64,000 nt of DNA from Chloroflexota bacterium. GTDB lineage: Bacteria; Chloroflexota; Limnocylindria; Limnocylindrales; CSP1-4. Below, piece after piece: positions 1-64,000 of the stretch. The position numbers and the translations under genes were made by a program. The notes beneath the pieces were generated by a model. The model was not told the origin of the DNA, ran no database searches, and saw only the letters and a list, made by a program, of their open reading frames with translations. Location of the stretch: positions 1-64,000 of the forward strand of contig JACPOS010000006.1 of NCBI GenBank assembly GCA_016191395.1, in the 5' to 3' direction. The stretch's first letter is position 1, and each line of letters begins with the position of its first letter.

Positions 1-2
1 AG

Positions 3-107
3 GTTGCCCTGCACCGCTTCGTCCGCTACTACAACGACGAGCGCCCGCATCTCGGGCTCGGCGGTCAGACGCCTCGGCAGCGGTTGGTGGTCAAGTTGGC
101 CGCCTGA
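3..107 (+). mobile_element. C-terminal end of an IS3/IS481-type DDE transposase (rve), truncated by the window edge
   Basis: Frame 3 reads VALHRFVRYYNDERPHLGLGGQTPRQRLVVKLAA*, the classic C-terminal YYN-ERPH-LGG-TP-R motif of IS481-like transposases. Confidence 0.85.
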
Positions 108-157
108 CCGTCACCAACGTCTTGGGGGACTACACCTAGCCTCAGGTCAGTCCCGGG

Positions 158-2143
<1,986 letters not shown>

Positions 2144-2296
2144 TGCGCCTCGCTGTTCGCTGTCGTGGTCGACTGGGAACCCATTGTGCCGCTCCGGGCG
2201 GCTCCCAGTGTCATGCGATCCTCAGGCAGCCTACCCAACATCCCCGGCACGGTTGCGCGCCCCGGAGCCGGCCGGTTGCCCGGGAGATCTCCATTC

Positions 2297-2515
2297 ATGG
2301 TCCGATCTCGCGCGTTGCCGACCTGCGCCGCGCTGCTCATCGCGTTGGTGCTCGCCGGCTGTGCCGGGAGCCAGTCGACCGCGACACGCTCGGCCACCAT
2401 GGCCACGCTGCCCGGTGGTCCCACGCTCACGACGCAGATGTACTTCCCGGGCGTTACCGCGAACGATGGCGACGGCTACCTCGGCGCGCATACGTTCGTC
2501 CTGGCCACGGCCTGA
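2297..2515 (+). CDS. small predicted lipoprotein, unknown function
   Basis: MVRSRALPTCAALLIALVLAGCAGS: signal peptide plus LAGC lipobox; 72 aa. Confidence 0.5.
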   Translation: MVRSRALPTCAALLIALVLAGCAGSQSTATRSATMATLPGGPTLTTQMYFPGVTANDGDGYLGAHTFVLATA

Positions 2516-2552
2516 GGCCGGGCGCCGACGCGCTCGCCTGTATCCTCGCTGC

Positions 2553-3119
2553 ATGCGCGTGACGGTCAGCCCCGATCAGATCCGGGCCGCCTTCGAGGCG
2601 GTGAAGGACGACCCCTCGTTCGACGAGAGCCGCGGCCTCTGGGAGCGCGGCCGGCCCCCGGTGGAGATGCTCCAGGCGATGTGCCTCCGGCCGGAGATCC
2701 TGCAGGCGTTCGCGGGATTCGGGCACAGCGTCTATCCGGGCGGGATCCTCGAGCGGCGGGTGAAGGAGCTCGTGATCATCACGGCGTCCCGGACGAACGA
2801 CTGCCAGTTCTGCACGAACTCGCACTGCGATCTCGTGGACATCGCCGACATCGTGGACGAGCCGCTCGTCGTCATCGACCACCCGGAGGATCTCGTCGCG
2901 CGCGAGCGGATCGCCATCGCCTACACGCGCGCCGCCATGCACGACTCCAACTCCATCCCTGCGACGCTCGCCCGCGAGCTGCACGAGCACTTCACCGATC
3001 CGGAGCTGGTGGAGCTGAGCTTCCTGATCGGCTACATCAACATGCTCAACCTGTTCAACAACCTGCTCCAGGTCCGGTACAACGGGGAGTACAGCCTCCT
3101 TCGGCCGGTCGCCGGCTGA
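2553..3119 (+). CDS. carboxymuconolactone decarboxylase/AhpD-like family protein
   Basis: 188 aa with [26 protein letters not shown] (CxxC of the AhpD fold). Confidence 0.88.
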
Positions 3120-3123
3120 CCGC

Positions 3124-4161
3124 ATGCGGGCGGTGACGTTCGCGGCGTTCGGTGGACCGATTGCCGTCAAGGACGTGCCGCCGCCCCAGGTCGCGCGAGA
3201 CGGCGCGGTCATCCGCGTCGAGGCGACCGGCCTGTGCCGCTCGGACTGGCACGGCTGGGTGGGCCATGACCCGGACATCGCGCTCCCCCACGTGCCGGGC
3301 CACGAGTTCGCCGGCACGATCGAGGCCGTGGGCGCGGACGTCGCGAAGTGGAAGCCCGGGGATCGCGTGACCGTGCCCTTCGTGTGCGCGTGCGGTGAGT
3401 GCCCGCGCTGCCTTGCCGGCGACCACCAGGTCTGCGACGACCAGTACCAGCCGGGCTTCAGCGGCTGGGGCTCGTTCGCCGAGCTCGTCGCGATCCGCCG
3501 TGCCGACCTCAACGTCGTGCGCCTCCCCGACTCGATGGACTTCGTGACCGCCGCGAGCCTCGGCTGCCGATTCGCGACGTCCTACCGGGCGGTGATGGCC
3601 CAGGGCCGCGTCCGGGCCGGCGAGTGGGTGGCGGTCCATGGCTGCGGGGGCGTGGGCCTGTCCGCGATCCAGATCGCGCTCGCGGCGGGCGCCCGGGTCG
3701 TCGCCATCGATGTCTCCCGGGCGGCACTCGACGCTGCGGTCGCGCTCGGAGCGGAGGTCGCCATCGACGCGCATTCCGCATCAGTCGCCGGCGCGGTCGT
3801 TGCGGCGACCGACGGCGGCGCCCACCTCTCGATCGACGCCCTCGGCAGCGTGGAGACGTGCCTCGCGTCCATCGGTGGGCTCAGGAAGCGTGGGCGGCAC
3901 GTCCAGGTGGGCCTCATGGTCGCGGACGCGGCGACCCCGCCCATCCCGATGGACCGGGTGGTGGCGCGCGAGCTGGAGATCCTGGGCAGCCACGGCATGG
4001 CAGCCCACGACTACCCCGAGATGCTCGCCCGCGTCGCCGACGGGCGGCTTCGTCCGGAGCGCCTCGTCGGTCGCACGATCAGCCTCGATGCCGTCCCGGC
4101 CGCGCTCGTCGCGATGGGCGGTCCGGCCAACGCAGCCGGGATGACGATCATCCGGCCCTGA
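3124..4161 (+). CDS. zinc-dependent alcohol dehydrogenase (MDR superfamily)
   Basis: 345 aa; [12 protein letters not shown], CxxCxxxxxxxC zinc site, [13 protein letters not shown] Rossmann motif. Confidence 0.93.
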
Positions 4162-4424
4162 CCGAAGACCGCCGGGCGTGGGAATGGAGGGCCGTGTCGG
4201 GCCGCAATTTCGAGCGCCGAATGGGCCAACAGATCGGGCCGGTCGTCGGCGAGGGCCTGCCATGGGCGCGGGCCTGCCATGGGCAAGTGCCTGCATGGGG
4301 AAGCAGTCGACGACGATCGCGCGGCGATCCGATGCATGTCCGGGCATCGCAACGATGGTCCGCGGGCGGGCGCCGCGGACAGGTGGTTGCGTCCCTCCGG
4401 CCCCGACCGTACGCTCCCCGTCCC

Positions 4425-5498
4425 ATGACGACCCCCGCACCGGCCAAGCTGATCCGCGTGGCCTGCCTGGCGGCGACGCTGGCCATCCTCGCATCGCTGC
4501 TCGTGCGGCCGGCGCTTGGAAGCGCGGCGCGCGCGATGGGGCCCCTCCCGGCGTGCCGCTACGACGACGTCCTGACGACCCCGCGGACGTACGCCGACTG
4601 GTCGACCACGCTCGTCGACACCATCCTCCGCGTCCCGAAGGGTTACGTTCCGCCGGACCTGGTGTCGACGTCGGAGGCCGGGATCACGGGTGGGGGCAAG
4701 GTCCGCGCGGTGACGATCGACGATCTACGCGCCGTGACCCTGGCCGCGGCCGCAGCCGGCAACGGGGTCGGCGTCGAGAGCGCGTATCGCTCGTATGAAT
4801 CGCAGCAGAGCGTCTTCGACAGCTGGGTCAAGCAGCTCGGCTATGCGCGCGCCGTGCAGGTGTCGGCGCGCCCCGGGCACTCGGAGCACCAGCTGGGCGT
4901 GGCGATCGACTTCCGGAGCGAGCCGGGCGGCCCGCCCTTCACCGGGACGTGGGCCACGACACCGACCGGCAAGTGGATGAACGAGAACGCATGGAAGTAC
5001 GGGTTCGTTCTGAGCTACCCGAAGGACACGATAGCCCTCACCTGCTACGACTACGAGTCGTGGCACTTCCGGTACGTGGGCAGGGATCTTGCGGCGATGA
5101 TCCACGCATCCGGGTTGACGCAGCGCGAATACCTCTGGGCGAATTTCACGACAACCATCGTGCCGCCGCCTCTCCTGCCGACGGGGGCGCCGAGCAGGAC
5201 GACAGCGCCGACGAAGGCGCCGACGCCGGCCCCCACCGCGTCCACCGTGCCCTCCCCAAACCCGAGCGCAGAGGCCATGCCGTCGCCATCTGCAACGGCG
5301 GCTCCGCCAGACCGGCCGATCCCCACGGCCGTGCCCACACCGGCTACGACGGGCACGACACCGCCCGGCGACGGCCAGCTGATCGACGGCCAGGCGCCCG
5401 ATCTGGCCGGCTTCCTGGTCCTGGGGCTGGCCACGGCCCTGGTCGCCGGTGTGGCGCTCGCCGGTCCCCGGCTCGTAAGCCGGCAACGCCGGACATGA
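4425..5498 (+). CDS. M15 family D-alanyl-D-alanine carboxypeptidase (VanY-like), secreted, Pro/Thr-rich tail and C-terminal TM
   Basis: SAYRSYESQ, PGHSEHQLGVAIDF, ESWHFRYVG motifs; N-terminal signal, C-terminal TM. Confidence 0.92.
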   Translation: MTTPAPAKLIRVACLAATLAILASLLVRPALGSAARAMGPLPACRYDDVLTTPRTYADWSTTLVDTILRVPKGYVPPDLVSTSEAGITGGGKVRAVTIDDLRAVTLAAAAAGNGVGVESAYRSYESQQSVFDSWVKQLGYARAVQVSARPGHSEHQLGVAIDFRSEPGGPPFTGTWATTPTGKWMNENAWKYGFVLSYPKDTIALTCYDYESWHFRYVGRDLAAMIHASGLTQREYLWANFTTTIVPPPLLPTGAPSRTTAPTKAPTPAPTASTVPSPNPSAEAMPSPSATAAPPDRPIPTAVPTPATTGTTPPGDGQLIDGQAPDLAGFLVLGLATALVAGVALAGPRLVSRQRRT

Positions 5499-5511
5499 CG
5501 CGGGCAACCGC

Positions 5512-6195
5512 GTGACGAACGTCCTCGCCCTCGTGCCGGCCCACAACGAGGCTTCGCGCATCGCGCCCGTGATCCTTGGCGCCATCGGGCACGTGCCGGT
5601 CCTCGTCGTGGACGACGGGTCGACCGATGACACTGCCGGCGTCGCGGAGCGTGCGGGGGCCCGCGTGATCCGGCAGTCACCGAACCAGGGCAAGGGGGCC
5701 GCACTGCGCACCGGGTTTGGGGCGGCGCTCGAAGATGGCGCCGAGACGGTGATCACCCTCGATGGCGACGGCCAGCACGACCCGGCGGAGATCCCCGCGT
5801 TCCTCGCCGCCGAGCCGGCCGAGCTGATCGTCGGGCGGCGCGACTTCCGGCACATGCCCCCGGTGCGGCGGCTCTCGAACTGGCTCGGCACCCTGGCCCT
5901 CTCGACGGCGCTGGGCCGGTGGATCCCCGACAACCAGTCCGGCTACCGACTGGTCGGGCGGCGGCTCATGGCGGCAACCCTGCACAGCCGCGAGGCGGGC
6001 TTCGCGTTCGAGGTGGAGATGATCGCCATCTGCCTCCGGGAAGGCTGGGCGATCCGCTGGGTGCCGGTCCGGACGATCTACGGTGACGAGACGAGCCACA
6101 TCCGGCCGCTCCGGCACCTGCGCGAGTTCCTCGCGGTCACGGGCCGCGCACGGCGGATCGCCCGCGGCGGGCCGACGGAGACGGTCAGCGAATGA
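5512..6195 (+). CDS. glycosyltransferase family 2 (polyprenyl-phosphate sugar transferase-like)
   Basis: VPAHNEASRI, VVDDGSTDDT, TLDGDGQHDP. Confidence 0.93.
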   Translation: MTNVLALVPAHNEASRIAPVILGAIGHVPVLVVDDGSTDDTAGVAERAGARVIRQSPNQGKGAALRTGFGAALEDGAETVITLDGDGQHDPAEIPAFLAAEPAELIVGRRDFRHMPPVRRLSNWLGTLALSTALGRWIPDNQSGYRLVGRRLMAATLHSREAGFAFEVEMIAICLREGWAIRWVPVRTIYGDETSHIRPLRHLREFLAVTGRARRIARGGPTETVSE

Positions 6196-8602
6196 CGCCG
6201 AACGCGTCGATGTCCACCCGGACCCGCGCTCCGACGGAGACGACCTTGATCGTGTGCGTCCCGACCGAAGACCACGTCCTCGAGAACGCCACGAACCGGT
6301 ACGTGAACGTCGGGGCGTACAGGTCGACCGTGGCCGCCAGGACCCCATCGATCCAGATCTGGGCAACGCCCCTGCTGGCACCCTTGGTGGTGACGAACGA
6401 CAGGCTGCGCGCCGTCGTCGTGTACGTGGCAGAGGCGCCGGTGGCACGAAGGTACCGCTCTGTCCCGCCGGAGTAGCTGCTGTACGTGGTCGTCGTCGAC
6501 GAGCCCGAGAAGCGCACCGCGGTGCTGGACTGCTGGGTGAGGGCCGGATACAGGGTCGGGCCTACCGTCCAGGCCCCGAGATTGCCCGCATTGTCACGAG
6601 CGCGAACCTCGAAGCGATAGGTGTGGCCGGGCGCCATCGTGCGCGCCACGGACGTGGCAGTGATGCCGCTGTAGACGACCTCGAATGCCGCGCCGTCGTA
6701 GCTCCGGGCGAGGTCATAGCTCTGGATTCCGGCCGGGCCCACGTCGGTTCCGGACCAGGTCACGGTGATTGGAACTGCGCTGCCGCTGAGCGAGGCACCG
6801 GACCGGAGGCTGACCACCGGCGCTGACGTTGTCGGAGCCGAGCGGTCGATCACCTCGTTGATTACATTCGACCCGGCGCCAGGGTTGCCCGCAAGGTCGA
6901 TGAGCGTGCCATTGCCGACCTGGACGGTCAGGGTCCCGCTCGCCGGCGCGAGGTTGTCGACAGTGAAGTTGTAGTTGGCGCCCTGGCCGTATATCAGCTC
7001 CACCGTCCATGGCGTCGCGGCGTTGGAGGTGCCACCGAGCACGATGTCCGTCCGCTCGAAGCCGGTCACCGGCTCGTTGAACTGGACGGAGATCCCGAAG
7101 CTCGTGCCGACCGGCTCGCCACGCGTGGGGACGGCGTACAGGACCGCGACCGGCGGGTCCGTCTCGGCGGCAAAGCCCACGGTCGCCGGGACGGCGGCAG
7201 GTGGTCCCGTGTGCGCGGCGTAGTCCGTGACCGCGTTGGCGGCGAGGGTCAGGATCACGGAGCCATCAGGTGGTCCGCCGCCGCCTGCGTCGGCGACCAC
7301 GGTCACCGTGTACGCGGATGCCTTGCCGACGACGCCCTGGACGGTCCAGCCCGGCGACGTGCCGGTGACGACGAAGTCCTCGGGGGTCAGGCCGGTAACG
7401 GGCTCGCTGAAGATCAGCCCGAACCGCAGCGTGCGCGCCCCGGTCGGGTTGGGCACCATCGGTTTCAGGCCCAGGACGCTCGGCGGGGTCTGGTCCACCG
7501 CGGAGCCAGTTGTCGCGGCAATGCGGTTGGCCACGTCCTGCCGGAGCGTCGGGAAGGTGTCGTAGAACAGCTGCCCGGGGTCGGCAGTCTGGTTCACGTC
7601 CCGATGGGCGGATATGTTGTAGAGCCACTTGGTGGTGCCGGAGATCGGATTGACGTAGGTCGACGCGCCCTTCGGATCCAGGCCATGACGCTCGGCCTTC
7701 CAGGCGAGCAGGTTCACGAGGGTCGCCCTCGCGGCAGCCGTCGGCATCACGCTCGTGAAGTTGCCGAGCAGGGCGATGCCGACTGTCGCATCGTTGAATT
7801 GCATCGCGTGGGCGCCGCGAACGACGTTGCCCGCGAGATCCTCTTCCGTCGGGTTCACCGCGGGCGTGGAGATCCACGCGCGGCGCCCCTCGTAGACGCG
7901 GCCCTGCGCATCGATCAGGTAGTTGTATCCGATGTCCCCGTACCCGCGCAGCACGGCGTGGTCGTAGTAGATCGCCCGGATGGTCGCGGCGGGGTTCGGG
8001 TCGTTGTTCGCGCCGGCCGTGTGGTGGACGATCAGCTTCTGGACGGGACTGAAGCTGGGCGCGAAGCGCATGTAGCCGCCAGCATTCGTCGCGTACGACT
8101 CGTTCGCGCCCCACGCGGCGCGAGTGATGACAGCCGGTTGGCCGACCGCCGCGCTCACGACGCCGCTCTGATCGATGCCCTTCGATGCGTTCGTGTCCAT
8201 GGCGACGAGCTTCATGTCCGCGATGGGCCGATCCGTCGTGACGCGCGCCCACCGGGCGCCGTCCGCCCAGATCACCTCGCTGTAGTTCTTGTCGCCGTCC
8301 TCGCCGGACCCATCGGCAAGCCCAGCGGAGATCTCGTCGCCCAGGCGGTCCGGGGACTTTCCGAGCGCGATCGTGATCTGCGCATCCGGCACCCCCGTCC
8401 AGTGGAGCACGACGTGCGAAGCGGCGATCGGCAGCCGCACGAGAAGCTGGCGATCGACGCTGATGGCCACGGCCCGGCTGACGACGTCGACGCCGTTGCC
8501 CGGCAGTGCCGCGCGCAGGACGGGCAGGCCGGCGACGACGAGGATCGCGATCGCGATGCTCACCGCGAGCGGGGCGGCGAGGGGCCGGCGGGCAAGTCGC
8601 AT
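6185..8602 (-). CDS. N-acetylmuramoyl-L-alanine amidase/PGRP-domain secreted protein with Ig-like repeats
   Basis: 805 aa; ITRAAWGANES, LIVHHTAGAN, GDIGYNYLIDAQGRVYEGR, NISAHRDVN; repeated FSEPVTG/FNEPVTG Ig-like modules. Confidence 0.9.
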   Translation of the reverse strand: MRLARRPLAAPLAVSIAIAILVVAGLPVLRAALPGNGVDVVSRAVAISVDRQLLVRLPIAASHVVLHWTGVPDAQITIALGKSPDRLGDEISAGLADGSGEDGDKNYSEVIWADGARWARVTTDRPIADMKLVAMDTNASKGIDQSGVVSAAVGQPAVITRAAWGANESYATNAGGYMRFAPSFSPVQKLIVHHTAGANNDPNPAATIRAIYYDHAVLRGYGDIGYNYLIDAQGRVYEGRRAWISTPAVNPTEEDLAGNVVRGAHAMQFNDATVGIALLGNFTSVMPTAAARATLVNLLAWKAERHGLDPKGASTYVNPISGTTKWLYNISAHRDVNQTADPGQLFYDTFPTLRQDVANRIAATTGSAVDQTPPSVLGLKPMVPNPTGARTLRFGLIFSEPVTGLTPEDFVVTGTSPGWTVQGVVGKASAYTVTVVADAGGGGPPDGSVILTLAANAVTDYAAHTGPPAAVPATVGFAAETDPPVAVLYAVPTRGEPVGTSFGISVQFNEPVTGFERTDIVLGGTSNAATPWTVELIYGQGANYNFTVDNLAPASGTLTVQVGNGTLIDLAGNPGAGSNVINEVIDRSAPTTSAPVVSLRSGASLSGSAVPITVTWSGTDVGPAGIQSYDLARSYDGAAFEVVYSGITATSVARTMAPGHTYRFEVRARDNAGNLGAWTVGPTLYPALTQQSSTAVRFSGSSTTTTYSSYSGGTERYLRATGASATYTTTARSLSFVTTKGASRGVAQIWIDGVLAATVDLYAPTFTYRFVAFSRTWSSVGTHTIKVVSVGARVRVDIDAFGVIR

Positions 8603-8727
8603 GGTCTAAGGCCTCGCGCAGGGTAGCCACGGCGCTCGTCCGCGGCCGGACAAGCCTACGCCCACTCGACCCTCATCGCACTAGGCAAGCTGACCCACGC
8701 CGCGTGGGACTTCCGGGTGGAGCGACC

Positions 8728-9750
8728 TCAGCCGGCGGCGAGGCTCGTCGAGGCGCTGGGGATGCCCAGCCTGAGGTTCGGCAGCACCTCGCGCCCGAAC
8801 ACGTCGATGAACTCGCGCTGGTTGCGGCCCACGTTGTGGAGGTGGATCTCGTCGAAGCCCATGTCCACGTAGTGCTGGATGTGCTCCGCGTGCTTCGCCA
8901 GGTCGGAGGAGATCAGGACACGGTTCCGGAAGTCCTCCGGCCGGACCAGCTTCGCCATCGCCGCGAAGTCCTCGGGGTTCCGCACGTCCTGCTTCGGGAA
9001 CGGCATGCCACCGTTCGGCCACTCCGTCATCGCATTGCGCAGCGCCTCCTCCTCGCTGGGCGCCCAGCTGAGGTGGAGCTGGAGGAGCTTGGGGATCTTC
9101 AGCTTGCCCACCTCGGCGCAGCCCTCGTCGCAGGCCAGCCACAGGAGCTTGACCTTCTCGTCCGCCGCGCCGACGGTGATCATCCCCTGGGCGAACTTGC
9201 CGGTCTTCTTCGCGTTGATGGGGCCGGAGGTCGCGACGTAGATCGGGACGGGCTCTTCGGGGCGCGTGTACAGCTTCGCGCTCTCCAGGGTGAAGTGCGG
9301 GCCGCGGTGCTTCACCACCTTGCCGCGGAACAGCTTGTCGATGACTTCGATCGCCTCGAACATCATCGCCGAGCGGACGCCGATCTCCGGCCACTCGCCG
9401 CCGACGACATGCTCGTTGAGCGCCTCGCCGGCGCCCAGGCCCAGCCAGAAGCGCCCGGGGAACATCGCACCGAGCGTGGCCGCAGCGTGGGCGATCACCG
9501 CGGGGTGATAGCGGAAGCCCGGGCAGGTGACGGCCGCGCCGAAGCGCAGCGAGGTCCGCAGCCCGAGCGCGCCCATGAACGACCACGCGAAGCCGCTCTG
9601 GCCCTGCTGCGGCGTCCACGGGTGGAAGTGCTCCGAGACCATGAACCCGGCGAGGAAGCCGGCTCCCTCCGCCTGCTCGCACCAGTCCAGCAGGTCGTTG
9701 GGGTGGAACTGCTCCATCGAAGCCGCGTAGCCGATCGTTGCCATCGGCAC
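8728..9750 (-). CDS. LLM-class F420-dependent oxidoreductase (G6PDH-related)
   Basis: MPMATIGYAASMEQF..., ISSDLAKHAEHIQHYVDMGFDEIHLHNVGRNQ. Confidence 0.88.
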   Translation of the reverse strand: MPMATIGYAASMEQFHPNDLLDWCEQAEGAGFLAGFMVSEHFHPWTPQQGQSGFAWSFMGALGLRTSLRFGAAVTCPGFRYHPAVIAHAAATLGAMFPGRFWLGLGAGEALNEHVVGGEWPEIGVRSAMMFEAIEVIDKLFRGKVVKHRGPHFTLESAKLYTRPEEPVPIYVATSGPINAKKTGKFAQGMITVGAADEKVKLLWLACDEGCAEVGKLKIPKLLQLHLSWAPSEEEALRNAMTEWPNGGMPFPKQDVRNPEDFAAMAKLVRPEDFRNRVLISSDLAKHAEHIQHYVDMGFDEIHLHNVGRNQREFIDVFGREVLPNLRLGIPSASTSLAAG

Positions 9751-9791
9751 ATGGTACGAGCCGGGGCTCCAGCGCCGTACGATGGTGGTCC

Positions 9792-11201
9792 ATGGACCTG
9801 GAGCTGTTCGTCACGCCCGGCCTCGGGGACGCCTCGTACCTGCTCGCGAGCGGCCGTGATGCGGTCCTCGTGGATCCACAGCGCGACGCCTGGCGGTTCC
9901 TCGAGGTCGCCGAGGAGCACGGCTGGCGCATCCGCCACGTCCTCGAGACGCACGTCCACAACGACTACCTCTCTGGCGCGCTGGAGACGCAGGCGGCGAC
10001 GGGCGCCGAGATCGCGGCGCCCGCGCGTGGCGGCTACGAGTTCCGGCACCGCGCCATGGACGAGGGCGACGCAATCGAGATCGGCAGCCTCCGGCTCACG
10101 GCCTGGGCGACGCCGGGCCACACGCCCGAGCACCTCGCGTGGGCGGTGGAGGACCTTGGCTCCTCGGATCCGCTCGCCTCGGCCACCCCGGACGCCGTGT
10201 TCACGGGCGGGAGCCTCATCGTGGGCTCGGCTGGGCGGACGGACCTGCTGGGGCCGGCCCTGACCGACGCGCTCACCGCCGACCAGCAGGGGAGCCTGCG
10301 CCGCCTCGCGGAGCTGCCGGACGGGGTGGAGATCCTGCCGACGCACGGCGCGGGCAGCTTCTGCAGCGCCGGCCCGGGATCAGCGCGCCGGGTCACGAGC
10401 ATCGGCGCGGAGCGGTTCGCAAACCCCACGTTCGCGCTCGCCGGCGCCGCGCCCGACGCATTCCGGGCACAGGCACTTGGCGATCTCGGGCGGTTCCCCG
10501 CCTACTACGCGCACATGGCGGGGCTGAATCGACGGGGCCCGCGCGTCCTGGGGCGCCTGATCCTGCCGCCGGCCCTGGCCCCGGCGGCCTTCGAGGCCGC
10601 GGCCGCGGGCGGCCGAACGATCGTGGACGCGCGCGACCGCGAGGCCTTCGCGGGGGGTCACATCCCGGGCTCGCTGAACATCGAGCTCGACGGCACGTTC
10701 GCCGGGTACGTCGGCTGGCTGGTGCCGTTTGCCGCGCCCGTGCTGTTCGTCCTGCCGGACGGCGCGCCCGACGCCCTCGCCCAGGCGACGACCGAGCTGC
10801 TGCGCATCGGCTACGAGTGGGTGCCGGGCTGGCTCCAGGGCGGCGTGGCGGCGTGGGCGGAATCCGGGCGCCCGCTCGCCAGCTACGACACCACGACGAT
10901 GCGGGCCGTCCACGACGAGCGCGCTGGCGGCACCGACCCGGGGATCCTCCTCGACGTCCGCCAGCCCATCGAGTGGGCAAACGATGGCGTCATCCCCGGG
11001 GCGGAGCGGATCTTCGTGGCAGACCTGCCGGCCCGGATCGCCGAGCTGCCTGCCGGCAGCCGAGTCACCGTGTTCTGCAAGTCCGGCTCCCGTGCGGCGA
11101 TCGCCGCGAGCCTCCTCGACGGCGCCGGCGTGGACGTGCGCCTCGTGCCCTCCGGCGGCGCCGCTCGCTGGCCGGACCCCCTGGAGATGCTCGCACCCTG
11201 A
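9792..11201 (+). CDS. MBL-fold hydrolase fused to two rhodanese domains (persulfide dioxygenase/CstB-like)
   Basis: LETHVHNDYLSG, TPGHTPEH; rhodanese DARDREAFAGGHIPGSLNIELD and C-terminal VTVFCKSGSRAAIAAS active Cys loop. Confidence 0.9.
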   Translation: MDLELFVTPGLGDASYLLASGRDAVLVDPQRDAWRFLEVAEEHGWRIRHVLETHVHNDYLSGALETQAATGAEIAAPARGGYEFRHRAMDEGDAIEIGSLRLTAWATPGHTPEHLAWAVEDLGSSDPLASATPDAVFTGGSLIVGSAGRTDLLGPALTDALTADQQGSLRRLAELPDGVEILPTHGAGSFCSAGPGSARRVTSIGAERFANPTFALAGAAPDAFRAQALGDLGRFPAYYAHMAGLNRRGPRVLGRLILPPALAPAAFEAAAAGGRTIVDARDREAFAGGHIPGSLNIELDGTFAGYVGWLVPFAAPVLFVLPDGAPDALAQATTELLRIGYEWVPGWLQGGVAAWAESGRPLASYDTTTMRAVHDERAGGTDPGILLDVRQPIEWANDGVIPGAERIFVADLPARIAELPAGSRVTVFCKSGSRAAIAASLLDGAGVDVRLVPSGGAARWPDPLEMLAP

Positions 11202-11965
11202 TGCGCGACGGGCCGCACATCGTTCGGGGGCCCGATTGGTGGCTCAGGCTCAACGTCGCGTGGTGGCACCTCACGATCGGGCCGGAGTACCCGCCGAATG
11301 AGACGGACCTGCGCGACTCGACCGTGTTCGGGCTGGAGTTGCCCCGCCGTGCCTCGGTCGCCGTCCTCGCGACGATCGCGCTGATCCTGTTGGACCAGGC
11401 GCGGGCCCTGGTGCCGCTGTTCCCGGCCGATGGCATCGCCGGGCTGACGCCGATCACGCTCCAGCGCTTCGTGCTGTTCCTCGTCGCGCCGCTCGCGATC
11501 GTGCTCGTGGGCTTCCGCGACGACCCACGCAGGTACGCGCTCCGGCTCGGCAACTGGCGCTGGGGCCTGGGCCTGCTCGTCGCCGGCCTCGTGGTCATGA
11601 CCCCGATCATCGTCGCGCTCGCCGGCCTCGAATCGTTCCGTGCGTTCTACGGCGGCGCGACCGCGCCGCTCGGCACGCGGCTCGCCAACAACCTCGTGGA
11701 GCTCATTCCGGCGGAGTTCCTGTTGCGCGGGTTCCTGATGTTCGCGCTGTGGCGGCGGGTAGGGCCGCTCGGTCTCGTGCTGTCACTGGTCCCGTTCGTG
11801 CTGACGCACCTGGGCAAACCGGACGTGGAGCTGTGGTCCACGTTCGTCGGCGGGGCGATCTTCGCCTGGCTGGACTGGCGGACCGGGTCCATCCTGTGGA
11901 GCGCCCTCGGGCACGTGTACGTGTTGACGCTCATGCTCGTGGCCGTCGGCGGCGCGACGCCCTGA
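11201..11965 (+). CDS. CPBP-like intramembrane metalloprotease family membrane protein
   Basis: Multiple TM; ELIPAEFLLRGFLMFAL motif; start overlaps previous stop (TGATG). Confidence 0.72.
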   Translation: MRDGPHIVRGPDWWLRLNVAWWHLTIGPEYPPNETDLRDSTVFGLELPRRASVAVLATIALILLDQARALVPLFPADGIAGLTPITLQRFVLFLVAPLAIVLVGFRDDPRRYALRLGNWRWGLGLLVAGLVVMTPIIVALAGLESFRAFYGGATAPLGTRLANNLVELIPAEFLLRGFLMFALWRRVGPLGLVLSLVPFVLTHLGKPDVELWSTFVGGAIFAWLDWRTGSILWSALGHVYVLTLMLVAVGGATP

Positions 11966-12236
11966 GCGCGGGCGTGTATCCAACGCACGATTTCTGGCGC
12001 CCTGTGCATCGGATGCACATTGACGACCGTGGACCCCAGGCCGAGGTCGTCACGGTGCATCTGGCGCTCACCATGGACGTGATTCCGTGCGTGTCGCGTG
12101 GCGAGGTGCCTTGAACGCACCTTGGGACCCGGAACGACGGGGTCTGCGGCGTCGGGTGCGTCAGGAATGTGCGCCCAACGCACGACGACGTTGTGACGCG
12201 CGCAATCGAGCCCTCGACTGACCGCGCTCCGGCGTG

Positions 12237-12722
12237 CTAGGCGGCGGGCCCGGCGGGAGCGCCCCAGCGACGGATCTCGGCGTCGATATCGAGCGGCGCG
12301 ATCCCGGCCGATTTCCCCTCGTCGACCCACGCCTCCCGGGGCACGCGCCACATGATCTCGAACTCGTTGCCGTCCGGATCCGCGCCGTACAGCGACTTGG
12401 AGACGCCGTGGTCGCTCGCGCCGCCCAGGGCGCCGGCCGCGGAGAGCTCCCGGGCCGCGGTCGCAAGGTCCTCGATGGTCGGGACCTCCCAGGCGAGGTG
12501 GTACAGGCCGGTCGAGCCGCGCGGGGCGCGCGGGGCATTGGGACCGACCGAGAACAGGCCAAGGTCGTGGTGGTTGTCCCCGCCACCGGCACGCATGAAG
12601 ACGGCGCGGCCACCGAGGTTGTCCACGACCTCGAATCCGAAGAGCCGGGCGTAGAACTCCGCCGCGACCTGGGCATCGCGGACGTAGAGGACGGCATGGT
12701 TGAGCTTGGCGACGGGGATCAT
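12237..12722 (-). CDS. VOC family (glyoxalase/dioxygenase-like) protein
   Basis: KLNHAVLYVRDAQVAAEFYARLFGFEVV ... YGADPDGNEFEIMW. Confidence 0.92.
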   Translation of the reverse strand: MIPVAKLNHAVLYVRDAQVAAEFYARLFGFEVVDNLGGRAVFMRAGGGDNHHDLGLFSVGPNAPRAPRGSTGLYHLAWEVPTIEDLATAARELSAAGALGGASDHGVSKSLYGADPDGNEFEIMWRVPREAWVDEGKSAGIAPLDIDAEIRRWGAPAGPAA

Positions 12723-12793
12723 GGCGAGGTTCTCCTTGGAATCGACGAGCGCCCGGGACGTGCCCGGGCGCCCATCGTAATCGTGGTTCGGGT

Positions 12794-13438
12794 TCAGGCG
12801 GCGACGGCGACCGGCGCGCCCACGAGCTTCCAGCCGGTCTTCCAGGTGGAGCCCGGCGCCATGTTCAGGCTGATGTTCAGCCACGCGAGTGACTCGAGCT
12901 GTCGAGCGGCAGACAGCGGCCCGACATCGATCGGGTTGAGGCCGATGGACTCGGCGAGCCCGAGGGCGATGGCCTTTGCGTCGGCGTCATCCGCGGCGAC
13001 GTAGCCGTCGAGCCGGATGCCTTCCGGCGCCGGGGCCGCGATGTTGTTCGCGAGCAGCGTGTTGAACGCTTTGACGACGTGCGCCTCGGGCAGCCAGGCG
13101 GCGATCCGCTCCGCGCCCGAGTCGGTGCCGCCGAACAGCGGCCCGGACCAGTCCGCCTTTGCGGGGTTCGTGACGTCCACGATTGTCTTGCCGTTCACGA
13201 CGGGTCGGATGGCGCCGGCGATCTCCTCCGCGGCACCGAACGGCACGGCGAGGATGACGACGTCGGCGAGGGCAGCGGCGGCAGCCGGACTCGTCGCGAC
13301 GGTGGCGCCGGCGGCCTGCGCGGCCGCCTCGACCTTGTCAGCACTGCGGGCGGTGAGGTAGACGCGATGACCCGCGCCGACGAACGCGGTGGCGAGGCCC
13401 GATCCTACGCTCCCGGTTCCGATGATGGCGATATCCAC
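12794..13438 (-). CDS. NAD(P)-binding oxidoreductase, F420-reductase/coenzyme F420-dependent NADP oxidoreductase-like
   Basis: MDIAIIGTGSVGSGLATAF, VVILAVPFGAAEE, VDVTNPAK, VKAFNT. Confidence 0.88.
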   Translation of the reverse strand: MDIAIIGTGSVGSGLATAFVGAGHRVYLTARSADKVEAAAQAAGATVATSPAAAAALADVVILAVPFGAAEEIAGAIRPVVNGKTIVDVTNPAKADWSGPLFGGTDSGAERIAAWLPEAHVVKAFNTLLANNIAAPAPEGIRLDGYVAADDADAKAIALGLAESIGLNPIDVGPLSAARQLESLAWLNISLNMAPGSTWKTGWKLVGAPVAVAA

Positions 13439-13692
13439 GGTGGTTGCTCCTGGTGCTCGCCCGGACCTTCCGGGCGGCTATTTGCTTGACGACGCAACTA
13501 TATCCCCATGTCGTTGCGAATGCAACTACTTTCTTCGGGCGCCCGGGCCATTGACAGGCCGATGGGCCCGCGGGGGCGGGACCGTCGGACCCGCCGCAAT
13601 CGCCGATCGCCCGCTAGACTTCGGCGCGGTGCGGCCCCGGCCCCAGCAAGCGGCGGCCCACCCGGAGGAGCCCAAGCACACGTGACACCCGC

Positions 13693-14844
13693 ATGAAGGT
13701 TGGAGTTGCGCGTGAGACCGCGCCCGGCGAACGCCGCGTCGCGCTGGTCCCCGACGCCCTCGCCAAGCTGACTGCGGCCGGCCTCGAGATCCTCATCGAG
13801 GCGGGCGCGGGTCTCGGGGCGATGATCCCGGACGCCGCCTTCAAGGCCGCGGGGGCCAAGGTCGTCGAGACCGCGGATCTGTACGCACAGTCGGACGTCA
13901 TCCTCCGGGTACAGAAGCCAAGCCCCGACGAGGCCAGGCACCTCCGCAAGGGCCAGGCGATGATCGGGACGCTCCAGCCGCTGCTCGACCCCAAGCTCAT
14001 GGCAACGCTGGCGGACGCGGGGGTCACCGCGATCAGCCTGGACGCCATCCCGCGGACCCTGTCGCGCGCCCAGACCATGGACGCCCTGTCATCGCAGGCC
14101 AACGTCGGCGGGTACAAGGCGGTCCTCCTTGCGGCGAACGCGTTCGGGCGCTACTTCCCGCTCCTGACGACCGCCGCGGGAACCGCGAAGCCCGCCAACG
14201 TGCTGATCCTGGGGATCGGGGTCGCCGGCCTCCAGGCGATCGGGACCGCCCGCCGGCTGGGTGCGGTCGTGAAGGCGTACGACGTCCGGCCGGAGACGCG
14301 CGAGCAGGCGGAATCGCTCGGTGCGCAGTTCGTGACCCTGAAGACCCAGATCGACGCGACCGGCGCCGGCGGGTACGCCCGCGAGCTCACGCCCGAGGAG
14401 CGCGCGTCGCAGCAGGCAGAGCTCAACGAGGTCATCGGCGGGATGGACGTGGTGATCACCACGGCCCAGGTGCCGGGCCGCAAGCCGCCGGTCCTCGTCA
14501 CCGCGGAGGCGCTCGGCAAGATGAAGCCCGGCTCCGTGCTCGTCGACATGGCGGCCTCCGCGCTCGGCGGCAACGTGGAGCTGTCGAAGGCCGGCGAGAC
14601 CATCGTGACGGGCAACCTGGTGACGATCATCGCGCCTGAGAACCTGCCGGCCTCCATGCCCATCGGCTCCTCCCAGTTCTACGCCCGCAACATCTCCGCG
14701 CTGCTGCTCCAGCTGCTCAAGGACGGGGCGCTCAACCTGGACCCGGCGGACGAGATCGCCGGCCCCGTCACGATCACCCACGGCGGCGAGATCCGCTCCG
14801 ACGCCGTGAAGAAGCTCCTCGCGCCAGCGGAGGCCAAGGCATGA
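13693..14844 (+). CDS. pntAA: NAD(P) transhydrogenase alpha subunit, domain 1
   Basis: MKVGVARETAPGERRVALVPD ... GVAGLQAIGTARRLGAVVKAYDVRPETREQ. Confidence 0.95.
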   Translation: MKVGVARETAPGERRVALVPDALAKLTAAGLEILIEAGAGLGAMIPDAAFKAAGAKVVETADLYAQSDVILRVQKPSPDEARHLRKGQAMIGTLQPLLDPKLMATLADAGVTAISLDAIPRTLSRAQTMDALSSQANVGGYKAVLLAANAFGRYFPLLTTAAGTAKPANVLILGIGVAGLQAIGTARRLGAVVKAYDVRPETREQAESLGAQFVTLKTQIDATGAGGYARELTPEERASQQAELNEVIGGMDVVITTAQVPGRKPPVLVTAEALGKMKPGSVLVDMAASALGGNVELSKAGETIVTGNLVTIIAPENLPASMPIGSSQFYARNISALLLQLLKDGALNLDPADEIAGPVTITHGGEIRSDAVKKLLAPAEAKA

Positions 14845-15164
14845 GCACGGAGCTGCTTGCCGCGCTGACCGTCTTCGTGCTCGCGATCCTGTGCGGCTTC
14901 GCGGTGATCTCGAAGGTGCCGGCCACGCTCCATACGCCGCTGATGTCCGGCGCCAACTCGATCCACGGCATCGTGCTCGTTGGCTCGATGTTCATCGCCG
15001 CGTCGGCGACGGATCTCCTGAGCCAGGTCCTGAGCTTCGTTGCCGTCGCATTCGCGACGATGAACGTGGTCGGCGGCTACGTCGTCACCGATCGGATGCT
15101 CCAGATGTTCCGGCGCAAGCCCGCCGAGCCGAAGGCGGCCGCTGCCGCCGAGCCGAAGGCCTGA
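14841..15164 (+). CDS. pntAB: NAD(P) transhydrogenase alpha subunit, transmembrane part
   Basis: TPLMSGANSIHGIVLVGSM; ATGA overlap with pntAA. Confidence 0.94.
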   Translation: MSTELLAALTVFVLAILCGFAVISKVPATLHTPLMSGANSIHGIVLVGSMFIAASATDLLSQVLSFVAVAFATMNVVGGYVVTDRMLQMFRRKPAEPKAAAAAEPKA

Positions 15165-15167
15165 TCG

Positions 15168-16589
15168 GTGGACCTCCTCGACACGATCGTCCGGCTTGTC
15201 TGGCTGCTCGGGGCGGCCGGGTTCGTCTTCGGCCTGATGCGCATGAACTCGCCTGCCACGGCGCGGAACGGCAACCTCATCTCCGCGGGCGGCATGGCGC
15301 TCGCCATCGGCGGGACCGCCGTGCTGCTGGTCAGCAATGGCTCCATCTCGACCACCGCCCTGCTGATCATCGTCGCCGGCATTGCCGTCGGCGGCGGCCT
15401 GGGCCTGTACATGGCACGGACCGTGAAGATGACCGCGATGCCGCAGCTGGTGTCGCTGTTCAACGCGGTTGGTGGCGGCGCGGCAGCCCTCATCGCGATC
15501 GACGACTACATCCGCCTCGCGAGCGTCCAGTCGCTCCTGCCGGGCTCCATCCCGCTCGAGGTGTCGATCCCCACCGTCCTCGACATCGTCATCGGCGGCA
15601 TCACCTTCACCGGCTCCATCCTGGCGTCCGGCAAGCTCATGGGGATCATCTCGGGCAAGCCGATCAAGGTGCCGGGCGGCCAGCTCGTGACGCTGGCGCT
15701 GGCGCTCATCACGGCAGTGGCCGCGATCTACCTGTGGGCGGGCAACGTCAGCGTGCCGATCCTGTTCGTGATCATCGCGGCGTCGCTCATCTTCGGGATC
15801 ACGATGGTCCTGCCCATCGGCGGCGCGGACATGCCCGTCGTGATCAGCCTGCTCAACAGCTTCACCGGCACGGCCGTCGCGATGGCCGGATTCGTGCTCG
15901 GCAACGACGTGCTGATCATCGCGGGCGCCCTCGTCGGCGCCTCGGGCGCCATTCTCACCAAGCTCATGGCAGACGCCATGAATCGGTCCGTCGTCAACAT
16001 CATGATCGGCGGGTTCGGTGGCGGCGAAGGCACCGTTGGTGCGGTCGGCGCGGAGGGCGGCAGCGTCCGCTCGCTGGGCATGGACGACGCCGCGATCCAG
16101 CTCGCCTACGCCCAGAACGTGATCATCGTGCCGGGCTACGGCCTGGCGGTCGCGCAGGCCCAGCACGCGGTGCGCGAGCTGGCCGAGCTGCTCGAGGCGC
16201 GCGGCGTCAACGTGAGCTATGCGATCCATCCCGTTGCGGGCCGAATGCCCGGCCACATGAACGTCCTCCTCGCGGAGGCGAACGTGCCCTACCCGCAGCT
16301 CCGCGAGATGGACGACATCAACCCCGAGTTCGATCGATGCGACGTGGCGCTGGTCATCGGCGCGAACGACGTCACGAACCCGGCCGCGCGCCGCGCCGGG
16401 ACGCCCGTCAGCGGCATGCCCATCCTGGACGTGGACCACGCGAAGTCGATCATCGTCATCAAGCGCTCCATGGGCCGCGGCTACGCCGGCATCGACAACG
16501 AGCTATACGTGAATCCCAAGACGGGGATGCTCTTCGCCGACGCGAAGCAGGGCCTCGCCGACCTCGTCGCGGCGGTCAAGGCGCTCTAG
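15168..16589 (+). CDS. pntB: NAD(P) transhydrogenase beta subunit
   Basis: VPGYGLAVAQAQHAVRELAELL, VLLAEANVPYPQL, IKRSMGRGYAGIDNELY. Confidence 0.96.
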   Translation: MDLLDTIVRLVWLLGAAGFVFGLMRMNSPATARNGNLISAGGMALAIGGTAVLLVSNGSISTTALLIIVAGIAVGGGLGLYMARTVKMTAMPQLVSLFNAVGGGAAALIAIDDYIRLASVQSLLPGSIPLEVSIPTVLDIVIGGITFTGSILASGKLMGIISGKPIKVPGGQLVTLALALITAVAAIYLWAGNVSVPILFVIIAASLIFGITMVLPIGGADMPVVISLLNSFTGTAVAMAGFVLGNDVLIIAGALVGASGAILTKLMADAMNRSVVNIMIGGFGGGEGTVGAVGAEGGSVRSLGMDDAAIQLAYAQNVIIVPGYGLAVAQAQHAVRELAELLEARGVNVSYAIHPVAGRMPGHMNVLLAEANVPYPQLREMDDINPEFDRCDVALVIGANDVTNPAARRAGTPVSGMPILDVDHAKSIIVIKRSMGRGYAGIDNELYVNPKTGMLFADAKQGLADLVAAVKAL

Positions 16590-16623
16590 GCGCCGCCGCG
16601 CATTCGATCGGGGGACCCATCGC

Positions 16624-17265
16624 ATGGCCACGCTGTTCTGCCCCGTCTGCGGCACGGAGAACCCGACGACCCGCCAGTTCTGCCGCAAGTGTGCGTCCGA
16701 CCTGCGCGCACCGGTGCGCGATCCGAACGCCCCGGTACCGCCCGAGCCGGTGCAGGTCCCCGTCAGGCCGATCGTCCTCGGGGCGGGCATCGCCCTGGTG
16801 CTCGTGGTGCTGGCGATCGGGGCCCTGCTCCTCCTCGGCGGCTCCCCCGCCGCATCGCCGGCGCCGTCGGCCAGCCCCACCGCCGCGCCCACGGTCGCTG
16901 CGACGCCGACCGCAGCACCAACAACCGCGCCGACGCCCGAGCCGACGCCGACGGAGGCGCCGACCACGGAGCCCGAGCCGACCCAGCAGCCGGCCCCGGT
17001 CATCGTCTCCTTCGTTGGGCCGAAGAGCGTCAACTGCAACGACAGCGCCTTCAATGGCACGATCCATCTCACCTGGCAGGTCACGTTCGCGGATGGCGCG
17101 ACGCTCGCGATCGACGGGCCTGGCCTGTACAAGACCTACGTCGGGGTCATCGGCCAGGACGACGTGCCGTTCGGCTGCGGCGGCGAGCCGCATACCTACG
17201 TGCTGACCACCACGGGCGGCAACGGACCGCCGGCGACGATGCGCCTGGTGATCGCACCCGCCTGA
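16624..17265 (+). CDS. zinc-ribbon, single-TM, Thr/Pro/Ala-linker protein of unknown function
   Basis: CPVCGTENPTTRQFCRKC zinc ribbon, TM, then APTxxPT linker and small beta domain. Confidence 0.72.
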   Translation: MATLFCPVCGTENPTTRQFCRKCASDLRAPVRDPNAPVPPEPVQVPVRPIVLGAGIALVLVVLAIGALLLLGGSPAASPAPSASPTAAPTVAATPTAAPTTAPTPEPTPTEAPTTEPEPTQQPAPVIVSFVGPKSVNCNDSAFNGTIHLTWQVTFADGATLAIDGPGLYKTYVGVIGQDDVPFGCGGEPHTYVLTTTGGNGPPATMRLVIAPA

Positions 17266-17272
17266 TCCGACC

Positions 17273-17785
17273 TTAGGCCGGGTCCGGCACCGACACGTCG
17301 ACCACCGTCGCGCCGAGCGACCCGATCAGGTCTGCGGGCGCCAGGTGGAGGTTGACGCCCCGAGCACCACCGCCGATGGCGACGACGGGCTGGTCGAGGA
17401 TCGCCGCGTCCGCGAGCACGGGCCACGCCCGCGAGGAGCCGAAGGGCGTGATCGTGTACCGGACGTACCCCGTGACCCGCTGCGCCTCATCCGCATCCGG
17501 CAGGGACATGCGGCTCACGCCCAGGTGCGCCCGGAGCTTGGGCCAGTCGAACCGACGGCCGGCGGGAACGAGCACGAACAGGTAGTCATCCTCGCCGCGG
17601 CGGACGACGATCGTGCGCAGGAGCGCGCCGAGCGGGATGCCCTGCATCGAGGCGCTCTCCTCCGCACTCCCGGCGGGCTCGGTCGTGACGATACGGTGGG
17701 CCGTCCCGCTCGTGGCGATCGCGATCGTGGCGGGCGTCTCCGGAAACACGGGCATGTCCGGCATCCGGGCGATGGTGCCACGCAT
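17273..17785 (-). CDS. YbaK/EbsC-family aminoacyl-tRNA deacylase
   Basis: 170 aa; QGIPLGALLRTIVVRRGEDDYLFVLVPAGRRFDWPKLR ... VTGYVRYTITPFG. Confidence 0.88.
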   Translation of the reverse strand: MRGTIARMPDMPVFPETPATIAIATSGTAHRIVTTEPAGSAEESASMQGIPLGALLRTIVVRRGEDDYLFVLVPAGRRFDWPKLRAHLGVSRMSLPDADEAQRVTGYVRYTITPFGSSRAWPVLADAAILDQPVVAIGGGARGVNLHLAPADLIGSLGATVVDVSVPDPA

Positions 17786-17851
17786 CCGCCGAAGGCGACC
17801 GACGAGGCCGGGCAGAGCCGGCGCAGGACCGCGGCGGCTATCGTTCCGCGG

Positions 17852-18448
17852 ATGCTGGAACGATCCGTCTCGATCACGCGCGCGCAGCCGCTCACGACGG
17901 CGCGGCTCGTCCTCCGACCATACGAGGAGGGCGACCTCGCGTTCCTCGCGGACATGTTCGGGCGCGAGGATGTCGCCCGCTACCTGCCGTGGCCGCCGAT
18001 GGATGAGGAGGCGGCTCGCGCCAAGCTGGAGCAACGGCTCCGCCAGGCGTCTGTCGGGCCCGACTCCGATGCCATCGTGACGCTCGCCGTGGAGACCGCG
18101 ACCGGCCGCAGCGTGGGTGAGTTCATGCTCCGGGTGCACAGCCCACGGCACCTCCAGGGCGAGATCGGCTGGAGCGTCCATCCGGACTTCCAGGGCCTGG
18201 GCTTTGCCACGGAAGGTGCGCGAGCCATGCTCCGCCTGGGCTTCGACGTCGCGGGCCTCCATCGGATCGCCGCCGAATGCGATCCGCGGAACACGGCGTC
18301 CATCCGCGTCATGGAGAAGCTCGGCATGCGCCGCGAGGCGCTGCTGGTCGAAGCCGAGCTGATCAAGGGCGAATGGGTGGACTCGCTCACCTTTGCCCAG
18401 CTCGAGTCCGAGTGGCGCGCCTCGGGCGGCGGCGTGGCCGCCGGCTGA
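17852..18448 (+). CDS. GNAT family N-acetyltransferase (RimJ/RimL-like)
   Basis: LTTARLVLRPYEEGD ... GEIGWSVHPDFQGLGFATEGARAM ... NTASIRVMEKLGMRRE. Confidence 0.93.
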   Translation: MLERSVSITRAQPLTTARLVLRPYEEGDLAFLADMFGREDVARYLPWPPMDEEAARAKLEQRLRQASVGPDSDAIVTLAVETATGRSVGEFMLRVHSPRHLQGEIGWSVHPDFQGLGFATEGARAMLRLGFDVAGLHRIAAECDPRNTASIRVMEKLGMRREALLVEAELIKGEWVDSLTFAQLESEWRASGGGVAAG

Positions 18449-18451
18449 CGC

Positions 18452-19213
18452 TCAGGCGGGTGCGTCCGCCAGCTCGATGCGGATGCGCTTGTTGATGCGG
18501 CCCTTGGACTCGTAGCCGGTGACGCGGATCGAGCCGACCTCGCGGGTGTTGGCTACGTGCGTCCCGCCGTCCGCCTGGAGGTCGAGGCCCACGATCTCGA
18601 TCGTGCGGACCTCGGGGATGCCGGGTGGCAGGAGGTTGATCTTGGTCCGGATCAGGTCCGGGATCGCGAACGCCGCATCGCGCGGCAGGATCGCGACGCG
18701 GATCTCGCGCGCCGCCGCGAGCTCGGCGTTGACGCGCGCCTCGATCTCGCCGACGAGCTCGCCGGACATCCGCTCGAACTCGAAGTCCATCCGACCCGAC
18801 CCGGGCTCCATGTTGCCGCCGGTGACCTGCGCGCCGTAGTCGCGCCAGACCACGCCGCACAGGACATGCAGGGCCGTGTGCGTGCGCATCAGGAGGTGGC
18901 GCCGGTCCCAGTCGAGCTCCACCGTCACGAGGTCGCCGACGGCGGGCAGCAGGTCCGGCGATGGCGTGCCCGCGATCGCGAGGTCGTGGACGATCTCGCC
19001 GTCGGCCTTGTGGGCCGATCGGACGACCCACGTGGTGCCGTCGGATGCCCGCCGGAGAAGGCCGCTGTCGGCCGGCTGGCCGCCCCCGCCCGGGTAGAAG
19101 ACGGTGCGATCCAGGACCACCCCGGGTGCCGAATCGGCGCCGACCGAGACGACACGCGCGTCAGCCGCGCGGGCGTACGCGTCGGTGTAGGCAAGCTGCA
19201 ATCCCGTCGGCAC
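18452..19213 (-). CDS. alanyl-tRNA editing protein (AlaX-like)
   Basis: DRTVFYPGGGGQPADSG, HTALHVL, QADGGTHVANTREVG. Confidence 0.92.
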   Translation of the reverse strand: MPTGLQLAYTDAYARAADARVVSVGADSAPGVVLDRTVFYPGGGGQPADSGLLRRASDGTTWVVRSAHKADGEIVHDLAIAGTPSPDLLPAVGDLVTVELDWDRRHLLMRTHTALHVLCGVVWRDYGAQVTGGNMEPGSGRMDFEFERMSGELVGEIEARVNAELAAAREIRVAILPRDAAFAIPDLIRTKINLLPPGIPEVRTIEIVGLDLQADGGTHVANTREVGSIRVTGYESKGRINKRIRIELADAPA

Positions 19214-19471
19214 CGGCAGAGGGTACCGAAAGTCCGGTGCAGAGCTGCACCGGGATAAGCCGCAGATAAGCGCCGACCGGTACGGTCCTGCCCCTCGCCT
19301 GGGGCGGCACGGTGCGGTTGATCCCGGTTGGGTGTCGTTGGCGGTCAGGGGCCGCCGCCAATGGTCCTACTCGGACCCAGGACCTTCGTCCCATCGACCC
19401 GGCGGGGGGCTGTTCGTACGTTTGGGGTCCTCGGTCAGCGAGGCCAATTCATCTGTGAGGAGACTGCAATC

Positions 19472-19567
19472 ATGGCTCACCGCATTCGCCGGGCATGGAG
19501 CTTCGCACTGGCAATCAGCCCGATCGCGGCGATCGCCCTCGTCGAGGCAGCCCTTCGTCGCTGGTAG
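19472..19567 (+). CDS. candidate 31-aa small membrane or leader peptide
   Basis: GTGAGGAG-type RBS then MAHRIRRAWSFALAISPIAAIALVEAALRRW*; followed by a perfect hairpin terminator. Confidence 0.45.
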   Translation: MAHRIRRAWSFALAISPIAAIALVEAALRRW

Positions 19568-19628
19568 CAACCAGCACCACCAGATCAGCGGCGGATCGGC
19601 CCCTTCCTCCCGGTCCGGCCAGATGCTC

Positions 19629-19662
19629 GAACAAGACCCGGACCCTCCTCCGGGTCTTGTTC
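19629..19662 (+). terminator. Rho-independent terminator-like hairpin
   Basis: GAACAAGACCCGGA-CCCTCC-TCCGGGTCTTGTTC, perfect 14-bp stem, followed by CTTTT. Confidence 0.8.
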
Positions 19663-19685
19663 CTTTTCCGGGAGGTTCGTGACCC

Positions 19686-22600
19686 TCAGGTCGCAGCGAG
19701 CAGCGGGCGCGCCGCCAGCGGCGTGGGGACGAGCTCCAGCCGGATCGCGACCATCGCGGCCTCCACGCGGCCGGAAGCGCCGAGCTTGGACAGGATGTTG
19801 CCGACGTGGACGCCCACGGTCTTCTGGCTGATGAACAGCCGCTCGCCGATCTCGCGGTTGGTGCGACCCTCCGCGATGAGAGCGAGGACCTCCAGCTCGC
19901 GCTTCGAGAGCCCGAATGCCTCCTTGGGCCGCTTGCCCGCGTCGTCCGGGGCGAACGCTGCCGCGATGCCGGAGGACGAGGTGGTGCTCGCGCCGATGGC
20001 CGGGGCATCGGCCGTGGCGCGCGATGCGATCGGCTCGCCCTGGCTCACGGGCACCCGGCCGCCCATGACCGGTCGCTGACGCGGGCGCTCCGTCCCGCCC
20101 GCCGCCACGCCCGAGGCGCTCGCCCCGAGACCCTCGCCCGCCGACGAGTCCATGACTCCGCCCGGAATGGTGATCAGCGCGCGACTCGCGAGGTTCGTCA
20201 GCTCGCGCAGGAGCGGCCGGGCGCCAAGCTCCCGTGCGATTCGCGCCGCCTCCAGGAGCGGACCGCGTGCGGCGGCCCGGGAGACGCGGGCGTCACCGCC
20301 CGGCAGCGCGGCCTCCGCTTGACGCCACCGGGCACGCGCAACCTGGTACGGCTCGCCGGCGCGCTCCCAGCCCTGCGCGGCGGCGTCCCACAGGACGGGA
20401 TCGTCGTGCCCGTCCAGCCGGGCCGCGAATGCGCGGGCGGTGGCGAGGTTCGCGTCCGCCTCCAGGCGGCTGGCCGCGCCCGCCGGGACGCCGCTGGCGC
20501 GAAGCACGGTCTCCGCCTCGGCGAGCACCCGCTTGCCGCGTTGGCGGGCGCCGGTGATCTCCGGCAGCGCGTGGCGCTCGCGCGCGTCCGCGGCGACCGC
20601 CGCGTGGACTTCGAGGTACATCGCCGCCATGCGGGCGGTGAGTGCCCAGTCCTCCGCGCGCCGCACCAGCGCCCAGCCCCGCTCCACGGCGCGCCGGGCG
20701 TCCGCCACGTCGCCGCGCCACAGCGCGAACGAGGCCGCCGCGCGTGTCGCGGGTACCTCCAGCTGGGGGTCCGGCGCGTGGTCGATCTCCAGCGGGCGCC
20801 AGCCCAGCAGGCTCGCCGCTCGCTCGTCGACGCTCGTCTCCACCTCCAGCATCGCCGCGGTGACCGAGGCCTCGGCAAACGCGACGGCGTCCGGGCTCCA
20901 CTCGAGGGACGTGCGGATCGTCTCGCGCGCCTCTGCCCAGCGCCCGGCGCTGAACAGTGCCTCGGCGATGTTCCCGCGCATGGAGTTGCCGTACGCGACC
21001 TCCAGCCCGTCGGCGCGGGCGCGCTCGATTGCGTCGCGCGTGACCTCGATCGCCTCGTCACGCCGCCCGAACAGCGCGAGGGCGGTCGTGAGGTTGAGGG
21101 TGGCGCGGAAGGCCACGTCGGGGTCGTCCAGCTCGCGTGCGAGGCGCAGCGCCTCCCGCAGCTGGGTAATTCCACCGGCGCCGTCGGCGCCCCAGGCGTT
21201 GGCCACGCCGACCGTGCACAGGGCGTGCGCCTCGATGGAGCGTGCGCTGCCGCCGACCGCCTGCGCGACCTCGATAGCCTGCGCGCCGACGCGAATGGCC
21301 TCCGCAAAGTGGCCGAGGAGCATCAGGGTCTGCGCGAGGGACGAGAGCACGGACGCCCGCAGGTACGTCGTCTCGTCCGGCGTGATCGAGGCGGCTCGCC
21401 GGTGCTCCGCCAGTGCCCGATCGTGGTCACCGAGCGCCCGAAGCACGCGACCCAGGGTCTCGTAGATCGACGCCGCGGTCGCCGCGTCCTCGCGCTCGCC
21501 GAATCGACCGGCTGCGCTCTCGAGGTACGCGAGCGCACGGTCGGCCCGGCCGGCTGCGAGCGCGATGTCCGCGGTCTCGAACAGCAGGCGCCCATCGGCA
21601 GCGCGCGCGCCGCTGGCGGCGCCCAGCTCCAGGGCCAGCTCGCGCGCGGCCAGCGCGTCGCCCGCCGAATCGAGCTTCTCGGCGATCGCGGCGGTGGCGA
21701 GGGCCGCTGCCCGGGCCCGGGAAGGCTCGAACGCAGCGAGCCAGTGCGTGAGTGCCGACGCCGGGTCGGAGCCCAGGGCGGCGGCCAACGCCAGGTGGTG
21801 CCGCCGGCGCTGCACCGGCAGCAGGTCCGCCTCGATGGCCTGCGCGACGAGCTCGTGGCGGATCTCCAGCGACCGATCTGCGCGCTCGATCAGGAAGCCG
21901 TGATCCAACGCCTCGACCACGCCCGCCCGCAGGTCCGCGTCCAGAACGCCGTCGCCGCGCCGGGGGCGCGTGGTGGATCGGGGCGGCAGGCCCTCCACCA
22001 GCTCCTCGAACGTCAGCGCGACGGCGGCCAGCTCACCTCGGTCCAGCGGACGGCCGGCCGGGGCGAGCAGGCGAAGGACGCGTTTGGCCTCCGGTGCGCG
22101 GCGGGCAAGGCGCGCCAGGACCAACTCGTCAAGGGTGGAGCCCAGCGACAGGCCGGGCAGCTCGCGGCGCGCAGCGAGGACCTCCTCCGCGATCAGCGGG
22201 TCACCACCGGAGCGCTCGGCGACGAGCAACAGGGCCGCGGCAGTCGGGCGCTCGCCCTCGATCTCGGTGACGAGCTGGGCGAGGTCGAACCGGTCCAGCG
22301 GGCCGAGCTCCAGCTGCGCTGGCGGGTCCGATGAGCCGGTGATGGCGGCCAGCTGCTGCTGGAGCGGGTGGCCGCGCGTGATGCGGTCCCGGCCGTAGGT
22401 GAGCAGCAGGCACGCACGCGCCGGGCGCGCCACGCGGGCGAGGAAGGTTGCGAGGCTGCGCGTCCCCGCGTCCGCGTGATGGAGGTCCTCGACCACGAGG
22501 AGGATCGGCTGGTGCTCCCCCGCGCGCTCCAGCAGGCCCTGGATCGCCTCGCCGATCCACGCGCCGCGCCGCTCCGGCGCAATGGAATCCCGGCGCGCGT

Positions 22601-22976
22601 GCGGTATCTCGCCCACGAGTCGCGGCGCGAGCGACGGCAGGAGTCGCGAGATCGGCTCCGCGCCGGAGCCCACCGCACGCCGAAGCTCGGCGTCGTCGAG
22701 CGACTCCAGCCATGGCCGGAAGCCCTCGATGATCGGTCCGAACGCGGCTCGTCCGCGTGCGGGCACGGCGGTGCAGCGGACCACCTGGAACGGTCGGTTC
22801 AGGCGTCCCACGCGCCGGACCGCCTCGGTCACGAGCCGGCTGACGCCGACGCCGCCTCGCCCGGACACGAGCAGGCGCGGGCTGCGGCCGTCGGCGGCGG
22901 CCTCGAGTGCGACGGCGAGGTGCGACAGCTCGCGTTCGCGCCCCACGAACCGTTCGGAGCTGAACTTCGCGGGCAT
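19686..22976 (-). CDS. LuxR-family transcriptional regulator with N-terminal AAA ATPase and TPR region (LAL-type)
   Basis: VSGRGGVGVSRLVTEAV P-loop, VVEDLHHAD, C-terminal LSKRELEVLALIAEGRTNREIGERLFISQKTVGVHVGNILSKLGASGRVEA. Confidence 0.93.
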   Translation of the reverse strand: MPAKFSSERFVGRERELSHLAVALEAAADGRSPRLLVSGRGGVGVSRLVTEAVRRVGRLNRPFQVVRCTAVPARGRAAFGPIIEGFRPWLESLDDAELRRAVGSGAEPISRLLPSLAPRLVGEIPHARRDSIAPERRGAWIGEAIQGLLERAGEHQPILLVVEDLHHADAGTRSLATFLARVARPARACLLLTYGRDRITRGHPLQQQLAAITGSSDPPAQLELGPLDRFDLAQLVTEIEGERPTAAALLLVAERSGGDPLIAEEVLAARRELPGLSLGSTLDELVLARLARRAPEAKRVLRLLAPAGRPLDRGELAAVALTFEELVEGLPPRSTTRPRRGDGVLDADLRAGVVEALDHGFLIERADRSLEIRHELVAQAIEADLLPVQRRRHHLALAAALGSDPASALTHWLAAFEPSRARAAALATAAIAEKLDSAGDALAARELALELGAASGARAADGRLLFETADIALAAGRADRALAYLESAAGRFGEREDAATAASIYETLGRVLRALGDHDRALAEHRRAASITPDETTYLRASVLSSLAQTLMLLGHFAEAIRVGAQAIEVAQAVGGSARSIEAHALCTVGVANAWGADGAGGITQLREALRLARELDDPDVAFRATLNLTTALALFGRRDEAIEVTRDAIERARADGLEVAYGNSMRGNIAEALFSAGRWAEARETIRTSLEWSPDAVAFAEASVTAAMLEVETSVDERAASLLGWRPLEIDHAPDPQLEVPATRAAASFALWRGDVADARRAVERGWALVRRAEDWALTARMAAMYLEVHAAVAADARERHALPEITGARQRGKRVLAEAETVLRASGVPAGAASRLEADANLATARAFAARLDGHDDPVLWDAAAQGWERAGEPYQVARARWRQAEAALPGGDARVSRAAARGPLLEAARIARELGARPLLRELTNLASRALITIPGGVMDSSAGEGLGASASGVAAGGTERPRQRPVMGGRVPVSQGEPIASRATADAPAIGASTTSSSGIAAAFAPDDAGKRPKEAFGLSKRELEVLALIAEGRTNREIGERLFISQKTVGVHVGNILSKLGASGRVEAAMVAIRLELVPTPLAARPLLAAT

Positions 22977-23041
22977 GGACTCATCGTGCCACACGGGTTC
23001 CAGTGCGCGATCGGCCTCCGCGCGCCTACCCTTCCGCGGCG

Positions 23042-24424
23042 ATGACCGAGCCCACGGCAACCGCGTTGCCTCCTGACACCACCGCGCCCGACGACGCCCC
23101 TTCGGACGACGAGCCGGGTGCGACGGCGCCCGCGCTGTGGCGTGACCGTGCGTTCGTCGCGGTCTGGTCGGCGGGCACCGTGTCGCTGTTCGGTTCGCTC
23201 ATCACCCGGACCGCGCTGCCGTTCGCGGCGATCCTGATCCTTGGAGCGGGGCCGCTGGAGATCTCGGCGATCCGTTCAGCCGAGCTGATCGCCGGCCTCA
23301 TCGTCGGCTTGTTCGCCGGGGCGTGGGTGGACCGGCTCCTCCGGCGGCCGATCCTGATCTGGGCGGACATCGGGCGCGCCGTGCTCCTGGCATCGATCCC
23401 GGTCGCGTACGTGCTCCACGTGCTGTACCTGCCACAGCTGCTGTTCGTGGCGTTCGCGGCCGCAGTGCTGTCGACGTTCTTCAACGTTGCCGACAACGCT
23501 TACCTGCCGACGGTCGTGGCACGCTCCAGGCTCGTCGAGGCCAACAGCGTCATGACGGCGACCGGCTCGGTCGCCGAGTTCAGCGCCTTCGGGATCGGCG
23601 GCTTCCTCATCGAGGTGTTCACCGCCCCGATCGCGATCGCCATCGACGCGGTCACCTTCGTGGTCTCCGCGGTGCTGCTCGGGACGATCCGGAAGAAGGA
23701 GCCGCCGTCGACCCCGGAGGCTGATCGCGAGCCGGTGCTGCGCGAGATTCGTGACGGCATGCGGATCGTGTTCCGCTCCCCTGTCCTGCGCGCCCTGGCC
23801 CTGTCCCACGGCGGCACGCACATCCTGTGGGGCATCTTCGGGACGTCGTACCTGCTCTTCGCGCTCGACGACCTCCAGCTCGGTCCGGCCGCCGTCGGGG
23901 TCATCGCCGCCGTCGGCGGGATCGGGTCGCTCGCGGGGTCCGCGCTCGCCCCGCGCATGGTCCGCCGCTTCGGCGTTGGCAGGACGATCCTGCTGGGCAT
24001 GGTCGGCTTCGTGATCGGCAACGCGTTCATCCCGCTCGCGCCCGAGGCCGCCGTCGGGGCGACCGGGAGCGTTCTCTTCATCGGGGCCGCCTTCCTGATC
24101 GCGCAGCAGCTGATCGGGGACTCGCTCGCAACGGTGTACGAGATCACGGAGGGATCGCTGGTCCAGGCCAGCGTCAGCGACCGGATCCTTGGCCGCGTCA
24201 ACGCGACCCTCGGCACGTTCACGACCCTGCTGACGCTCACCGGCGCGATCCTGGGCGGCATCATCGCCGAGACCTGGGGCCTGCGGGCCGCCTTCGCCGT
24301 CGGCCTCCTGGGCGGGGTGTTCGGGATCATCGTCGTGTGGCTCTCGCCGGTCCGATTCGTCCGCGACGCGCCGCTCGCGCCCACCCACGCGATGCCCGGC
24401 GACGAGATGCCGATCACGGAGTGA
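23042..24424 (+). CDS. MFS transporter
   Basis: Multiple TM; LFAGAWVDRLLRRPILIWADIGRA; VLSTFFNVADNAYLPTVV. Confidence 0.92.
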   Translation: MTEPTATALPPDTTAPDDAPSDDEPGATAPALWRDRAFVAVWSAGTVSLFGSLITRTALPFAAILILGAGPLEISAIRSAELIAGLIVGLFAGAWVDRLLRRPILIWADIGRAVLLASIPVAYVLHVLYLPQLLFVAFAAAVLSTFFNVADNAYLPTVVARSRLVEANSVMTATGSVAEFSAFGIGGFLIEVFTAPIAIAIDAVTFVVSAVLLGTIRKKEPPSTPEADREPVLREIRDGMRIVFRSPVLRALALSHGGTHILWGIFGTSYLLFALDDLQLGPAAVGVIAAVGGIGSLAGSALAPRMVRRFGVGRTILLGMVGFVIGNAFIPLAPEAAVGATGSVLFIGAAFLIAQQLIGDSLATVYEITEGSLVQASVSDRILGRVNATLGTFTTLLTLTGAILGGIIAETWGLRAAFAVGLLGGVFGIIVVWLSPVRFVRDAPLAPTHAMPGDEMPITE

Positions 24425-25359
24425 TGGCACCCCACCCGCGGAACACGCTGAACGAGCTCTCCGGCGAGGAGTGGCTGTACTTCACGAAGTCCGTGTGGAT
24501 TACGGCGTACCCATCGGAGCTCGGCCACGCGCTCCGGAAGCAGCACGGGGCGAACAAGCCGCCACTGCTGATGGCGCGGCTGATCGAGTTCTTCACGAAG
24601 AGCGGCGAGCTCGTCCTGGACCCGTTCGCGGGCGTCGGGGGCACGCTGCTGGGCGCCGCCATCGCCCGCGGACCACGCCGGGCGCTCGGGATCGAGCTGT
24701 CGCCGCGCTGGGCGGAGGTCTACGCCCGGGTGGTCGCGGAGGCGCTCGCCGACCGCGGCGGCGCCGGTCCGGCCCTCACGGATCTCGGACCCAGCGATCC
24801 CGGCGGCGTCCGCGGCTTCGATCCGTCCGGCTGCGAGCTCCGCGTCGGCGATTCCCTGGCGGTCCTGCCAACGCTCGCTTCCGATTCCGTGGACTTCGTC
24901 GCCACCGACCCGCCGTACAACATCCAGCTGCCGATGACGATGTCCGGCGGCGCGCTCTCCGAGGAGTTCGCCAACCGGCGCACCGACTACGCGATGGTCA
25001 CCAACGATCCGGCCGACCTCGCCAACGCGGCGGACTACCCCGCCTTCCTGGACCGGATGGGCGAGGTGCTCGCCGAGCTGCACCGCGCCCTGAGGCCCGG
25101 CCGCTACGCGGTGCTGATCGTGCGCGACGCGTACCAGGGCGGCCGCTACCTGTTCACCGGCGCGGACCTGGCGTCACGCGCCGCCGAGGTGGGCCTCACG
25201 CCGAAGGGCGACCTGATCTGGTACCAGGCCGGGACGCGGCTCCGGCCGTACGGCTATCCCACGGGCTTCGTCCCCAACATCGCCCACCAGCATCTGCTCG
25301 TCCTCCGGAAGGACCCGGAGCCGCGTGCAGCAAGGAAGCGCGGCGGCCCCACGGCGTAA
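24424..25359 (+). CDS. DNA methyltransferase (N4/N6 amino-MTase), FxG motif before DPPY
   Basis: KPPLLMARLIEFF..LVLDPFAGVGGTLLGAAIA..GIELSPRWAEVY followed by GDSLAVLPTLASDSVDFVATDPPYNIQL. Confidence 0.9.
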   Translation: MAPHPRNTLNELSGEEWLYFTKSVWITAYPSELGHALRKQHGANKPPLLMARLIEFFTKSGELVLDPFAGVGGTLLGAAIARGPRRALGIELSPRWAEVYARVVAEALADRGGAGPALTDLGPSDPGGVRGFDPSGCELRVGDSLAVLPTLASDSVDFVATDPPYNIQLPMTMSGGALSEEFANRRTDYAMVTNDPADLANAADYPAFLDRMGEVLAELHRALRPGRYAVLIVRDAYQGGRYLFTGADLASRAAEVGLTPKGDLIWYQAGTRLRPYGYPTGFVPNIAHQHLLVLRKDPEPRAARKRGGPTA

Positions 25360-25485
25360 GGGGGCCGGACATGGCGCGGCGGGCCGCCGGGGCTTCCGCC
25401 TCGACGACCCGCCGACTTTGCGCGCGGGACCGTTCGGGTACCTGGTGCCCCACCGGCTCCCAAGGGGCCGGCGGTTGCGGACTGC

Positions 25486-26199
25486 CTAGATCAGGCCGCG
25501 GGCAGAGAGAAGGGCGGTCAATGCGTCATCTGCGTCGCGGCCCATCGCCTGCCGGACGCTGCCGGTCAGGCCGACGCCGCCACGCTGGCCGAGCGTCGTG
25601 CGATGGACCCAGCCGCGGTCGCCGTTCGGGCAGAGGACCTCGATGAATGCGCCCTGGGCGCCGACCACCTGGACCTCGTCACCCGACGCGAGATCGCCCT
25701 GGCGGAGGCCCATGACCTCGTCCGGCCGATCGAGCACCGGGACGACGGCGTAGCGGACGACGCGGATGTCGATCTCGGCGTTGTCGTCATCGCCGAAGCG
25801 CATCGGCGTTCGCTGCGCGGGAGTGATTCGCGTGTAGTCCGAGTGGCGTGCCTCGAGCAGCGACGGTCGCCGCCAGCGCGGCATGTTTGCCTCCGGATCG
25901 ACCGGGGTCTCCACCTGTGGCGCCATGGCATCCATCGCGGTCCCGATGGACGGGCGCACCACTGGCTCGGGTGTGGGCGCGGGCGGCGCCATCATTGCGG
26001 CGATCTGATCGTGCGCTGAGAGGCCAGCTGCCCGCGGCCGGCGGGCGACGCCGAGCAGGCCCACGACACCGGCACCGACGATGCCGAGCGCGATCGCGGT
26101 GGTCGCCGCCAGGCCCGCAAACACGGCCCCGACGAGAACGGCCGCCATCACCAGACCCATGACCACGAGACGGGCGATTGCCCCGAAAAGTCCCTGCAT
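25486..26199 (-). CDS. membrane protein with SH3-like domain
   Basis: N-terminal 2 TM; C-terminal VVRYAVVPVLDRPDEVMGLRQGDLASGDEVQVVGAQGAFIEVLCPNGDRGWVHRTTL. Confidence 0.7.
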   Translation of the reverse strand: MQGLFGAIARLVVMGLVMAAVLVGAVFAGLAATTAIALGIVGAGVVGLLGVARRPRAAGLSAHDQIAAMMAPPAPTPEPVVRPSIGTAMDAMAPQVETPVDPEANMPRWRRPSLLEARHSDYTRITPAQRTPMRFGDDDNAEIDIRVVRYAVVPVLDRPDEVMGLRQGDLASGDEVQVVGAQGAFIEVLCPNGDRGWVHRTTLGQRGGVGLTGSVRQAMGRDADDALTALLSARGLI

Positions 26200-26480
26200 G
26201 TCCAGTCTCCCCAGCGGGTGAAATGTCCCGCGATGAATGACTGGAGCATCGTCGGCAATCGGCTGCCATCGCAATGGTACGGGGGTCATGTCGGTCGGGA
26301 AGGGCGTGCTGGGGTGTGGATGGGTTGCTGGGGGAGCGCGCACCCCTCCGACCCGGCGCCGGGCGGCGCGAGGACGCACCGGCGGCCGCGGATGGTCCCG
26401 GTCTGGCGGGTCAGGGGCAGTACCAAGTTGCCCCCTTCGGGTCATACCGGACGTGCGTGGCGCGGATCAGGATCGTGGTC

Positions 26481-27242
26481 ATGCAAGTCATCGCATCCAG
26501 TCGCTCCCGCGCCGGTCAGCCAAGTCGCGTCGGCGTCGCACTGCCGTTGATCGTGGGGACCGCCCTGGTCGCCACCTCGGTCGCGCTCCTGTACCTGGTG
26601 TTCGGCCAGAACTTCGTGGACCGGTTCATGCCCACGGGCCGCCCCACCACCTACGAGCTCGTCGCGGGCGCGCTCGCGTGGACGTTCGCGCTGACGGCAC
26701 CCGCGGGCTTCGGCCTCGTCGGCGTCGCGCGCCTCGTCACCGCCTACGACCGCTGGCGCGCACGGCGCCCGCGCGTGACCCCCGCCGTCCGCCTCCGCCG
26801 GGCCATCGGCGACGACCACGTCGTCGCGACCGGCGTCCGACTGCCGGATGGCAGCCGCGTCCTGCCTGAGCTCGTCGTTGGGCCGTTCGGCGCGGCGATC
26901 ATCGAGGAGCTGCCCCCGGTCGGCGCAGTGATGTCGCGCGGCGTGCGCAGCTGGGAGGTCCGGGTCGGCAACGGCCAGATCCGCACCATCGAGAATCCGC
27001 TCGTCCTCGCGGCCCATGACGCCGAGCGCGTGCGCGCCTGGCTGTCGTCCGACGAGTCCGATCGCGTCCTCAAGGTCTATGCCGCCGTCGTGGGCACCGA
27101 CCCGAAGGTGGAGCGCACCTCGTCCGTCGCGCTGATCGACCCGACCCACGTCGCCGCCTGGCTGTCCTCGCTGCCGCCGCAGAAGTCGCTCGACGCGGGC
27201 CGCCGCGACAAGCTCGTCAAGCAGATCCGCGCCGCGCTCTAG
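26481..27242 (+). CDS. two-TM protein with degenerate NERD-like C-terminal domain
   Basis: TMs, then VVATGVRLPDGSRVLPELVVGPFGAAIIEELPPVGAV, resembling NERD but lacking E-x-K. Confidence 0.5.
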   Translation: MQVIASSRSRAGQPSRVGVALPLIVGTALVATSVALLYLVFGQNFVDRFMPTGRPTTYELVAGALAWTFALTAPAGFGLVGVARLVTAYDRWRARRPRVTPAVRLRRAIGDDHVVATGVRLPDGSRVLPELVVGPFGAAIIEELPPVGAVMSRGVRSWEVRVGNGQIRTIENPLVLAAHDAERVRAWLSSDESDRVLKVYAAVVGTDPKVERTSSVALIDPTHVAAWLSSLPPQKSLDAGRRDKLVKQIRAAL

Positions 27243-27255
27243 CTAGCGCGCCGGG

Positions 27256-28035
27256 TCAGGCGGCCGGGACGGCCACCAGCGCCTTTGCGAGAGCGTCCGC
27301 GTACGCCTCCGGAGCGTCCTCCATGACCATGTGGCCGGCGTTCGGGATCGTGCCGACGCGGACGCCGGACGCGAGGAGGCCCTCGACATCCAGGAGCGGC
27401 TCGCCACGATCTCCGTGGAGGAACGTCCGCGGCATCGGCGCGGCGTAGAAGAGCTCACGCGTCGTCGGCGTCGTGCCCGCCAGCAGGCTGCGGGCGGAAC
27501 GGAAGATCGCCGTGGGCGATGCCAGCCGTAGCGTCGGTGCCCAGCGTGGCGCCGCGCCCTGGAGCGCTGCGTAGCCGTGGGCCACGAAGGCACCCTCACC
27601 CTGCGCGACGATGCGCTGGCTCTCCCGATCTCCGTGCGGGCTCGCGGGGAGCGGATCCAGGTTCGCCTCCGAGATCACGAGGCGGCCGACCAGCCCCGGG
27701 TTGCGCGCCGTGACGATGATGGAGATGTCGCCGCCCAGGCTGTGCCCCACGAGATCGATGCCCGCGAGTCCCCGCGCTGCGCAGATCGCGGCGATCACGC
27801 CGGCGTGGTCCTCGAGCGAGTAGCTCCAGTCCACGGGACGATCACTGTGGCCGTAGCCGGGCAGGTCCACGACGAGCGAGCGATGGCCGCCCAGCCGCGG
27901 ATCCAACGCGACATCGCCATAGACCCACGTCCCGCTGCTGCCGAGGCCGTGGACGAACACCCGTGCGGGCGATCGGCCCGGGATCTCCGCCCAGCGCACG
28001 ACCGAGCCATGACCGTCGAACTCGACCTCGTGCAT
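27256..28035 (-). CDS. alpha/beta hydrolase
   Basis: VFVHGLGSSGTWVYG ... DLVGHSLGGDISII ... GTIPNAGHMVMEDAPEAYADAL. Confidence 0.93.
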   Translation of the reverse strand: MHEVEFDGHGSVVRWAEIPGRSPARVFVHGLGSSGTWVYGDVALDPRLGGHRSLVVDLPGYGHSDRPVDWSYSLEDHAGVIAAICAARGLAGIDLVGHSLGGDISIIVTARNPGLVGRLVISEANLDPLPASPHGDRESQRIVAQGEGAFVAHGYAALQGAAPRWAPTLRLASPTAIFRSARSLLAGTTPTTRELFYAAPMPRTFLHGDRGEPLLDVEGLLASGVRVGTIPNAGHMVMEDAPEAYADALAKALVAVPAA

Positions 28036-28056
28036 CGTCGCCCCCGGTGAACGTTC

Positions 28057-28134
28057 TGGTAGGGGAGGGAGGACTCGAACCTCCGACTTCCGAGGTATAA
28101 GCTCGGCGCCTCTAACCAACTGGGCTACTCCCCC
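28057..28134 (-). tRNA. tRNA-Ile with UAU anticodon, CCA encoded
   Basis: Minus strand GGGGGAG-TA-GCCCAGTTGGTTAGAGGCG-CCGAG-CTTATAC-CTCGG-AAGTC-GGAGG-TTCGAGT-CCTCC-CTCCCCT-A-CCA folds as a full cloverleaf; anticodon TAT at 28097-28099. Confidence 0.93.
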
Positions 28135-28170
28135 GCGCCATCGTACCGCTCACCGCCGGGGGCGCTGCGC

Positions 28171-28569
28171 TCAGACCAGCAGTGGCTTGAGCACCTGGAT
28201 CGCGACGACGAGGACGAGGTACGCGATCGGGATCGCCGCGAACAGGCCCAGGGCAGCACTCCACGGCGTGCGCGTCGTGCGCGTGCCGGACCCGCGTGGG
28301 AGTGGCACCACGAGCCAGGTGATGAGCGAGCCGGCGACCAGCACGATCACGACGAACAGCACGGCGGCCGCGAAGCGGAGGTCGCCGCCGGGCAGCTGCG
28401 CGCCGCGCGACAGGGCCACGTCGTAGGCGAGATACGCCGCTCCCAGGACGAGGGCCACGCCCAGGCTGGAGGCAACCGCTCGAACGACAGGGCGGGGGGC
28501 GTTCCGGAACTGGCGCCAGCGGACGGACAGCCACGAGCGCCGGGCCGGCGCCGGTGCCGGCGCGGACAT
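28171..28569 (-). CDS. small membrane protein of unknown function
   Basis: 132 aa with three predicted TM; overlaps start of downstream gene. Confidence 0.65.
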   Translation of the reverse strand: MSAPAPAPARRSWLSVRWRQFRNAPRPVVRAVASSLGVALVLGAAYLAYDVALSRGAQLPGGDLRFAAAVLFVVIVLVAGSLITWLVVPLPRGSGTRTTRTPWSAALGLFAAIPIAYLVLVVAIQVLKPLLV

Positions 28570-29804
28570 CAGGCGTTCAGGATCGTCAGCGTGCGCCGCG
28601 GCGGGATCGATTCGGGCGTGTGCGCCGCGAGCAGGCGAACGCCGTGGATGAACCGGTCCAGCTCCTCCTCCGTCGCCCAGAAGCCGACGCTGATCCGCAG
28701 CGCGTCCACCATCGGCAGCGTGCGCGCGATGGCGAACGTTCGCGCCGAGAGCTCATCCAGCGCGGCCTGCGCCGGCCAGCCGTCGATCCGGAAGGAGACG
28801 AGGCCGGCCATCCGGTCCCGTGGCGTCAGGAGGGTCACGCCGTCGATCGCGGCGATGGCGTCGGCAGCACGGTGCGCCATCGCGGCGCCGCGCCGGTACA
28901 CGAACTCCAGGCCCACGTACATCGTGAGCCAGCCGATGGAGCGCGCGAATGCCACCACCGACGGCCGGTGGAAGCCCGGCATCATGAACCGGCGGGCGTC
29001 GGCCCTCATCGCGCGATTGCCGCGCGAGTCGTAGCTCTCGAACATCTGGTAGTTGGCGAAGCTGGGTTTCAGCGTCTCGAACAGCTCACGCCTGATCCAG
29101 AGCGCGCCAAGGCCCTCCGGCCCGAGGAGCCACTTCTGCCCCGGCACCGCGTACATGTCGGCGCCGAGGTCGCGAACGTTGACCGGGATCGCCCCCGCCG
29201 ACTGCGCGCCGTCGACCAGGACGAGCGCGCCGCGCTCGTGGGCGATGGCCGCGATGCGCGCGACAGGCATGACCAGGCCGGTCGTCCACAGGACGTGGGA
29301 GATGGAGACGAGCTTCGTGCCCGGGGTGATCAGCCGGTCGAATTGCGCGACGATCTCATCGTCGGACGTGTTGCCCACGAACTCGGCGAAGGCGAGGTCG
29401 GCACCGAAGCGATCGCAGACCATGTACAGCGGCCCGACGCCGCCCGCGTGCTCGTGGCACGTCGTGACCGCGCGGCCACCGTCGCGCCAGTCGATCGCCC
29501 AGGTGCCCATGTTCATGCCGTCTGTCGCGGCGTGGGTCAGGGCCACCTCGTCCAGGTCACCCCCGAGGACCGCCGCGATGCCGGCGCGCGCCTCGTCAAT
29601 GCGCTGGAGCGCCTCCTGCCAGTACTCCGCCTGGGCGCGCCCGAAGTCCCGCTCGTACGTCTCCAGCTCCGTCATCGCCGCGGCGGATTCGGCCGGGATG
29701 GGACCGCAGGTCCCGGTGTTCAGCTGGATCGCCGCGGACAGCGACGGCAGCGCGGCGCGCACGGCCGCGAGCTTGTCCGAATCGGACATGAACGGGGAGA
29801 CCAC
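28569..29804 (-). CDS. aminotransferase class V (cysteine desulfurase-like) PLP enzyme
   Basis: THAATDGMNMGTWAI, ISHVLWTTGLVMPV, LVDGAQSAGAIPV, VPGQKWLLGPEGLGALW. Confidence 0.93.
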   Translation of the reverse strand: MVSPFMSDSDKLAAVRAALPSLSAAIQLNTGTCGPIPAESAAAMTELETYERDFGRAQAEYWQEALQRIDEARAGIAAVLGGDLDEVALTHAATDGMNMGTWAIDWRDGGRAVTTCHEHAGGVGPLYMVCDRFGADLAFAEFVGNTSDDEIVAQFDRLITPGTKLVSISHVLWTTGLVMPVARIAAIAHERGALVLVDGAQSAGAIPVNVRDLGADMYAVPGQKWLLGPEGLGALWIRRELFETLKPSFANYQMFESYDSRGNRAMRADARRFMMPGFHRPSVVAFARSIGWLTMYVGLEFVYRRGAAMAHRAADAIAAIDGVTLLTPRDRMAGLVSFRIDGWPAQAALDELSARTFAIARTLPMVDALRISVGFWATEEELDRFIHGVRLLAAHTPESIPPRRTLTILNA

Positions 29805-29821
29805 GAACCTATGATACCGGC

Positions 29822-30670
29822 GTGACTGGCTTCGCCCGACCGGAGCTCCTCGCCTCCACGGAGTGGCTGGCCGACGAGCTGGCCCGTCCGGACGTGCGCA
29901 TCGTCGACGTCCGCTGGCGCCCGGACGGCACCGGGCACGCCGTCTTCGATGCCGGCCACATCCCCGGCGCGACGTACCTCGACTGGCGCGTGGAGCTCAA
30001 CGAATCGCCCTCCGACGAGACCGGCCACGCACTCCGCCTGGCGCCGCCCGACGCGATCGTGGCGTTCATGGCGCGCGCCGGCGTCGGCGACGCGACGACG
30101 CTGGTGCTCTACGACGACACACTGGGCCTGTACGCGGCCCGCGCGTGGTGGTCCTTTCGCGTCTACGGGTTCGAGTCCGCCCGGATCCTCGATGGCGGCT
30201 TTCCCGCGTGGGTCGCCGCGTCGCGGCCGCTCAGCAGCGGGGTCCTCCCCCACCCCGAGGGCTCGTTCACGCCCCGCCTCAATCCGCGGCTCCGGCTGAC
30301 CACGACCGACGTGCGGTCGCTGCTCGGCTCGCCGGACGCCCAGCTCATCGATGCCCGGGCGAACCCGGAGTTCCGCGGCCACGAGGGCAACGCGCGGCGC
30401 CTGGGCCACATCCCGGGCGCGATCAACGTGCCCGTGGGAGCGCTGCACGAGCCGGGCTCGCAGCGCCTCCTCGACGCGGACGCGATCCGGTCCGTGCTGA
30501 CGCGCGCGACCGTGGCCCGTGGCCGCCGGCTCGTCTGCTACGACGGCTCCGGCGTGGGCGCGGCGAAGCTCGCCTTCGTCCTGACGCTGATGGGCTACGA
30601 CGACGTCGCGGTCTATGACGGCGGCTGGGCCGAGTGGGGCGACCGACTGGACCTCCCGGTGGAGCGCTAG
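29822..30670 (+). CDS. sulfurtransferase (tandem rhodanese, TST/SseA-like)
   Basis: VSTxWLADEL..RIVDVRW, GHIPGATYLDW, LIDARANPEFRGHEGNARRLGHIPGAINVP, LVCYDGSGVGAAKLAF. Confidence 0.92.
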   Translation: MTGFARPELLASTEWLADELARPDVRIVDVRWRPDGTGHAVFDAGHIPGATYLDWRVELNESPSDETGHALRLAPPDAIVAFMARAGVGDATTLVLYDDTLGLYAARAWWSFRVYGFESARILDGGFPAWVAASRPLSSGVLPHPEGSFTPRLNPRLRLTTTDVRSLLGSPDAQLIDARANPEFRGHEGNARRLGHIPGAINVPVGALHEPGSQRLLDADAIRSVLTRATVARGRRLVCYDGSGVGAAKLAFVLTLMGYDDVAVYDGGWAEWGDRLDLPVER

Positions 30671-30673
30671 CCC

Positions 30674-31381
30674 CTACCAGTTGGCCCGGCTGCGGAGACG
30701 CTCCAGGTCGTGGATCACGATGTGGCCGCCGTCGTTGCTGATGAGTCCCTCGTCCGCGAAGTCGCCGATGATCTGGTTCACGCGCTGGCGCGTGCCGCCG
30801 ACCATGGCCGCGAGATCCGACTGGGTGAGCGTCGTGCCCAGGGTGATGTCTGCCGTGCGGCCCGGCCCGGATTCCTCGGCGAGGCGCGTGAGCTGCAGCG
30901 CCAGGCGACCGGCGAGGTCGAGGAAGTGGACCTCCGCCAGCTGGTCGGTGAGTCGCCGGATCCGTCGCGCGATGCCGATGAGCAGCTGCGCCCGAAACGG
31001 GCTGCCGGACTCCACCAGCTCCACGAAGGTCGCCCGCGCCATCGTCATGGTCACGCTCGGCTCCATCGCGGTCGCCGTCGCCGACCGTGGCGCCCCGTCG
31101 AGGAGCACCAGCTCGCCGAACGAATCGCCCGGCGCCAGGATCACGACGATCGCCTCGTCACCCTCGGCGGACTCGCGCGTGATCTTCACGCGGCCCTCGA
31201 CGACCACGTGGAGGGAGTCGCCAGGATCGCCCTCGTGGAAGATGACCTCGTCGCGACGGAACCGTCGTCGGGTCATCGTCTGCGCGATCCGGGTCAGCTC
31301 GTCGCCTCCGATGCCGTGGAACAGCGGCGAACGCGCCATCGCGGCACAGGCGACCTCGAGGTCCAGGCGTGGGGTCGTCAT
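30674..31381 (-). CDS. Crp/Fnr family transcriptional regulator
   Basis: cNMP-binding fold (VIFHEGDPGDSLHVVVEGRVKI, GDSFGELVLLDGAPRSAT) and HTH TLTQSDLAAMVGGTRQRVNQII. Confidence 0.95.
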   Translation of the reverse strand: MTTPRLDLEVACAAMARSPLFHGIGGDELTRIAQTMTRRRFRRDEVIFHEGDPGDSLHVVVEGRVKITRESAEGDEAIVVILAPGDSFGELVLLDGAPRSATATAMEPSVTMTMARATFVELVESGSPFRAQLLIGIARRIRRLTDQLAEVHFLDLAGRLALQLTRLAEESGPGRTADITLGTTLTQSDLAAMVGGTRQRVNQIIGDFADEGLISNDGGHIVIHDLERLRSRANW

Positions 31382-31412
31382 CTCCGCGTGAGGGTAGCGG
31401 CGCCACCAAGGG

Positions 31413-31964
31413 TCAGCCGAAGACGTCGCCCGTCATGTCCTTCGAGCGGGGGTCGACCGCGGTCTTGAGGTCCAGGCCGGTCGCGAGACGAATCTCGCGT
31501 TCGTCGGCCGGCTCCAGGCGATCGATCTTCCGGCGGTTGAGGAGCACCGCCTCCGCCTCGTCGCGCGTGACCGTCCCACCCATGGAGTACTCGACGACCG
31601 CGGACGTGAGCGGGACGATGGCGCGTCGGTCTGCCGCCCGGTAGGGATCCACCGTCGGCGGCGCGTGGAGATACCCGACAACCGAATACGGGCCGATGCG
31701 TGCACGCACCGGGAACTGGCGGGTCCAGAGCCGGCGCTCGGGCCGCCCGCGCGGTCCGGTGGCAGCGACGACGCACAAATCGTCGAGCAGGATCGGCGCG
31801 GATTCGGCCTCGATCACGCGTCCGTCGTCGAGCGCGCGGAACGCGGCGCCGTCCAGCTTGAACTCCTGCGTTGCGCCCAGGAAGTCGGACAGCCGGTCCG
31901 TGTCGAGCGCGACGCCGCCCGTGACCGTGCAGTCATCCGCGTACGCCGAAAAGGGGATCCTCAT
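31413..31964 (-). CDS. hypothetical protein
   Basis: ORF with MRIPFSAYADDCTVTGGVALDTDRLSDFLGATQEFKLDG; start uncertain (ORF open to 32042). Confidence 0.6.
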   Translation of the reverse strand: MRIPFSAYADDCTVTGGVALDTDRLSDFLGATQEFKLDGAAFRALDDGRVIEAESAPILLDDLCVVAATGPRGRPERRLWTRQFPVRARIGPYSVVGYLHAPPTVDPYRAADRRAIVPLTSAVVEYSMGGTVTRDEAEAVLLNRRKIDRLEPADEREIRLATGLDLKTAVDPRSKDMTGDVFG

Positions 31965-32095
31965 CCGGCCCAGAACATACCCCCGGTACCTTGCACGAAT
32001 CCTGTCAAAGATACGCTCCGATTCGATGCGATTCCTGAACATTGGGCCCGTGCCCGGTCCGGTCGATCATGGTCCGCGGAATCGACACTTCGTTT

Positions 32096-32223
32096 GTGAT
32101 GCAAGTGGGGTAATCACGAGCGCGGTCTGGGGGAGCGGGTGCTGGGAGCCGATCTGGAAGCCTGGGATTCGTGAGCGCCGGTGCCGCGGTCAGCCCTGGA
32201 CTTGATGATCCCACTTGCATCAC
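32096..32223. repeat. 128-bp interval bounded by perfect 14-bp inverted repeats (MITE-like)
   Basis: GTGATGCAAGTGGG (32096-32109) and CCCACTTGCATCAC (32210-32223). Confidence 0.7.
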
Positions 32224-32251
32224 GGACGAGATGCATCGACCGTCGCCGAGA

Positions 32252-34003
32252 TCAGGCGGGCTCGCGACCGACATGTGCTCGGCGTGCCCCCGCGGTGACC
32301 AGGTGCTCGGCGCCGGCCTGCAGGCCCTCGTACAGGCGGGTGACGGTCTGAAGCGTGTCGGCTTCGCGGGGGTCCTTGTCCAGGCGCAGGCGGGCGATGC
32401 GTGGGAACCGCAGCGCGAAGCCGGACTTGTGCCGATTGGAGCGGAGGATGACGTCGAACGCCACCTCCACGACGACCGTCGGCTCCACCACCCGATAGCG
32501 GCCGTAATGGCTGATCGTGTGCTCGTCGAACCAGCGGGTCATGGTCGCGATCTCGGCGTCGGTGAGGCCGCTGTATGCCTTGCCGATCGTGACCAGCTGG
32601 TCGCGGCTCTCGTCGCGGACGGCGAACGTGTAGTCGGACAGGATGCCATGGCGCTTGCCGTGCCCCACCTCCACCCCGACGACCACGCAGTCGATGGTTG
32701 CCAACGCCTTCTTCATCTTCAGCCAGCCGTAGCCACGCCGGCCGGGCGAGTAGGTCGAGGTCGGGTCCTTGACCATGAGGCCCTCGTTGCGCCGGCCCCG
32801 CGCCTCGGTGAAGGCCGTTTCGAGCTCGTCGGTCGAGGTCGCCTCGGACAGGTGCGAGAGGGCAAAGCCGCCGCCCTCGCTAGCGAGCGGCAGGTCCAGG
32901 TGCTCCAGCAGCCGGCGCCGCTCCGTGAGCGGCAGCTCGAGGGTGGGGGCCACGACGCCGTCGCGAGCGGAGCCGCCGCCGGCGCCCGGTCTGCCCGGCT
33001 CGTCCAGCCCCAGGACATCCCACGCGACGAAGATCACCGGGACGTCGGCGAGGATCGCTGCGGAAGGGTCCTTCCGCCCGATCCGCGATTGCAGCGCGAT
33101 GAACGGCAGCACGGTGCCGTCGCGCCAGGCGAGGATCTCGCCGTCGAGGATCCCCGCCCACGGCAGGTCGCGCGCGGCCGCGACGATCTCCGGGAAGCCG
33201 CTGGAGATGTCGTGCAGGTCGCGTGAGTAGAGCCGGACCGTGGTGCCCTCGCGGTGGAGCTGGCAGCGGATCCCGTCGTACTTGTCCTCCACCCACACCG
33301 TTGGGCCAAGGCGGGTCATGATCTCGGTCGCGTCCTCGGCGGGCGACGCGAGCATGAACTTGAGCGGGTGGAACAGCGCGAGCGCGGCGCCGTCGAGGTT
33401 GCCCGCGCGGGCGAGGGTCGCGGTCCGGCCGATGTCGCCGGTGAGCATGCCGGCGCGCTTGACTGCATCGAGCGGGCGGTCGAACGCCTTCGCGAGCGCG
33501 GCCTCCACCAGGCCCTCGCGGAGCCCGATCCGGAGCTCGCCGGACAGCACACGCACGATGCCGCGCGCGGTCCGCGGATCCGCCCGGGCGAGGAGTGCAG
33601 CGAGGAGGTGCGACTTGCGCGCCGGCCCCGACGCGGCCTCGATCGCGGTGAACGCGGCCGCGACCTCGACGAGCGACGGCGAGCGCTCCGGGTCGGGTTC
33701 GTGGCCTGCCCGCTCGAGCACGTCGCCGACCGCGGCACTGAGGTCGGAGAACCGGTCGTACGCCGCCGCGAGATCCGCTCGATCGGTGCCGCTGACCTGG
33801 CCCAGTGCGTTGGCGATCGTCGCCCAGCCGATGCCGGTTGCCCGCTGGTCCGCCTCGGGAAAGGGCCGTCCGGTCAGGAAGACGACGGCGATCGGGAGCT
33901 CATCCGCATCGAGGGTCCGGAGGTAGTCGGCGAGAAGCCCGGTCTTCTCGGACGTGCGGGTCGTTGCGGCCACGCGCTCGGCGAGCTCGCTCCAGCGCCG
34001 CAT
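32252..34003 (-). CDS. ATP-dependent DNA ligase
   Basis: 583 aa; VEDKYDGIRCQLHREG adenylation motif, DGEILAWRDG, EGLMVKDPTS, YGWLKMKK. Confidence 0.95.
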   Translation of the reverse strand: MRRWSELAERVAATTRTSEKTGLLADYLRTLDADELPIAVVFLTGRPFPEADQRATGIGWATIANALGQVSGTDRADLAAAYDRFSDLSAAVGDVLERAGHEPDPERSPSLVEVAAAFTAIEAASGPARKSHLLAALLARADPRTARGIVRVLSGELRIGLREGLVEAALAKAFDRPLDAVKRAGMLTGDIGRTATLARAGNLDGAALALFHPLKFMLASPAEDATEIMTRLGPTVWVEDKYDGIRCQLHREGTTVRLYSRDLHDISSGFPEIVAAARDLPWAGILDGEILAWRDGTVLPFIALQSRIGRKDPSAAILADVPVIFVAWDVLGLDEPGRPGAGGGSARDGVVAPTLELPLTERRRLLEHLDLPLASEGGGFALSHLSEATSTDELETAFTEARGRRNEGLMVKDPTSTYSPGRRGYGWLKMKKALATIDCVVVGVEVGHGKRHGILSDYTFAVRDESRDQLVTIGKAYSGLTDAEIATMTRWFDEHTISHYGRYRVVEPTVVVEVAFDVILRSNRHKSGFALRFPRIARLRLDKDPREADTLQTVTRLYEGLQAGAEHLVTAGARRAHVGREPA

Positions 34004-34010
34004 GCGATCG

Positions 34011-34640
34011 ATGGTATACCGTGCCCTCGTGGGTGGCGCCGGGTGGTTTCCCGATTGGATCGAGGGGGACCGGGTCGTGCTCCGCAGGCACGTCCCCGAG
34101 AACGTCGCGGCGTTCCAGCGCTGGTACGCCGACCCCGAGGTCGCCCGCCTCGCGCGCTACCAGGACGCGCCCATGCGCTCGGACGAGATCGATCGCTTCT
34201 TCCAGCTTCGTGCGCTCGGCACCGACTCGATGACGATGGCGATCCACGACCGGGACACGAACCGGCTCATCGGCAGCTGCGCCTTCAGCCAGGTCGACGG
34301 CGACAACGGCTCTGCGATGTACCACATCACCATCGGCGAGAAGGACGTGTGGGGTCGCGGCTACGGCACCGAGGCGACGCAGCTGATGCTCGACCACGCC
34401 TTCGGGACGCTCGGGCTGCACCGCATCGCCCTCACGGTCTTCGAGTTCAACGAGCGCGCGATCCGCGCGTACCGTCGGTGCGGGTTCGTGGTGGAGGGCC
34501 GGGCGCGTGAATCCATCTGGCGCGACGGGCGCTGGTGGGACGAGCTGGCGATGAGCGTCCTGTCGTCCGAATGGCACGAGCGTCGGGGCGCGGCCGCGGC
34601 CGAACCTGCCCGGGTGACCCCTCGAACGCCGGCGGCCTGA
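34011..34640 (+). CDS. GNAT family N-acetyltransferase
   Basis: DRVVLRRHVPENVAAFQRW ... IGEKDVWGRGYGTEATQLMLDHAF ... NERAIRAYRRCGFVVEGR. Confidence 0.92.
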   Translation: MVYRALVGGAGWFPDWIEGDRVVLRRHVPENVAAFQRWYADPEVARLARYQDAPMRSDEIDRFFQLRALGTDSMTMAIHDRDTNRLIGSCAFSQVDGDNGSAMYHITIGEKDVWGRGYGTEATQLMLDHAFGTLGLHRIALTVFEFNERAIRAYRRCGFVVEGRARESIWRDGRWWDELAMSVLSSEWHERRGAAAAEPARVTPRTPAA

Positions 34641-34918
34641 TGCCGAGCACCGGCGCCGGTGCCGATGCGGCTCGCGCGGCATTTCGCGAGCTGCTGGACG
34701 CAAAGGGTCACGCCGTGGTCAACGCGCGGGCCGCGGCGGCCGGCCTTGAAGCGGCCTTCTCCAGGGGATCGCTGACGCGCACCCCCGCGATCGCGGCGAT
34801 GCTCGCGGACCTGATGGTCGCCCTCGAGCAGGACGCCGGGCAGAAGCTGGGCGGCAAGTCCGCCGAGGCCGCACGCTTCATCCTCCGCGCCATCTCCCGC
34901 GAGCTCGACGACGCCTGA
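34640..34918 (+). CDS. hypothetical protein (92 aa), start overlaps upstream stop
   Basis: MPSTGAGADAARAAFRELLDAKGHAVVNARAAAAGLEAAF...; TGATG overlap. Confidence 0.55.
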   Translation: MPSTGAGADAARAAFRELLDAKGHAVVNARAAAAGLEAAFSRGSLTRTPAIAAMLADLMVALEQDAGQKLGGKSAEAARFILRAISRELDDA

Positions 34919-34928
34919 GGGCCGCAGA

Positions 34929-34980
34929 CCCTCCAGGGCTGTGATTCCGAGGCGGTGTGCCATTCACAGCCCCAGGAGGG
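34929..34980. repeat. palindromic repeat copy 1
   Basis: CCCTCCAGGGCTGTGA...TCACAGCCCCAGGAGGG, 9-bp plus 6-bp paired arms. Confidence 0.7.
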
Positions 34981-35044
34981 CCGCAAACGACGTGACACTA
35001 CCCACGTACCTCCCCATCGCTGACGGAGCATCGTCGTTGACGAC

Positions 35045-35089
35045 CCCTCCAGGGCTGTGCGCGTCCGAACGGCTGCAAATCACAGCCCT
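35045..35089. repeat. palindromic repeat copy 2, related to copy 1
   Basis: CCCTCCAGGGCTGTG...TCCGAACGGCTGCAAATCACAGCCC; loop alignable to copy 1. Confidence 0.65.
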
Positions 35090-35321
35090 CGCAAGGCGGT
35101 CGACACGGGCAGTTCAGGCCGCACGAGTCCAGCTCGGCAAGGAGCTGTACAACCACACCTGGTGGCTGATCGAGCTCATGGATCGAACGCAGGAGCAGGT
35201 CGACGATACGATCGCCTCCACCCATGCCTCGGCGTACCACTGGTCCACGGGCGCCGGCACGCTCGCGAATGCTGTCCGGAGCCAGTTCCGGATCGCGCGC
35301 GTCTGTGCGATCACGGTGTGA
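35090..35321 (+). pseudogene. decayed fragment of a conserved hypothetical protein family (NHTW-HASAYHW motif)
   Basis: ARVQLGKELYNHTWWLIELMDRTQEQVDDTIASTHASAYHWSTGAGTLANAVRSQFRIARVCAITV*: conserved-looking N-terminal half then stop. Confidence 0.5.
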
Positions 35322-35755
35322 GCGCGTTCATCGGGTATCCGCAACGGAAGGTGCTCGCAGTGTTCGACACGCCCGCAGGCGCCGATGCGGGCGGCCGGGC
35401 GGCGGCTCGCGCAGGAGCGGCGGCGGACGCGGTCGAGCGGTTCGAAGGCGCCCGGGACGCGGATCGGTTCGATGCGTCCGGCGAGCGCCACGGCGTCGTC
35501 GCCCGCGGACTGCGGGCCGTCCAGTTCAGCCTGATGGACCAGCTGCCCGCGATGGCCTGGTACGAGGCGGCGCTCCACGAGGGCAAGGCGGTCGTCGCCA
35601 TCCGGACGCGGAACCGCACGGAGACCCTCCGCATCGTCGAGGCGCTTCGAGGCGCGGGCGGGCACTTCATCAACCGGTTCGGGCGGCTCGCGACCGAGGA
35701 GTTCGTGCGCTGGCAGGGGCCGGAGCCGCCCGTGCCGAGCCTGATGAAGCACTGA
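35318..35755 (+). CDS. hypothetical protein (GTG start)
   Basis: VSAFIGYPQRKVLAVFDTPAGADAGGRAAARAG...EALRGAGGHFINRFGRLATEEFVRWQGPEPPVPSLMKH. Confidence 0.65.
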   Translation: MSAFIGYPQRKVLAVFDTPAGADAGGRAAARAGAAADAVERFEGARDADRFDASGERHGVVARGLRAVQFSLMDQLPAMAWYEAALHEGKAVVAIRTRNRTETLRIVEALRGAGGHFINRFGRLATEEFVRWQGPEPPVPSLMKH

Positions 35756-35783
35756 TCCCCCGCCCGGGCGCAATACTCCGCGC

Positions 35784-36950
35784 GTGAGCACTGCCGAACG
35801 GGTCGTCTTCGAGCACGTCACCAAGCGCTACGCGGGGACGGGCGCGGGCAATTCAGGCGCCGTCGAGGACCTCTCCCTGGAGATCCCTGCTGGGAAGGTA
35901 TGCGTCCTGGTCGGGCCTTCGGGATGCGGCAAGACGACGAGCCTCAAGATGGTCAATCGCCTGATCGAGCCGACGTCCGGTCGGATCCTGATCGGCGACA
36001 CGGACGTGGCGAAGCAGGACGTGATCGAGCTCCGTCGGGGCATCGGCTACGTGATCCAGCAGGTTGGGCTGTTCCCGCACCAGACCGTGGGCGAGAACGT
36101 CGCGACCGTGCCGCGCCTGCTGGGCTGGGACGAATCTCGCCGCCGCGCCCGCGCGCAGGAGCTGCTGGAGCTGGTGGGACTGGATCCGGCCACGTATGCG
36201 GATCGTTATCCAGCCGCCCTGTCCGGGGGCGAACGCCAGCGCGTGGGCGTGGCCCGGGCACTTGCCGCCGACCCGCCGGTGCTGCTGATGGACGAGCCGT
36301 TCGGCGCCGTGGACCCGATCGTCCGGGAGCGGCTGCAGAACGAGCTGCTCGACCTGCAGGAGCGGCTCGCGAAGACGATCCTGTTCGTGACCCACGACAT
36401 CGACGAGGCGATCAAGATGGGCGACCTCGTCGCGGTCCTGCAGGTCGGCGGGCACCTGGCCCAGTTCGGGACCCCGGACGAGATCCTCGCCAACCCGGCG
36501 TCGGACTTCGTCGCCCGGTTCGTCGGTGCGGACCGGGGACTGAAGCGCCTCGCACTCGCCCGCGTGGATGCCCTGCAGCTCATGCCCCCCGTGACCGCCA
36601 CGACCGGCGACGACGCCGCAGAGGCACATCGGCGCGCGCTGGCCGATCCGTTCCCCTATCTCCTCCTCCTCGACCCCATGCGACGTCCGATCGGCTGGAT
36701 CGCACCCCGCGACCTCCCTGCCGGCGGAGTGCTTGACGAATCGCTTGCCACCGCGATGTCGCCGTTCCTTCGCCGCCGGACCACCCTCAAGGACGCCCTG
36801 GCGATGCTCGTGGAGGCCGAGGTCCAGGCCGGCATCGTCGTCGACGGACGCGGTGCCGCGATTGGGCTCGTAACCGCCGAGATGATCTTCGAGTGGGCCC
36901 GCGAGAGCCGCCCGCCGGATCCGGCGGGGGCGGCACAGGGAGCCCGATGA
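35784..36950 (+). CDS. osmoprotectant (betaine/choline) ABC transporter ATP-binding protein with CBS-type C-terminus
   Basis: GPSGCGKTTSLKMVNRLIEPTSG, LSGGERQRVGVARALA, LLMDEPFGAVDP, FVTHDIDEAIKMGD. Confidence 0.95.
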   Translation: MSTAERVVFEHVTKRYAGTGAGNSGAVEDLSLEIPAGKVCVLVGPSGCGKTTSLKMVNRLIEPTSGRILIGDTDVAKQDVIELRRGIGYVIQQVGLFPHQTVGENVATVPRLLGWDESRRRARAQELLELVGLDPATYADRYPAALSGGERQRVGVARALAADPPVLLMDEPFGAVDPIVRERLQNELLDLQERLAKTILFVTHDIDEAIKMGDLVAVLQVGGHLAQFGTPDEILANPASDFVARFVGADRGLKRLALARVDALQLMPPVTATTGDDAAEAHRRALADPFPYLLLLDPMRRPIGWIAPRDLPAGGVLDESLATAMSPFLRRRTTLKDALAMLVEAEVQAGIVVDGRGAAIGLVTAEMIFEWARESRPPDPAGAAQGAR

Positions 36951-37639
36951 TCGAGTGGGCCTGGATCGCCGACCACGTGGGGGCGATCGCCGGTCGGCTC
37001 GCCCAGCACATCGAGCTCACCGCGATCGCGCTGGCGGTCGGATTCGCGATCTCCCTCGTCCTGGCAATCGCGTCCGTCCGGGTCCGGCGAGTGCGGCCGT
37101 TCGTCATCGGTGTCGCCGGGGTCGTGTTCACGATCCCGAGCCTTGCCCTGTTCTCGGCCCTCGTGCCGATCATCGGCCTGAGCCTGCTGACCGTCGAAGT
37201 CCCGCTCGTGCTCTACACCCTGGTCATCTACGTGCGGAACATCGTCGCCGGCCTCGAGTCGGTGCCTCCGGACGTCATCGAGGCGGCGGACGCGATGGGC
37301 TACACGCGGAACGGCCGACTGGCGCGGGTGGAGCTGCCATTGGCGGTGCCGCTCATGATCGCGGGCCTCCGCCTCGCCAGTGTCTCGACGATCGGGCTCG
37401 TCACCATCAGCGGGATCCTCGGGGATTCGTTCGGCGGCCTCGGGTTCTTCATCTTCGAACGCCCGACGTTCGCGACGGAGATCCTCGTTGGCGCGGCCGG
37501 CTCCATCGGTCTGGCGATCGCGGTCGACATCCTCCTGGGTCGGCTGCAGCAAAGGCTGACGCCATGGAGCCGCCTGGACGTCGCGCTCGATGTCGCGACC
37601 AGCGGCCGATCCGCGGCCCAGCGCGTTCCGGAGATCTGA
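36947..37639 (+). CDS. osmoprotectant ABC transporter permease
   Basis: GVVFTIPSLALFSALVPIIGLS, VIEAADAMGYTRNGRLARVELPLAVPLMIAGLR; ATGA overlap. Confidence 0.94.
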   Translation: MIEWAWIADHVGAIAGRLAQHIELTAIALAVGFAISLVLAIASVRVRRVRPFVIGVAGVVFTIPSLALFSALVPIIGLSLLTVEVPLVLYTLVIYVRNIVAGLESVPPDVIEAADAMGYTRNGRLARVELPLAVPLMIAGLRLASVSTIGLVTISGILGDSFGGLGFFIFERPTFATEILVGAAGSIGLAIAVDILLGRLQQRLTPWSRLDVALDVATSGRSAAQRVPEI

Positions 37640-38328
37640 TGGACCTCGTCTCCGCGGTCGTGACGTGGTTCGCCGATCCCGCCCACTGGACCGGCCAGAA
37701 CGGCGTGCCCTACCGGCTCTTCCAGCACGTCGGCATCTCCCTCGTCTCGGTCCTCATCGCCGCAACGATCGCGCTGCCGCTGGGCCTGTACATCGGGCAC
37801 ACGCGGCGCGGCCAGGCGTTGGCCGTCAACCTGGCGAACGTCGGTCGGGCGATCCCGTCGCTGGCCGCCATTGCGATCGTGGTGCCCTTCACCCAGATGC
37901 TCGACCCGACCCTTGGGTTCAACCTGTACCCGACGGTCATCGCGATGATCGTCCTGGCGGTCCCGCCCATCCTCGTCAACGCGTACGCCGGCGTCGCGGG
38001 CGTGGACGCGGACCTCGTGGAGTCGGCCCGCGGGATGGGCCTGACCGAGCGGCAGGTGCTGGCACGGGTCGAGATCCCGGTGGCGATCCCGGTCATCGTC
38101 GGGGGCATCCGGTCCGCCTCCGTCCAGGTCATCGCGACGGCCACGCTCGGGGCGATATACGGGCTTGGCGCCCTGGGCGGCTTCATCGTCGAGGGCGTGG
38201 CCCAGAACGACAACGGCCGGCTCTTCGCCGGCGTGGTCCTGGTCGCGCTGCTGGCCCTGCTCGCCGAGGGCGCCCTCGCACTCGTGGAACGTCGCCTTGC
38301 CGCCCCCGTCGTGGCGCGCGGCAGCTGA
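37639..38328 (+). CDS. osmoprotectant ABC transporter permease
   Basis: ANVGRAIPSLAAIAIVVPF, LVESARGMGLTERQVLARVEIPVAIPVIVGGIR; TGATG overlap. Confidence 0.94.
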   Translation: MDLVSAVVTWFADPAHWTGQNGVPYRLFQHVGISLVSVLIAATIALPLGLYIGHTRRGQALAVNLANVGRAIPSLAAIAIVVPFTQMLDPTLGFNLYPTVIAMIVLAVPPILVNAYAGVAGVDADLVESARGMGLTERQVLARVEIPVAIPVIVGGIRSASVQVIATATLGAIYGLGALGGFIVEGVAQNDNGRLFAGVVLVALLALLAEGALALVERRLAAPVVARGS

Positions 38329-38456
38329 TCCATCGGGCTCGGCGCCGAACCTGCGGCGAGTGCGAATAACCTGTCTATGCCCTGAATCCGGTTGCGCGAT
38401 ATAGTCGGCGACTTGACGCCGGTCGGATGGCCGGCGCGGATGGAGGAATGGACCCA

Positions 38457-39371
38457 ATGCGGATAACCCGCTGGGTTGCCTTCGGGGCGTCGATGCTGGT
38501 GCTGCTGAGCGCCTGCTCGACGGGTGGGGGCAACAAGCCGACGGTGAAGGTCGGCTCGGACGGCTTCTACGAAGCCAAGCTCGTGGCCGAGATCTACGCA
38601 CAGGCGCTCGAGGCCAACGGCTATACGGTCGATCGCACCGCGATCGGCATCGGCAAGCGGACGGTTTCGGCGCCGGCCCTCGAGAGTGGGCAGTTCGACC
38701 TGAAGCCCGAATACATCGGGAGCGGTCTCGCCTATTACCAGGCCGGCAAGCAGACGGGCGACCCGGCGGCGAATGCTGCCGCGCTCCAGGCAGTCCTCAC
38801 CGGCAAGGGCGGCGGGATCACCGTCCTGAGCTACTCGCCCGCGGCAGACCAGAACGCCTTCGTCGTTCGGAAGGAGACCGCCGACCAGTTCCGCCTCGCC
38901 AAGATGAGCGACCTGACGGCCGTGATCGGCCAGCTCAAGCTCGGCGTCGCGACGGACTGTCCCACCAATCCCGTCTGCGGCAAGGCCCTGAAGGACTCGT
39001 ACGGCATCGACGTCGCCACCGCGACGCTCCTGTCCCCGTGCGATACCCCGATGGTCCAGGCCCTGGTCGGCAAGACGATCGACGTCGGGGAGCTCTGCTC
39101 CACGCAACCCGAGATCGCGGTCAACGGCTGGGTCGTCCTCCAGGACGACAAGCAGACCCAGCCGGCCGACAACCTCGCGCCGCTCGTCCGCAACGATCTC
39201 CTCACGAAGCTCGGCAGCAACGCCGACGCGTTCAAGAAGATCCTCAACGACATCTCCGCCGCGCTCGACACCGCGACGCTCACCGATCTCGGCAAGCAGG
39301 TGTCCGTCGACAAGAAGGACATCGCCGTGGTCGCGAAGGCGTGGCTGCAGCTGAAGGGCTTCGTCAAGTAG
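38457..39371 (+). CDS. osmoprotectant ABC transporter substrate-binding lipoprotein
   Basis: LVLLSACSTGGG lipobox; KVGSDGFYEAKLVAEIYAQALEANGYTVDR ... LKPEYIGSGLAYY. Confidence 0.93.
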   Translation: MRITRWVAFGASMLVLLSACSTGGGNKPTVKVGSDGFYEAKLVAEIYAQALEANGYTVDRTAIGIGKRTVSAPALESGQFDLKPEYIGSGLAYYQAGKQTGDPAANAAALQAVLTGKGGGITVLSYSPAADQNAFVVRKETADQFRLAKMSDLTAVIGQLKLGVATDCPTNPVCGKALKDSYGIDVATATLLSPCDTPMVQALVGKTIDVGELCSTQPEIAVNGWVVLQDDKQTQPADNLAPLVRNDLLTKLGSNADAFKKILNDISAALDTATLTDLGKQVSVDKKDIAVVAKAWLQLKGFVK

Positions 39372-39471
39372 TCCGTTCCTCCATCTCGAACCTCCCCGAG
39401 CCCCGGCCACCGGCCGGGGCTCGTCGATTCGCGCGACGTCACGGCCCCGTAACGCGCACCTGCCATGGTTC

Positions 39472-40116
39472 GTGCACCATGCGCACAACCCAATGAGGCC
39501 GGAGGCAGCAGCGTTGTACGAACGGCTTTTCGGCAACAAGGAACGTGACGCCGCGGTCGCGGACCGGATCCCGCCCGGCCAGTATCGGACCGAGAAGTTC
39601 CCGGTCCTGCACTACGGCTCCGTCCCCAGGGCGGACCTCGCGACCTGGGACTTCAAGGTGTACGGCCTGGTTGACAGCCCCTTCACGCTGACCTGGGATC
39701 AGTTCAAGGCCCTGCCCCGCAAGACGGTCGCGACGGACATCCACTGCGTGACCCGCTGGACGAAGCTGGACACCACCTGGGAGGGCGTCCCGATCCAGCA
39801 CGTCCTCGAGCTCGCGGGGCTGCGCCCGAACGTCACGCACGTGGTCGCCCATTCCGAGCAGGGCTACACCGCGAACATGCCGCTCGCGGTCCTCGATGAC
39901 GACGACGTGCTGCTCGCCGACACGTTCGACGGCCAGACGCTGGAGCTGGAGCACGGCTATCCGCTCCGCCTCCTCGTCCCCAAGCGCTACTTCTGGAAGA
40001 GCGCCAAGTGGGTCCGCGGCCTGGAGTTCCTGGACCACGACCAACTCGGCTTCTGGGAGCGGTACGGCTACAACAACGACGCCGATCCCTGGAAGGAAGA
40101 GCGCTACTCCGAATAG
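39472..40116 (+). CDS. sulfite oxidase-like molybdopterin-dependent oxidoreductase (cytoplasmic)
   Basis: IPPGQYRTEKFPVLHYG ... TDIHCVTRWTKLDTTWEGVP ... HGYPLRLLVPKRYFWKSAKWVRGLEFL. Confidence 0.92.
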   Translation: MHHAHNPMRPEAAALYERLFGNKERDAAVADRIPPGQYRTEKFPVLHYGSVPRADLATWDFKVYGLVDSPFTLTWDQFKALPRKTVATDIHCVTRWTKLDTTWEGVPIQHVLELAGLRPNVTHVVAHSEQGYTANMPLAVLDDDDVLLADTFDGQTLELEHGYPLRLLVPKRYFWKSAKWVRGLEFLDHDQLGFWERYGYNNDADPWKEERYSE

Positions 40117-40132
40117 CGGTCTGGACGCTGGC

Positions 40133-40155
40133 AGCGGCGCCGGAAAGGCGCCGCT
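40133..40155 (+). terminator. GC-rich hairpin, probable terminator
   Basis: AGCGGCGCC-GGAAA-GGCGCCGCT, perfect 9-bp stem, weak T tract. Confidence 0.6.
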
Positions 40156-40347
40156 CTTGATTCGGCAGCCGAGTCTGAAAGGGCGCTACTCGGAGGTGGA
40201 AGAAGCCGGCTGCACCTTCAGGCAGGGGCATTGACCGCAGCTGTCGGCTCAGCGAGCGACGTTACGGCGCGACATCCCCGATCCGGCCCGTTGGCCGGAC
40301 GCGACACAATGGAAGCGGCGTCCCCACTCCATCGGAGGCCATTCGCC

Positions 40348-40671
40348 ATGCCCGCCACCGTCTTCCAGGATCTCCTCGCCGAGGCGCCCGTCCCGGCGCG
40401 CGGCATCCTCAGCCAGACGCTCTCGAACGAGGACGATGTCGAGCTCGTGCTGTTCGCGTTCGCCGCCGGCGAGCGGCTGTCAGAGCACACCTCGGCGCGG
40501 CCCGCGATCATGCACATCCTGTCCGGTGAGGCATCGATGACGGTCGGCGCGCAGGCAGTGGACGCCGCCGCCGGCACGTGGGCGCGCATGCCGGCCGACA
40601 CGAAGCACAGCCTCGTGGCCCGGACGGCGGTGGTGATGGCCCTCTACCTGCTGCCTCGGCATCAGCGCTGA
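40348..40671 (+). CDS. cupin-domain protein
   Basis: VLFAFAAGERLSEHTSARPAIMHILSGEASMTVGAQAVDAAAGTWARMPADTKHSLVA. Confidence 0.9.
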   Translation: MPATVFQDLLAEAPVPARGILSQTLSNEDDVELVLFAFAAGERLSEHTSARPAIMHILSGEASMTVGAQAVDAAAGTWARMPADTKHSLVARTAVVMALYLLPRHQR

Positions 40672-40684
40672 CGCAAGGGGCGCC

Positions 40685-41932
40685 TCACCCGCCGAACGCC
40701 GCGAGCGGGAACCGCAGCACGACGCCGTTCCAGCCGTCGGTGACCCACGCCGATCCCCCGACCAACAGGATCCCGCCGCCACCGCCGAACGGGACGTCAG
40801 GCCTCAGCACGCGGTCGATCGCGTTCGTCGCCGGGTTGATCCTGACCAGCAGGCCGGATGTTGCGTCGCCGGTGTCCACCGAGACCCACGGATAGTCGCC
40901 GATCAGGCTCGGACCGCCGTGGCCCGGAATCGGGACCGCGATCACCGCCGTGTTGGTCTTCGGGTCGAGGCGGCCGAGCGCCGCGCTGGCGTCGCAACCG
41001 CTGACCCATACGGCATCTGGTTGGATCGCGAAGCCGCCGCACGCGGTGAACTGGCCGGGCGTCTGGATGGTCGCCTGGATCGCGTCGGTGACCGGATCGA
41101 TCCGGACCACCGTCCCGTTGTTCGGGATGTCCACCCAGATGCTGCCGAGCCCGCTCGCGAGCCAGTTCGGACCGCTGCTGCCGGTCGGGCCGACGGTAAT
41201 CGTCGCCGCGACCGTATTCGTCGCCTGGTCGATTCGGAGCACCTTGCCGTCGTGCGTGTCCGCGACCCAGACGCCATCCGCGGTTGCCAGGATCCCCTTC
41301 GGCGCGAGGCCCGCCGGAATCTTCGCGACCACCGTGAGGGTCGCCGGGTCGACTCGATACAGCGTCGCGGTATCCCAGTCCGTGGCCCACAGCCCCGCGT
41401 CGTTCAGCGCGAGATCGTTGTACAGGTCCGCCGCCCCACCGAGGGGCACGGAGCCCGTGACCTTGAAGGTCGCGAGATCGATCCGATCGATCCGCCCACG
41501 CGTCAGGCCCCACGCGACCGCCCCGTCCAACACGAAGCCGTTCAGGTCAGGAAACGGGAAGGTCGCCTCCACCTTGATCGAGCCGGGCGCCGGAAGTGAT
41601 GCCGGCTGGGACCCGCCCGATGCAGTCGCCGCGGAGGTGGGGCTGGCAGTTGGCGCGACCGCCGGTCGCCCACCGCCGAACGCGACCGCCAGCGTGACCG
41701 CGAGCACCACCCCGAGCACCACGAGCACAACCACGGCCGGCGAGCCGGCGAACGCAAATCGGCGTCCACCCAGGGCAAGCCGATGCCACGGATAGACCGG
41801 CGCCTGGCGGGTCTTCATGGTCTGGACGAATGTGTCCTCCAGGAGCTGCGTTGGCGCCTGGGTCGGGGCGACGCCATCCATCCAGGCCGTCAAGGCCCCC
41901 TGGATGTCGCGATCGGCGCGCGGGCCGTTCAT
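40685..41932 (-). CDS. single-TM protein with extracytoplasmic YncE/Vgb-like beta-propeller; candidate anti-sigma factor
   Basis: Short cytoplasmic N-terminus, one TM, Ala/Thr/Ser linker, repeats of LWATDWDTATLYRVDPATLTVVAKI type; overlaps sigma factor gene. Confidence 0.8.
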   Translation of the reverse strand: MNGPRADRDIQGALTAWMDGVAPTQAPTQLLEDTFVQTMKTRQAPVYPWHRLALGGRRFAFAGSPAVVVLVVLGVVLAVTLAVAFGGGRPAVAPTASPTSAATASGGSQPASLPAPGSIKVEATFPFPDLNGFVLDGAVAWGLTRGRIDRIDLATFKVTGSVPLGGAADLYNDLALNDAGLWATDWDTATLYRVDPATLTVVAKIPAGLAPKGILATADGVWVADTHDGKVLRIDQATNTVAATITVGPTGSSGPNWLASGLGSIWVDIPNNGTVVRIDPVTDAIQATIQTPGQFTACGGFAIQPDAVWVSGCDASAALGRLDPKTNTAVIAVPIPGHGGPSLIGDYPWVSVDTGDATSGLLVRINPATNAIDRVLRPDVPFGGGGGILLVGGSAWVTDGWNGVVLRFPLAAFGG

Positions 41933-42480
41933 GCCGATCTCCTTCCGGACGTGGCTGCGGCTCTGTCGTCGGCTTCGAGGGCGGCACGCATCGCGGCGAT
42001 GCCGTACCGCACCCGCGACTTCACCGTCCCCAGGGGGACCGCCAGGGTCTCGGCGATCTCCACGTGGCTGAGCTGGAAGTAGTGCTGGAGGACGAGGACG
42101 CTGCGCTGGTCCAGCGGGAGGCGACGGAAGGCCTGTTCGATGCGGTCCGACTCCGCCATCGCCATCGAGGTGTCGATCACCGAGCGATCGCGCACGCTGA
42201 ACAGCGTGACCTCGGCCCGGCGCTTGGTCCGGCGGGCCGCGTCGTAGCACGAGTTCACGACGAGCCGCCGGAGCCAGGCATCGAAGCGATCCGCGTCCCG
42301 CAGTCTCGAGACCTCGCGCCAGGCCCGGATGAACGCCTCCTGCGTGGCGTCCTGCGCCCGGTCCGGATCCCGCAGGATCAGGCAGGCGAGCGAATAGAGG
42401 CGGGTCGAGGCCGCCCCGATGAGGGCCGCGAACGCATCGTGGTCGCCGCGCATCGCTCGCCGGACGTCCTCGGCGCTCAC
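41929..42480 (-). CDS. ECF-type RNA polymerase sigma factor
   Basis: LACLILRDPDRAQDATQEAFIRAWREVSRLRDADRFDAWLRRLVVNSCYD ... LPLDQRSVLVLQHYFQLSHVEIAETLAVPLGTVKSRVRYGIAAMR. Confidence 0.94.
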   Translation of the reverse strand: MSAEDVRRAMRGDHDAFAALIGAASTRLYSLACLILRDPDRAQDATQEAFIRAWREVSRLRDADRFDAWLRRLVVNSCYDAARRTKRRAEVTLFSVRDRSVIDTSMAMAESDRIEQAFRRLPLDQRSVLVLQHYFQLSHVEIAETLAVPLGTVKSRVRYGIAAMRAALEADDRAAATSGRRSA

Positions 42481-43568
42481 ACCGGAAGTGCCTGCCAGGC
42501 CGGGACCGACTGGAGGCTCAGCGCCTCGTTCAGGCGCACCTGACCCGTTCCGTCGGCGTTCATCACGTAGACGGTCCGATCGTTGGACCCGACCGCCATG
42601 AAGGCTCGGAGGAACGCGATCCGCGTTCCGTCCGGGGACCAGACCGGCCCGAAGTCGTTGCCCTTCGCGCACGGGGCCGCATCGGCCGGCGGGCAGCCGG
42701 TCAGCTGGACCTGCCCCGAGCCATCCGCTGCCATGACCCAGATCGCCTCGTTGTCGGCGACGCCGCTGGCATACACGATGAACTTCCCATCCGGGCTCCA
42801 GCTCGGCAGCTGGTCCTTCGGGTCGGACCCGGTGGTGAGCGCGTGCTGGTTCCCACCGTCGGCGTCCATCAGCCAGATCTGCTCGTTCACGGGCTTCTCG
42901 TTGACATCGAAGTCGTCAGTGTGGGCGTAAACGATGTGCTTGCCATCGGGCGACCATGCGGGGTAGTCGTTTGAGCAGCCGTCCGCCTTGCCCTTGCAGC
43001 TCGTGAGGGCGACGAGGTTGGCACCCGTGGCGGCATCGACGACGTAGATCTCGGTGTGGGGATCGGCACCGACGACGCCCGCGAAGGCGATCTTCTTACC
43101 GCCAGGCGCGACGTCCGGGAAGAGCGCGCGGCCCTTGAGGTGCGTCACCTGCGTCTGCTTCGTCCCGTCCGGGGCCATCGTCCAGATCTCGAAGGCGCCG
43201 CTGCCGTCGGCGCAGTAGGCGATCTGCTTGCCGTCTGGCGAGTACGCCGCGCACAGGTGATTCCCGGCGCTCGTGGTGAGCTGGACCACATCGGCGCCGT
43301 CGGGCATCGCGGAGAACACGTTGAACGTGCCGTCGAGCGCCTTGACCCCGTAGGCGATTCGACCGTTCCGCACGCCGGCGACGGTCGGCTTGAGCGTTGG
43401 CGCGCCGGTGGGCGGCGCAACCGTCGCGGCGGCGACCGATGCCGCGCCCACGACTCCTGCAGTTGGGGCGGGACCCTTCGTTGGACTGGCAGGGCCGCCG
43501 CAGGCCGCGAGGACGAGGACGGCGCCGGCGAAGAGGCCACCGAGTGATGCAAGGCTATGGGAACGCAT
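42477..43568 (-). CDS. TolB-like PD40 beta-propeller lipoprotein
   Basis: VLVLAACGGPAS lipobox; repeated YSPDGKQIAY, WSPDGKHIVYA, WSPDGTRIAF. Confidence 0.92.
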   Translation of the reverse strand: MRSHSLASLGGLFAGAVLVLAACGGPASPTKGPAPTAGVVGAASVAAATVAPPTGAPTLKPTVAGVRNGRIAYGVKALDGTFNVFSAMPDGADVVQLTTSAGNHLCAAYSPDGKQIAYCADGSGAFEIWTMAPDGTKQTQVTHLKGRALFPDVAPGGKKIAFAGVVGADPHTEIYVVDAATGANLVALTSCKGKADGCSNDYPAWSPDGKHIVYAHTDDFDVNEKPVNEQIWLMDADGGNQHALTTGSDPKDQLPSWSPDGKFIVYASGVADNEAIWVMAADGSGQVQLTGCPPADAAPCAKGNDFGPVWSPDGTRIAFLRAFMAVGSNDRTVYVMNADGTGQVRLNEALSLQSVPAWQALPV

Positions 43569-43658
43569 GTGGAGGGCATCCTTCGGTGGCGGCTGGCCTG
43601 CCTGGCGAGTCTCGCCTGCATGGCCTCGACCCAAATGACGACGGCCGCGGCCCCATCC

Positions 43659-43692
43659 GATCTATCTGGACGGAGATTCCCCGAGATAGATC
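43659..43692. promoter_or_regulatory. inverted repeat in divergent intergenic region
   Basis: GATCTATCT-N16-AGATAGATC, perfect 9-bp arms. Confidence 0.6.
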
Positions 43693-43759
43693 CAAAGCAG
43701 GCACCGCGGGCGTCAATGGACACAGCGGCGAAGCCGCTCGCACGAATGGTGGTACCGGT

Positions 43760-44866
43760 ATGCGTTCTCTCGGGACACTCGCCGCGGCCTCGATCGCCGC
43801 GATCCTCATCGCAGCGTGCGGGGGCGGCGCTCCCGCGACCCCGAGCGCGGCGGCACCGATACCGACCACCTCGGTCGCAGGACCGGGCACTGCCGCCGGG
43901 GGCTGCGTGGTCGGGGTCTCCTGGTCGGACCTGAAAGGTCGCTGGGGGCAGTGGGACGAGCCTGCCATCAAGCAGGCCGTCGGAGCCGCCGGCGGGAGGT
44001 ATCTGTCGACCGATGCCGCGCAGTCCGCAGCAACCCAGGCCGCAGATGTCGACAGCCTGATCGCGAAGGGCGCGACGGTCCTCGTGATCCTTGCCCAGGA
44101 CGGGCCGGCCATCGGGCCGGTCGTCGCCGCCGCAACGGCGCGCGGCATCCCGGTGATCGCGTACGACCGGCTGATCGACGACCCGGCAGCGCTGTATGTC
44201 ACCTTCGACAACGTCGAGGTCGGACGGATGCAGGCCCGCGCGCTGCTCGCAGTCGCACCGAAGGGCAACTACCTGTTCATCAAGGGCGACAAGGCCGACG
44301 CCAACAGCGACCTGGTTCGCTCCGGGCAGGCGGAGGTCCTCGCTTCCGGGATCGAGGCCGGCAACGTCGTGAACGTGGGCGAGTCATACATTCGGAACTG
44401 GGACCCCGGGGTTGCGCAATCGCAGACGGGCATCTACCTCGCGGCCAACGGCAACCGGATCGCCGCGGTGCTCGCCGAGAACGATGGGATGGCGGGTGGC
44501 GTCATCGCCGCGCTCGACGCCGTCCACCTCGCCGGGTCAACCGCCGTCTCCGGCCAGGACGGCGACATCGGCGCGCTCAATGCCGTGGCTGCCGGCACCC
44601 TGACGATCGACGTCTGGAAGGACGCCAGGACCCTCGGCGCTGCGGCCGGCAACGCAGCCGCCCAGCTGTGCGCCGGTGCGACTGCCGGCACGGTCAGCGG
44701 GACGACGGCATTCCTGACGCCTTCTGGAAAGACGGTCCACTCGATCCGTATCGAGCCGGTCGCGGTCACCCGAGACAACCTCAACGTCGTCCTCGAGGCC
44801 GACTGGATCTCGAAGGGCGACCTCTGCGAGGGCATCGCCAGCGGATCGGTGGCCGCCTGCGGCTGA
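43760..44866 (+). CDS. sugar ABC transporter substrate-binding protein (XylF-like), orphan
   Basis: ILIAACGGG lipobox; GIPVIAYDRLIDDPAALYVTFDNVEVGRMQA ... AVSGQDGDIGALNAVAAGTLTIDVWKDARTLG. Confidence 0.93.
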   Translation: MRSLGTLAAASIAAILIAACGGGAPATPSAAAPIPTTSVAGPGTAAGGCVVGVSWSDLKGRWGQWDEPAIKQAVGAAGGRYLSTDAAQSAATQAADVDSLIAKGATVLVILAQDGPAIGPVVAAATARGIPVIAYDRLIDDPAALYVTFDNVEVGRMQARALLAVAPKGNYLFIKGDKADANSDLVRSGQAEVLASGIEAGNVVNVGESYIRNWDPGVAQSQTGIYLAANGNRIAAVLAENDGMAGGVIAALDAVHLAGSTAVSGQDGDIGALNAVAAGTLTIDVWKDARTLGAAAGNAAAQLCAGATAGTVSGTTAFLTPSGKTVHSIRIEPVAVTRDNLNVVLEADWISKGDLCEGIASGSVAACG

Positions 44867-44878
44867 CCGCGACTGCCG

Positions 44879-45265
44879 CTACGCCCGCTCGCGCCCGCTG
44901 CCCAGGGTCTGGGCGATCCCCGAACCCAGTGACCCGCCCCAGAGCACGCCGAGCCAGCCGAAGAAGGCCGAGGTGGTGACGGACGCCGAATCGCGACCGG
45001 CGATCATCCCGAACCCGATGAACTGGAGCGCGACCGGCAGCAGGCCTAGGATCGCAGCGGCCAGGAACCCGGAGCCGACCGGCCCGCCGGCGCGGATCGT
45101 CCCGAACGCGGCCAGCGCGCCGGCGACGAGGTAGATGGGCATCGCGACAGCTGGGCCGATCACGTCGTGGAGCTCCGGTCGGATCAGCTCTGCGAGAAGG
45201 TGCGTGGCCCCGATGACCACGAGGCTGATGACGGGCCACATGAGGCCCCGAACGAGCGGCTGCAT
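44879..45265 (-). CDS. membrane protein of unknown function
   Basis: 128 aa with four predicted TM segments. Confidence 0.65.
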   Translation of the reverse strand: MQPLVRGLMWPVISLVVIGATHLLAELIRPELHDVIGPAVAMPIYLVAGALAAFGTIRAGGPVGSGFLAAAILGLLPVALQFIGFGMIAGRDSASVTTSAFFGWLGVLWGGSLGSGIAQTLGSGRERA

Positions 45266-45389
45266 CGTGCTCTCCCTCAGGCTTGCCGGGCCCGGACGGG
45301 TCCCGTGCACCCAGGATGCTTGGCTCGGAGGTGTCGTCGATCCAGTGCGGAAACTGGAGTTGCTCGTGCAATTTCTGCACTACCAACGG

Positions 45390-46097
45390 ATGCGCGCGAG
45401 AGCGATACTCCGCCTCGTGAAGTACGAGCAGGTCTGTCCTGTGTCGCTCGCCAGCGAGGTCCTCGCGGAGCGCTGGACGCCGCTGATCCTTCGCGAGATC
45501 GTGCTGTTCGGGCGCCGGCACTTCAGCGAGATCCAGCACGGCGTCGGACGCATCTCACAAAGCCTCCTGTCGACGCGGCTGACCTCCCTGGAGGCCGCCG
45601 GCGTGATCGAGCGCCGGCCGAACCGGCACGGCCGCGGTTGGGAGTACCACCCGACTCCGGCGGGCCAGGAGCTGGAGAGCGTGCTCAACCAGCTCGGGAT
45701 CTGGGCGCAGCACTGGATCGAGCTTCGGCGCGAGGACTGTGACCCTGCCTACCTCATGCAGACGGTCCACGCGATCCTGCGGCCGGAGAAGCTGCCGGCG
45801 GGCCCGGTGACCGTTCGCTTCGAGTTCGACGGCCAGGCCAAGCTGTACTGGCTGGTCATCGACGGCCCGCAGCCGGAGCTCTGCTACTACGATCCCGGGC
45901 GCGACGAGGATCTCGTCGTCCGGGTGGACGAGCAGGTGTTCGGGAGCGTCGTCCTGGGCCGGACGCGGTTCGCGGATGCGCTCGGCCGTGGCGCGATCCG
46001 GCTTGACGGCCGGCCTGACCTCGTGCGCTCGTTCCCGAGCTGGCTGGGCGGAACCCGGTTCGCCAAGTACGCGACTCCCGGCGTCACGCCGGCCTGA
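45390..46097 (+). CDS. HxlR-family transcriptional regulator with SCP2-like C-terminal domain
   Basis: CPVSLASEVLAERWTPLILREIVLFGRRHFSEIQHGVGRISQSLLSTRLTSLEAAGVIERR; start could be GTG 45417. Confidence 0.88.
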   Translation: MRARAILRLVKYEQVCPVSLASEVLAERWTPLILREIVLFGRRHFSEIQHGVGRISQSLLSTRLTSLEAAGVIERRPNRHGRGWEYHPTPAGQELESVLNQLGIWAQHWIELRREDCDPAYLMQTVHAILRPEKLPAGPVTVRFEFDGQAKLYWLVIDGPQPELCYYDPGRDEDLVVRVDEQVFGSVVLGRTRFADALGRGAIRLDGRPDLVRSFPSWLGGTRFAKYATPGVTPA

Positions 46098-46121
46098 GGT
46101 CGCTCCGTCGCGCCCCGCCGG

Positions 46122-46553
46122 TCAGCCGGCCTCGAGGACCTGCTTCAGCTTCGAGAGTGACCTGACCTCGGCGTCCATCGTCGACTGGACCGCGCCACCC
46201 ATCAGCAGCTTCTTGATCCCGGACAGATCGACGCTGAGCGAGAAGGTGACGCGCGTGCCCTCGGAGACCGCTTCCAGCCGGTACTCGCCGATCGGCCGAA
46301 TCGGGCCTGCGGTGGCGATGAACGCAAGGCGGCGACCCGATTCCCAGGCCGTGATCTTGTAGTCCGCGGCGACGCGCCGGCCGCCCGGACCCTTGACCCC
46401 TTGCCGGTAGCGAGCGCCGACGCCTGACCCTCCCTGGTGCGCGATGTCGAGGATGCCCGGGCGCCACTGCGGCCCGGTGGTCCCGTCCGCGAGGAACGCG
46501 AAGACCGCGTCCGGCGGCCGGTTGACCGTGATCGTGTTCGTTGCGGACGGCAT
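46122..46553 (-). CDS. SRPBCC family protein
   Basis: NTITVNRPPDAVFAFLADGTTGPQWRPGI ... GTRVTFSLSVDLSG. Confidence 0.9.
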   Translation of the reverse strand: MPSATNTITVNRPPDAVFAFLADGTTGPQWRPGILDIAHQGGSGVGARYRQGVKGPGGRRVAADYKITAWESGRRLAFIATAGPIRPIGEYRLEAVSEGTRVTFSLSVDLSGIKKLLMGGAVQSTMDAEVRSLSKLKQVLEAG

Positions 46554-46736
46554 CGCGGCGCCCCCTTTCGTGCCGCGAACTATGTCACGCGATCTCGGGA
46601 ACCGGCGATGAGGCCAGTGAGCCGGACCGTCAGGATCAGCATCCAGCCGGCGACCACCGCGCCGAGCACGGCGGGCATCCGAGCGCGATGGCAGGAAGCG
46701 CCCCTGCCGCCGAGGCGGCTGGGGCGCTTACCCCGC

Positions 46737-47306
46737 TCACACGTAATCCAGGCTGCAGCCGAACGCCCGGGTCACGGGAACCCGGACCTCGCGGCCCGCC
46801 AGGACGTCGTCCAGCGCGTTGCGCAGGTCGTGGCTCGTCGCCCCCTCGGCGAGCCTGGAGTTGTCGAACCGCCCCTCGTAGCGGACCCGCCGGGCCCGAT
46901 CCAGGAGGAACACGTGGAAGGTGCACGAGGCACCGAAGCCGCGCGCAACCACCTGGCCCGAATCCTCGACGTACGGGAACGTGTAGCCGTCCTCGAGGGC
47001 TCGATCAGCCATGCGGGCACGGCTCTCGTCCGGGTACAGGTGCGGGTCGTTGGAATTGATCGCGAGGACCTGCACGCCCCTGGGCCCAAGCTCGGCCTGC
47101 AGGTCGCGCATGCGACCTGCGTATGCCTTCGCGGTCGGGCAGCGATTCGAGGTGAAGATCAGGACCAGGGCCTCGCGATCGGCGAACCGGGAGAGCCCGT
47201 ACCGCTCGCCATCGGTGCCGAGCAGATCCTCGAAGGTGGGGCTCTGTGCTCCGATCGGAAGCGTCGGCGGAGTCGCCGGCGCCTCCAGGAGCTCCAGCGC
47301 AGTCAC
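46737..47306 (-). CDS. thioredoxin-fold redoxin-family protein
   Basis: LGTDGERYGLSRFADREALVLIFTSNRCPTAKAYAGRMRDL. Confidence 0.88.
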   Translation of the reverse strand: MTALELLEAPATPPTLPIGAQSPTFEDLLGTDGERYGLSRFADREALVLIFTSNRCPTAKAYAGRMRDLQAELGPRGVQVLAINSNDPHLYPDESRARMADRALEDGYTFPYVEDSGQVVARGFGASCTFHVFLLDRARRVRYEGRFDNSRLAEGATSHDLRNALDDVLAGREVRVPVTRAFGCSLDYV

Positions 47307-47854
47307 GCCGCTGCCCGGAATCGCTCCGGGAACTGCGCCGCGATGCCGTCGTGCAGTGTGTCGGCCAGGACCATGATCTCGTTGAAGATGTCGTCGAACG
47401 CCTTGATGTCGGCGTCGTAGTCAGCAGTCAGGCGGGCGACGGCCTCGTCCTTCGTGAGCTTGAGGTGCAGCGCCAGGAGGTCGAAGACGTCCGCCTCCGG
47501 CCAGTTCGGATTGGCGCCGGCGAGGAATGCCGCGAGCTCGTGCGCGTTGGCCGTCCAGCGGGCGTCGTGCGTCGCGAACGCCGCGTTGTCACCGGACTTG
47601 GCGGCCGCGACGAGGTCGACCGCGATCATGATGTGGTCCTTGAGGAGCCCGGTCAGGGCCTGGCCGGCGCCCTCGCCGTAGAAGCCGGCAACCGCGGCGC
47701 CGATGTCCTCCTGGTTGCGGAGCAACCGCCCGGCGGCAGCGCCCGCGTCCGGCGTGCCCGCGACGGCGGCGACGATGTATTCCCGGGTCCAGATGACGTG
47801 GTCCGACCACAGCTTGCGAAGTGCGAGACGGACCGGCTCGTTGGTGCTTCCCAT
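47303..47854 (-). CDS. helical hypothetical protein
   Basis: RLALRKLWSDHVIWTREYIVAAVAG ... LLKDHIMIAVDLVAAAKSGD ... WTANAHELAAFLAGANPNW. Confidence 0.75.
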   Translation of the reverse strand: MGSTNEPVRLALRKLWSDHVIWTREYIVAAVAGTPDAGAAAGRLLRNQEDIGAAVAGFYGEGAGQALTGLLKDHIMIAVDLVAAAKSGDNAAFATHDARWTANAHELAAFLAGANPNWPEADVFDLLALHLKLTKDEAVARLTADYDADIKAFDDIFNEIMVLADTLHDGIAAQFPERFRAAA

Positions 47855-47910
47855 GGGATCAGCCTCCGGTGGTGGCCCGCCTGCGGCGTTCGCCGCGGGT
47901 CGGACTCTAT

Positions 47911-47981
47911 CGCTAATGCGCGTTAGCGTTACAGAGTGCGACGAGCCTGTCAAGTCTTGTGCTAACAGCGGCTTGTGTTAG
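47911..47981. promoter_or_regulatory. two related palindromic operator candidates
   Basis: CGCTAATGCGCGTTAGCG (47911-47928) and CTAACA-N8-TGTTAG (47962-47981) between divergent genes. Confidence 0.7.
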
Positions 47982-47990
47982 AGTCCGACG

Positions 47991-48704
47991 ATGGTCCGCA
48001 ACACCCAGCTCGACGATCCGATCGGCTCCGTCGCCCTCCTCCAGGAACCCAATCGCGCTCGGCTGTACGACCTCGTGTCGCGCGCCGGCGAGCCGGTGGG
48101 ACGCGACGAGGCCGCCGCGGCGCTGGGGATTACGCGCGAGCTCGCGGCATTCCACCTGGACCGGCTGGTCGAGGGCGGCCTGCTCGCGACGGAGTTCCGG
48201 CGGCTCGGCGGTCGAACCGGTCCAGGCGCAGGGCGGCCGGCGAAGCTCTACCGGCGGACGGAGGGCGACGTGATCGTCACGCTGCCCACCCGAAACTACG
48301 ACCGGGCCGCCGACGTGATGGCGGCCGCATTGGAGCAGCTGGGCAGTCGGGGCGCATCGGCGCTCAACCCCCTGGCCCGGGAGCGCGGGCGCGAGGAAGC
48401 GGGCCACCTGCTCTCCGCGATGGAATCGGTGTCCGCCGTCGCCGATGACGTGGTGCCGCTCGTCGAGACGCTGCGCGGCGCGGGCTACGCCCCCGAGATC
48501 GAGCCCGACGGCTCGGTCATGCTCCACAACTGCCCGTACGACGCGCTCGCACAGGACCATCGCGACCTGACCTGCGGGATGAGCGCCGCGTGGGCCGAGG
48601 GCGTCGTCGAGGTCCTGGGGGCGCCGATGCGGGTGGAGCTGAACCCGCAGCCCGGCCGGTGCTGCGTCATCGTTCGACCCCTCGCGGAGCCGGGCGCGGC
48701 CTGA
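47991..48704 (+). CDS. helix-turn-helix (ArsR/SufR-like) transcriptional regulator
   Basis: LYDLVSRAGEPVGRDEAAAALGITRELAAFHLDRLVEGGLLATEFRR...GRPAKLYRRT. Confidence 0.9.
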   Translation: MVRNTQLDDPIGSVALLQEPNRARLYDLVSRAGEPVGRDEAAAALGITRELAAFHLDRLVEGGLLATEFRRLGGRTGPGAGRPAKLYRRTEGDVIVTLPTRNYDRAADVMAAALEQLGSRGASALNPLARERGREEAGHLLSAMESVSAVADDVVPLVETLRGAGYAPEIEPDGSVMLHNCPYDALAQDHRDLTCGMSAAWAEGVVEVLGAPMRVELNPQPGRCCVIVRPLAEPGAA

Positions 48705-48707
48705 GCC

Positions 48708-50507
48708 TCAGTCGGAACTGGGTGGCGTCTGCCGGAGTGGCGCGAGCGCGACGCCGTCGAGGCAGCCGCGGTCGGGGTTGAGCGTCAGCGAGAGATCCAG
48801 GTCACCGCGATCGCCGTGGACGCGGAACGTCGCCTGACGCTCGCCGTCACCCTCCATCGCGGCGCCGAGCCGGAGTGGCGCGAACCGGGCCTCCGCCGCC
48901 CGCATCGATCGGACGGCGCCCCCCACATCCAGCTCCGGGCCCACCGTCACGTCGGCGGGCCAATCGATCGCGACCGGTCCGCCGACCGGGGCTCCGCCGA
49001 TGGCATCGACGATCCGCTCTGCCGCCCGTCGCAGCGCGACCGGAGGCTCGGGCACCCACGTCACGCTGAATGTCTGGACCTTGGGCGGCTGCTCCGGCGA
49101 GAGCAGGATCTCCACGCGGACGCGCCCGCCGTCTCCGGCCATCCACCAGGAAAGGTGAAACGGCGTCCGTGATTCGGTGGGCATCGAGTCGTCCGAGCGC
49201 AGGGCGCCGTGCCGCTGGCGAAGCTGCTCGAGGGTGGCCCTCCGGTGCGCGATCGGCTCGTCCAGCTCCACGTTCATGGCAAAGAGCTCGGCGGCACGGT
49301 CGTCGTCCCAGCGCTCGATGAGCGCCTCGACCGCGGCGCGCGCGGCCTCGGTCGCGCGGTTCGGTCGCACCCGACGGATCGGCGCCGCCTCGGTCCGGAT
49401 CAGCTCGTCCAGCTGCTCCCTGGCGAGCACCGTCGCCGGCGCGTAGCGGTGGTTGGCGAGCACGATCACGCCGAGGCCGGACGCCGGATGCCAGCGCATG
49501 TTGGTCCCGAAGCCCGGGTAGCCGCCGCCGTGGGTCACGATCCGGCCAAGCTCAACGTGATTGACGACGAACAGTCCGAAGCCGTAGCCCTCGGTCACGA
49601 CCAGGGGCATCGTGTCCGGTGCGCTCCCGCCGAGGATCAGGCCCGCGGCGACGTGCTGCTGCTGCATCTCGCGACGCGATGCGCGCCGGAGCGGGTGCGT
49701 GCCCTCAGGATCGTCGCGCGGCGGGAAGGCATCCGCGAACCCGCCGACCCACGTCGCGAGGTCCTCGACGGTGGTGAAGATGCCGCCCATCGAGGCCAGC
49801 GCCCCGTAGCCCTCGATCGGATCCATGACGTAGGCGCCGTCACGCCAGACGTAGCCGAGTGCCTTGCGCTCGGCCGGGACCTCCGCCTCGAGGTAGCTCG
49901 TGTCGTCCATGCCGAGCGGCCGGAGCAGCCGCTCGCGGACGACCTCGCGGTACTCGCGCCCCACGACGTTCGTGATCAGCCGGCCCAGGATCCCGTAGCC
50001 GGTGTTCGAGTATTCGAACCGCGTGCCGGGCGCGAACGCGAACGACAGTCCCGCGGTGGCCAGCAGGCGCAGGAACTCGTCGAGATCGAGGCTCTGCTGA
50101 CGGTCGCCCCACGGGTCATCGGTCGGGAAGCCGGCCGTCATTGTCAGCAGGTGCCGGATCGTGATCGCGGGCGAGTCCGTCGTCGGAAGGCGGATCCCGC
50201 GGAGCTCCGGGACGTACGCGGCGGCCTCGTCGTCGAGCCGGAGGCGGCCCTCGTCCCGCAGCGAGAGGACGGTCGCCGCGGTGAAGCTCTTCGTCATCGA
50301 CGCGATTCGGAACACCGATCGGGCGTCGGGCACTGCATCTTCGCCGACGCGGAGGGTGCCGAGGCCGCGAGCGTGGATCAGCTCTCCACCGAGCACGATC
50401 CCATATGCGATCCCGGGCACGTGCCAGCCCGGGAAGTACCGATCGGCAATCGCGTCGACGCGCTCCAGGGCGGCGTCGAGCGAGCTGGGCGGGCTGACGA
50501 CGCTCAT
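48708..50507 (-). CDS. serine hydrolase (beta-lactamase/class C, AmpC-like)
   Basis: VFRIASMTKSFTAATVLSL (SxxK), FEYSNTGYGILG (YxN), VTHGGGYPGF (HGG). Confidence 0.94.
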   Translation of the reverse strand: MSVVSPPSSLDAALERVDAIADRYFPGWHVPGIAYGIVLGGELIHARGLGTLRVGEDAVPDARSVFRIASMTKSFTAATVLSLRDEGRLRLDDEAAAYVPELRGIRLPTTDSPAITIRHLLTMTAGFPTDDPWGDRQQSLDLDEFLRLLATAGLSFAFAPGTRFEYSNTGYGILGRLITNVVGREYREVVRERLLRPLGMDDTSYLEAEVPAERKALGYVWRDGAYVMDPIEGYGALASMGGIFTTVEDLATWVGGFADAFPPRDDPEGTHPLRRASRREMQQQHVAAGLILGGSAPDTMPLVVTEGYGFGLFVVNHVELGRIVTHGGGYPGFGTNMRWHPASGLGVIVLANHRYAPATVLAREQLDELIRTEAAPIRRVRPNRATEAARAAVEALIERWDDDRAAELFAMNVELDEPIAHRRATLEQLRQRHGALRSDDSMPTESRTPFHLSWWMAGDGGRVRVEILLSPEQPPKVQTFSVTWVPEPPVALRRAAERIVDAIGGAPVGGPVAIDWPADVTVGPELDVGGAVRSMRAAEARFAPLRLGAAMEGDGERQATFRVHGDRGDLDLSLTLNPDRGCLDGVALAPLRQTPPSSD

Positions 50508-50620
50508 CCGGGCAGGGTCGAGGGCGCCACGGCGCGGATCAAGCAAATATGCGTCAGGTTCGCGGAATCAGGAAGCCGCCGGTTTCCCGGCGGCTTCGGT
50601 GTCTCGAGAGGGGCGGCGGC

Positions 50621-51013
50621 TCAGTGCGCGCAGGAGCGAGCGGTGCCGGCGTCGTCCGCTGTCCGGAAGCTCGAGCCGCAGCCGCAGGCCGTGACCGCGT
50701 TCGGGTTGTTGACCGTGAAGCCGGCGCCCATGAGGGTGTCGACGTAATCGATCTCCGAGCCCTTGAGGAGCGGGATGCTCTGCCCGTCGACGTACACCTT
50801 GGTGCCGTTGACCTCGAGGATGTTGTCCTCCGGGGTGGGCTGGTCCTCCAGCATCATGCCGTAGCGGAAGCCGGAGCAGCCGCCGGAGTACACGTACACG
50901 CGCAGCCCGATGTTCGGGTTGGTCTCTTCCCTGGTGAGCTCGCGCAGCTTCGTGGCTGCGGCGTCGCTCAGGGAGAGCACCGTCGTGTCCAGGGCTGGCT
51001 GCTGTTCGATCAT
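50621..51013 (-). CDS. erpA: iron-sulfur cluster assembly accessory protein (ErpA/HesB/IscA family)
   Basis: LRVYVYSGGCSGFRYGMMLED ... VNNPNAVTACGCGSSF. Confidence 0.93.
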   Translation of the reverse strand: MIEQQPALDTTVLSLSDAAATKLRELTREETNPNIGLRVYVYSGGCSGFRYGMMLEDQPTPEDNILEVNGTKVYVDGQSIPLLKGSEIDYVDTLMGAGFTVNNPNAVTACGCGSSFRTADDAGTARSCAH

Positions 51014-51162
51014 CGAGTGGATCCCCTTCGAGGCGCGCGATTCGGTGTGGGCGGCATGAACTGGCGCAATCGTACGCAGCGCAACCGATTCCGACAACCA
51101 CCCGCGTCGAAATCGATCGTACCCGTCTCCCGCGGGGCGACGTTTCGGCGTCTGGGCTAAGG

Positions 51163-51849
51163 TTGGACGTGCCGCCCCTCAACCGCATTCGGAGGCCATT
51201 GGCCACGTCCGAGTCGACTCGAGCACGCCGCTTCGCCCTGCCGGACCTCGCTGACGAGCGCACCGGAGCGTCGATCGAGGCGTTCCTCGACGGCCCCGGT
51301 GTCCGTCGGGGACGAAAGATCTCGAGGGCGATTGCCGAGCCGCCGCAGGCCGACGGCGAGGCGTCGACGGCCCTCATGGCGCCGGCCGCCGCGCGGGTGC
51401 CGGGGCCACCACGGCAGTCCCCGGAGCTTCGGACGCTCCCCGGGCGACTCGAGTGGAACGCGGCCCTCGCACGCGAGAGCGTCCGCGCCGCCCGCTACGC
51501 GCGACCCGCCGCAGTCGCCATCGTGGAGCTCAAGCCGGATCGGCCCGGCGCGGACATCGATCCCTGGCTGCGCTCCATCGCCGGCCCCATCGCACGCGCC
51601 CTTCGCCAGGACTGCCGCGCGACCGACCTCGTCGCCCGGGTGGCCAGCACGCGCTTCCAGATGCTCCTCCCCGAGACGTCAGAGGAGGGCGCGGCGACGC
51701 TGGCCGAGCGCGTCGCGGAGCAGTGCCGGGCGTTGATCCAGTCGACCGGCGCACCCGTCGCGGTTCGCGTGTGCGTCGCCGGAACCGGCATTGACGACAC
51801 GCTGGACGAGGCTCTCGCGCACGCTCTGCGCATGATCGAGGCTGCCTGA
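51163..51849 (+). CDS. degenerate GGDEF-fold protein
   Basis: LEWNAALARESVRAARYARPAAVAIVEL ... IARALRQDCRATDLVARVASTRFQMLLPETSEEGAATLAERV. Confidence 0.7.
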   Translation: MDVPPLNRIRRPLATSESTRARRFALPDLADERTGASIEAFLDGPGVRRGRKISRAIAEPPQADGEASTALMAPAAARVPGPPRQSPELRTLPGRLEWNAALARESVRAARYARPAAVAIVELKPDRPGADIDPWLRSIAGPIARALRQDCRATDLVARVASTRFQMLLPETSEEGAATLAERVAEQCRALIQSTGAPVAVRVCVAGTGIDDTLDEALAHALRMIEAA

Positions 51850-51855
51850 CCGCCC

Positions 51856-51931
51856 CCACTTCGGAGTACCTTCGCACGTGACATTGCCGTCACGGACAAT
51901 AAGGTTGCGCTGGAACCCTAGTCCGAAGTGG
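51856..51931. repeat. 10-bp inverted repeat with nested hairpin
   Basis: CCACTTCGGA (51856-51865)/TCCGAAGTGG (51922-51931); inside it CGTGAC-ATTGCC-GTCACG (51877-51894). Confidence 0.6.
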
Positions 51932-51988
51932 TCGTCCTGTCGGGAGGCGACGATGCGCGCAAGGCTGGGGTGTACGTTCGGATCAGTT

Positions 51989-52130
51989 CTAACTCAGTTG
52001 AGCAAGGACCTCTACGGTGGGTGGTCCCTCATCGAGGCGGATCCAGTTGAGTCAGTCCCGAAGGTGGTTGAGGAGCTGAGGGCAGCCCGCAAGGCACTCG
52101 AAAGGATCGCTGCCGTAATGCAGGAGCCAG
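51989..52130 (+). repeat. 142-bp exact direct repeat, copy 1
   Basis: CTAACTCAGTTGAGCAAGGACCTC...GTAATGCAGGAGCCAG, identical to 53650-53791. Confidence 0.95.
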
Positions 52131-52259
52131 CCACAGATAAGCGGCCCTCCTCAGACCCGCCCTCGGCGCGTGGCCCACATCAAGGGTTCTGCCGGGTTGT
52201 GCTTCTGCAGAAACACGCCGACGGTTGCCCCCATCGTTCAACACATGGGAGGAAGATCA

Positions 52260-53111
52260 ATGAAACGACCCGGCGTAAGCTCCACCGTTGCCCTTGCCTT
52301 TGCCGCGACAGTCCTAGTTGCCCCAGCACCGACCCTCGCGGCCGAGGGTCCGGTCGGGCTGTCGTCGGCCCAAGTGTCCAGCCTCCTCGACTCGATGCCG
52401 GCGGATGAAAGGGCGATACGTTCCTCCGAGCTCTTGGGCGGCAGCCGCGTCCTGCTCGGCTATGTGCAGATGTGGGTCGCACCCGACGGTTCCGGCTCGA
52501 AGCAATCCGTGACCACGACGTCCGGGACGCGGACAACCACAAGCTCGAGGTCGAAGCTCAGCGGGAAGTCCGCGACGGATGGGGTCTCGACATCGGGCTT
52601 TGGGGAGTTCGTCTACAACGGCCTCTACATCTCAATTTCGGTGGAGTGGGACTCGTCCATTCGTTCGGAGTACCGGTATCCGGTGACGGCATACTTCGAC
52701 TGGCAGGGCACCGGTCAACCTTGGAATGGCCGTACGGGAACCGACGGTCTGGCCGTGTACTGGGGGAACCAACTGGCTTTGCTGGGTGACTTTTTCTGGG
52801 GCAAGTATCGAGACGGCTCGAACCTCCAGAACCTGTCCCGGTCGTCGGCGCCGCCAAACCAGGGCGTCGGCTGGAAGTTCTGGGAAGCGAAAGCCAACTC
52901 TCCTTTCGGCTCGATCGCCGACTATGGCTACATGAACGTGACCGCGGCGCGAGCAAACTTCACCAATTTCATCACCAACTTCACGGTGGAATACATCCAC
53001 ACCTGGGCGACCAACAACTACACGTTCCTATGGGGCGCCGGACCGTCAGTTTCCTTCACCCCGTCGTCGAGCTCCGAGTCAATCAACGCATCGGCCAGTA
53101 TTCGAACATGA
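52260..53111 (+). CDS. secreted protein of unknown function
   Basis: 283 aa; MKRPGVSSTVALAFAATVLVAPAPTLAAEG signal peptide; Trp/Tyr-rich beta-like body. Confidence 0.8.
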   Translation: MKRPGVSSTVALAFAATVLVAPAPTLAAEGPVGLSSAQVSSLLDSMPADERAIRSSELLGGSRVLLGYVQMWVAPDGSGSKQSVTTTSGTRTTTSSRSKLSGKSATDGVSTSGFGEFVYNGLYISISVEWDSSIRSEYRYPVTAYFDWQGTGQPWNGRTGTDGLAVYWGNQLALLGDFFWGKYRDGSNLQNLSRSSAPPNQGVGWKFWEAKANSPFGSIADYGYMNVTAARANFTNFITNFTVEYIHTWATNNYTFLWGAGPSVSFTPSSSSESINASASIRT

Positions 53112-53554
53112 GGCGCTTGATTATCGGCGCGATCGCGCTCGTGCTGTCCGGCTGCACCCTCTTCCCCACGCCTTCGCCGCCGCCGCCGGTCCTGCTTGTG
53201 TCGGTCGATACCCCCGACGGAACGATCGGGGTCTTCAAGAACGAGCGTGGAGTCCATCTGTGGCTGGTCAATCAGGACACTGGCGCGCAGAAGGTGACGC
53301 CGACTCCAACCGTCCACCTCTTCACGTTGGGTGGAGAGACCGGTCGCACCTACAATTCGTTCGTGTTCGGGGCGGCTCCACCCGGGGCAGCCAGGGTTGA
53401 ACTGGCAGGTCTCCAGGCCATCGGCGGTGAGGTGAAGGGCGGGGTCTACATACTCGCCCTCCGCGACAAGAGCATTCTTCCGACCCAACTCAACTGGAAG
53501 TTCGTGACTGAATTCGGTGCCGTCGTGGTGCAAGGCTCGAACATCACGGACTAG
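53108..53554 (+). CDS. predicted lipoprotein of unknown function
   Basis: MRRLIIGAIALVLSGCTLFP lipobox; 4-bp ATGA overlap with upstream gene. Confidence 0.8.
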   Translation: MRRLIIGAIALVLSGCTLFPTPSPPPPVLLVSVDTPDGTIGVFKNERGVHLWLVNQDTGAQKVTPTPTVHLFTLGGETGRTYNSFVFGAAPPGAARVELAGLQAIGGEVKGGVYILALRDKSILPTQLNWKFVTEFGAVVVQGSNITD

Positions 53555-53649
53555 AGCAACGTTGAACGGGCGGCCCGGCTCCAATGAGCGGGTCGCCCTC
53601 ATACGCACGAGGCGGTCGGCGGAGATCACCTAGGAGGCCGTTCCCGTTC

Positions 53650-53791
53650 CTAACTCAGTTGAGCAAGGACCTCTACGGTGGGTGGTCCCTCATCGAGGCG
53701 GATCCAGTTGAGTCAGTCCCGAAGGTGGTTGAGGAGCTGAGGGCAGCCCGCAAGGCACTCGAAAGGATCGCTGCCGTAATGCAGGAGCCAG
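53650..53791 (+). repeat. 142-bp exact direct repeat, copy 2
   Basis: Identical to 51989-52130 by direct reading. Confidence 0.95.
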
Positions 53792-54075
53792 GATCAGACG
53801 CCTCCCGCAGCATGAGATCGGGGCGGATTGACGCGCGGGCCTGTGACCTTCACCAACGCTATGTGAGCCGAGGGTTTCTGTCGCGTAGCCACCTGGTGAA
53901 TGCTGGTCACTGGCAATCGGACCGTCGGGCGGGAGCGCACGCTCAGAAGGCCACCAATTGCATGGCCAAGGGCTGCCTAGATAGTCGCCAAACGACTTGA
54001 TGGCGGGAAGTTGGTGACGAGTATTCGTCCGGGGCATAGACGGCAGGAATCGCGAGCCGGGGTCTCGGCCCGAGA

Positions 54076-55317
<1,242 letters not shown>

Positions 55318-55339
55318 CGTGCGTTACCCCAGGCCGGCC

Positions 55340-55963
55340 TCAGGGCAGCTTCGAGAAGACCTCGTTCAGCTGCGCGTCGGTGATCGCCTCGCCACCAACC
55401 GCGAAGACGACGTCCTGGGCTGCGTACACATAGCTCGTGCCGGAGTCGTCGTTCGGGACGACCTTCTTCACCGACTTGCCGCTGATGGTCACGGTCGTGA
55501 TCGCGGCCTCGTTCAGCTGCCCGTAGGCATCGAACAGGGCCTTGAACGTCTTGTCACCCGGGACGCCGGCCACCTTGAAGCCGATGATCGTGACGCCGGC
55601 GGCACCGCCGTACGCGACGCTCATGTCGGCCGGGGTCTTGCCGACCGCGGTCAGCATCGCCTCCAGCTCCGGAGCCGAGCCGATCCCCATGAACTCCTGG
55701 CCCGAGACGCTGAGGATGGACACCGTCTCGGTGCCGATCGTCTTCGGGAACAGGTCCTCCAGCTTCTTGTCCGCGTGGAAGGACGAGGTGTCGAAGGACG
55801 GCTGGCCCGCGCTCGTCGCGCCGGGGGCCTGCGTGGCGGGCGCCTGCGTGGCGGGCGCCTGCGTCGCCGGCGCGGTCGTGGCGGTCCCACTGCCGCATGC
55901 GGCAACAACGACGGCGAGAGCGGCGAGAGCGGCAAGCGGGCCGGCTGCGGTTCGTGCGGTCAT
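55340..55963 (-). CDS. lipoprotein with APATQ repeat linker, unknown function
   Basis: VVVAACGSG lipobox; APATQAPATQAPATQ linker. Confidence 0.78.
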   Translation of the reverse strand: MTARTAAGPLAALAALAVVVAACGSGTATTAPATQAPATQAPATQAPGATSAGQPSFDTSSFHADKKLEDLFPKTIGTETVSILSVSGQEFMGIGSAPELEAMLTAVGKTPADMSVAYGGAAGVTIIGFKVAGVPGDKTFKALFDAYGQLNEAAITTVTISGKSVKKVVPNDDSGTSYVYAAQDVVFAVGGEAITDAQLNEVFSKLP

Positions 55964-56019
55964 GGGGTCCCTCCGGTGTCCGAGTTCGAGGAGCGTTCGT
56001 GCGGATCGTACGCGAGGCT

Positions 56020-57219
56020 TCACATCGCCGCTCTCGCCGCGCGAAGCAGGGGCAGCGCGGGACGGAACGTGTCCGCATCCTCGTCACTGAGCGCGTCGAG
56101 CATGACGACGACCTCGTGGACGCCGGTCCTGGCGGCCCACTCGAACGGACCAAACGGGTGGCTTGCGCCGAGCCGCATCGCGCGATCGATGTCATCGGGG
56201 CTCGCGACGCCGTCACCCGCGGCGCGATAGGCCTCGTTGACGATCGCCAGGACCACGCGCTCCGCCAGCGCCGAGGGATCGAGCGGCGGCGCCTGGCCAG
56301 CCCCGTTGCGAATCTCGCCCGCGAACCGCGCCGCGGGCCCGGTGAAGCGACCTTCGGCGTACCGGTAGAAGCCCTCGCCGCTCTTGCGGCCGAGGCGACC
56401 GGCCGCGACGAGCTGCTCCTGGATCGGCGAGGGCCGGAACCGCGGTGGCCGCCCGAACGCCTCGAAGAGGCCGCGGGCGGCGGCGAGATTCACGTCGATG
56501 CCGATCAGGTCCATGAGCGCGAACGGGCCCATCGGGAAGCCGGCCTCGACGAGCGCACGATCGATCGTCTCGATCGACCCGGAACCGGATCGCAGGAGGC
56601 GCAACGATTCCAGCGTGAACGGCCGGTTCACCCTGTTCACGATGAACCCCGGGGCATCTGTGACCCGGATTGCCGTCTTGCCCCAGCCCTCGACGATGCT
56701 CGCCGCCTGCTCCACCGCCCACGGTGCGCTCCGCAGTCCCGCGACGACCTCGACGAGCGGCAGCACCGGCGCCGGATTGAAGAAGTGGAGACCCACCACG
56801 CGCTCCGGCCGGCCGACCTGCTCGGCGATCTTCGTGACCGAGAGGGCACTCGTGTTCGTGGCCAGGATCGTGTCGTCGGCCGCGGCATCATCGAGCTCCG
56901 CGAACACCGCCCGCTTCAGCTCGAGGTCCTCCAGTGCGGCCTCGATGACGAGCTGGACGCCATCGGTCGCCTCCGCCGGCGTGCCCGCGATGCCGAGGCG
57001 GGCCAGATAGCCGGCAACGAAGCCGTCCCGCTGGGCGGGGTCCGGGACGGCTTTCGCCGAGCGCCGGGTGAGGCCGTCCGCGATGCGGCGTCGTGCCGCA
57101 TCCAGCGCACCCGGAATAGGGTCGGTGAGCACCACGTCCCAGCCGCCCTCGAGGGCCACCTGCGCGATGCCCGCGCCCATCGTCCCGACGCCGATCACGG
57201 CGAGCCTAGCGCGGTCCAT
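56020..57219 (-). CDS. 3-hydroxyacyl-CoA dehydrogenase (PaaH/3-hydroxybutyryl-CoA dehydrogenase-like)
   Basis: VIGVGTMGAGIAQVALEGGWDVVLTD, ATNTSALSVTKIA, GLHFFNPAPVLPLVEVV, FIVNRVNRPF. Confidence 0.95.
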   Translation of the reverse strand: MDRARLAVIGVGTMGAGIAQVALEGGWDVVLTDPIPGALDAARRRIADGLTRRSAKAVPDPAQRDGFVAGYLARLGIAGTPAEATDGVQLVIEAALEDLELKRAVFAELDDAAADDTILATNTSALSVTKIAEQVGRPERVVGLHFFNPAPVLPLVEVVAGLRSAPWAVEQAASIVEGWGKTAIRVTDAPGFIVNRVNRPFTLESLRLLRSGSGSIETIDRALVEAGFPMGPFALMDLIGIDVNLAAARGLFEAFGRPPRFRPSPIQEQLVAAGRLGRKSGEGFYRYAEGRFTGPAARFAGEIRNGAGQAPPLDPSALAERVVLAIVNEAYRAAGDGVASPDDIDRAMRLGASHPFGPFEWAARTGVHEVVVMLDALSDEDADTFRPALPLLRAARAAM

Positions 57220-57315
57220 CCGCAGACGGTACCCCGTCTCCGGCCGCGGGAGGCGCGTTTCAGGCGGGTGCCACGCTGAGAGCCGATGCTCGCCGACGCC
57301 GAGGACCAGGGCCGG

Positions 57316-57350
57316 CTATATCGTACGCAGTATAGTGTATGGCGATATAG
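57316..57350. promoter_or_regulatory. AT-rich inverted repeat upstream of MBL-fold gene, candidate operator
   Basis: CTATATCG-N19-CGATATAG, perfect 8-bp arms. Confidence 0.65.
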
Positions 57351-57366
57351 GAGACGGAGGCGCATC

Positions 57367-58233
57367 ATGCGCGCCGATGGACGACCACGGGTGAGCACGC
57401 CCTCTTCGCCTCGTCCCGGCGAGCCCGGCGGGCCATGGCTGGAGCTCGCGGATCGGGTCTTCACGAAGCGCTACGTCTTCTACGACCAGCAGATCGGCGT
57501 GGTCCTCGGCGACGGCGAGGCGCTCGTCATCGACACGCGGCTGACGCATCGCCAGGGCCGCGAGATCCTCGAGGACCTCCGCGCGATCACGACTGATCCT
57601 GTCTCGATCGTCGTGAACACCCACTGGCACAACGACCACTCGTTCGGGAATCACGTCTTCCGCCCGACGACGATCTGGGGCCACCGGCGGACGCCGCCCA
57701 TGCTCCTCGAACGCGGTCCAGGATCGCGGACGTCGGCGTCGGAGCGGATGCCGGGCCTCGCGGCGGACCTCGGCGAGGTCGTCCTCGACCCGCCCGACCG
57801 CGTCTTCGAGGAGACCGCGAGGATCGAGGTCGGCGGTCGCCGCGTCGAGCTGCGGTATCTCGGACGCGGCCACACGGACACGGACATCGTGATCGAGGTC
57901 CCGGACGCCGCCGTGCTCTTCGCCGGCGACCTGCTGGAGGCGGGCGCGACCCCGTACTTCGGCGACGGCTACCCGCTGGACTGGCCGGAGACCGCGTCGC
58001 GCGTCCTGGAGCTGGTGCGCGGGCCCGTCGTGCCCGGACACGGGGCAGTCGGCGACCGCGCGTTCGTCGAGGACCAGCTGACCGCGTTCCTCGCCATCGC
58101 CCGGCTCGGACGGGAGGTCCACGAAGGCCGGATAACGTTCGAGGACGCGGTGGCGGCGTCGCCGTTCGATGCGAAGACGTCCGTCGAACCCCTGGAGCGC
58201 ACGCTCGCGCAGCTCCGAGGCGAGCTGGGCTGA
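57367..58233 (+). CDS. MBL-fold metallo-hydrolase
   Basis: VVNTHWHNDHSFGN, YLGRGHTDTDIVI, VVPGHGAV. Confidence 0.92.
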   Translation: MRADGRPRVSTPSSPRPGEPGGPWLELADRVFTKRYVFYDQQIGVVLGDGEALVIDTRLTHRQGREILEDLRAITTDPVSIVVNTHWHNDHSFGNHVFRPTTIWGHRRTPPMLLERGPGSRTSASERMPGLAADLGEVVLDPPDRVFEETARIEVGGRRVELRYLGRGHTDTDIVIEVPDAAVLFAGDLLEAGATPYFGDGYPLDWPETASRVLELVRGPVVPGHGAVGDRAFVEDQLTAFLAIARLGREVHEGRITFEDAVAASPFDAKTSVEPLERTLAQLRGELG

Positions 58234-58236
58234 GCC

Positions 58237-58758
58237 TCAGACGGGCTTGAACGCCTCGAACGCCTGCAGGCAATCCGGGCAGTGGCGGATGGACCGGCAC
58301 TGCGTGGGCCCGAAGACGTTCTCCAGCGTCGTCCGCAGGGAGCCGCACCAGGGGCAGGCGACGGGGGCGGCCGCGGCGTCGAGCATCGGCAGGCCGCGAC
58401 CCGGGCGACTGGGTGGTGGCGGCGCGAAGCCGGAGCCACGGAGCTTCTCGCGGCCCGCAGGCGTGATGCGGTCGGACGACCACGGCGTCGCGAAGGAGAC
58501 CTCGACGCGCACGGCCCGGCCGAACTCGCGGCCGAGGCCCGCCAGGCCCGCGGTCGCGGCGTCGCGGATCACCTCGAGTGCCGGGCAGCCCACGAAGGTG
58601 GGCAGGAGCTCCACCTCGATCGCGTCCGGCCGAACGTCGATCGCGCCGATCATCCCCAGCTCCACGATGGAGACCGTCGGGATCTCCGGGTCGGCGACGC
58701 CATCGAGGGCGGCCGTGACGAGGCTCGCCGTGAGTGCGCGCGGTGCGGCCATCACCAT
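58237..58758 (-). CDS. paaD: phenylacetyl-CoA epoxidase-associated protein PaaD (MIP18-like plus zinc-binding)
   Basis: LDGVADPEIPTVSIVELGMI ... LPTFVGCPALEVI ... CPWCGSLRTTLENVFGPTQCRSIRHCPDCLQAFEAFKPV. Confidence 0.94.
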   Translation of the reverse strand: MVMAAPRALTASLVTAALDGVADPEIPTVSIVELGMIGAIDVRPDAIEVELLPTFVGCPALEVIRDAATAGLAGLGREFGRAVRVEVSFATPWSSDRITPAGREKLRGSGFAPPPPSRPGRGLPMLDAAAAPVACPWCGSLRTTLENVFGPTQCRSIRHCPDCLQAFEAFKPV

Positions 58759-59531
58759 GTCGCGCCGTCCTCCGACCGGCGGACGGCGGTGAACTCGCCC
58801 CAGAGCCAGCGGAAGCTCTCCGAGTGACCCTCGCGCCCGTCGGCCGGCGGCGGCGCATGCGGCGGGAGGGCAAGCCCGAGGGGCACGAGCACGGTCGTCA
58901 TGTCGGCGCGCCATGCCGCATCCGCCTCAGCGAGCGTCCGCGTGAGGATCCCCGCCTCGATGAGCGCCCGCTCGCCGGCGAGCGGGGTGAACACGCTCGA
59001 CGCGTCCGGGCCAAGGGCGGCCAGGGCCGCCTCGAGCCGGCGGCGCGGCACGGGACCGCCGCGAGCCAGCCGATCGATCCACGCCACGAGGTGCATCCGG
59101 TGATAGCGCTCCTCGCGACGGAGCTTCTCGACGAGGTCCGCCAGTGGCCGGTACCCGGTCCCGATGGACGCGAGCCTCGCCTCGTCGGCCAGCTCGTACA
59201 CGAAGCGTCGCGCGATGGTGTCCGCCCAGTCGCCCCGGGCGTGGTCGAGGAGGCGGGCGTGGCGGTACTCGTGGGGCTCCCGGTCGTACGCCAGCGCGTC
59301 CTCGTCACGGCCGTCTGCCAGCACGCCGGCGAGCAGCTGGTACAGGGCGCGTGCGTGGCCGAGCTCGTCCTGGGAGATGGAGCTGATCGCGACGTCCTCC
59401 TCGAGGAGCGGCGCGATGCCGGTCCACTCGGAATCCGTGAAACCGCTCACGAACTCGTCGTCTGCCGTCGTGAGGAGGAGCTCCGCCAGCGCCGCCCGGG
59501 TCCCGGGCGCGATCGCGGCCGCGACGCTCAC
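58752..59531 (-). CDS. paaC: phenylacetyl-CoA epoxidase subunit PaaC
   Basis: LEEDVAISSISQDELGHARALYQLLAG; operon context; GTG start. Confidence 0.93.
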   Translation of the reverse strand: MSVAAAIAPGTRAALAELLLTTADDEFVSGFTDSEWTGIAPLLEEDVAISSISQDELGHARALYQLLAGVLADGRDEDALAYDREPHEYRHARLLDHARGDWADTIARRFVYELADEARLASIGTGYRPLADLVEKLRREERYHRMHLVAWIDRLARGGPVPRRRLEAALAALGPDASSVFTPLAGERALIEAGILTRTLAEADAAWRADMTTVLVPLGLALPPHAPPPADGREGHSESFRWLWGEFTAVRRSEDGATW

Positions 59532-59884
59532 GCCTCGCCCTCGGTACGGCGCCCGCCCGTTCGGTCGTGGCCGGTCGCTCGAGCGGGGGGCTTGACCGTG
59601 CCGGCCCGCGCTCGCGCCGCGGTCAGCTTGTCGCGCATCACGTAGCCGCCCGGCTTCTTGAACGAGCGATCCAGGGGCGGATTGAGGAGGTCCTCGTCCT
59701 CGAGGACCACGATGTCCGCACGGCGGACGACCCACAGCCGGGTGCTCTCGTTGCGCCGGGAGAACATCTCGCGTGCGTAGTGGAGCGCGAGCTCCGGGTC
59801 GGGCGCGAGCACGTTGCCGCCGTGGCGCATCGGGTCCCCGTCCTTCGCCTGCTGGAAGACCTCATAGGCCTCGAGCTCGCCCAT
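59528..59884 (-). CDS. paaB: phenylacetyl-CoA epoxidase subunit PaaB
   Basis: YEVFQQAKDGDPMRHGGNVLAPDPELALHYAREMFSRRNESTRLWVVRR. Confidence 0.95.
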   Translation of the reverse strand: MGELEAYEVFQQAKDGDPMRHGGNVLAPDPELALHYAREMFSRRNESTRLWVVRRADIVVLEDEDLLNPPLDRSFKKPGGYVMRDKLTAARARAGTVKPPARATGHDRTGGRRTEGEA

Positions 59885-60873
59885 CAGGCGGCCGCGGGTG
59901 CGGCGGCCAGGATCGAATCGCGCACCCAGCGCGTGTCCTCGCGGTTCAGCCGGCGGAACTCCAGCCGCTCCTGCGATCGAGGGCCATGTCCGGTGACGAC
60001 CGAGCGCAGCTCGTCCCAGTCGGGCTCGGTGTAGCTCCAGACCTTCGTCTCCTCGTCGAGGCGCAGGTCCGGATCCGGGATCACGAGCCCGAGCTCCAGG
60101 AGGCGCGGGACGTAGATCGTCAGGAACTCCTGGCGCAGCTCCTCCGAGGTCTTCGCCTTGATCCGCCAATGCAGGTCGCGGTCCTTCGCCCGGTCGCCCC
60201 GCGGGCCGTGCATCTGCATCAGCGGCCCCCACCAGCGATCGAGCGCCTCCTGGACGAGCACCCGCTGCGAATCGGTTCCGTTCATCAGGGTCACCACCAC
60301 GTCACGCCCGTGCATGATGTGAACCGACTCCTCCCAGCAGATCTTCTGCATCGTCCGCGCGTACGGGGCGTAGCTGGAGTCGCGCAGGGCCTGCTGGGCC
60401 ACGATGGCCGCCGCGTCCACCAGCCAGGCGATGATCCCGATGTCGCCCCAGCTTTTCGTCGGGTAGTGGAAGACGTTGTGGAACTTCGTCCTGCCGGCGA
60501 TCAGGTCCTCCAGCATCGCCTCGCGCGGCTTGCCGAGGTCCTCGGCCACGCGGTAGAGCAGCTGTGCGTGCCCGACCTCGTCCTGGACCTTTGCCGTCAG
60601 GGCCAGCTTCCGGCGCAGCGTTGGTGCCCGCATGATCCATTCGCGCTCCGGCAGCACGCCCATGAGCTCGCTGTTGGCGTGCATCTCCACGAAGCGCAGG
60701 ACGGCCGTCCGGTACTCGTCCGGCATCCAGTCGGTCGGCTCGATCTTGCCGCCGGCGGTCACGTGTGCCTCGAAGTGCGCATATCGCTCGTCGTTCGGCA
60801 GGTCGTCGTTCCACGGCCGCTCGCTGCGCTGGCGGACGGGCAGGACGGGATCGAGCGCGAGCGGGTCGGTCAT
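59884..60873 (-). CDS. paaA: phenylacetyl-CoA epoxidase subunit PaaA
   Basis: KVQDEVGHAQLLYRVAEDLGKPREAML ... CWEESVHIMHGRDVVV. Confidence 0.96.
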   Translation of the reverse strand: MTDPLALDPVLPVRQRSERPWNDDLPNDERYAHFEAHVTAGGKIEPTDWMPDEYRTAVLRFVEMHANSELMGVLPEREWIMRAPTLRRKLALTAKVQDEVGHAQLLYRVAEDLGKPREAMLEDLIAGRTKFHNVFHYPTKSWGDIGIIAWLVDAAAIVAQQALRDSSYAPYARTMQKICWEESVHIMHGRDVVVTLMNGTDSQRVLVQEALDRWWGPLMQMHGPRGDRAKDRDLHWRIKAKTSEELRQEFLTIYVPRLLELGLVIPDPDLRLDEETKVWSYTEPDWDELRSVVTGHGPRSQERLEFRRLNREDTRWVRDSILAAAPAAA

Positions 60874-61280
60874 CGGGACGCCTCCGGTCGTATGGCAATG
60901 CCGAGATCGCCCTCGGCCTCGGTCCAGGTATCCAGGTGCTCGGTGACGAGCCCGTCGCCGCCGAAGCGGAGCATCGATGTGCCGGCGATCGTGCTCACGG
61001 TCCCGTCCGACGCGGTGATCACGGCGCGGTACTCCACCGCGGCTCGGCCGTTGGCGCCCGTGACCGGTGCGCCGAACGCGAAGCGGGCCGATCGCTCTCC
61101 GCCGAACGACTGGGCCGCGTAGTCGAATGCCGCCTGGCGGCCCCGACCCGCGGCCCGGAACGGCTGCGAGCGGAACACGCAGTCAGGCGCATAGCGCGCG
61201 GCGATGACCACGGGGTCGTGTCGCGCCCACCCGTCGGACCAGGCGTCCACCCAGGCGGACACCGCCTCTGCCGTGTTCAT
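60870..61280 (-). CDS. NTF2-like/SnoaL-type protein
   Basis: AVSAWVDAWSDGWARHDPVVIAARYAPDCVFRSQPFR ... VEYRAVI. Confidence 0.88.
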   Translation of the reverse strand: MNTAEAVSAWVDAWSDGWARHDPVVIAARYAPDCVFRSQPFRAAGRGRQAAFDYAAQSFGGERSARFAFGAPVTGANGRAAVEYRAVITASDGTVSTIAGTSMLRFGGDGLVTEHLDTWTEAEGDLGIAIRPEASR

Positions 61281-61867
61281 GCGTTCGCGATCATGCGGAT
61301 GGACAGCTCCACGAGATGGTCGGCGACGCGCGCAGCAGGCAACCGTCCGTTCGGGTCGTACCAGCCTGCGACGCCGTTCACGGCGCTGAGCAGCGTGCTG
61401 GTGGCGATGCCCGGATCTGTCATCGCGAAGGCTCCGACCGCGATGCCGTCCTCGATGCGGCGCCGGAACCGCGCCTCGTACGCGTCGCGGCGATCGAGGA
61501 TCGCCTGGCGGTGCTCCGGCGCGAGGGCGCGCCATTCGTGCACAAAGACGCCGGCGGCGTCGACGTCCGAGGTGAGCACGTCCACGTGGGCGCGCACCAG
61601 CGCCGCGAGAGCCTCCGCGGGATCGCCGGGCCGGTCCGCATCCGCAGCCGCCTCGGCCGCCGTGGCGGCGGCCTCGAACCGCGTCGCCGCTCGATCGACG
61701 ATCGCCCAGAGCACGTCCTCCTTCGAGGTGACGTGCGCGTACAGGCTGGCGCCCTGGACGGCCAGCGCCCGCGCGATGTCGCGGATGCTCGTGCCGGCGT
61801 AGCCGCGCTCACGGAACAGCTCGCTCGCGACGTCCTCGATCGCCTGGCGCCTTGTCGGCTCGACCAT
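61277..61867 (-). CDS. TetR family transcriptional regulator
   Basis: RQAIEDVASELFRERGYAGTSIRDIARALAVQGASLYAHVTSKEDVLWAIVDRA. Confidence 0.95.
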   Translation of the reverse strand: MVEPTRRQAIEDVASELFRERGYAGTSIRDIARALAVQGASLYAHVTSKEDVLWAIVDRAATRFEAAATAAEAAADADRPGDPAEALAALVRAHVDVLTSDVDAAGVFVHEWRALAPEHRQAILDRRDAYEARFRRRIEDGIAVGAFAMTDPGIATSTLLSAVNGVAGWYDPNGRLPAARVADHLVELSIRMIANA

Positions 61868-61887
61868 GTTCCGGGTCGTCCTCTGGT

Positions 61888-61909
61888 ACCTAACTAGCGA
61901 TCGTTAGGT
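61888..61909. promoter_or_regulatory. TetR-type palindromic operator
   Basis: ACCTAAC-TAGCGATC-GTTAGGT, perfect 7-bp arms, about 20 bp upstream of the TetR start codon. Confidence 0.8.
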
Positions 61910-61963
61910 TACCTCCGCATGGCCTACGCTCGCCACTGCTGATCATTGCTTGTGTGTCGCTGA

Positions 61964-62323
61964 TCAGCTCGCGGTCGTGCGCCCAGAGTCCTGGCGGTCG
62001 GCCAACGCGAATGCTATGGCAGCAGGTAGCCAGTAGAGACCGCCCAGGAAGAAGCCAGCAGCACATGCAACGATGGCCATCGTGTCCATCGCGATTCGCA
62101 CTGATTGCGGCTTCCTACGGTTGTATGTTCGCGTCGAGACGATGAACGCGATCCAGGCAATCGATGCAATTGCGCCTTCGGCCGTGGCCCAGAGCACAAC
62201 GATCGGAAGCGCAGTCAAAGTAGCGGCAACCAGCGGCAAGATCATCGGCACCAATCGAGAAGAAAGCACGCTACAAACTAGGGCTATCGGCCCGCCCCAC
62301 CATAGTACCGCATAAGGAAAAGG
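61964..62323 (-). CDS. small membrane protein, unknown function (start uncertain; ORF open to 62440)
   Basis: Hydrophobic helices WWGGPIALVCSVL, MILPLVAATLTALPIVVLWA, IVACAAGFFLGGLYWLPAAIAFAL. Confidence 0.6.
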   Translation of the reverse strand, partial: PFPYAVLWWGGPIALVCSVLSSRLVPMILPLVAATLTALPIVVLWATAEGAIASIAWIAFIVSTRTYNRRKPQSVRIAMDTMAIVACAAGFFLGGLYWLPAAIAFALADRQDSGRTTAS

Positions 62324-63195
62324 CACCCGGATGTCGACCAGGTATTGACTCCACCCCCAATGTTGCCGTTGCCGAAACCGTAAACATTGTTCGCGGAGTA
62401 GTACGTGGTCGTTGTTCCACATGTGGGCAGCGGGAACCAACTTGAGGTTCGATAAGTAGCGTTCGTGTACCCAGTACCAACCGTGTGATTCGCGTTGTAG
62501 TAGGCACTTTGATAGTGATAGATTTCAGACCACCCGTTCCACGATGCCCACTGCCGAGAATCCCAATAGACAAGGTTGGACACTGTGCCCGTGCTCGTAT
62601 CGTAGGTCCAACTTATGTTGTTCCTGACTCCATTGAGGAGCAGCGGGACAGGGTCGACCCAAACGGTTGAGAAGTAGCCGGACGTGTTGACAAGCGCGAG
62701 GGGCGTGGGGCTGGCTGCGTTGTCGACCGAAGTCGGGATCGTTGAAGCGGCCTCGGCCTTTCCACTGGAGTCCGGTACGGGTGCAGCTGTGGTGGCACCA
62801 ACTTCGAGGAGAATCTGATTCTTCTTGGGATCGACGGCGATCTCTCTGAACCAAACCCTTCCGGAGAACACCCGAACTGCGAATGGGTACGAGTATCCGC
62901 CGTTTGATGGAATACCTGAGATGACCCAGTACGACTTGAAGGTCAGATCCGATGGGACGGGCAGGTCCACGGCCTGGACCGAATCTCCCGCAAAGTCAAC
63001 TGGGCTGACAATCTGCGCTGCCGCGCTCGTTATCGCGTATGGCAATCCTTGGGAACGCGCGACGCCAACGGTAGGGCCTACGGCCACGCTGGCCACCACA
63101 GCCATCACCATCAGCCGAATCGGGGCTCGATACCGACCTAGCAAAGAGGCGGGCCGGGCTCGCCCCGCCTTCCGGACAGGGGTCGAGATCATCAC
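62284..63195 (-). CDS. secreted Tyr/Trp/Ser/Thr-rich protein, unknown function
   Basis: 303 aa; basic N-terminus plus MVMAVVASVAVGPTVGVARSQG signal; body rich in aromatic residues. Confidence 0.78.
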   Translation of the reverse strand: MMISTPVRKAGRARPASLLGRYRAPIRLMVMAVVASVAVGPTVGVARSQGLPYAITSAAAQIVSPVDFAGDSVQAVDLPVPSDLTFKSYWVISGIPSNGGYSYPFAVRVFSGRVWFREIAVDPKKNQILLEVGATTAAPVPDSSGKAEAASTIPTSVDNAASPTPLALVNTSGYFSTVWVDPVPLLLNGVRNNISWTYDTSTGTVSNLVYWDSRQWASWNGWSEIYHYQSAYYNANHTVGTGYTNATYRTSSWFPLPTCGTTTTYYSANNVYGFGNGNIGGGVNTWSTSGCLFLMRYYGGAGR

Positions 63196-63306
63196 GAGTC
63201 TCCCTTTCGTGTGTGAGGCCCTCAGTGTACGCGCCGTCCGCTACGGTTGTCGTGAGCTCTCGTCAACTTGCGTGAACGGACTCAACTTGTTGCCGTCGGG
63301 AGCTAG

Positions 63307-63338
63307 TGTGCGCAATACTGTGCGCATGAGTGTGCGCA
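63307..63338. promoter_or_regulatory. three TGTGCGCA sites at 12-bp period (toxin-antitoxin autoregulation candidate)
   Basis: TGTGCGCA at 63307, 63319, 63331. Confidence 0.75.
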
Positions 63339-63580
63339 CCAATCTGCTGCTGCCCGAAGACCTGGTGGAGCAACTCGATCGAATTGCCGGTCCCCGAGGT
63401 CGGAGCCGATACGTCGCCGACGCGGTCCGGGAACGTCTACGGCGGGACGAACGCATGGCGGCGATCAAGGCTGCGGCCGGCCTCTGGCGTGATCACCCGC
63501 TGTTCCCCACCTCCGAGGCAGTTGTCGAATGGGTCCGCGAACTCCGGCGGGAGAAGACCGACTCCAGCGACACGCCATGA
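63326..63580 (+). CDS. ribbon-helix-helix antitoxin (VapB-like)
   Basis: MSVRTNLLLPEDLVEQLDRIAGPRGRSRYVADAVRERLRRDER; ATGA overlap with PIN toxin. Confidence 0.9.
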   Translation: MSVRTNLLLPEDLVEQLDRIAGPRGRSRYVADAVRERLRRDERMAAIKAAAGLWRDHPLFPTSEAVVEWVRELRREKTDSSDTP

Positions 63581-63957
63581 GGTACATGCTTGATACGACC
63601 TTCGCGGTCGACTACCTGCGTGATGACCCGGACTGCGTGGCTCGCTTCGCGCGGCTGTTCGAAGATGGTGACGAGCCGTACGTCAATGAGGTCGTCCTGT
63701 GCGAGCTCGCCGTGGGCGTTCGCGCCACGGACGACCCGAGGTTCCTGGCATTCGTGCGGGCCGTGTCGTTCGTCCAGCCCGGGCCAGAGGTGGCTCTCCA
63801 GGCCGGGATCTGGCGCCGCGAAGCGCGGCGAACTGGGCGGACCTTGAGCCTCTCAGACTCGTTGATCGCCGCAGCCGCCAATGGTCTTGGCGGCCCTGTC
63901 CTCACGCGGAACGGCGGCGATTTCCTCCTGGCCCCGATCCGGGTCGAGACGTACTGA
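63577..63957 (+). CDS. vapC: PIN-domain toxin ribonuclease (VapC family)
   Basis: MLDTTFAVDYLRDD ... NEVVLCELAVGV ... LSDSLIAAAANGLGGPVLTRNGGDF. Confidence 0.93.
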   Translation: MRYMLDTTFAVDYLRDDPDCVARFARLFEDGDEPYVNEVVLCELAVGVRATDDPRFLAFVRAVSFVQPGPEVALQAGIWRREARRTGRTLSLSDSLIAAAANGLGGPVLTRNGGDFLLAPIRVETY

Positions 63958-64000
63958 TTCGGTCGGGATGGCTACTCGCCGGTGAAGCGGGGAGGGCGCT

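What the first reader, a model, noticed from the sequence alone, without database searches (positions are those of the whole stretch)
51989..53791. Two-gene secreted/lipoprotein cassette bracketed by exact 142-bp direct repeats
Seen directly: 51989-52130 and 53650-53791 are identical over 142 bp and the identity breaks at both edges. Between them lie only a signal-peptide protein (52260-53111) and an ATGA-coupled lipoprotein (53108-53554), neither resembling a family I recognise, in sequence that looks less GC-extreme than the surroundings. In both copies the repeat is open in a frame encoding [47 protein letters not shown], an amphipathic-helix-like segment, with different upstream and downstream contexts. 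Inference: recent tandem duplication, recombination-mediated insertion, or a cassette able to loop out by homologous recombination between the repeats. This is the best candidate for an undescribed system in the window.
Basis: partly seen in the sequence, partly recalled or inferred. Interest (0 to 1): 0.72.

Follow-up and report, generated by a model that had tools for sequence, protein, structure and literature searches.

The report
Horizontally acquired two-gene islet between repeats
A Chloroflexota bacterium known only from a draft assembly carries a small foreign insert of two genes, for an exported protein and a lipid-anchored partner, between two identical 142-base repeats; related bacteria carry the same gene pair at other chromosomal sites, so it looks like a tiny mobile islet of unknown benefit rather than a new kind of system.

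Summary
In detail: 51989-52130 and 53650-53791 are identical over 142 bp, and these are the only two copies in the genome. The genes between them are a real, co-inherited pair: a secreted protein (P1) and a lipoprotein (P2). Full pairs occur at 8 further loci in 7 genomes of the same family; P1 is in 8 of 107 family genomes. No Pfam, NCBIfam, PHROGs, PADLOC or PDB family matches. The loci sampled lie beside mostly unrelated genes, and gene trees cross genus lines. In same-genus relatives the flanking genes (GGDEF-domain protein, thiolase) are only ~3-250 bp apart against 2.2 kb here, so ~2 kb of low-GC DNA was inserted. One relative carries the pair on a 2.3-kb islet in tRNA-Val, with a 46-47-bp tRNA repeat at both ends and no integrase. 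Best reading: a mobile two-gene islet whose direct repeats are recombination scars. The insertion is well supported. That the 142-bp repeats are its ends, and which enzyme acted, is inferred. Several relatives lack repeats, and the repeat resembles nothing known. Function is unknown; secreted effector plus protecting or anchoring lipoprotein is a guess. Small direct-repeat-flanked islets are a known kind; the protein pair appears undescribed.

The parts
51850..54075 (.). Whole low-GC inserted interval between the GGDEF-domain gene and the thiolase gene; absent or only ~3-250 bp long in same-genus relatives
51989..52130 (+). Left copy of the 142-bp direct repeat; coding-like in frame 1, no homologue found
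52260..53111 (+). P1: 283-aa secreted protein with signal peptide; lineage-specific family
53108..53554 (+). P2: 148-aa lipoprotein, ATGA overlap with P1; low-confidence all-beta model
53555..53649 (+). Hairpin region after P2 (z -2.3), possible transcription terminator without a T run
53650..53791 (+). Right copy of the 142-bp direct repeat
51980..51986 (+). GGATCAG, possible 7-bp target-site duplication, left member (2 bp outside the left repeat)
   Evidence: about 0.7% by chance at random window places, noticed after the fact, and the 7-mer is common in the window
53791..53797 (+). GGATCAG, right member, overlapping the last base of the right repeat
51163..51849 (+). Left flanking gene: GGDEF-domain protein (not part of the insert)
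54076..55317 (-). Right flanking gene: thiolase (not part of the insert)

Best explanation
A roughly 2-kb horizontally acquired islet carrying only the P1-P2 pair was inserted between a GGDEF-domain gene and a thiolase gene by recombination. The 142-bp direct repeats are the left and right scars of that event, comparable to attL and attR. The islet has no recombinase of its own, so one acted in trans (a tyrosine integrase or host recombination). Shown: the repeat, the insertion relative to relatives, the co-inherited pair, the sporadic and largely non-syntenic distribution, and the tRNA-Val-bounded relative. Inferred: that the 142-bp repeats, rather than some other edge, are the junctions; the enzyme; and continuing mobility. 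For the proteins I commit, with low confidence (about 0.3), to a secreted effector acting on other cells or the envelope with a membrane-anchored lipoprotein that protects or anchors it.
For: Empty sites: the flanks are syntenic in the genus relatives that span both, with short gaps in most. Low GC of the whole interval. Co-inherited pair, 9 loci in 8 genomes including the window, P1 in 8 of 107 family genomes and not outside the family in a 400-genome phylum sample. Varied gene contexts: GGDEF/thiolase, tRNA-Val/thrS, FAA hydrolase/ECF sigma, purF-like, starch synthase. Both gene trees join G043 (genus g4) with G032 (g19), and G107 (g4) with G004 (g1), at 94-100% bootstrap support. In G043 the pair lies on a 2.3-kb islet between an intact tRNA-Val and a 46-47-bp copy of its 3' half, while tRNA-Val sits beside thrS in most relatives examined. 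The same tRNA-Val hosts other small islets, one with a tyrosine integrase. The host genome has three tyrosine recombinases, one close to a tRNA gene.
Against: Several pair loci with both flanks available (G002, G004, G107) show no direct repeat above 14 bp. The repeats lie 139 and 284 bp inside the low-GC interval, so they may not be its exact ends. A 142-bp identity is long for a site-specific core. The repeat has no match to a tRNA, an Rfam family, or anything in relatives. Two contig ends next to pairs in G007 are not repeated elsewhere in that genome. No close strain is available to see precise presence/absence.
Confidence: 0.55

Rival explanations
1. The pair was inserted by an unrelated route, and the 142-bp repeat arose separately by local duplication of a gene fragment (for example a tandem duplication followed by a deletion), so the repeats are not islet ends.
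For: The repeat looks like a piece of coding sequence; it lies inside the low-GC interval; other pair loci lack repeats.
Against: Needs two events that happen to bracket exactly the two genes; a relative's pair is also bracketed by direct repeats of a different sequence.
Confidence: 0.25
2. Transposition-type event: a composite unit bounded by two copies of a 142-bp element, with the 7-bp GGATCAG as target-site duplication.
For: GGATCAG lies just outside the left copy and at the end of the right copy (about 0.7% by chance at random places).
Against: No terminal inverted repeats noticed, no further copies in the genome, no transposase in the islet, and the 7-mer is frequent in the window (25 sites).
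Confidence: 0.1
3. Integron-type cassette with attC-like repeats.
For: One- or two-gene unit between direct repeats of attC-like length.
Against: Neither strand of the repeat folds better than shuffles (z 0.37 and -0.05); the consensus RYYYAAC/GTTRRRY ends are not met, by eye.
Confidence: 0.02
4. Assembly artefact: one repeat copy or the junction was created by the assembler.
For: Draft, metagenome-type assembly; repeat length is near a common maximum k-mer and read length (own knowledge).
Against: The copies are 1.5 kb apart with different flanks and lie inside a 115-kb contig; insertion and pair are supported independently by relatives.
Confidence: 0.06

Closest known systems
Integrase-less genomic islets at tRNA genes, and additive flexible genomic islands marked by recurring tRNA-end repeats (e.g. 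tRNA-Lys repeats in Methylophilaceae, PMC10872708)
   Same: Direct repeats mark the units; the relative's copy in G043 uses a tRNA half as the repeat and has no recombinase inside
   Different: In the window the repeat is 142 bp, not from a tRNA, and the site is intergenic
Tycheposons (PMC10872708, PMC11389934)
   Same: Cargo inserted at tRNA genes, tyrosine recombinase association in the tRNA-Val islets of relatives
   Different: Described as 4-200 kb elements with a tyrosine recombinase; here ~2 kb with two genes and no tRNA
Integron gene cassettes / CALIN (PMC11389934)
   Same: One- or two-gene units between repeats, recombinase in trans
   Different: Repeat is not attC-like; no array of the same repeat
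Secreted toxin with immunity lipoprotein (general organisation, own knowledge)
   Same: Exported protein followed by an overlapping lipoprotein gene; sporadic distribution
   Different: No sequence or confident structural similarity to any toxin or immunity family; activity untested

Membership tests
Integrative genomic islet | Absent from the same chromosomal site in relatives | tested here: met
Integrative genomic islet | Direct repeats at both junctions | tested here: inconclusive
   Repeats bracket the genes but exact insertion edges cannot be fixed because relatives' intergenic DNA is not alignable
Integrative genomic islet | Own or helper recombinase | tested here: inconclusive
   None inside; three tyrosine recombinases in the genome, link not shown
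tRNA-targeting element | Repeat equals part of a tRNA gene | tested here: not met
   Not met in the window; met for the G043 relative
Integron cassette | Structured attC site | tested here: not met
Composite transposon / insertion sequence | Transposase and multiple copies | tested here: not met
   Only two repeat copies in the genome; the two genes match no transposase family
Secreted toxin-immunity pair | Homology to known toxin/immunity or defence families | tested here: not met
Secreted toxin-immunity pair | Toxicity of P1 relieved by P2 | not testable with these tools
   needs expression experiments
Phage or plasmid element | Relatives of P1 or P2 in phage, viral or plasmid records | tested here: not met
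   P1; P2: viral contigs only

The most novel reading that the evidence does not exclude
The P1-P2 pair is one cargo of a lineage-wide cassette system in this Chloroflexota family, in which one- or two-gene units flanked by direct repeats (tRNA-Val halves at the main site, other sequences elsewhere) are moved by a tyrosine integrase acting in trans, an integron-like trade in secreted and envelope proteins without attC sites.
Probability: 0.12. Interest if true: 0.65.

Novelty: new member of a known kind. Interest (0 to 1): 0.35.

Why it matters
It gives an undescribed, co-inherited pair of exported proteins that appears to spread among little-studied Chloroflexota on islets barely larger than the two genes, which poses a testable question of how cargo without its own recombinase moves. 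It also points to tRNA-Val/thrS as an integration hotspot in this family, including tandem single-gene units.

Tried and rejected
Pfam, NCBIfam, PHROGs, PADLOC and PDB sequence searches for P1 and P2: nothing convincing. AlphaFold2 of P1 failed (pLDDT 32); P2 gave an all-beta model (pLDDT 64) with no significant PDB fold match. The 47-aa repeat peptide: no hits in phages or plasmids, none in viral contigs by a degenerate pattern; weak PDB hits to carbon monoxide dehydrogenase C-termini (E 0.08) and to the end of an NCBIfam iolE model (E 0.055) are mutually exclusive and chance-level. tRNA remnant in the repeat: 12-bp D-arm-like match, not significant (p 0.07). attC-like folding: no. Contig ends beside pairs: enriched (within 500 bp, 6 of 9 against 1.4 expected; within 450 bp, 4 of 9 against 1.25, p 0.02; thresholds chosen afterwards), but the two ends tested are not repeats.

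Full report
OBSERVATION. The two 142-bp copies are exact and end sharply, and the assembly holds no further copy. The two reading frames between them are as described. The unit is low in GC, but so is the whole interval between the flanking genes: 51850-54075 is about 60-67% GC by segment, the flanking genes 72-74%.

THE GENES ARE A REAL PAIR. Searches of relatives find P1 with P2 beside it at eight loci in seven genomes of the same family, with P1-P2 order kept. A ninth, divergent locus in G007 (contig C93) has a P1 relative followed by a lipoprotein-like gene that the P2 profile did not report. Identities to the window are 22-31% for P1 and 25-41% for P2. P1 occurs in 8 of 107 family genomes and not outside the family in a sample of 400 genomes of the phylum. 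P2 also occurs without a recognisable P1; the two nearest to the window's P2 (60% and 55%) are in G007 and G013, the G007 one downstream of a gene with a UPF0236 domain, which I take to be transposase-like. No protein family or solved structure matches either protein. Two relatives were named by the genome collection as Chloroflexi metagenome assemblies.

IT MOVES. The gene neighbourhoods differ: GGDEF/thiolase here; elsewhere tRNA-Val/thrS, an FAA-hydrolase and ECF sigma factor, a purF-like gene, a starch synthase. A comparison of neighbouring proteins finds shared neighbours only among G107, the divergent G007 C93 locus and the P2-only loci of G013 and G131 (a secreted protein, ABC ATPase, two-component genes), plus one short match between G007 C97 and G013. 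Trees of P1 and P2 both put G043 (genus g4) with G032 (genus g19), and G107 (g4) with G004 (g1); bootstrap/SH-aLRT support is 99-100% except 94/91 for the first pairing in P2. Horizontal transfer is the simplest reading, though ancient paralogues with losses are not excluded.

INSERTION SITE. The flanking order (iron-sulphur protein, GGDEF-domain gene, thiolase) is kept in much of the genus; in some relatives the GGDEF-domain gene itself is not detected. From the printed sequences I count by eye gaps of about 3 (G004), 27 (G009), 31 (G008), 50-60 (G011) and 220-250 bp (G012, G014), against 2226 bp in the window. G003 and G006 hold other, different genes at this spot, so it tolerates insertions. 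Intergenic sequence is too diverged to fix the exact edges. GGATCAG just outside both repeat copies could be a target-site duplication (about 0.7% by chance, noticed afterwards), but the word is frequent in the window.

A RELATIVE WITH CLEARER ENDS. In G043 the pair lies between an intact tRNA-Val and a 46-47-bp copy of its 3' half. The islet is 2.3 kb and holds P1, P2 and one further small frame without a Pfam match. tRNA-Val lies beside thrS in most of the 30 loci examined, so G043 is an occupied site. The same tRNA carries other small islets in the family, one with a tyrosine integrase (L162) and one series of three one-gene units separated by tRNA-Val 5' halves in G006, a member of the window's genus. 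The window's unit has similar spacing (1.66 kb against 1.65-2.95 kb) but its repeat is not significantly similar to tRNA-Val.

MECHANISM. I infer that the islet arrived by recombination with a recombinase supplied in trans and that the 142-bp repeats are its scars. The insertion is solid; the role of the repeats is the uncertain step, because other pair loci have none and the repeats lie inside, not at, the low-GC edges. Homologous recombination between the copies could delete the pair, but nothing here shows that it does.

FUNCTION. Signal peptide plus overlapping lipoprotein, sporadic occurrence and a neighbouring ABC transporter at one locus (G007 C93) fit a secreted effector with a protecting or anchoring partner. 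No sequence or structural test supports a toxin; the P1 model failed and the P2 model has no significant fold match.

NOVELTY. Small direct-repeat-marked islets and trans-mobilised elements are a known kind (compare the tRNA-Lys-repeat islands of PMC10872708 and the elements reviewed in PMC11389934). The protein pair appears undescribed, and the find is of moderate interest.

Noticed in passing
L160 (G006 contig C91), 1540-8080: Three one-gene units of 1.7-3 kb in tandem, separated by 39-41-bp copies of the tRNA-Val 5' half next to an intact tRNA-Val; repeats extend to ~120 bp at 61-82%.
   Followed up: partly
L162 (G115 contig C51), 1181-10582: 9.3-kb island between a tRNA-Val 5' half and an intact tRNA-Val beside thrS, with a tyrosine integrase at 9452-10417; L161 and L164 carry what look like truncated versions of this integrase.
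   Followed up: partly
L036, L091, L096: P1/P2 relatives near a shared family of secreted proteins without a Pfam match; two-component genes are shared by L036 and L091, an ABC ATPase by L036 and L096.
   Followed up: partly
L168 (G000 contig C15), 5114-5189 and about 5939-6421: A tyrosine recombinase close to a tRNA-Gly in the window's own genome, a candidate integrative element; its ends were not found.
   Followed up: no
window 51850-51988: Inverted repeat CCACTTCGGA/TCCGAAGTGG between the GGDEF-domain gene and the left repeat; folding not better than shuffles (z -0.91).
   Followed up: partly
L100 (G003) and L101 (G006), same intergenic site: Other, unrelated genes occupy the GGDEF/thiolase interval in these relatives, which suggests a permissive insertion site.
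   Followed up: no
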